IMG/VR virus record: IMGVR_UViG_3300028829_000731
Location: 1 to 23,644 of that record
Strand: one strand, 5' to 3'
DNA: 23,644 bases
Source: a virus
The notes below the pieces were generated by a model. That model did not search any database, was not told where the DNA came from, and was given only the letters and a program-made list of their open reading frames with translations. Shown here piece by piece: positions 1-23,644 of the stretch. How positions within the stretch are numbered: position 1 is the first letter of the stretch; every line of letters starts with the position of its first letter. The position numbers and the translations under genes are program-made.

Positions 1-62
1 CCGAGTGCTGGTGCAATCTTATTCTGCATAGCCTCGGGTTTAAAAGTTATGTTATTATTCAC
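1..62 (-). CDS. Start of a gene running off the window, possibly the endolysin
   Basis: A reading frame opens with GTG at 62-60 and runs off the left edge, giving only 20 codons (MNNNITFKPEAMQ then NKIAPAL). An AAAGG Shine-Dalgarno sits about 8-9 bases upstream of the GTG and the frame begins 12 bases after the stop of the holin-like gene, so it is probably real. An in-frame ATG at 29-27, preceded by GAGG, is an alternative start. The position directly after a holin-like gene suggests a lysis enzyme, but the residues seen carry no catalytic motif, so the function is only a guess from context. Confidence 0.5.
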   Translation of the reverse strand, partial: MNNNITFKPEAMQNKIAPAL

Positions 63-74
63 TTATGCTTACCT

Positions 75-410
75 TTAATTTACAAGCGCTAACGTAGTTA
101 GGCCTCCAGCTAGCACCCACTGACCTACTCCTGTAACTAGAATTGTTACTACAATCCACATGAGTTTCTTATAGTTTGCTCTAGAAGCTTCACGGGCTTT
201 CACGTTACTTTCACATAGAGTCTTCAACTGCTTTTCAATAGCAGTAAACTTCATGTCGAAGTACCGTTTGGTGTTGTCGCTGTCTTCGTGAGCTACAGCA
301 TTAACTAGCTCTATTTTTTGCACTCTAGTTGATATATTATCTACGGACATTTCAACTCTCCTGATACGCTCTAGTGTGAAGTCCGCTGGCGGGTTTTCTT
401 GTTGTGACAT
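75..410 (-). CDS. Putative holin-like membrane protein with N-terminal coiled coil
   Basis: This 111-residue protein has a hydrophilic N-terminal two-thirds rich in Glu, Lys and Arg with heptad-like spacing (about residues 14-75), which suggests a coiled coil. One hydrophobic segment follows near the C-terminus (about 86-108, beginning at WIVVTILVTGVGQWVLAGG). A soluble helical part followed by a single membrane span recalls XhlA-type hemolysin/holin proteins. The ATG at 410 has a GAGG Shine-Dalgarno about 8 bases upstream. It sits between the acetyltransferase gene and a truncated frame that could be the endolysin, which fits a lysis role. It could instead be another small inner-membrane phage protein; family membership is inferred from topology only. 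Confidence 0.5.
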   Translation of the reverse strand: MSQQENPPADFTLERIRRVEMSVDNISTRVQKIELVNAVAHEDSDNTKRYFDMKFTAIEKQLKTLCESNVKAREASRANYKKLMWIVVTILVTGVGQWVLAGGLTTLALVN

Positions 411-451
411 ATAGGTATCCTCGTTTATAAATTATATGCGAATAGTGTTAT

Positions 452-1063
452 TTAGAGTTTCATGTAATAAAACTTACCAAACCCTGCTAGATACGGAATA
501 TTACTTTTAACCAGTCTATCTTCTAGTCCGTTCTTCACAAAAAAGGATGTTACATAATCAAAGAATTTCTTATTGTCTGGACCTATTCCAGAGGGTGTAA
601 TCCATTTAAACCCTATTTTCTTAGCTTCTCTCATGCCATTCATTCTTAATGTATTGATGATACCTTTTCCTCTGTAATCATCATGCACAGCAAATGTACC
701 AAAACAAAATCCATCATCTACGATCAACCCTTCATCTTCCCACCATTTTAGCAGTGGTTTCATTTTCAATTTCTCTCTTGCATCCTCAGTTTTTACGACT
801 CTCAGATTGCGCACTGCCAGCACGCTCAAAAACCCAACACATTTATCGCCATCATATGCTCTTAAAAGAAACACTGAACTCTGTCTTTGACGATCTAATC
901 TTCTCACGTAATCATCATACTCAATTGTATTATTAGTTAGAATCTTTCCAACTAATTCCTTTGCTCTTGTTTCATATACAATACTTGCCATTTCTTCTAT
1001 GTCTTTCATAGGAAGATTCAATAGCTTCTTGCCTTTTACTGGAGCTTTATATGATATAGCCAT
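452..1063 (-). CDS. GNAT-family N-acetyltransferase
   Basis: The 203-residue protein has the GNAT fold signature: a strand around residues 120-126 (CFGTFAV) leads into the acetyl-CoA pyrophosphate-binding motif A, R131-G-K-G-I135, followed by an amphipathic helix (about 136-150). An upstream strand pair near residues 64-85 (FLLRAYDGDKCVGFLSVLAV) fits GNAT beta strands. Members of the family transfer acetyl from acetyl-CoA to amines of small molecules or proteins; the substrate cannot be read here. The start has a good AAGGTGAG Shine-Dalgarno directly upstream. The gene lies between tail-fibre-associated genes and the holin-like gene. It looks more AT-rich than its neighbours (two 60-base lines counted by hand gave 33% and 35% GC; two capsid-gene lines gave 43% and 55%), which may mean separate acquisition. 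Confidence 0.75.
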   Translation of the reverse strand: MAISYKAPVKGKKLLNLPMKDIEEMASIVYETRAKELVGKILTNNTIEYDDYVRRLDRQRQSSVFLLRAYDGDKCVGFLSVLAVRNLRVVKTEDAREKLKMKPLLKWWEDEGLIVDDGFCFGTFAVHDDYRGKGIINTLRMNGMREAKKIGFKWITPSGIGPDNKKFFDYVTSFFVKNGLEDRLVKSNIPYLAGFGKFYYMKL

Positions 1064-1072
1064 TGTCTCACC

Positions 1073-1573
1073 TTAATATCTAGTGGTTAAGTAATAGTTG
1101 GAAGTAACTGAATTGCTATATCGCTCATAAGTATATCCACCAGTTGTAAATGTTGACTCAAGAGCACCGCTGCCAACAGAACTAGTATACACTTCAGTGT
1201 CAGCCCAATACAGACTTATATATCTATCGTTGTTATAGGTCGGCGGGTCTTTGCCATTATCAAAGACAGTTTCATCGCTCCCTCTATAATAGTATCTATC
1301 TGCAACTGTTCTACAATATACCCAACCAATAGCTCCATAATAATCGCTGAGACTGACCGTACCTGAAGTTGGGATATTCGCGTTGTTGCCCTTCTGCGCC
1401 GACCCTTCATAATCTGTGTTCCACGGAATTTGAGTTCCAACAGTAGTTTGCTGCCGTCGTCTCATTGCACCCATTGAAATAGAGCCAGCAGAAGAGGGTA
1501 ACTGTAGTTCACTGTCAGTTCGCATGTCACTGAGACTAATAGTACCGGAAGCTGGAAGTGTGTAAACTGCCAT
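1073..1573 (-). CDS. Small fibre-associated virion protein with repeated SGxxSLSD motif
   Basis: A 166-residue protein rich in Ser, Thr, Gly and Tyr. A short motif occurs three times: LPASGTISLSDM (residues 6-17), LPSSAGSISMGAM (25-37) and IPTSGTVSLSDYYGA (67-81). Motifs of the form GxISLSDxxGA are frequent in phage tail-fibre and adhesin proteins. The C-terminal half (about 84-166) is Tyr/Thr rich and looks like beta structure that could be a variable receptor-binding tip. It starts 5 bases after the preceding stop with only a weak G-rich ribosome site, suggesting coupled translation. No enzymatic motif is visible. A virion/fibre role is inferred from composition and from its place at the end of the fibre cluster. 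Confidence 0.5.
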   Translation of the reverse strand: MAVYTLPASGTISLSDMRTDSELQLPSSAGSISMGAMRRRQQTTVGTQIPWNTDYEGSAQKGNNANIPTSGTVSLSDYYGAIGWVYCRTVADRYYYRGSDETVFDNGKDPPTYNNDRYISLYWADTEVYTSSVGSGALESTFTTGGYTYERYSNSVTSNYYLTTRY

Positions 1574-1578
1574 TTAAC

Positions 1579-1902
1579 TTACGCCCCCAAATAGAATGTC
1601 TGGCACTGGTCGAGTTCGTATTGGTGTGCCATATGCTCTAAAATAGACCGCTCAAAAATAATATCCAATCTTTCATCTTCAACATTATTGGCCCAATCAC
1701 AAAGAATAAGCTTATTCAAGAGGTCCATTTCAATGAAATCATCATAGTTAGGTTCGGGTAGACGAGATACGAATCCACTTTTTACAGTGGTGCCCGGAAA
1801 CCGCGCATCTGTCCAATGATAATCCCACTCAATAAATTTAACTACGCCATCACTATCTGCTTTGAAGTTGTTAATAGTCATATAGTCTCTGTCTAATTTC
1901 AT
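1579..1902 (-). CDS. Unrecognised small protein overlapping the fibre gene
   Basis: A 107-residue acidic protein, rich in Asp, Glu and aromatic residues, with no signal peptide or membrane segment. Its ATG overlaps the stop of the long fibre gene by four bases (ATGA) and is preceded by a strong AAAGGAG Shine-Dalgarno, so the gene is certainly real. Small proteins encoded immediately after a fibre gene are often fibre-folding or attachment chaperones, and that is the best contextual guess. I recognise no family motif, and the S74 domain of the fibre upstream already supplies an intramolecular chaperone, so this protein may do something else. Confidence 0.6.
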   Translation of the reverse strand: MKLDRDYMTINNFKADSDGVVKFIEWDYHWTDARFPGTTVKSGFVSRLPEPNYDDFIEMDLLNKLILCDWANNVEDERLDIIFERSILEHMAHQYELDQCQTFYLGA

Positions 1903-4187
1903 GACACTTCTCCTTTAAGAGTTTTCACTTCTTTTCTTAGCTCTTTAACAGCCTCAATCAAAAGCCCAACCATATTACCATATGCTACACTTTTAATACC
2001 ATTCTCATCTGTGCTAACTACTTCAGGAAGAACTGCCTCTACGTCTTGTGCAATAACACCTGTTTTTCTAGCGTCACTGTCCATATCGTTTCTAACAAAA
2101 GTCACACCGTTAATTTGGTCTACTTTATCTAGAGCGTCTGTAATAGGCCGCACATCATCTTTCAAACTGCGATCTGAATAGGCAGTTACATCACCTGTTG
2201 CAGTAAAGTCACCTGCATCATCAAACGTAAATCTAGTTGTAGTGGCATCACGAATAATGAAGTTATTGATACCCGCGTTCAGGTCAAGATAAAAGTCTGT
2301 TCCATTTGTAAATAACTCAGCATCTTGAGCACTACCAAAAGCAACAATGCCGTTATCATCAAGCTGAATGCTGTTGCCGTTAGCATCAAGTGTTCCACCG
2401 AGTTGTGGGGTAGTGTCTTCAACAACATTACCTATGCCAGCTGCTGGAAGCCCAGTTAAACCACTACCATCACCAACGAAGCCTGTACTAGCCGTGATGG
2501 TCGTGCCATCAATTGTCGTACCAGTTATTGCAGCAGCAGATGCGCCACCAATAATAGCACCATCAATAGTGCCGCCGTTGATGTCTACAGTAGTTACAGC
2601 GCCACCGTTTGCTACGGTTGCACCTGTAAATGTAATTGTACCAGAAGCAGTAAGATTTGTAAAGGTTGCAGCAGCAGCGGATGCTCCACCGATTACTACA
2701 CCATCTGCTGTGCCACCATTAATGTCCGTAGTAGTTAGTACGGAGCTAGCTAGTGTGACAATGCCTGTAGTATTTGCGATACTACCTGCGGACGAGCCGT
2801 CTTTGGCTTTAAGAGTTGTGACTTCAATGTTAGTGGTGTCTACAGTTGTAGCATTAGCAGTTGTAAAAGTACCGGCAGCAGCGGATGCCCCACCGATCAC
2901 TACAGCATCAGCCGTGCCCCCGTTAATGTCAGCAGTAGTCAACACTGCGCTAGCAATAGTTACGACACCAGTTGTGTCTGCAATGCTGCCTGCGGATGTG
3001 CCGTCTTTGGCTTTGAGGGTCGTAACTTCAATGTTAGTGGTATCTACAGTAGTGGCGTTAGCTGTACTAAACGTACCAACTGCTGGAGTTGTTCCACCTA
3101 TAGTCACGGCATCTGCTGTTCCACCATTAATATCCGCAGTAGTCAACACAGCGCTAGCAATAGTTACAACACCAGTTGTGTCTGCGATGCTGCCTGCGGC
3201 TGTTCCGTCTTTGGCTTTGAGGGTCGTAACTTCAATGTTAGTGGTGTCTACAGTTGTAGCGTTAGCAGTAGTAAACGTGCCTACAGCAGCACTTGCCCCC
3301 CCAATAGTCGTACCATCAATAGTGCCACCATCAATGTCAATCGTAGTGACTGTACCACCGTCTGCAAAAGTAGCACCGTTAAAAGTGATCGTGCCTGTAG
3401 CGGTAAGATCAGTAACAGTAGCAGCAGCAGCACTAGCCCCACCAATAACTACACTATCTAAAGTGCCATCATTAATGTCCGTCTTGCTGATTACAACATT
3501 GCCCGTACCGTTTGGCGTGATGTTAATATCACCATTAACGTCTGTACTGATAATCGTGTTACCGTTAATGTTGAGATTATCAACAACAGCAGAGCCTGTA
3601 ACAGTAACCACACCTGTAAGAGCAGTAGCACCAGTAATAGTGATGTTAGCAGTGTCAATAGTTACAGCAGTGGCAGCATCAATATCTAGCGTAGTTGCAG
3701 TGAGAGTGAACAGTGCTGTATCTAGTGTGGCAGCGGTTGAAGCATCTAGATCAATAGTAGGAGCTGCAACTTGAACTTCAGTGTCACCAACAATGTCTAG
3801 CTGGCCATCTACACTTGAGTTAATATACAAGTCTGTGTCACGGAATTGAACTTTAGTAGTTGTAGCGAAAAGAGTGCTCTCACCGAAGCCGTCAATGTAA
3901 GCCAACCCGTCTAAATACATATCTTTAAACTGAACACCGCTAGTACCGATGTCTAGAGTGTTAGTGGTCTTACCTTTAATCTCAGTAGCTGATGCAATGA
4001 AGTCTTGAGCTGGCCCGAGCTGAGTTACGGGTGCCCCTTCAGACGTAGTGCCATCATGTGTGTGTCCAGTAGTAGCGTTAAAAGCCGCCTCAATAGCATC
4101 GTACTCGCCATCAAAGTCAGCCGCAGTTACAACATTACCGGAGGCTATGTTATTAGAAGTGTCGTTTCTGATGTAGCCCGTACCCAT
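1899..4187 (-). CDS. Long tail fibre with C-terminal S74 self-cleaving chaperone domain
   Basis: A 762-residue fibre. The N-terminus (about 1-100) contains HTHDG (42-46), common in phage fibre attachment regions. The middle (about 140-650) is a low-complexity Thr/Ala/Gly/Asp beta repeat region, including three 68-residue units. The C-terminal 93 residues (670-762) match the peptidase S74 intramolecular chaperone: YSDRSLKDD supplies Ser671 and Lys676, the S-D-x-x-x-K spacing of the family, followed by GVIAQDVEAVLPEVV and a terminal helix (LLIEAVKELRKEVKTL). In known members this domain drives trimerisation and then cuts itself off just before the Ser. The ATG has AAGG about 8 bases upstream. 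It directly follows the nozzle gene, consistent with a host-binding appendage. Confidence 0.88.
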   Translation of the reverse strand: MGTGYIRNDTSNNIASGNVVTAADFDGEYDAIEAAFNATTGHTHDGTTSEGAPVTQLGPAQDFIASATEIKGKTTNTLDIGTSGVQFKDMYLDGLAYIDGFGESTLFATTTKVQFRDTDLYINSSVDGQLDIVGDTEVQVAAPTIDLDASTAATLDTALFTLTATTLDIDAATAVTIDTANITITGATALTGVVTVTGSAVVDNLNINGNTIISTDVNGDINITPNGTGNVVISKTDINDGTLDSVVIGGASAAAATVTDLTATGTITFNGATFADGGTVTTIDIDGGTIDGTTIGGASAAVGTFTTANATTVDTTNIEVTTLKAKDGTAAGSIADTTGVVTIASAVLTTADINGGTADAVTIGGTTPAVGTFSTANATTVDTTNIEVTTLKAKDGTSAGSIADTTGVVTIASAVLTTADINGGTADAVVIGGASAAAGTFTTANATTVDTTNIEVTTLKAKDGSSAGSIANTTGIVTLASSVLTTTDINGGTADGVVIGGASAAAATFTNLTASGTITFTGATVANGGAVTTVDINGGTIDGAIIGGASAAAITGTTIDGTTITASTGFVGDGSGLTGLPAAGIGNVVEDTTPQLGGTLDANGNSIQLDDNGIVAFGSAQDAELFTNGTDFYLDLNAGINNFIIRDATTTRFTFDDAGDFTATGDVTAYSDRSLKDDVRPITDALDKVDQINGVTFVRNDMDSDARKTGVIAQDVEAVLPEVVSTDENGIKSVAYGNMVGLLIEAVKELRKEVKTLKGEVS
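2646..3257 (-). repeat. Three tandem 204-bp repeats inside the fibre gene
   Basis: Three 68-codon units occupy 3257-3054, 3053-2850 and 2849-2646. Each begins TTVDTTNIEVTTLKAKDG and ends near INGGTADxVxIGG. The shared string ccgtctttggcttt recurs at 2797, 3001 and 3205, exactly 204 bases apart. The units differ by point changes, mostly synonymous or conservative. Shorter related pieces (GGTIDGxxIGGASAAA) flank the array on both sides. Confidence 0.92.
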
Positions 4188-4192
4188 TAAAT

Positions 4193-6184
4193 TTACCTTC
4201 TTGAGTGTGTTGCGTATTCGATAGTCAGAGAATCTAGTGCAAACGGAGGATTCATATCGTTAGTCTCTAGATAAAAAGAGCCCGTGTAACCTGAGCCTAT
4301 GAGATGAGTTGCCAGTGTAGCTTCGTAGTTCGACGCACCGAATACAGCAGTGCCGAATATAGCTTCCCCAAACACAGCTTGAGCTGAGGAGTCTGATGTG
4401 CTACTAACAGTTATAGTGTTAGGTTGTATTATTGTAGCCCCTTCAAAGTCTAGCTTTAAGTTGAGGTCAAAAGACACAGAGCCTTCGGGGTCAAGATAGA
4501 AGACTGCTCTGTAGAAAGTCTTACGGATTCGGGGGTCTTCAAAGGGCATATGAGGAGTTGCAAAGATTGCTGCTATGTTTGTACCGTTAAAGCTGTTCCC
4601 GCTTTCCATTCTATACAGATAGCCATCCTCATTGCCGAATAGCACATACTCTACATCACTGATGTAGAAGCTGTCTGCAGAGTATACTTTAATGCCTACA
4701 AGCTCAGAGAAAGCAAAGACAGCCCCCTCTTCGCCCTGCAATTGGGCACCTATGATGCCTCTAGATGCAGACTGGGCTGTGCCAGCGGTGTGGCTAAATA
4801 GTCTGTATTGACTCTTGCCTCTAATTACTGTAGATGTGAAATAAGTACCCGCACTAATGAAACTAGCAAATTCGGGTTGTATTACTTTAGACACTACGCC
4901 TAAATTGAAGTCGCCCACTCTGTCAGTAGCGCTCAGTAGTCTAATACCGTCAGGAGCTAAGAACATAACGTCTGTCCCTACTTCTTGAATAGTGTCACCG
5001 TACAGACAGCCTATGTCTCTAGTTACGGGTCTGAGTGTGTAGTCTGCTATGGTACTGCCAGTGAGATTAAAAATAGATGTCTCAGTGAAGATAAATAAAT
5101 TCTCTCTGAATACAACTAGCCCAGTTATAGTGTCGCCTACATTAATTAGACCTCCGCCTGAAGCTGCAGTAAAGTCAGACACGCTGTAAGGTGCTGTGTG
5201 AATTAAGTTAGGGCCTTTGCCGTAGAATATAGTATTCTTGTAATTGATGACATAAGAGGCACCAACAATATCTGCCGGAGCAGAGTCCAACACGGTATAA
5301 GTAGTGCCATCATATGTAGCAGGCTCATTTGTACCGTCTACAAAGACAACTTCATCTGCATTAGAGAAGTTATATCTTGCAAATCTCCGTCTTCCTGCAC
5401 TGCTTCTGTCGTTAGAGAGGAAAGTAATAGCTGCATTATCTGCAGGGCTACTATCTAGTGCGGGATTTATAGTCAAAGTTGCAGCATCGCCAGCTAGTGT
5501 AGCATCTGCTGTAACTGTATAAATGAGATCAACACTATCAATAGAGAAAGTGTCACCTGCTTGAGGGGCGGCTGTTAGGGCATCTACTGCTAAACTAGTG
5601 CCTGTTTGAGAGCCTCCAGCTACAAGTACAGTACCATAAGACGGTACGTTTAGGTGGGTATAACCGCTACCTGTAGTCTTAAACATACTAGCATTTCTAG
5701 CTACTAAGACATAAGCGTCTTCAATGTGAACCCCTAAAATAGAATGCTCCGTAGTCGTAGTTACAAATGTAACAGCAGCAGCATTAGCTGGACTACTAGC
5801 AAGAGACGTAGTTAAGGTTAATGTAGCCCTCTTATTAGTGCTATCGTAAGACACACCCGCTGTATCAATAGTGTACGTGCCAGTCACACCTGCTATAGTA
5901 AAAGTATCACCAGCTTCTGGCGTATAGTGTATAGATGCTATTACAAGTGTAGTACCTGTCTGACTAGCACCGTGTACAACGGGAGCCCCGTACGGAGGAA
6001 TTATGTTACTGTCGTATTTAGCATAGCCTAAGACACGTCTGTACCCACCCTGAATAGAGGGTTCAAAGTTCTTTAGAATACGGGCTGATCCGGGCGCATT
6101 AATGCCCTGCTGTAGCAAACTAAGATTGCTAACCAGCCCCCCTCTGAACTCAATAGGGTAAGTTTTCCAGCCGTCTTCAGCCAT
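4193..6184 (-). CDS. Tail nozzle-like protein (gp12-type tail tubular protein B)
   Basis: A 663-residue protein with no signal peptide. Its N-terminal opening (FRGGLVSNLSLLQQGINAPG, then a GGYRRVLGYAKYD element at 47-59) is the pattern I associate with podovirus nozzle or phage-stabilisation proteins that close the tail below the adaptor. About residues 140-480 show repeated beta strands consistent with a propeller-like core (VFRENLFIFTETSIFNL, then DVMFLAPDGIRLL). Two similar modules of about 70 residues are inserted at about 64-141 and 182-256, each with SQTGT...AGDTF...SSPAxxAAxTF. The ATG overlaps the preceding stop as TAATG. Following the adaptor and preceding the fibre, its place fits the order adaptor, nozzle, fibre. 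The class is inferred from pattern and synteny. Confidence 0.68.
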   Translation of the reverse strand: MAEDGWKTYPIEFRGGLVSNLSLLQQGINAPGSARILKNFEPSIQGGYRRVLGYAKYDSNIIPPYGAPVVHGASQTGTTLVIASIHYTPEAGDTFTIAGVTGTYTIDTAGVSYDSTNKRATLTLTTSLASSPANAAAVTFVTTTTEHSILGVHIEDAYVLVARNASMFKTTGSGYTHLNVPSYGTVLVAGGSQTGTSLAVDALTAAPQAGDTFSIDSVDLIYTVTADATLAGDAATLTINPALDSSPADNAAITFLSNDRSSAGRRRFARYNFSNADEVVFVDGTNEPATYDGTTYTVLDSAPADIVGASYVINYKNTIFYGKGPNLIHTAPYSVSDFTAASGGGLINVGDTITGLVVFRENLFIFTETSIFNLTGSTIADYTLRPVTRDIGCLYGDTIQEVGTDVMFLAPDGIRLLSATDRVGDFNLGVVSKVIQPEFASFISAGTYFTSTVIRGKSQYRLFSHTAGTAQSASRGIIGAQLQGEEGAVFAFSELVGIKVYSADSFYISDVEYVLFGNEDGYLYRMESGNSFNGTNIAAIFATPHMPFEDPRIRKTFYRAVFYLDPEGSVSFDLNLKLDFEGATIIQPNTITVSSTSDSSAQAVFGEAIFGTAVFGASNYEATLATHLIGSGYTGSFYLETNDMNPPFALDSLTIEYATHSRR

Positions 6185-6942
6185 TAAAAACCATCCGATA
6201 CAGAGCCTGCAGTAGCGAAAGCACTGCCGAGACTAGAGCCAGTGATGCTACTACGAGATACCATTCCCGATGTTACATACACAAACCTATTAATTAGTAT
6301 ACTTCTCATAGACTTAATACCACTTTGAAACTTCTGATAAGCTATGCTTGCATCTTGTGAGTTACCTCTGAACAAATAAGCATGATACATAGCGCCATCA
6401 ACTACTACATAACGGAATTGTTCCGGTATAGACGGGACATCACTAAACAGTTCTAAATCAACTGGCAAGCAGTAGTATTCATACACTAGCTCATAAGATG
6501 CATCTGGGGCTGGTGTTACGCCGTACTCTAGAGATGGGGCTTGAAACACAAACTTAGGCAGGCCTCTCTTAGTTGTACTAGTTGTATACTCTTGATCTAC
6601 TCTTCTTTTTAGATAGTCTTCATATGTAGCTACGCCCAATCGAATAGTGTCGTTGCCAATAGTTGCGTCTTCTTTAATTCTGAAAGAGTCAAAGTCAATG
6701 AGCTTAGAATCAGAGGGGATCGGATATCTAGTAGTACCTGCCACAAGAGTATCAGTCTGTTCTACATGATTAAAAGGCCACTCATACTGTTGCTGATTGA
6801 TATCTCTAATGGCTGCATTAACTGCATCTTGACATTGAGAGTACCAGCCTACAGCTGTAGAGAAATTAGTAGAGGTTAGCTCTACTTCATTAAGTCTTCT
6901 ATTGATATTGTTTACTAAGCCGAGATAATTATAGTCAGTCAT
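6184..6942 (-). CDS. Portal-tail adaptor-like protein (SU10-adaptor type)
   Basis: A 252-residue protein. The N-terminal helical part (YLGLVNNINRRLNEV, then a stretch ending AAIRDINQQQYEWPFN around 45-57) and the beta-rich middle resemble adaptor proteins of short-tailed phages such as the SU10-type and T7 gp11-like adaptors, which bind under the portal and receive the nozzle. A helix near 178-222 (EQFRYVVVDGAMYHAYLF) is also typical. The C-terminus is Ser/Gly rich. It starts at a TAATG junction with the previous gene and ends at another TAATG with the nozzle gene, so it is translationally coupled on both sides. Function is inferred from family resemblance and neighbours. Confidence 0.65.
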   Translation of the reverse strand: MTDYNYLGLVNNINRRLNEVELTSTNFSTAVGWYSQCQDAVNAAIRDINQQQYEWPFNHVEQTDTLVAGTTRYPIPSDSKLIDFDSFRIKEDATIGNDTIRLGVATYEDYLKRRVDQEYTTSTTKRGLPKFVFQAPSLEYGVTPAPDASYELVYEYYCLPVDLELFSDVPSIPEQFRYVVVDGAMYHAYLFRGNSQDASIAYQKFQSGIKSMRSILINRFVYVTSGMVSRSSITGSSLGSAFATAGSVSDGF

Positions 6943-7289
6943 TATTTCTCTCTCACTGCTATTTTAACACTGCGTTCAGCTACGCTACCGGAGGTATCAG
7001 TTATAGAGCAGTAGAATATATACTCTGTACTAGCTACCCCACCACCGAGATTAATAGTAGCAACAGTGTCCGTGTTAGTCTGAGATACATTCTGAATGCT
7101 GTCAGTGACAGCGCTGCCCGAAGCAGTAGTCAAAGTCTCACCTGCCTCTAAGTCCACTTTAGCTTGATCCGGTGTCTTTACGTACCACGTAACTGCTGAG
7201 ATAGTAATACCAGAACCGAGAAAACGGGACCAGTCTATGCTGTAATCTAAAGTCTCATCGGGGTCTTTTACAGGCCAACGTAGTGCCAT
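6942..7289 (-). CDS. Small virion protein resembling fibre-tail adaptors
   Basis: A 115-residue protein that opens with LRWPVKDPDETLDYSIDWS. This WPxKDPxExLDYxIDW pattern is one I associate with small phage proteins annotated as fibre-tail adaptors, with an immunoglobulin-like beta fold in the remainder (ITISAVTWYV, then STEYIFYCSITDTSG). It begins at a TAATG junction with GGAAG about six bases upstream and ends at a TAATG junction with the adaptor gene. It would join a fibre or adhesin to the tail; candidate partners are the repeat protein upstream and the long fibre downstream. A generic minor structural protein is the alternative. Confidence 0.55.
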   Translation of the reverse strand: MALRWPVKDPDETLDYSIDWSRFLGSGITISAVTWYVKTPDQAKVDLEAGETLTTASGSAVTDSIQNVSQTNTDTVATINLGGGVASTEYIFYCSITDTSGSVAERSVKIAVREK

Positions 7290-8383
7290 TAGTTTCTTCC
7301 ACTTATTGCTGTACGATCATACTGAGTACTAGTACGCTTAATATATATTGTTCTATTCTCAAACGCTACATAGGCTGTACGCTCAAACTGTGTAGGCTCA
7401 CGTCTTACATAAACCACTCTGTTTTTGTCAAAGAGAGCTTTTACAGCCTCGAAGTCAAAGACTGTAGCTGTGGTATTTACTGTGCCTACAGTGCCAGTAG
7501 CTGTTACACCTGTTAGTGTATTGTTTGCTGCTCCTGTAGCCGCTAGAGTGCCTACAGCACCCGTTGCTGTTACATCTGCTAATGTGGTGTTTGCTGCACC
7601 TGTAGCAGTTATAGTGCCTGCTGCACCAGTTGCGGATACACCTGTTAGTGTGCTGTTTGCTACTATGTTAGCAATTATAGTGCCTACAGTGCCAGTAGCT
7701 GTTACACCTGTTAGTGTAATGTTTGCTGCTACTGTAGCCGCTAGAGTGCCTACAGCACCCGTTGCTGTTACACCTGCTAATGTGGTGTTTGCTGCACCTG
7801 TAGCAATTATAGTGCCTGCTGCACCAGTTGCTGTTACACCTGCTAATGTGGTGTTTGCTACTATGTTAGCAATTATAGTGCCTACAGTGCCAGTAGCTGT
7901 TACACCTGTTAGTGTATTGTTTGCTGCTCCTGTAGCTGCTAGAGTGCCTACAGCACCCGTTGCTGTTACACCTGCTAATGTGGTGTTTGCTGCACCTGTA
8001 GCAGTTATAGTGCCTGCTGCACCAGTTGCTGTTACACCTGCTAATGTGGTGTTTGCTGCACCTGTAGCAGTTATAGTGCCTGCTGCACCAGTTGCGGATA
8101 CACCTGTTAGTGTGCTGTTTGCTGATATGTTAGCAATTATAGTGCCTACAGCGCCTGTAGCTGTTACACCCGTTAGTGTATTGTTTGCCGCTCCTGTAGC
8201 AGTTATAGTGCCTACAGAGCCTGTAGCTGTTACACCTGTTAGTGTATTGTTTGCTGCTCCTGTAACCGCTAGAGTGCCTACAGCACCTGTAGCTGCAACA
8301 CCAGTTAAAGTTACTGATGATACACTTACACTTGCCCCAGCAGACGCTAGCGGCTCAGAGGCTAGAGGAGCAAAGCCTAACAC
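7289..8383 (-). CDS. Virion protein built of 22-residue tandem repeats
   Basis: A 364-residue protein with three parts. A short N-terminus (1-20, MLGFAPLASEPLASAG) resembles starts of other phage structural proteins. A repeat domain (21-306) has one degenerate and twelve full 22-residue units of the form AANxTLxGVTATGAVGTIxATG, with no Cys, aromatic or charged residues apart from a single Asp. A conserved-looking C-terminus (307-364) carries two parallel motifs, VVYVRREPTQFERTA and TIYIKRTSTQYDRTA. The repeats probably stack as a beta solenoid or Ig-like rod; the C-terminus may bind the virion. The start is GTG at 8383 just after the previous stop, without a clear Shine-Dalgarno, and no in-frame ATG precedes the repeats. 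Function beyond a probable surface or fibre component is unknown. Confidence 0.75.
   Translation of the reverse strand: MLGFAPLASEPLASAGASVSVSSVTLTGVAATGAVGTLAVTGAANNTLTGVTATGSVGTITATGAANNTLTGVTATGAVGTIIANISANSTLTGVSATGAAGTITATGAANTTLAGVTATGAAGTITATGAANTTLAGVTATGAVGTLAATGAANNTLTGVTATGTVGTIIANIVANTTLAGVTATGAAGTIIATGAANTTLAGVTATGAVGTLAATVAANITLTGVTATGTVGTIIANIVANSTLTGVSATGAAGTITATGAANTTLADVTATGAVGTLAATGAANNTLTGVTATGTVGTVNTTATVFDFEAVKALFDKNRVVYVRREPTQFERTAYVAFENRTIYIKRTSTQYDRTAISGRN
7466..8323 (-). repeat. Nested 66-bp and 198-bp tandem repeat array
   Basis: Twelve full 66-bp units (8257-7466) plus one degenerate unit (8323-8258) encode the 22-residue protein repeat. On top of this lies a 198-bp higher-order period: the string tgcctacagtgcc starts at 7483, 7681 and 7879, exactly 198 bases apart, so groups of three units (endings LAAT, IIANI, I-ATG) have been duplicated as blocks. 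Units within blocks are nearly identical at DNA level. Confidence 0.93.
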
Positions 8384-8390
8384 TACTTAG

Positions 8391-8930
8391 TTACACCCAG
8401 TGCCTGTCGTCTGCAAAGTCTTCTGGCGGGGGGTCCGCTGCTTCTAGTGTGTCTGAGACAGACCGGATACGCTGAATTTCAGTCCAAACCGCATCCATTT
8501 TAGACACCTCAAGTGCCTCCGCAGTAGTCAGGTTAGCCTCACCTTTTCGTAGCAGAGTAATAGCTCTTGCTAGCATGTTGGATTGCTTCCACTCTGGCGC
8601 GATAGAGATTATACGACGTTTAGCTTCCGCTTTTACATTACGAACCTGATTTTCTCTATATTGAATCTGTTCTTCTTCAGTCTTATCTACTACTACCCAC
8701 TTAACCATCCACTGATTATTAATTAATTGAGGTTGTTGTCTGACTATACGTTGAGTAGCTTCGTTATAAACCGGCGAAGGTTCTTCGGTAACGGGATAAA
8801 CTTGATAAGAGGCTTTAATCTCGTCAGATATCGTAGACGAGAAACTCACATTAGCATTGTCACGTCTAAATTGCCTGTCGCTGTATGGAAAGATATGATT
8901 TAGCTCATTTATTACTTTTATGTATTTCAT
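8391..8930 (-). CDS. Small fibre-associated or fibre-assembly-like protein
   Basis: A 179-residue soluble protein. Residues 1-80 look beta-rich (YQVYPVTEEPSPVYNEATQR, then QWMVKWVVVDKT), and 85-165 are helical and charged (EEEQIQYRENQVRNVKAEAK, then APEWKQSNMLARAITLL). A beta N-terminal part followed by an EEQ-rich helix and an APEWKQ-type element is what I associate with small phage proteins encoded near fibres, including fibre-assembly proteins. A strong AAGGAG Shine-Dalgarno lies 5 bases before the ATG and overlaps the stop region of the propeller gene, so expression of the two is linked. The precise role is unproven. Confidence 0.5.
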   Translation of the reverse strand: MKYIKVINELNHIFPYSDRQFRRDNANVSFSSTISDEIKASYQVYPVTEEPSPVYNEATQRIVRQQPQLINNQWMVKWVVVDKTEEEQIQYRENQVRNVKAEAKRRIISIAPEWKQSNMLARAITLLRKGEANLTTAEALEVSKMDAVWTEIQRIRSVSDTLEAADPPPEDFADDRHWV

Positions 8931-8939
8931 TTTTTCTCC

Positions 8940-10892
8940 TTATGAAAATGCTGCTGTAACAGCATACCACTCATCCGGGGTTGAAGATGTTATTGCTCCC
9001 GGATTTTCAGAAGTAAGAGACTCTTCTTTGTAACATATACAAGTTCCAGAACCAACCGCTGGGTCTCCAGCGGTTCCAATTAGTTCGTACCCCGATGGAG
9101 CGGTAAATGTAGAATTACTATCATCATCTAAATGACCGGTGATAATCCATAAATCAGCAGTAGCTGTAACAGAAGGAGGGTCTAAACTACTACTCTCACC
9201 ATTAGAATAATCTGAATTTTCAAATGTAGTATATGTAGGTTTAAATGCAGCGGCAATAGCAGTCAACTTTCCAAGCTCTTTAGGGTCCCCTCCTCCTAAA
9301 TATGGATTAGAGTCTCCTGCCTGAACAATTCTATATCCCACATAGGTTCCGGGATTGCTCTGGTTCGTTAAATCTTCAATCGCTGTAAAGGACATTCCCT
9401 GCCAAGACCAATCTGTTGTGCTATTATCCACACTAAATGCAATAACAACTAAATCTCCTTCATCGGCTATACTCAATACATCTAAAACATTACCAGAGTC
9501 CCATTGATCTCCCTCCTCCACCGCTTTAGTGACAGACCCTTTGAGTAGTCCTGTTTCTGTTGTTTTAGTTAAGGTATAAGAACTTGTAGTGTCAGAATAC
9601 ACCGGAGTTGTTTCAGTTGGTGAGTCAGATGCGGCTGAGATAGACGAAGCGCCCCAAGTCATACCGCCTGTAGCCGATACCCAACGAGAAGATGAATTGT
9701 AGGATAAATTACCCCAGAGGCCGGTTAAAGACCCATCATCCGGCAGCCGAGCGATATACCCACCATATGGTGAAGATGCATCTGCTATCGAAAAGCACCA
9801 TCCGCCTAGTGGGTGAGCGTGAAGAGAACTATAACTCTTCTTGTTAATAGCACGCTGCCAAGATACAGAACCGTCTGACGGGTCTAACCCCACTATAGCA
9901 GTAGTATAAGGAACGCCTCCAGTACCGTCATCCCAACATACAACTAAAACTCCGCCAGTAGTGATACACATATCTAGAGTATTACCAGTGGAAGCTGCTG
10001 GAGAGTTTCCTGTAGAAGAAAATTGTTTATGCCACTGTACTGTGCCTGAAGAGTTAAGCTTTAAGACGTGCAGACGTTTTGTAAATCCAGAACCTGAAAA
10101 TAAGCCTGAGATAGATATATAGACATTATCAGAACTATCTACAATTATGTCTCTTATCACCCCACCATAATCTTCTGCGTTTTGAACAGAAGTTATAGTA
10201 TTTGTAGTTGTTATACTCCACTGAACAGTACCTGAAGAGTTGATTTTGACAAGATAAGGTCTATACTCGTAACTACCTGCTCCTTTAGCATAACCTCCAG
10301 CATAAATATACCCACTAGAATCAACAGTAGTTGATTCAAAATTTGATGGGTTCGTGCCATCATTAAACTTATAAATCCAACTAAGTGATAGAGAAGAGTC
10401 ATATTTAGCAAGTCCTGCTGTATTGACAGTTCCGTCATTATATAATAGGGTTTGATACACATTATCAGAAGAATCAAAAGAGATTTTGCGGGGTCCGTCA
10501 AAAGCAGAAGAGGAAATGCCTGCCTGAGCTAAAACTGCTTGTGTGCTTGCTGATGTTTTAATAAGAGCAATATCACGGCTTGCTCCCAGCCCTAAATCAT
10601 AAAGTGCGCTAATATAAATGTTGTCTGATGAATCTACACCAATACGTTTGTAACCAACTGAATCGTATGTTGAATAGGCATACTTCTTTTGCCAGTTTTC
10701 AATACCGTTTTTATCAAGAGACACTACACCAACGGCTTGTGCATCTTCAAAGGCGGCAATAACGTCATCTGAAGAGTTTACTAAAACATCTCCCAGACGT
10801 CTAACACCAGACACCTCTACTACCCAGTAGTCATCTTCAGCAGCAGCAGCACCACCAGCACCACCAGCGCCCATTAGTTTTTTAGTGAGCAT
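8940..10892 (-). CDS. Beta-propeller virion protein, candidate receptor binder
   Basis: A 650-residue protein. After a Gly/Ala-rich N-terminus (8-18), residues about 36-385 carry six or seven blade-like repeats with DSSDNxYIS and KxNSSGTVQW signatures (around 87-113, 140-172, 190-226, 251-287, 305-346), typical of SBBP/PQQ-like beta propellers. Residues about 440-650 form a separate beta-sandwich-like domain (LSIADEGDLVVIAFSVDN, then SGTCICYKEE). I chose the ATG at 10892: it overlaps the previous stop as TAATG and has AGGAG 10 bases upstream. The frame stays open to an ATG at 11018, but that 42-residue extension is Trp/Cys-rich and lies wholly within the upstream gene. Propellers on phage tails often bind surface glycans; no catalytic residues are evident. 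Confidence 0.68.
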   Translation of the reverse strand: MLTKKLMGAGGAGGAAAAEDDYWVVEVSGVRRLGDVLVNSSDDVIAAFEDAQAVGVVSLDKNGIENWQKKYAYSTYDSVGYKRIGVDSSDNIYISALYDLGLGASRDIALIKTSASTQAVLAQAGISSSAFDGPRKISFDSSDNVYQTLLYNDGTVNTAGLAKYDSSLSLSWIYKFNDGTNPSNFESTTVDSSGYIYAGGYAKGAGSYEYRPYLVKINSSGTVQWSITTTNTITSVQNAEDYGGVIRDIIVDSSDNVYISISGLFSGSGFTKRLHVLKLNSSGTVQWHKQFSSTGNSPAASTGNTLDMCITTGGVLVVCWDDGTGGVPYTTAIVGLDPSDGSVSWQRAINKKSYSSLHAHPLGGWCFSIADASSPYGGYIARLPDDGSLTGLWGNLSYNSSSRWVSATGGMTWGASSISAASDSPTETTPVYSDTTSSYTLTKTTETGLLKGSVTKAVEEGDQWDSGNVLDVLSIADEGDLVVIAFSVDNSTTDWSWQGMSFTAIEDLTNQSNPGTYVGYRIVQAGDSNPYLGGGDPKELGKLTAIAAAFKPTYTTFENSDYSNGESSSLDPPSVTATADLWIITGHLDDDSNSTFTAPSGYELIGTAGDPAVGSGTCICYKEESLTSENPGAITSSTPDEWYAVTAAFS

Positions 10893-11551
10893 TAGGTGCC
10901 ATCTCCTACTAGCGCGCCATACAATGTGCCAAAATGCCATAGAGTCACAGTAGTAAAGCCTGTAGTCGCCAGTGTAGGTGCAACACCACCATTGTTGACC
11001 CACGTCATAGTTGGCCACGTAATAGCGTATGCTGCCCCATCGTCGATCATTAGTGTAATACTTTCACCATCAGCAAACACTTCTGTTGGTGTGCTAGCAC
11101 CAGTGAGTGTCCACTTCTGGACAGTGCCGTCTGCTGGATCGAGTTCCGGCGTGGTGCTGGATGGAATAGTGAAGACCTCTTCGCCGATAGCGCCGGTTAG
11201 CAGCACATCTCCGAGTGTCTTGTTGGTGAGCGTGTCTGTTGAGTCTGTCTGAACAATGTTAGCAGCTACGGCGGATATAAAAACAACCGCAGCACCTGTT
11301 AGAGTGATCGCGGCATCTGCATTGCTGCTAGTTTGAACTGTGGTACGGGCTAAAAGCGTGCCAGAAGCAGTATAGGTGCCCTCACCTATTTCCCAATCCG
11401 TACCGTCTTCAATGACATACTGTACTACTTGTCCGTCAGTCACACCTGCATCAGCAAATGTTTGATAGCCAGCAGAAGCGGACCCGAGTGTAATAGTACC
11501 CGTGCCAGTTGTGGCAGTTGTCATTTTAGCTCTGTTGACTAATATAGGCAT
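10892..11551 (-). CDS. Virion structural protein, probable fibre or head-fibre component
   Basis: A 219-residue protein rich in Thr, Ala, Gly and Val with no charged clusters. The N-terminus contains VNRAKMTTATTGTGTITLG and then VVQYVIEDGTDWEIGEGTYT (about 44-63), a pattern I recognise from phage structural or fibre proteins. The centre has TDSTDTLTNKTL (102-113), also recurrent in phage fibres as a shaft element. The C-terminus (about 165-219) is a short beta domain. It starts 12 bases after the previous stop with no strong ribosome site, and its stop overlaps the propeller gene start, suggesting the two are made together. A shaft or anchoring role for the propeller protein is a contextual inference. 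Confidence 0.55.
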   Translation of the reverse strand: MPILVNRAKMTTATTGTGTITLGSASAGYQTFADAGVTDGQVVQYVIEDGTDWEIGEGTYTASGTLLARTTVQTSSNADAAITLTGAAVVFISAVAANIVQTDSTDTLTNKTLGDVLLTGAIGEEVFTIPSSTTPELDPADGTVQKWTLTGASTPTEVFADGESITLMIDDGAAYAITWPTMTWVNNGGVAPTLATTGFTTVTLWHFGTLYGALVGDGT

Positions 11552-11563
11552 AGTATGTGCTTG

Positions 11564-12001
11564 TTATCCAATCCGTACGACAGCGTTAGATGCGTCGTTA
11601 GCTGGGAAGACGATCGTGAAATCAGCTGCCGTAGCTGTAACGGTGCCGCCAAAGTCAAACACTGCAATTGCAGCATTAGCATTAGCAGTATTGTAAATCA
11701 TACAACCTGTGGCAGAGATAGTAGCTGTGCTAAACACCTCATCCGCAAAGTCTACATACGCCGTAGTACCACTCGCCGTAATGGTTGGGCTGTCTAGTAC
11801 AGCACCGCCAGCGGTGTAGCCTGTGCCACTAACCTCATCTGAGTTGCCGGTGATGTCAGAGTAGTTAGTTGATGCAGCACCATAAGTGCCTGCTGGACTT
11901 ACTTTAATAAGTGCAACTTTCAAAGAGTCCGTATCTAGATCATGAAGACCGCCCAATAGCTCTGTCTTGAAAGATGTACACATAGCGGTAGTAATAGCCA
12001 T
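11564..12001 (-). CDS. Small virion structural protein
   Basis: A 145-residue beta-rich protein. The opening (TSFKTELLGGLHDLDTDSLK at about 9-28, continuing VALIKVSPAGTYG) matches a pattern I know from phage structural proteins of unknown role encoded next to capsid or fibre genes. Then come a Thr/Ala/Gly-rich middle (SGTGYTAGGAVL near 58-69) and a C-terminal strand region (DFTIVFPANDASNAVVRIG). AAAGGA lies 7 bases upstream of the ATG. It has no signal peptide or membrane segment. A head-fibre, decoration or tail role are all possible. Confidence 0.55.
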   Translation of the reverse strand: MAITTAMCTSFKTELLGGLHDLDTDSLKVALIKVSPAGTYGAASTNYSDITGNSDEVSGTGYTAGGAVLDSPTITASGTTAYVDFADEVFSTATISATGCMIYNTANANAAIAVFDFGGTVTATAADFTIVFPANDASNAVVRIG

Positions 12002-12039
12002 TTTATGTTCCTTTATTGTGTTTTAGTAGTAGTGAATTG

Positions 12040-12312
12040 TCACCACTTAACTTTATCTGCCCAATACGCTGGGCTCATAGGCCCTCTTTGAATGTTCTTA
12101 GCGTGTCGAGCTTTGAAAGACTTACGTCTTTTTGCGCTGGCTGTAGACTCATTGCTTTTTTTAGGAGAGCCTTTAACGCCCTGTTGCCCAAACCTAATAA
12201 GCTTCTCTTTACCTTTAGCACAAGCTTTTACTACATGTGACTTCTTAGGATGTGAAGGTGTTTTTTTAGGGCTGTTACACTTCATTTTAGCTTTAGAAAC
12301 AGCTTTAGGCAT
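12040..12312 (-). CDS. Small basic protein with RRKSFKARH ... AYWADKVKW motif
   Basis: A 90-residue, very basic protein (about a quarter Lys/Arg). Conserved-looking elements are KEKLIRFGQQGVKG (35-48), AKRRKSFKARHAKNI (60-74) and a C-terminal MSPAYWADKVKW. I recognise this combination as a small family found repeatedly in phages, including marine ones, with no established function; its charge suggests nucleic-acid binding. It starts 19 bases beyond the T-tract of the capsid-unit terminator, so it depends on read-through or on a promoter I cannot see. The ribosome site is weak (AAGAG, 11 bases from ATG). Confidence 0.65.
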   Translation of the reverse strand: MPKAVSKAKMKCNSPKKTPSHPKKSHVVKACAKGKEKLIRFGQQGVKGSPKKSNESTASAKRRKSFKARHAKNIQRGPMSPAYWADKVKW

Positions 12313-12330
12313 TGTATATGTAACTCTTGT

Positions 12331-12376
12331 AAAAGAAAAAGGGCGCTAGCTCCCGCTATGCAGTTACTAGCGCCCT
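12331..12376 (-). terminator. Strong intrinsic terminator after the capsid/decoration genes
   Basis: Read on the minus strand, AGGGCGCTAG (12376-12367) pairs perfectly with CTAGCGCCCT (12349-12340), a 10-bp GC-rich stem with a 17-base loop, followed at once by a T-tract on the transcript (TTTTTCTTTT counting the last paired T). This is a textbook rho-independent terminator, about 25 bases beyond the stop of the decoration-protein gene. Confidence 0.92.
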
Positions 12377-12400
12377 CAGTTAGATACCCTAACTTAAAGC

Positions 12401-12898
12401 TTAAGCTAGAGTGTCACGATCTACTTCATCAGCAGTCAGTGAAGCACCGTAGCCATCAATATCCATACAAACTGCCCATAGTCTGAGCTTACCCGTTAGG
12501 GTAGTACCAGTATTACTAGCCAGAAGAACATCAATAGTGTCAGCAGTTGCACCAATAACTACAGGAGTTTGCGTTGCCTTAAACGCAACGTCACCTACAG
12601 CAGCTGCATCAAAGGCGAAGCCATCGACAAAGTTATCTACGTCACCGCCAGTCACACCAAAGTCCCAATCTGCGTCCGTAGACGTACCAGTGTGGACTTC
12701 GAGAACCTCCCAACCAGCTGCCAAAACCAGAGTGTAGGCAGGAATAGTCAGGCCCGGAATGACATCGGCAGCGGCAAGAGCCGAGCCTTTGTCTGTTACA
12801 GCCTGTGCAATGTCGAGTTCGTACTCGATCATGTAAGGCTGTCGCCCGCGAGCAGTAGCGCCGTGGGCTACGGAAGTTGTGTTATCGCCTAAAGCCAT
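12401..12898 (-). CDS. Probable capsid decoration/cement protein
   Basis: A 165-residue acidic, Ala/Thr/Asp-rich protein predicted to be mostly beta (GLTIPAYTLVLAAGWEVLEV, then TIDVLLASNTGTTLTGKLRL). It lies 15 bases after the major capsid gene, has a GGGAG Shine-Dalgarno 9 bases upstream, and is the last gene before a strong terminator, so it is made from the same transcript as the capsid protein and probably at high level. Small beta-rich proteins in this position are commonly capsid decoration or head-fibre proteins. No family motif proves it. Confidence 0.6.
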   Translation of the reverse strand: MALGDNTTSVAHGATARGRQPYMIEYELDIAQAVTDKGSALAAADVIPGLTIPAYTLVLAAGWEVLEVHTGTSTDADWDFGVTGGDVDNFVDGFAFDAAAVGDVAFKATQTPVVIGATADTIDVLLASNTGTTLTGKLRLWAVCMDIDGYGASLTADEVDRDTLA

Positions 12899-12913
12899 TA
12901 TTCAATACTCCCT

Positions 12914-13978
12914 TTATACCAAATTAACTTTGGCGTTCACAAGAGCCTCTGGACGGAGAATCTTTGTGCCATACAGATGCATACCCCGAACGACATCGGC
13001 GAAACTGTCAGTATCGCGATACGATTCGGTTTTGTTGATCTGCTCAGCGGTAGCGATTGCCGAACTATGACCTGCAACAATTAGGCCGTAGTTACTAGCG
13101 TTCGTGCCGCCCGTTGTGGCTGGGCCCGTTCCAATAACCGGAAGGTTGTTAGAGCAGTACACCTTAAAGCCGTGAAGGTCACTTAGAATAAGACCGTTCT
13201 TAAGGGCGCTGTTAGCACCGGCGAAGTCGGAATTAAACAAGCGAGAGTCTTCGTCCTGAAGAATCTCTTTGCAGACTGGATCAAGAATAAGCCAACGAGC
13301 TTCCATCGGAACATTCTGCTGGTTGAGTAGACGCGCCATACGAGCAATTACTTGCAAGACATAGGCGTTACCAGAGCCCGGAACAGTAGACGTTGCACCC
13401 GGAGCACGAGCTTGAATGCCAATAGAGCTACCAGCTGAACCACCGAAGTCATCGGCTTCTAGTTTCATGCTCGAAAGCAATTCATCCGTGCCAGCAGTAC
13501 TAACTGCAACGGAGCCGTTAACAGTAGCATTAACAGTGTCACCAACAGTGTGATTAGCACTCTGCTTATAGCCACACATGTAAGCTAGAACGTCTTGATC
13601 GTAGTTGTCAGCAAGACGATAAGCTGCACGGTTACTGGCAAGAGAGCCAAAGTTTACGTGCGAATGAGCCTCTTCGATGTCATCAACTTTAAAGGCGAAG
13701 TAGTTCGACTTATTGATGGTCAAAGAGAAGTCTTCGTCGTCGAGGTCTTGAGCTTGAATGACCGAACCACGAGTGTAAGGTCTAACCGTGATTTCCGGTT
13801 CTTTGATGATTTTTACAGTGTCACCGAAGTTTGCGATTTCACCGAAATAGTCGGAGTTAGTAATATCCTGTGCAGTAGACTTCTTGCGGAAGGCAAGCTG
13901 CACCTGTTTGGAATAGATAGTAGCACTAAAATTCCCGTTAGGAAGATTACCGTACCCCGCCGCTGTTGAAAATGCCAT
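12914..13978 (-). CDS. Major capsid protein (HK97-fold type, inferred)
   Basis: A 354-residue protein with the features of an HK97-fold coat protein of short-tailed phages: an N-terminal arm (about 1-40, including SATIYSKQVQLAFRKKSTAQ); a beta-hinge/E-loop-like segment (GDTVKIIKEPEITVRPYTRG, then LTINKSNYFAFKVDDIEEAH); a long A-domain with MARLLNQQNVPMEARWLILD; and a C-terminal strand (SFADVVRGMHLYGTKILRPE). There is no N-terminal pro-domain, so maturation cleavage is not required. AAAGGA is 8 bases before the ATG. It follows the scaffold gene after a 260-base gap holding its own promoter and leader, and precedes a likely decoration gene. Confidence 0.85.
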   Translation of the reverse strand: MAFSTAAGYGNLPNGNFSATIYSKQVQLAFRKKSTAQDITNSDYFGEIANFGDTVKIIKEPEITVRPYTRGSVIQAQDLDDEDFSLTINKSNYFAFKVDDIEEAHSHVNFGSLASNRAAYRLADNYDQDVLAYMCGYKQSANHTVGDTVNATVNGSVAVSTAGTDELLSSMKLEADDFGGSAGSSIGIQARAPGATSTVPGSGNAYVLQVIARMARLLNQQNVPMEARWLILDPVCKEILQDEDSRLFNSDFAGANSALKNGLILSDLHGFKVYCSNNLPVIGTGPATTGGTNASNYGLIVAGHSSAIATAEQINKTESYRDTDSFADVVRGMHLYGTKILRPEALVNAKVNLV

Positions 13979-14061
13979 TAGGGCAATCCTTTCATTTAGC
14001 GTCAGATGCTAACCTACAACATCTCAAAGAGGCTATACTTGTGAGGGTGCGTTAGTATATT

Positions 14062-14073
14062 AGTTGGCCAACT
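14062..14073. repeat. 12-bp perfect palindrome in the capsid leader
   Basis: AGTTGGCCAACT reads identically on both strands. It lies about 130 bases downstream of the predicted capsid transcription start. It could be a dimeric-protein binding site or part of leader RNA structure; nothing in the sequence decides between them. Confidence 0.55.
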
Positions 14074-14155
14074 TCTATAATAACGGGCTACACGCAAATA
14101 GGTGAGTCTAGATAAATTGTTAGTTGCTGTGTGTTTCAATAGTAGATGTAGGTAG

Positions 14156-14191
14156 GAGTTAGAGGTACTTCTGTAGTCACACCTCTAACTC
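14156..14191 (-). repeat. 11-bp hairpin at the 5' end of the capsid mRNA
   Basis: On the minus strand GAGTTAGAGGT (14191-14181) and ACCTCTAACTC (14166-14156) are perfect complements separated by 14 bases. The hairpin begins about 12 bases after the predicted transcription start. No T-tract follows, so it is not a normal intrinsic terminator. A hairpin near the 5' end could protect the transcript from decay, or act as a protein-binding or RNase III site. Confidence 0.75.
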
Positions 14192-14209
14192 GGCTACGTT
14201 TGCATAGTA

Positions 14210-14237
14210 GTTATATGTTTTTACTTCTAAAAGTCAA
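14210..14237 (-). promoter_or_regulatory. Sigma-70-type promoter for the capsid unit
   Basis: Immediately after the scaffold stop codon the minus strand reads TTGACT (14237-14232), 16 bases, then TATAAC (14215-14210). Each hexamer matches five of six consensus positions (TTGACA, TATAAT). The predicted start is near 14203. It lies in the only large intergenic gap and points at the major capsid gene. Confidence 0.75.
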
Positions 14238-14238
14238 G

Positions 14239-15126
14239 TTACTTCTTTTTGAGATCGTAGATGAAGCGACCTTCTTGAATAGCTAGAGTGATTTCATCTA
14301 CATTCTTCTCATACTCGTCCATAGACATTCTCTCTACATCAGACTCTCTAATAGAGTTAGTCTGGTCGCTTTGAGGGCTGTTACGAGCTGTTTTACTGTT
14401 TACAAAAGCTGCTGCATCATCTGCTGACTGCTTTCTTTTCTTATTCGGCTTATCAGAGATACCTTTATCAATCTTATACAGATCAATAGCTCTAGCTGCT
14501 GATCTAGCATCTTTATCATCTTCATAAAGAGCCTTCTGTACCCACGCAGGCTGTTCATCTGCCCACGTGTGGAAAGCATCATCATCTCTGATCTCTGCAA
14601 AGTCTGGATGGAGCTGCATAAGAATAGTCTCAGCCCTCTGCCTCTCTGTGTCTTCCTCTTTCTGAGTAATAGCCTCAAGTCTACTTTCTAGACTTGCAGA
14701 CTGTTCTTTAGCTTTAGTAAGGGCAATACTCTCTACAATAGCTGCAACTTCTGGATACTTAGCCATCCAGCTCTCGATGTCTGCATCCGACGCGGGTAGC
14801 TGAATACCCTCTTTAGTTACTGTATCCAGCTGAGCTTGCATGTCTGCTAGCTTCTGTGTATACTCTCGTTCTAATTTCTGTGAGTGTCTACGGAGGTCTC
14901 CGTATCTCTTCTTAAAAGTCTTCTCTTCAGCACCTTCAGGCTCTAGCTCTGCTGCACCCTCTACAACTGCATCGGGAGCATCATCATCCTCTTCTGCTTC
15001 AGCGTTACGTCCTGCCATAAGAGCAGCTAGCTCTTCTTCATCTCTCTGAATACGAGCTTGATTACTGTTAGGTTGACTAATAAAACCACGCTTCTCGGGT
15101 ACTACAACTTGATCTAGTTCAGGCAT
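14239..15126 (-). CDS. Capsid assembly scaffolding protein
   Basis: A 295-residue, highly charged and mostly helical protein. The N-terminal part has an acidic stretch (about 41-70, EAEEDDDAPDAVVEG). A coiled-coil-like centre follows (YGDLRRHSQKLEREYTQKLA near 75-94, and a Glu/Gln-rich stretch near 140-165), then a basic patch (NKKRKQ near 226-231) and a C-terminus ending DLKKK. Acidic ends, central coiled coil and a basic C-terminal region are typical of phage scaffolds that bind the coat protein inside the procapsid and leave before DNA entry. It sits directly upstream of the major capsid gene. The ribosome site (AAGAAG) is modest. Confidence 0.8.
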   Translation of the reverse strand: MPELDQVVVPEKRGFISQPNSNQARIQRDEEELAALMAGRNAEAEEDDDAPDAVVEGAAELEPEGAEEKTFKKRYGDLRRHSQKLEREYTQKLADMQAQLDTVTKEGIQLPASDADIESWMAKYPEVAAIVESIALTKAKEQSASLESRLEAITQKEEDTERQRAETILMQLHPDFAEIRDDDAFHTWADEQPAWVQKALYEDDKDARSAARAIDLYKIDKGISDKPNKKRKQSADDAAAFVNSKTARNSPQSDQTNSIRESDVERMSMDEYEKNVDEITLAIQEGRFIYDLKKK

Positions 15127-15209
15127 ATTATGTTACTTCTTTAGTTGGGGCCGCCGTGGCCTCTCTGTTACATACAGAAGAGGGGGTCGGGTAGCCAGTA
15201 TCTAGCAAA

Positions 15210-18059
15210 TTACCTTCGCGTTGCTAGTCCGCCTTTAGCATACTGTTTTTTCTTCTTCTTACGCTTCTTTACGAAGCCTCCGCGACCGAATGCATCGCCC
15301 GGTTGGCCATCGTCGCCTCCACCACCGCCTCCACCACCGCTTCCGCCGTCACCACCGTCAGCTCCACCACCGCCATCGTCACCCTCGCCCGGATCGCCCG
15401 CAGCGTCTGTGCCGCCACCAGAGCCTGTACCGGCACCATCACCCTGTCCAGCGGAATTGCCATCACCGCCATCGTTACTGCCGTCATTATCGCCACCAAT
15501 AGATTCTTGACCCGCGCCTAAACCCGCGCCTAAACCCGGATTGCCGGGGCCATTGTTCAACCCACCGCTGTATGTATCTGTTTCTGGATCAGTTGGATCT
15601 ACGTCAGGGTTTTCTGGATCAACTTCACCCATCTCCATACCGCTTATTGCAGTAGCAACTTCTGCGTTTATTGCAGCATTATTAATAGCCTGTGCAAGAC
15701 CTGCGGGTGGGGCAAGCGGAGTAAAGGGAAGTGTCGTAATTTCGTTATTTTTACGATCATAGTTATGACCAAACAGGCCCTTCGTTTGATGGCCCGGATT
15801 TTGGCCCACCATACCCAGTGTTTCATTGTGGTTATTTATATTGGGGTCTACCCCAGCTGCAGCAAATGCCGCACGTTGATTTAGAGCTTGTACTGTAGCA
15901 GCTGGTAGACCGTTTAATTGGTTAGTCATTGCAATGCCCATCAAACTGGCGCGAGCTGCATCTTTAGTAGCGACGTTATTTACTTGCGATAAATCCAGAC
16001 CCATAATACTTGCTAGACCTGAAGCTGCAGCTGCTGCTGCACCACCCCCCACACGTCCAGCCAGTCCAACTGGAGAGATAGTAGCAGATATCATTTCATC
16101 TACAGCAGAAAGAGCTGCTCTACCGAGTGCAGTATCGCCTAAAGCACCAAAAGAAGATAAAGATGCTGCATTAGCTATTGAGGGGTTAGCTGCCATTCCA
16201 GAAACAGACTGTCCGCTAGTCTGAGTGTCTCCTGCATCGGCGTTTCGCTCATCTGTTCTACTAGCTGCCCCAGTACCGTTAAGGCCTTTATTTATTGTTT
16301 CTAAGTAGCCCGTTAGAGCCTCCTGTTCGTCACTACTAGCCCTTTTATAGAACTCCTCTATAGGGGTTTGTAACTCCGGTTGATTACCAAACAGCTGTTT
16401 TACGAGATAGTTATAGTTCTTCAGACCTGTGTCACCTTCACCTAAGCCTCCTACTAAGTTTGCTTGAGAGAGGCCCGGATTATCTTTAAAGTAGCTTTGA
16501 AAGTCCTCACCGTCTACCTTTGTATTGTCAAAGTCTGGCGCTTCTGTGGGGTCCGGTGTTGGGGTGTTATCTGTATCAGTCTCATTTGTGTTGTTAAAAA
16601 TGTCTTTTAAGATATCATTATAATTACTAGCGTCTACATACAAGCCCTCTGCTGCCTCTACTGGCCCTTCTTCATCTACATCAAAGTCTTCTAGAGTGAA
16701 AGGCAAATCTTCCTCTTCTGATTCTCCGCCACTTTCACTGAATAGCTCATCAGGCCCAGATGCAGCATCCCCGTTGCCCATTTGGCCCATCTCCTCCATA
16801 CGAGCAAAACCTTTCTTAGCTTTGTCTCGGAGTTTCATGAAATACTCTACACCGAAGAACTTGACTACATCAGCTGGGATGACCATCTCGCCTTCACTTA
16901 ATCTAGCTGGAATGTCATCCCTTACTTCTTCTGGCTTACTGCCAATAGGCACTTCGTTGCCTGATACAGGATCAACTTTCGGTGCTTCTTGCATCATGCT
17001 GCTCATTTCGTCATTCATGTTTGTATTCATTCCGCCCTCTGCAAATCCTTTAGAACCTTTTTCTAAGGTGGCAGCTCTTAACTCTGTTAAGCGTTCTTGT
17101 GCTAGACCCTCTACCACATCAGCGCTCTGTACAAGTTGATCTAGAAAACCTTTAATGTACTCGTCGCCTTTCATAGTCTTAGACTTCCAGCTCTCAGCCC
17201 TCCAGCCGTTAAAGGCGTTTATAGCTTGCAATTCTCCCGCCGTTATTTTATTACTTTTTAATGTCTCACGCCTGTCTTTTATAAAGACCCTTACATGATC
17301 CTCATTAACCGTAGACGGATTTGCAATGTAGTCTGTAACTGGAGAAGTATGGGCCATTACATTTTGTTTATTTTTTATACTGTCTCTTTGCAGGATACTA
17401 TTAAGAATTACATGCTCTACTGCTACCGAAAAGTTCGGGGCAACTCTTTCAGCGAGAATGTCCAGAGCTACGTTACCCTCCCGTGCGGGTATTCCGCCCT
17501 CTCGTATTTTGGAAAATGCATGATGCATAGACTCATGAACTAGTGTGTTTACTCTACCATCGCGCCACTTACCTTCATCTGTAAGCTTTTGTCTTGCTTT
17601 TTTTCTCGTTACGCCTTCGGCGTTGGTGCCTTCATCGTTGGTATTCATAGTGACAACGCCGCTGTCAGGTGTGTACCACCCCTTCGTTTCACCGTGATTA
17701 CGGTGATCTACCGCTGCAGCACTAAGTACGTCTATGCCTCTTCCTGTCTTTAAGAGGAAGTTGTTATTTCTATCTGTATCGGTTGCTTCATAGTGTTCTA
17801 TGCGTTTATTTAATTCACCTGTATCTGTTTCATTACTCAAGTCCTCCATACCAAAAGCAGACAGAGTGTTTTCCCTCTCTTCCGCGTCCAGCATAAGCTC
17901 ATTGTCAGCTAGACCTAAAGCAGCCTCTGTTTGGTAGGGGTCTTTAGCTAGAGCGGCCCTTATTTCTTCTTTAGTGGGGGACGACACGCGTTGCCAGCCA
18001 GCAGTAGTACGGTCTTCTGGACGAGTCTTAGGTATGGGGGCGCGTTTACTCTCAGGCAT
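15210..18059 (-). CDS. 949-residue virion-associated protein with HExxH metalloprotease-like motif and Gly-rich tail
   Basis: A large multi-part protein of unknown function. Residues about 85-215 form a zincin-like region: VNTLVHESMHHAF (170-182) has the HExxH zinc-protease motif at 175-179 with hydrophobic residues before it, and Glu205 is a possible third ligand. Residues about 338-430 hold a separate module (FAEGG, DPVSGNEVPIGS, SEGEMVIPADVV at 388-399, RMEEMGQMGN) that I recognise as recurring in marine phage proteins with no known role. Then come an acidic region, an Ala/Gly-rich helical region (about 640-760), a Gly/Asp low-complexity stretch (about 810-925) and a Lys-rich end (KKRKKKKK, then YAKGGLATRR). 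The start overlaps the preceding stop by 8 bases. Lying between portal and scaffold, it may be a prohead protease or an internal virion protein. Confidence 0.62.
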   Translation of the reverse strand: MPESKRAPIPKTRPEDRTTAGWQRVSSPTKEEIRAALAKDPYQTEAALGLADNELMLDAEERENTLSAFGMEDLSNETDTGELNKRIEHYEATDTDRNNNFLLKTGRGIDVLSAAAVDHRNHGETKGWYTPDSGVVTMNTNDEGTNAEGVTRKKARQKLTDEGKWRDGRVNTLVHESMHHAFSKIREGGIPAREGNVALDILAERVAPNFSVAVEHVILNSILQRDSIKNKQNVMAHTSPVTDYIANPSTVNEDHVRVFIKDRRETLKSNKITAGELQAINAFNGWRAESWKSKTMKGDEYIKGFLDQLVQSADVVEGLAQERLTELRAATLEKGSKGFAEGGMNTNMNDEMSSMMQEAPKVDPVSGNEVPIGSKPEEVRDDIPARLSEGEMVIPADVVKFFGVEYFMKLRDKAKKGFARMEEMGQMGNGDAASGPDELFSESGGESEEEDLPFTLEDFDVDEEGPVEAAEGLYVDASNYNDILKDIFNNTNETDTDNTPTPDPTEAPDFDNTKVDGEDFQSYFKDNPGLSQANLVGGLGEGDTGLKNYNYLVKQLFGNQPELQTPIEEFYKRASSDEQEALTGYLETINKGLNGTGAASRTDERNADAGDTQTSGQSVSGMAANPSIANAASLSSFGALGDTALGRAALSAVDEMISATISPVGLAGRVGGGAAAAAASGLASIMGLDLSQVNNVATKDAARASLMGIAMTNQLNGLPAATVQALNQRAAFAAAGVDPNINNHNETLGMVGQNPGHQTKGLFGHNYDRKNNEITTLPFTPLAPPAGLAQAINNAAINAEVATAISGMEMGEVDPENPDVDPTDPETDTYSGGLNNGPGNPGLGAGLGAGQESIGGDNDGSNDGGDGNSAGQGDGAGTGSGGGTDAAGDPGEGDDGGGGADGGDGGSGGGGGGGGDDGQPGDAFGRGGFVKKRKKKKKQYAKGGLATRR

Positions 18060-18285
18060 TCTTTATCAATTCTAATCTTTTAAGGTCTGCTAAGGCTTTA
18101 ATGTAGCCCTGAGCATGAGCTACACGTTCCATTGTAGCTGCAGTCTCAAGTGTTCTGTGTTGTGAGTCGGTCATGCATTCAACATACTCTACAAAAGCTG
18201 CCCACAAGTTAGGGTTACTGTATAGAGGGCGGAGGCGCTGCTGCACCTCCTGATGGCTGGGCTTGTTGCTGTTGTGGTTGGGCAT
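18052..18285 (-). CDS. Small helical protein overlapping the portal gene end
   Basis: A 77-residue protein if started at the ATG at 18285, which has AAGGA 10 bases upstream; an in-frame ATG at 18315 with a more distant AGGAG would give 87 residues. It overlaps the portal gene end by 71 bases and its TGA overlaps the next start by 8 bases. The sequence is helical (LWAAFVEYVECMTDSQHRTL, then a stretch ending AQGYIKALADLKRLEL). The pattern of helix, histidine-rich turn and a Gln-Gly-x-I-x-A-L helix recalls small proteins next to portal genes in other phages. Role unknown; it may assist portal or internal-protein assembly. Confidence 0.6.
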   Translation of the reverse strand: MPNHNSNKPSHQEVQQRLRPLYSNPNLWAAFVEYVECMTDSQHRTLETAATMERVAHAQGYIKALADLKRLELIKNA

Positions 18286-20347
18286 TGCCTGAGAATCCTT
18301 CTTGACCCGGAACATTAGGTGGGCCTGCTCCTATAGTACCGCCACCACCTGCGGTTGGTACTTGTGGGTTAGTGCCTGCTGGCGTTTGGTTTGGCTGAGG
18401 CTGCTGTTGAGCTTGTTCAGCCTGCATACCTTTGAGAATCTCAGCTTGAAGCAGAGCGTCGTCCATAGAGTTGACAACTTTGTCTGGATCAAGATCAAGA
18501 GACTTAGCAAGCTCAGCCAGAATGTGATTGAACTTAGCGAAAGGTGCAAGTACTTGATTACTAGCAATACCGAGAAACTGCATTAGTCTCTGACTTCTAA
18601 CTTCGTTAGCCATCAAGCTCTCAGTGCCTCTAGCTCTTACCTCTAGATCACCTTTGATATCTTTGTCATTATCAAACTGCATGTTGAAGTGGAACAAGCC
18701 GTCGCCTACTGGCTTAAGCAAGTAATCATCAACATTCTTGATAACACTCTTAACTGTAATACTAGCTGCACCCATAAGCATACTGATACCGCTAGCAGTT
18801 CTACCTACGCCCGAGACTCCAGTCTGCCCGTGAGCGAACGAAGGCATACCAGTGCTCTCATCTGCGAGCTGTCTAGCTTTATCAAACATCTGCAAGTTTT
18901 CTTGTGAGACGTTAGGGAACTTAGTTCCAAAGATAGACTGGCCCGGAGCACCGCCCTGACGCCGGAATACTTTGCCCGGATATACAGTCAAGTCCTGCCC
19001 CGGCACAAGATTAGTTTCATCCACTTCAATAAGCAGATTACCAGACAGAGCCCCGTTATCAACTGCCATACGCATAAAGCCATTCATAAGGGTCTGCGTG
19101 TCTTCCATATTTTCCCCTACACCAACACCAAAGAAGCTGTAAGGATTAAGCTCATACGGGGCTGCAGCGTAAGGAATACGCATTGGCTTAAAGGGGTTTA
19201 GCACAAGTCTGATGATTTCGTTATTAACTACCCAAATATTGGCTTGAACTTCATCAAAGTCCTCAAAACCTTCGGGGATATCAATGTCATAAGACTCTAG
19301 AAGCTCTGTATCTACATTACCCCAATACTCAAGCACCTCAAAGCGCTCAATCTGTTGTTGCTGGTCGTAGTCAGCTAGATCGTCTTCCCAATGCTCTCTA
19401 ACATAGGCTTCACCATATGAAATAACGTCATCAATAGCTGAATTACGGAACATTGGGCGCTTTTTGAGTGCTCTAAGCTGAGAGCGACTCATTTTATGCC
19501 TTTCAATGACGTATTCAGCCTCTTCAATGTTGTTAGCGTCGGGGTCTGGATAGAAATTCCACACACTTACATGTGAAATCTGCGGTACAGTCTTGATTGT
19601 GGGGTCATACTCACCGTCTTCTGACCACTTAGGGTACTCTTTATTAATAGCAAAGGGGCCCTTAAGCACACCAGTGCCGAATAGAGACATTTCAAAGGCT
19701 GTACTACGCAGATGCTTAGAAGCGTGACTCTCTTCTAGCTGATCAATGATCTTCTTCTGCATCTTCTTAGCTGATTCAAGTGCAGGATAGAAAGTAGGCG
19801 ATGCAGCTGTTGCGCCTTCGCCCTCTTTTAGGCCTTTAGCTTTAGACAACTTCTCTTCAAGCATACCGAGCTTTAGAGATTTACCAGTAGCTCCTGCAGG
19901 TGGGTCTTTACCGTCGCCCGGAAAGCCATAAGGGGAAGCAGTGTCCTCTTCCGGTGCAGATTCTCTAGAGTCAGGCGGCATACCAACATCAAAATGAACA
20001 GACTCTGAAACGCCTTCTGGCAACACGGTAGGCTCAATAGTAATTGGGAACCTGCCGTTACCGAACAACACCTCTACAATCTGTGCGTAAGCTGCAATGA
20101 CTTTAGTCTTAGTAATCTTAATAAAGACTTTGCTCTTCTCATTATCTGAGAAGACAGCATCTGGTCCGTACACACCTCTGTAGTTGCGATAAGCTTGTAG
20201 CCAGCGGTCTTCATCTGTACGTCTGTAAGTCTTAGCTTTGTAGTACTGCCCTGTGACATAGTTTACAAGCGGGGAATACTCGACTGCTTCACTTTCGTCA
20301 TCCTCTAAGCCTACAGCTTGAGCTTCAAAAATAGAGTCTTCTGACAT
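18215..20347 (-). CDS. Portal protein (head-tail connector)
   Basis: A 710-residue protein of the size of podovirus portals, which form the dodecameric ring at one capsid vertex through which DNA passes. The N-terminus (VNYVTGQYYKAKTYRRTDED, then WLQAYRNYRGVYG) and the wing/clip-like middle (a stretch with VSVWNFYPDPDANNIEEAEY and ERHKMSRSQLRALK; then NPYSFFGVGVGENMEDTQTL) match large portals of this kind. The C-terminal 70 or so residues are Gln/Pro/Gly/Ala-rich and probably disordered. AAGGA lies about 10 bases before the ATG. It follows the large terminase gene by 14 bases, the usual order. The end of the gene overlaps the small gene downstream. Confidence 0.87.
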   Translation of the reverse strand: MSEDSIFEAQAVGLEDDESEAVEYSPLVNYVTGQYYKAKTYRRTDEDRWLQAYRNYRGVYGPDAVFSDNEKSKVFIKITKTKVIAAYAQIVEVLFGNGRFPITIEPTVLPEGVSESVHFDVGMPPDSRESAPEEDTASPYGFPGDGKDPPAGATGKSLKLGMLEEKLSKAKGLKEGEGATAASPTFYPALESAKKMQKKIIDQLEESHASKHLRSTAFEMSLFGTGVLKGPFAINKEYPKWSEDGEYDPTIKTVPQISHVSVWNFYPDPDANNIEEAEYVIERHKMSRSQLRALKKRPMFRNSAIDDVISYGEAYVREHWEDDLADYDQQQQIERFEVLEYWGNVDTELLESYDIDIPEGFEDFDEVQANIWVVNNEIIRLVLNPFKPMRIPYAAAPYELNPYSFFGVGVGENMEDTQTLMNGFMRMAVDNGALSGNLLIEVDETNLVPGQDLTVYPGKVFRRQGGAPGQSIFGTKFPNVSQENLQMFDKARQLADESTGMPSFAHGQTGVSGVGRTASGISMLMGAASITVKSVIKNVDDYLLKPVGDGLFHFNMQFDNDKDIKGDLEVRARGTESLMANEVRSQRLMQFLGIASNQVLAPFAKFNHILAELAKSLDLDPDKVVNSMDDALLQAEILKGMQAEQAQQQPQPNQTPAGTNPQVPTAGGGGTIGAGPPNVPGQEGFSGNAQPQQQQAQPSGGAAAPPPSIQ

Positions 20348-20361
20348 TTATATATCTGTCC

Positions 20362-21939
20362 TTAATAGCCGAATACTGGATCGGCGGGGCTATACGATGT
20401 ATTAAACATACTTTGATCTGTGCCCCATACTGTGAATGAGGGTCTAGACATAACACCATAACGCAGAGCGTCATATAGATGATCTTCTGATTTAGTGTCT
20501 ACGTCTTCGGGATTCTTAGTGTCGATTGGTATGGCTGGTATCTGAGCTATGAGGTCTGTACAATTACTAAAGAATACAAGACGGGGCTCTTCAGTGTACT
20601 CCTCTACTTGAAGTCTTCTATGTATCTCATTCTTGCCTGATACTCTAGAGCCTTTACTACGGTCTGACGGCCTCCACCTACAGCCTTTCATAATCATCTG
20701 TTCGGCTAGTGAAGGGCCAGTATCACCTCTTTTATGCCAGCACGAACTATCTAGAACGCCGTATCTGATGTTGCCATCACCAGCTTCTAAATCAAGAACC
20801 ATTTCAGCTAGATCAGTAGCTAGCACTTTAGAAACATACAGCTCTCTGTAAACAATTAGCTGCTCATCTGGAGATACAGCAAACCACACTACAGCACTAT
20901 AAGAGCTATAGCCGTAATCTGCAGACCTAAACTTTACCCAATTGGCGGGTATCTCAAAGGGCTCAATAACGTGTGCATTACGATCAAACTCAGAGAACGC
21001 TGCACCTTCCGCTATATCCCAATCACCGTCTAGAAGTTGTCTTCTCTGCTGCTCTGGCAGAGACAGCAAGTTAGCTTCGTAGTCATCTGTAGCTGTTAGA
21101 TACGGATTGTCTGAGAGTCTAGCTGGAATAAACCTCCTCTTAAACAAAGGCTGCCCAGCTCTCTTATGAGCACGGGGGTATACTAGTATGTCGCCAGTCT
21201 CAATGTTAGTTGCACTGAAGCTCTTACCGTAAGGGGCTGGATCAATAAACATCTTCTTGACCCAAACATGACCCCTACCGCCCGGATTGCTAGTAGCTCT
21301 CATAAAGATTGGCAAGTCAGTAGCTACAGAGCGCAAACGTGATCTCATGTAGTTCCACGCAAACGGTGTAGCCCACTGAGTCAACTCGTCGAAGCCAATC
21401 CAGCTAAAAGCCTGCCCCTGATATCTAGTTACATCTTCATCTCTATCTAGAAAGGTCATCCAGAGCTTAGCTCCAGACGGTGCAGACCACTGCATCTTTC
21501 TTTCGGACCACTTGATGCCCGGAATAATCTTAGGATAAAGCTCTTGTGACTTAGCTACAAGTTCTCTCAGTTCATCCGACGTATGCCTAAGAAGAATACC
21601 GCTAAACTGCGGGTGAGACATGTAACGCAGAGGATCAGCTAGCATAGCGTAGCTTTTGCCACCGCCAGCTGCACCTCCGTATAACACTTCTCTCTCAGAT
21701 GCCCCGAGAAACTCTGTTTGAGGGCCCTCATTAGCTTGAAAAACAATATTACTCGGCTCTATAGGCTTTCTCGGCCTACCTACGGGCCTTTTAACTGGCT
21801 GTTCTACTGGTTGTTCTACTATCTGTGGCTCAGAGACCGTAGTTTTCTTTTTCAATTTGTTCGGCAGTTTCAAGTGCCTTTTGCGCGGTTTCGGCCCACT
21901 TTCGGATAGTTTTTGCTTTATTGTTTCTTTTTTTACCAT
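20362..21939 (-). CDS. terL: Terminase large subunit (packaging ATPase/nuclease)
   Basis: A 525-residue packaging motor. Walker A is GGAAGGGKS (88-96), Walker B with catalytic Glu is WIGFDE (180-185), and the ATPase coupling motif is ATSNPGG (215-221). The C-terminal RNase-H-like nuclease shows acidic residues in SADYG (Asp341), GVLDSS (Asp397) and YDALRYG (Asp490). It translocates DNA into the procapsid and cuts concatemers. Ahead of the ATPase is a basic, Pro-rich extension (1-65) with an AT-hook-like RPVGRPRKP (51-59). The ATG at 21939 lies 110 bases inside the preceding gene and lacks a good Shine-Dalgarno; I saw no ATG or GTG closer to the ATPase core. Confidence 0.95.
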   Translation of the reverse strand: MVKKETIKQKLSESGPKPRKRHLKLPNKLKKKTTVSEPQIVEQPVEQPVKRPVGRPRKPIEPSNIVFQANEGPQTEFLGASEREVLYGGAAGGGKSYAMLADPLRYMSHPQFSGILLRHTSDELRELVAKSQELYPKIIPGIKWSERKMQWSAPSGAKLWMTFLDRDEDVTRYQGQAFSWIGFDELTQWATPFAWNYMRSRLRSVATDLPIFMRATSNPGGRGHVWVKKMFIDPAPYGKSFSATNIETGDILVYPRAHKRAGQPLFKRRFIPARLSDNPYLTATDDYEANLLSLPEQQRRQLLDGDWDIAEGAAFSEFDRNAHVIEPFEIPANWVKFRSADYGYSSYSAVVWFAVSPDEQLIVYRELYVSKVLATDLAEMVLDLEAGDGNIRYGVLDSSCWHKRGDTGPSLAEQMIMKGCRWRPSDRSKGSRVSGKNEIHRRLQVEEYTEEPRLVFFSNCTDLIAQIPAIPIDTKNPEDVDTKSEDHLYDALRYGVMSRPSFTVWGTDQSMFNTSYSPADPVFGY

Positions 21940-22234
21940 TATCTAAGCGTTTCTGAAGTCCTACATGTGAAATTCGTCTGCCTGTTACTTGAGATATCCA
22001 GTTAGCTACCTCTCTCAGTGCATATCTCTTCATATGCTCTTTGGCTACTATTAGAGCTTCTAGTTCAAGCTCTACAGGTCTCAGAATACGGGGGTTCTCT
22101 TCATCTAGAACATAGCCGAAAGGAATAGTGCTAGATACTCGGGGTATAGACTCCCACCTCTTAGTTTCAGGCTCTCTGTAATCAAGAGGCTGTTCTATTT
22201 TAAACTCTTTGTCGTTCTTAATCCTCATCCTCAT
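21830..22234 (-). CDS. Small helix-turn-helix-like protein between terminase genes
   Basis: A 134-residue basic protein. The conserved-looking core runs from IPFGYVLDEENPRILRPVE (37-55) through YALREVANWISQVTGRRISH (71-90) to VGLQKRLDNGKK. The ALREVANWISQVTGRRISHVGLQKRL part reads as a helix-turn-helix; the PxGYxxDxxxPRxLxP lead-in is reminiscent of the segment preceding the HTH in serine-recombinase helper domains, but there is no catalytic recombinase domain. I recognise similar proteins beside terL in other phages. It overlaps the small terminase by 17 bases; a second ATG two codons in has a better-spaced GAGG. It may bind packaging-site DNA or regulate late genes. Confidence 0.6.
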   Translation of the reverse strand: MRMRIKNDKEFKIEQPLDYREPETKRWESIPRVSSTIPFGYVLDEENPRILRPVELELEALIVAKEHMKRYALREVANWISQVTGRRISHVGLQKRLDNGKKRNNKAKTIRKWAETAQKALETAEQIEKENYGL

Positions 22235-22601
22235 CCTCTAGAGGCTTCTTCGGGGGCAGGATCATCACCCCACCCGAGTTAGATACATTAATATTCTCAG
22301 TCTTAAGCAAGCCTGCACGATCCATAATGTCTTTAGCTACAGTAATCTTGTCTTTTACACCTAAAGTCACTCTGTCAGTAAGAACTCCTGTTAGCGTAGC
22401 TGCAGCTTGTGGGGTATTGTAGATGAGATAATCTTTAGTTGCTTCAATGATCTCGTCTTTGATACCCTCTACAATCAAACTAGCTCTAGTCTTATCTGAG
22501 TAACCAGCCAGCTTCTTAGCCTTTGTGAAGTCCCCACCAGCTTCCTCAAAAAGCACCTCTAAAAACAACTGTTGCTTATCTGTTAGTTCTCTGTTAGCCA
22601 T
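22218..22601 (-). CDS. terS: Terminase small subunit
   Basis: A 127-residue protein. The N-terminus (ELTDKQQLFLEVLFEEAGGD, then FTKAKKLAGYSDKTR, about 5-39) is the typical helix-turn-helix DNA-recognition region of phage small terminases. A helical oligomerisation segment (about 45-100) follows, then a C-terminal tail (GGVMILPPKKPLEDEDED) of the kind that contacts the large subunit. It would bind the packaging site and load the large terminase. It lies two genes upstream of terL in the same direction. The ribosome site is weak (AAAGAG). Confidence 0.78.
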   Translation of the reverse strand: MANRELTDKQQLFLEVLFEEAGGDFTKAKKLAGYSDKTRASLIVEGIKDEIIEATKDYLIYNTPQAAATLTGVLTDRVTLGVKDKITVAKDIMDRAGLLKTENINVSNSGGVMILPPKKPLEDEDED

Positions 22602-22611
22602 AGTTTGTACT

Positions 22612-22881
22612 TTACTCTTTCTCTAATGCTTGTCTGGCTGCGTTGTTGGCCTGAGCGATGCGCGCAATACGCTGAAGTAAAGGACATTCATCTACGTTGG
22701 GATTGTCCACACATTTCTCAGGCCAATAGAATGGCTGCTCAGTCCATACAGACAGGCAGCTAACTGCTTTAATCGGGGGAGGTTTAACTGGCCCTATTAG
22801 GGTCGTTCCGCAGGCTATCAGGACTGACATCAGTAACAACGTCGCTACGAGCTTTGGCAGCTTCTCTAACATCTTCTGCAT
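22612..22881 (-). CDS. Small lipoprotein, possible outer-membrane spanin
   Basis: An 89-residue protein with a lipoprotein signal: a basic start (KLPK), a hydrophobic core (LVATLLLMSVLIAC) and lipobox L-I-A-C at about 21-24. The mature part opens with a Pro-rich segment (GPVKPPPIKA) and holds three further Cys residues, then a short helix. Its first 98 bases overlap the preceding gene in another frame, the arrangement of many Rz/Rz1 spanin pairs, in which a small Pro-rich lipoprotein anchors in the outer membrane. An alternative start three codons in (MLEKLPK) is equally plausible. Extra Cys residues and length are not classical for Rz1, so the call is tentative. Confidence 0.55.
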   Translation of the reverse strand: MQKMLEKLPKLVATLLLMSVLIACGTTLIGPVKPPPIKAVSCLSVWTEQPFYWPEKCVDNPNVDECPLLQRIARIAQANNAARQALEKE

Positions 22882-22999
22882 CTCTTTCTAGCCAGTTGGC
22901 TTTAGCTGCTTGTTCAGTTTTCTTATCTGCCTTCTTAGCTGATATACCACCCACTATGCCAGTGATAAGTTTTAGTACTAGTTCAAGTACAGACCACAT
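22784..22999 (-). CDS. Short helix protein paired with the embedded lipoprotein (spanin- or holin-like)
   Basis: A 71-residue protein. Residues 2-20 (WSVLELVLKLITGIVGGIS) form one hydrophobic or amphipathic helix, followed by a charged helical stretch (KKADKKTEQAAKANW...) and a polar tail with PDSLRNDPNR. A membrane anchor plus charged helix, with a lipoprotein gene overlapping its end out of frame, suggests an inner-membrane spanin, although it is much shorter than lambda Rz. The anchor contains Glu and Lys, so membrane insertion is not certain. It starts at a TAATG junction with the upstream lipoprotein gene. A small holin is the alternative. Confidence 0.45.
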   Translation of the reverse strand: MWSVLELVLKLITGIVGGISAKKADKKTEQAAKANWLERDAEDVREAAKARSDVVTDVSPDSLRNDPNRAS

Positions 23000-23460
23000 T
23001 AGCAGGAACCGTTAGCTATAGCCACTTGCTCTCTGATTGAGAACATATCAATACCTATAACCGTAGCTATCTGAAAAGCAGTTGACAATTTCTCACTCAG
23101 AGTCTTAGCTTCTGAGAAGTCTTTACCGTTTCTTTTAGCTACTTCAATCAATTGAGTGGAGATGAGAGTGATTAGTTCTATACGAGCTGCAAGAATGCTA
23201 GCGCTATTAGCACTACTGTTATGCAACAGTGTAAGACGTGAAGCTGCCTCTGTTACTGCAGCTCTCTCGCTATCCTCTAAATAGGGCAAGACAGCCTCAG
23301 CAACAATGCGTGCTCTCTCACCTCTAGCCGACTCACACAAAGCTGGGCCTATCGTTCTGTCAAACACATAGCCCACAGAGCTATTGCCTTTGTCTATAAA
23401 GCCAGCACAGGCTGAAAGTGTAACAGCTAGAAGCATAGCTACGGTGATGTATTTCAACAT
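22999..23460 (-). CDS. Lipoprotein of unknown function
   Basis: A 153-residue protein with a clear lipoprotein signal peptide: MLKY, a hydrophobic core (ITVAMLLAVTL) and lipobox L-S-A-C at 15-18. The mature protein is mainly helical with charged stretches (about 40-70 and 100-135) and ends with NGSC, so a second Cys is the last residue. AGGA lies 7 bases before the ATG. Its stop overlaps the next start as TAATG, tying it to the possible spanin pair. Possible roles are envelope disruption or superinfection exclusion; nothing in the sequence decides. Confidence 0.6.
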   Translation of the reverse strand: MLKYITVAMLLAVTLSACAGFIDKGNSSVGYVFDRTIGPALCESARGERARIVAEAVLPYLEDSERAAVTEAASRLTLLHNSSANSASILAARIELITLISTQLIEVAKRNGKDFSEAKTLSEKLSTAFQIATVIGIDMFSIREQVAIANGSC

Positions 23461-23461
23461 T

Positions 23462-23644
23462 CTATGATCCTACAACATCTTTGACTGGCACTTTAAAACA
23501 GTTGATCTTAAAATCCACTATAGTACCGTCTTCCACCTTCTTTGTGTAGGCTGCGGCTGCAAGTGCATATGGAGGGCAAGCATCAACTACTGAACTCGTA
23601 GCTACAGCTGTGCCGTCAGGTTGCACTACAATAGCTAGAAAGAC
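23462..23644 (-). CDS. 3' end of a gene entering from the right edge
   Basis: An open frame of 60 codons enters from the right edge and ends with TAG at 23464-23462, just before the lipoprotein start. The visible residues (VFLAIVVQPDGTAVATSS, then ACPPYALAAAAYTKKVEDGT, then FKINCFKVPVKDVVGS) include two Cys residues and look like a small soluble domain. I recognise no motif. The close spacing to the lipoprotein gene, whose Shine-Dalgarno lies in its last codons, supports a real coding end. Confidence 0.5.
   Translation of the reverse strand, partial: VFLAIVVQPDGTAVATSSVVDACPPYALAAAAYTKKVEDGTIVDFKINCFKVPVKDVVGS

Follow-up and report, generated by a model that had tools for sequence, protein, structure and literature searches.

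The capsid and decoration genes of an HMO-2011-type podovirus appear to be transcribed together from a promoter of their own, behind a leader RNA whose fold is conserved among relatives. On balance, we favour a model in which a dedicated sigma-70 mRNA for these two genes carries a conserved cis-acting leader RNA that sets translation and/or mRNA lifetime. The broader proposal that the capsid mRNA is controlled in cis in some form is one that we hold with good confidence. The window, by which we mean the whole stretch of DNA analysed, is a virus record of 23,644 bases that encodes the proteins of an HMO-2011-type podovirus; it is a fragment of the genome of such a marine phage. One study describes phages of this type as dominant and widely distributed in the sea (PMC9038755).

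Along the minus strand, the order is promoter, leader, capsid and decoration genes, and intrinsic terminator. The features are as follows, with the basis of each in brackets.

14239–15126, minus strand: upstream gene for a 295-aa protein in a PHROG without known function (PHROG).
14232–14237, minus strand: −35 element TTGACT, which is TTGACA in nearly all relatives (sequence, relatives).
14210–14215, minus strand: −10 element TATAAC, at a spacing of 16 (sequence, relatives).
14156–14191, minus strand: H1, the 5′ leader hairpin, an 11-bp perfect stem with arms GAGTTAGAGGT and ACCTCTAACTC (sequence, relatives).
14002–14129, minus strand: structured RNA element; its stacked helices form a rod that P1 closes, with an apical GGCC loop (covariation, covariance models).
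14050–14085, minus strand: apical hairpin of the element, near-palindromic, with apex UUGGCCAA (sequence, folds).
13996–14012, minus strand: short hairpin UUAGC-AUCUGAC-GCUAA (sequence reading).
13987–13992, minus strand: Shine-Dalgarno sequence AAAGGA, 8 nt before the capsid ATG (sequence).
12914–13978, minus strand: gene for the major capsid protein, 354 aa (PHROG, identity to the HMO-2011 coat protein).
12401–12898, minus strand: gene for a predicted decoration (cement) protein, 165 aa (predicted fold, profile search).
12331–12377, minus strand: predicted intrinsic terminator, a GC-rich stem-loop (12377–12339) and a T-run (folding, relatives).

The capsid gene is surrounded by large terminase, portal and tail genes, all on the minus strand (window, PHROG), and its product shares 77% identity with the coat protein of Puniceispirillum phage HMO-2011. 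The 165-aa protein encoded next has no match in PHROG or Pfam. Its predicted fold (mean pLDDT 84.8) finds a capsid chain of cyanophage Pam1 as the closest solved structure (E 3.3e-5, TM 0.73 by the target), and the first five structure matches also include the capsid of Ralstonia phage GP4 and the cement proteins of Helicobacter phages KHP30/KHP40. A profile search, which is independent of the fold search, weakly recovers the KHP30 cement protein (E 0.024). These matches support a role as decoration protein, and together with PHROG and the coat protein identity they bear out the names capsid and decoration that a first-pass annotation of this DNA had given to the two genes. The 295-aa protein occupies the site where a scaffold gene is expected, and may be the scaffold.

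Three other proteins of the window deserve mention. An open reading frame of 364 aa at 7289–8383 carries repeated TLTGVTATGAVGT-like units, and the opposite strand is open there too, for 321 aa. A protein of 949 aa whose C terminus is Gly/Asp-rich and Lys-rich (15210–18059) has no PHROG match, and its place is taken in relatives by a gene that is shorter or of another kind. The 203-aa protein at 452–1063, also without a PHROG match, reads as a putative GNAT-type acetyltransferase.

The gap upstream of the capsid gene measures 260 nt and, as previously described, is the only large one in the window; the next-largest gaps by the open reading frame list are about 117 nt (22881–22999, with a 71-aa open reading frame inside), 88 nt (the terminator gap) and 83 nt. 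Across relatives, the gap between the upstream and capsid genes spans 193–320 nt in the 71 of 74 loci in which an upstream open reading frame was found (none was found in the other three). The promoter TTGACT-16-TATAAC follows directly on the upstream gene's stop codon. It lies where the first-pass annotation had placed a near-consensus sigma-70 promoter, and is conserved in relatives. From 74 of 80 capsid loci, 17 named phages and the window, we drew 87 distinct upstream regions; loci L016, L026, L035, L038, L070 and L079 are outside these counts as their contigs start too near. A 12/12 match to TTGACA-N15–19-TATAAC/T is present in 74 of the 87, and the spacing is 16 in 72 of those 74. The window promoter scores 11/12, and the other lower scores fall to named phages alone, with low values for Roseobacter phages CRP-207, -2, -603, -212, -3, -235 and -738, rhizobial phages, pelagiphages and ctYwJ313.

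Promoter-like words are not enriched in the window (26, against 27.6 expected from shuffles), so the capsid promoter is credible through its conservation rather than its letters alone. A generic sigma-70 scan of the window does not list it because the scan requires the −10 box to end in T. The C-ending −10 box TATAAC agrees with the RpoD −10 consensus of the alphaproteobacterium Caulobacter, which is given as GCtANAWC in PMC8144410. The site combines a TTGAC −35, a spacing within 16–18 nt, a −10 of the TANAWC/TATAAT form and conservation upstream, as in alphaproteobacterial sigma-70 promoters, and would start transcription at about 14203. The annotation of HMO-2011 contains no RNA polymerase. 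Two further 12/12 sites occur in HMO-2011 (GU557055), TTGACA-17-TATAAT at 31754 and 53396 on the minus strand of the late region, the strand that also carries the late genes, and are candidates for other late promoters.

At the other end of the unit, the GC-rich stem-loop and T-run after the decoration gene, previously read as an intrinsic terminator, give −33.9 kcal/mol over 70 nt (z = −5.25), a stability that no shuffle out of 200 attains. Of 80 distinct stretches scanned behind the decoration gene, or behind the capsid gene where no decoration open reading frame was recognised, 45 contain a hairpin with a T-rich tail, compared with 6 of 400 mononucleotide shuffles. A strict terminator scan found 16 of 81, a low yield that arose because its filter asked too much of the T-run. 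Thus a GC-rich stem-loop, a T-run and a conserved place are all found, as in intrinsic terminators, with a T-run that is weak in many relatives. The poor T-runs suggest that the 3′ hairpin may be a partial terminator, and partial termination after the decoration gene is likely. Many relatives (L008, L010, L020 and others) share a common hairpin core, GGCAGGGCAACUUGCC, a degree of conservation that exceeds what a terminator needs.

The tail genes of the window lie beyond the terminator, and no good promoter was seen right after it, between 12331 and 12312, so that these genes probably depend on read-through. Such a layout would suit an antitermination RNA, in which the nascent leader modifies RNA polymerase and thereby lets a fraction of it pass the terminator and reach the tail genes; any polymerase that reaches the capsid genes has indeed already transcribed the element. 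Against this, a weak T-run is common in the conserved 3′ hairpin, which polymerase can then pass without any factor, and the element keeps a near-constant distance to the ATG and not to the promoter (see below). We consider antitermination improbable.

No terminator was seen in the window between the upstream gene and the promoter, and the unit is therefore closed at its 3′ end only. The first-pass annotation called the unit self-contained. Its own promoter, its leader and the conserved 3′ hairpin support a separate capsid and decoration transcription unit; closure on the upstream side does not hold, and read-through from there is possible.

The leader, which ends at the capsid ATG at 13978 (minus strand), contains two structured regions. 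H1 has an 11-bp stem that is reached by 1 of 1,000 dinucleotide shuffles of the leader. The first-pass annotation had recognised this stem correctly and had put it at the very start of the leader, from which it is displaced, as it begins about 12 nt after the probable transcription start. The sequence of H1 varies freely across relatives while a strong stem is kept (z < −2 in 41 of 43). Contig L102 is near-identical to the window, with an upstream protein 98% identical, and differs from it at 7 of 280 positions of the promoter and leader. Four of the changes fall in H1 and three in the linker that follows, with none in the promoter, the core or the ribosome site, and the H1 changes include a compensatory pair (A14184C/T14163G). 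A strong stem with free sequence and a compensatory change resembles a 5′ protective hairpin. It would fit a passive leader that enhances stability or translation, whose structures only block nucleases and hold the ribosome site open, with neither a partner nor regulation; the strong promoter and the GC-rich 3′ hairpin are in keeping with this account as well.

The main conserved element, at 14002–14129, had not been singled out before; what had been proposed is that the leader should be conserved in relatives, and it is, with covarying stems. Conserved letter strings are evident in an alignment of 71 distinct upstream sequences. RNAalifold predicted almost no structure from a first alignment of all cores, owing to badly cut rows (L039, L030, L057, L059 and CRP3). 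Covariation was scored on a plain MAFFT alignment of 41 of the 48 cores, made without L039, L030, L057, L059, L073, CRP3 and CRP345; L073, CRP3 and CRP345 were later placed by the model in a second alignment. The structure scored on the 41 cores, with 30 pairs, was read from one sequence. Paired cells amount to 88.5%, compared with 30–41% when the partners are slid, and both sides change in 17 of the 30 pairs. The covariation score is 0.333 versus 0.148 in shuffles, with none of 500 as high. RNAalifold, run independently on this alignment, yields 16 pairs, and both sides change in 13 of them. Among 40 more diverse leaders, in an alignment fitted to the structure, both sides change in 26 of the 30 pairs. 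Paired columns thus change together beyond the controls, as in structured RNAs.

The folding energy of the core is unremarkable (median z −1.0, and below −2 in 5 of 43). The core is not unusually stable, and support for the element comes from covariation, by which its fold is well supported. Internal loop one is nnAC/CC in 40 of 41 sequences and nnnAC/CC in the other, internal loop two is CAC/CC in all 41, and 28 columns show no change at all among the 41. A passive leader has no need for such invariant loops or unchanging columns, and we regard it as unlikely. In folds, the H1 of some phages also sets CC opposite a strand ending in AC. A reading of the internal loops as C-loops is not claimed, as the literature gave no consensus to compare against.

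The window copy of the element is nearly palindromic, which could suit a site acting as DNA, such as an operator or a replication or packaging site. However, pairs vary and are restored in helices parted by asymmetric loops, which is a property of folded RNA, and the element always lies just upstream of the capsid ATG. A DNA-level function is thus highly improbable.

The position of the element points to the ATG side. Its 3′ end lies 27.7 ± 4.1 nt from the ATG (range 22–40, 43 leaders), whereas its distance from the transcription start is looser, at 52.7 ± 18.1 nt (range 39–127, the same number of leaders). The 3′ strand of P1 (GUUUGC or GUUAGC) is shared with the short hairpin just before the Shine-Dalgarno sequence, where it overlaps the 5′ arm, so the rod and the hairpin cannot both form fully. 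P1 itself stops shortly ahead of the ribosome-binding site. This competing hairpin is present, in the forms searched, in 36 of 48 cores. The fixed place, the invariant loops and the competing hairpin are consistent with a role in controlling capsid translation or the lifetime of the mRNA. Codon 2, GCA or GCT, tends to go with particular leader letters, and we considered a pairing of leader AAAUGC with GGCAUUU at the capsid start (or AAAGC with GGCUUU). The short hairpin accounts for these letters too, and the GCT phages L012, L057 and L066 break the rule, so that the pairing is no more than a possibility.

The element is closely tied to the capsid gene in other phages. A covariance model (R2) finds matches in 15 of 17 complete phage genomes, and the best match always lies just upstream of the capsid gene. 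Three of these phages, Sinorhizobium phage phiM6 (E 5e-5), Roseobacter phage CRP-738 (0.015) and Rhizobium phage RHph_I3_11 (0.029), had no part in training the model; the last two are convincing by place more than by score. Pelagiphages HTVC033P and HTVC115P have short gaps only and no match to the element. They carry the same capsid family, and the capsid can therefore do without the element. No copies elsewhere in the 17 genomes rise above noise, and an extra match in HMO-2011 (17.4 bits) was taken as chance. Phages with the element infect SAR116, Roseobacter and, more weakly supported, rhizobial hosts.

Searching 42 loci at E up to 5 gave 23 model matches, 17 of them at the expected place besides HMO-2011 and the window; the weakest of the expected-place matches score no better than four matches elsewhere. 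Fourteen of these loci (L033 and relatives, and L065) gave no match, and neither did the two pelagiphages or the actinobacterial loci searched with them. Poor or absent matches in two sub-clades suggest that the element has diverged or been replaced there. A search of 35 loci yielded three matches, in metagenome-assembled genome contigs L292 and L293 and in L102, and none in relatives within actinobacterial genomes. A DNA pattern for the core retrieves at least 120 stretches. Among the matches listed, 111 were newly fetched; the capsid gene begins 130–159 nt downstream of the match start in 109 of these, and the remaining two run off the contig.

Two of the loci carry insertions. In contig L293, labelled Blastopirellula sp., a group I intron (3076–3420; Rfam RF00028, 50.5 bits) splits the capsid gene behind residue 62 (pieces 2903–3088 and 4001–4882) and has an open frame resembling a putative homing endonuclease; the leader element lies 28 nt before the true ATG. 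In Podoviridae sp. ctYwJ313 (L088, 1815–2384), the gap between the upstream and capsid genes holds a gene that carries the annotation PacI-like HNH endonuclease, and the element (2344–2467) is kept at the downstream end.

Rfam 15 gave no match at gathering score across the whole window, GOLLD, ROOL and OLE included, and the leader matched none of its families even at E up to 5; the leader element is a candidate new RNA family. We found no paper on HMO-2011 together with an RNA motif in a search that covered mostly non-subscription journals. In papers on the group, a term search returned no promoters, terminators or non-coding RNA of HMO-2011-type phages; 'intergenic' and 'RNA polymerase' there concern rRNA spacers and other phages, respectively. 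Papers that name Puniceispirillum, HMO-2011 and promoter likewise concern other phages, by title and opening of the abstract.

The apical loops of the leader raise a further possibility. The main loop is A/C-GGCC-A in most leaders, and UGAUCA, UGUACA, CGUACA, UAGCUA, AGCGCA or UUGCAA in others. A palindromic tetramer (GGCC, GTAC, AGCT, GCGC, TGCA or GATC) occurs in 22 of 27 distinct loop contexts, and in 8 of 13 hand-sorted loop families compared with 2.2 in shuffles (0.00035, with descent not corrected for). This preference for self-complementary tetramers of differing sequence, and the sharing of loops such as UAGCUA, UCGCUA and AGCGCA between H1 and the main element of different phages, could mean that the leader recognises itself, with kissing loops joining capsid mRNAs, or processed leader RNAs, in pairs. 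We hold this to be quite doubtful, and treat the palindromic loops as a lead, not a result. If true, dimers or larger assemblies of capsid mRNA would be the form that is translated or stored where shells are built. A related proposal, that the leader, released from the mRNA by cleavage or acting as its own molecule, works as a separate non-coding RNA, possibly as a kissing-loop homodimer, seems marginally more doubtful still. The loop families were sorted by hand and are not corrected for descent, the loops AUCGCUA, AUCGCAA, GGCG and GGCA are not palindromic (UAGC is a further exception), and no loop was obtained from 16 of 82 leaders. The element's fixed tie to the capsid ATG also favours action in cis.

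In the cis-acting mechanism that we favour, host sigma-70 RNA polymerase would start near 14203 and transcribe the structured leader and then the two genes for capsid and decoration protein, whose products would be the two most abundant shell proteins, and would stop, at least partly, at 12331. The rod would probably be bound at its invariant loops by a phage or host protein, and the bound rod may set the start of capsid translation and/or mRNA lifetime (the direction of the effect is presumed). P1 and the hairpin adjacent to the Shine-Dalgarno sequence could form a switch. Such post-transcriptional control would allow capsid protein to be made in large, measured amounts. The function of the element is read from sequence and position, and within it, translational control through a bound protein is a tentative proposal. 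An RNA fixed to the capsid gene offers a concrete handle on the balance of structural proteins in these phages, and this candidate family is present in phage isolates and can thus be tested.

Large phage- or prophage-encoded RNAs offer one comparison. The sections of PMC12286853 on GOLLD and ROOL describe them as phage- or prophage-encoded, much larger and often near tRNA islands, and those on OLE and GOLLD describe symmetric same-loop kissing contacts between chains, with covariation. The present element is likewise phage-encoded, and its palindromic loops recall the OLE and GOLLD contacts described there. It differs from all three RNAs in its length of about 128 nt, its place in the 5′ leader of a capsid mRNA and its lack of an Rfam match.

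The layout of the unit is like that of T7 gene 10, a capsid gene with its own strong promoter (phi10), a leader and a terminator (T-phi) straight after it. T7 uses its own RNA polymerase there, and its short leader is important for expression. Here, by contrast, the promoter is of the host sigma-70 type rather than that of a phage-encoded RNA polymerase, the leader is longer and the decoration gene is included; to our knowledge, the T7 leader has no conserved fold of this kind of about 128 nt. The put RNA of phage HK022 is a structured operon leader ahead of a terminator that acts by antitermination on RNA polymerase. Our element resembles it as a structured phage operon leader ahead of a terminator, a likeness of layout, and differs in its fixed spacing to the start codon. 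In T4, the gene 32 leader autoregulates a phage protein through a cis-acting structure near the ribosome site. The capsid leader has a different fold and a putative binding partner, and it is like the gene 32 leader in being a probable cis-acting RNA next to the ribosome site of a bulk protein.

Follow-up and report, generated by a model that had tools for sequence, protein, structure and literature searches.

The 949-aa protein encoded beside the DNA-packaging genes of this marine virus of bacteria is probably a polyvalent-protein-like carrier that travels in the virion and bears an exchangeable payload at its N terminus, in this phage a zincin-like metallopeptidase that would enter the host. 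The window (the whole 23,644 nt of DNA analysed, a 23.6-kb virus record holding a structural module of the HMO-2011 podovirus type) contains the gene at 15210..18059 on the minus strand, as are all window features given below, with its ATG at 18059 and its stop at 15210-15212. The gene consists of a constant core and two exchangeable cassettes. It is preceded by the portal gene (18215..20347; SU10_portal, E=2.8e-29; phrog_332/1216) and a small overlapping ORF of 87 aa (18052..18315), and it is followed, after only 83 bp, by a scaffold-position gene (14239..15126; assigned by phrog_13678 and position) and then by the gene for the major capsid protein (MCP; 12914..13978), which is related to T7-like capsids. 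These coordinates and neighbours bear out the initial annotation, which placed the gene between portal and scaffold and saw no head protease: among the window proteins scanned, the only protease-like family found is the Peptidase_S74 domain of the tail fibre.

That domain (E=4.7e-16) is the self-cleaving chaperone at the C terminus of a tail-fibre-like protein of 762 aa (1899-4187), which also has long internal repeats with a 204-bp period. A second repeat protein (7289-8383) is made up of about 12 copies of a 22-aa repeat, has no Pfam match, and shows a 66-bp period with a 198-bp higher-order unit and an open antisense ORF along the same stretch. A GNAT-type acetyltransferase (452-1063; E=2.9e-4) adjoins the tail genes.

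The order of portal, 949-aa gene, scaffold, and capsid is conserved in HMO-2011-type marine podoviruses. With tblastn, the core of the 949-aa protein was matched in Puniceispirillum phage HMO-2011 and in Roseobacter CRP phages, where the proteins are annotated as hypothetical; the HMO-2011 homologue, phage1322_49, occupies the same portal-scaffold slot and has the same core motif. Scans with three core seeds yielded 254 proteins, of which 203 are unique and 199 have a complete start; all 254, having been gathered by the core motif itself, contain KPEEVRDDIPARLSEGEMVIPADVVKFFG...MEEMGQMG (16776..16937; aa 375-428). Of the 141 loci in which an upstream gene could fit, 132 have the portal gene directly before the homologue, and 154 of 179 have a scaffold homologue after it. 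The window protein ends in a basic tail, RGGFVKKRKKKKKQYAKGGLATRR (15213..15284; aa 926-949), and among the 179 homologues whose 3' end is complete, 124 have a lysine/arginine-rich tail. The constant part (aa 337-552 plus this basic tail) would place the protein in the virion near the portal.

What precedes the core is variable. In the 199 homologues with a complete start, the constant core RDDIPARLSEGEMVIPADVV follows 26 to 1151 aa of exchangeable sequence, which is shorter than 60 aa in 94 proteins (including that of HMO-2011, which has no N-terminal domain) and at least 110 aa in 100. Cassettes did not match in 549 of the 609 locus pairs in which portal DNA was at least 80% identical and at least one member had a cassette of at least 60 aa, some of these pairs, which are not independent of one another, having >97% portal identity.

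The boundaries of both exchangeable segments are visible in a comparison with a close relative, L004. The portal gene and the small ORF are about 96% identical at the DNA level; identity falls to about 42% from position 18051, three codons inside the 949-aa gene, is regained at 17051 (97%), is lost again over 16401-15383, and stands at 95-100% across the C-terminal tail and the scaffold and capsid genes. The N-terminal cassette (17052..18050; aa 4-336) ends sharply at KGFAEGG, and the second exchangeable region (15383..16401; aa about 553-892) is a DNA mosaic. The N-terminal domain, zincin-like in the window, is DUF6973-like in L004 and L008, by a weak match (E=1.5e-4) below Pfam's cut-off. 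Because another relative, L002, combines the window's N-terminal cassette with an L004-type second region, the two segments assort independently. The cassettes of the window and L002 differ at 9 of 999 bases (0.9%), compared with 79 of 2133 in the portal gene (3.7%; cassette versus portal, Fisher P = 2e-6) and 82 of 1578 in TerL (5.2%), and this lower divergence suggests a recent transfer of the cassette.

This exchange bears on the proposal that the protein is a metalloprotease acting in head maturation, which the initial annotation offered and with which the position of the gene between portal and capsid genes agrees. The zincin is not retained with the capsid and scaffold: phages carrying the unrelated N-terminal domain have an MCP 99.4% identical, a scaffold 98% identical, and a portal 98% identical to those of the window. 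Moreover, no N-terminal domain is present in HMO-2011 or in about half of the homologues, and the capsid is of the T7-like type, whose assembly involves no maturation protease. Given the swap beside a nearly identical MCP, the homologues that do without the domain, and the capsid type, a role in head maturation is very improbable. The initial annotation had also held that loss of the motif in close homologues would count against a zincin; the domain as a whole is indeed swapped out in near-identical phages, but where the domain remains, so does the motif.

The contents of the slot in other phages point toward a delivered protein. Pfam domains in the other cassettes include LPD23 (7 of 50), DUF6782 metallopeptidase (3), Hydrolase_2 (2), LysM (2), Phage_lysozyme2 (1), and ART-PolyVal (1, E=1.2e-4), as well as a methyltransferase and DUF7178, and PHROG matches extend to endolysin, transglycosylase, and tail-lysozyme families. 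A diverged homologue, L011, has a weak MPTase-PolyVal match (E=0.03). Since relatives have cell-wall hydrolases and polyvalent-protein domains as interchangeable contents of this slot, an injected protein with a host target, another option in the initial annotation, fits much better than head maturation.

Multiple activities are joined in the homologue of a cultured phage, Roseobacter phage CRP-3 (L095, 593-4468), in which Hydrolase_2, methyltransferase, and DUF7178 are fused before the core, making it a multi-activity version of the 949-aa protein. In CRP-13 and CRP-345 (L092 and L093), a methyltransferase gene stands directly after the homologue, where the window phage has its 83 bp.

The zincin-like core of the window's cassette (17370..17693; aa about 123-230) contains VNTLVHESMHHAF (residues 170-182), and the 949-aa translation confirms H175 and E176 at the positions given in the initial annotation, and H179 likewise; HESMH (17523..17537; aa 175-179) would supply zinc ligands and the catalytic glutamate. 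A five-residue HExxH pattern alone is weak evidence, and at least one HExxH arises in 2% of shuffles of the window's N-terminal part. Here the pattern stands in a wider context that includes a G-x-Y-x-P strand motif upstream, followed by T-L-h-HExxH. The predicted strand motif, GWYTPDSGVVTMN (17643..17681; aa 127-139), is common to L011 and to a group of cassettes with HEIQH.

That the HExxH arose by chance in a helical spacer and does not serve catalysis would accord with the shuffle frequency and with the lack of a significant family or fold match, and it is nonetheless quite unlikely in view of the homologues. L011 occupies the same slot in a phage whose MCP is 82% and portal 73% identical to those of the window; its zincin region is only about 24% identical, and the motif is kept as VHEIGHKA, again preceded by the Y-x-P strand motif (YHPRNDRIEL, then ETFVHEIGHKA). 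Across the slot homologues, HExxH occurs in 20 of the 101 N-terminal parts of at least 80 aa drawn from the 203 unique proteins, against 0.28 expected from shuffles (maximum of 3 in 500 shuffles), and in none of the 203 C-terminal parts (96,114 aa). These 20 include several close relatives and are not a count of independent events; they represent at least four sequence types (the window, L011, L074, and an HE(I/V/T)QH group). In addition, hhalign aligned the strand and HExxH helix of the window/L011 profile with those of the separate HE(I/V)QH group (P = 1.2e-4, probability 55%). Conservation in L011, enrichment in N-terminal parts, and this profile match raise the HExxH above chance, and the claim that it sits in a zincin-like context stands: sequence context and homologues together make a zincin-like domain well supported.

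The fold, unproven by structure, receives suggestive pointers only from modelling. AlphaFold reached a pLDDT of 37 with a three-sequence alignment and of 54 (pTM 0.56) with a 15-row alignment to which HEIQH-group rows had been added; the latter was assembled around HExxH, so its model is not independent evidence. In Foldseek searches of PDB and BFVD, no match passed E 0.001, and the weak matches were recurrently zincins (collagenase G, lethal factor, selecase, SprT and IrrE types, and polyvalent proteins). The low-confidence three-sequence model starts a helix at residue 215, and E215 (17415..17417) is a candidate third zinc ligand on this following helix, from an alignment in which L011 has EHV at window E215-H216-V217.

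The window protein is matched neither by Pfam at E≤1 nor by any PHROG below E 0.18. Searching PDB sequences with a profile returned chance matches only, tblastn of the N-terminal cassette against phages and plasmids found no match, genome-contig scans turned up no relative, and seeds A2 and L011 recovered no further zincin cassette types from viral contigs. The zincin-like domain is the only candidate enzymatic domain found in the 949-aa protein.

If the domain acts as its context predicts, H175 and H179 would be zinc ligands, probably together with E215, and water would be activated by E176. We infer that the N-terminal cassette, as a swappable payload, enters the host with the DNA, where the zincin would most likely cut a host protein early in infection, or free itself from its carrier. 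An entry enzyme, opening the cell envelope during DNA injection by cutting peptidoglycan peptides or a periplasmic protein, would match the Hydrolase_2, Phage_lysozyme2, and LysM domains and the endolysin and transglycosylase PHROGs of other cassettes in the slot. HExxH zincins normally cleave proteins, however, and different motifs characterise the known metallopeptidases of peptidoglycan (M23, LAS/M15); the Pfam scan of the 949-aa protein also detected no cell-wall-binding domain. Such a role is unlikely, and because HExxH zincins normally cut proteins, the peptidoglycan target that the initial annotation named beside a host one is possible but the less likely of the two.

Autoprocessing, in which the zincin would cut its own polypeptide before or after packaging and so separate carrier and payload, is fairly unlikely, though less so than an entry enzyme. 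It has been proposed for polyvalent MPTases by Iyer et al., who cite the processing of phage P1 DdrB (PMC5512222), and the sharp cassette end at KGFAEGG would make a plausible linker. Against it, the zincin is the sole recognised enzyme, so that nothing else would be freed, and the same core is kept in homologues without any zincin; in addition, the N4 virion RNA polymerase with its MPTase is packaged uncut, according to the same paper.

The preferred reading, a delivered payload acting on a host protein, leads to a broader and more tentative one, whose chances we put somewhat below even: in HMO-2011-type phages the constant carrier and its N-terminal slot, which would be a recombination hotspot, may form a dedicated delivery protein and a polymorphic effector system of polarity reversed to that of MuF toxins, which would bring proteases, cell-wall enzymes, and conflict domains into action early in infection. 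Should the constant part serve for delivery, the cassettes would amount to a catalogue of entry enzymes and early-infection effectors that can be tested in cultured Roseobacter phages, and the slot would mark a place of fast diversification inside an otherwise conserved structural module.

The arrangement resembles that of the MuF polymorphic toxins (Jamet et al. 2017, PMC5576092) in that the gene lies downstream of the portal gene, with one small overlapping ORF between them, and joins a constant part to a variable effector part. The main variable part of the window protein is N-terminal, whereas that of MuF toxins is C-terminal, and no small immunity-like ORF follows the window gene. MuF toxins are those of temperate phages, whereas many HMO-2011-type subgroups are without lysogeny genes (PMC9038755). 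The MuF domain PF04233 is absent from the record, and the 949-aa protein has no Pfam match to it. With no MuF domain, reversed polarity, and no immunity ORF, assignment as a MuF polymorphic toxin was rejected. The upstream 87-aa ORF was likewise rejected as a cassette-matched immunity gene, being identical in phages with a different cassette; with only the short gap before the scaffold gene on the other side, no cassette-specific immunity gene was found.

Among HMO-2011-type phages, HMO-2011 differs from the window phage in having no N-terminal cassette and the CRP phages in having other cassettes; term searches of three papers on such phages (PMC6918029, PMC8528129, and PMC9038755) showed no discussion of the portal-scaffold gene. 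The closer comparison is with phage polyvalent proteins, in which, according to the parts of Iyer et al. (2017, PMC5512222) on these proteins, zincin-like MPTases are the commonest domain. Those parts describe polyvalent proteins as encoded with portal-terminase modules and likely packaged, and propose that after delivery the MPTases process their carrier or attack proteins of the host. Like them, the window gene encodes a large late-module protein beside portal and terminase, adjoined by the packaging module and late structural genes; its HExxH is followed by a predicted helix with a candidate glutamate, and its slot homologues carry LPD23, ART-PolyVal, and cell-wall hydrolase domains. Unlike them, the window zincin matches no MPTase-PolyVal model and is the one recognised candidate enzyme, and those parts of PMC5512222 describe no defined phage group in which a constant core carries an interchangeable payload at its N terminus; HMO-2011 is not mentioned in that paper. 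Pfam (E≤1) found no MPTase-PolyVal, LPD, or ART-PolyVal domain in the 949-aa protein itself, and the slot homologues do match (L011 weakly), so that membership in the polyvalent family rests on relatives. By analogy, then, the 949-aa protein would function as phage polyvalent proteins do, although no model of that family matches it; its domains are the zincin-like cassette and the core, and clear multi-activity is found in homologues such as that of CRP-3, with its Hydrolase_2 and methyltransferase.
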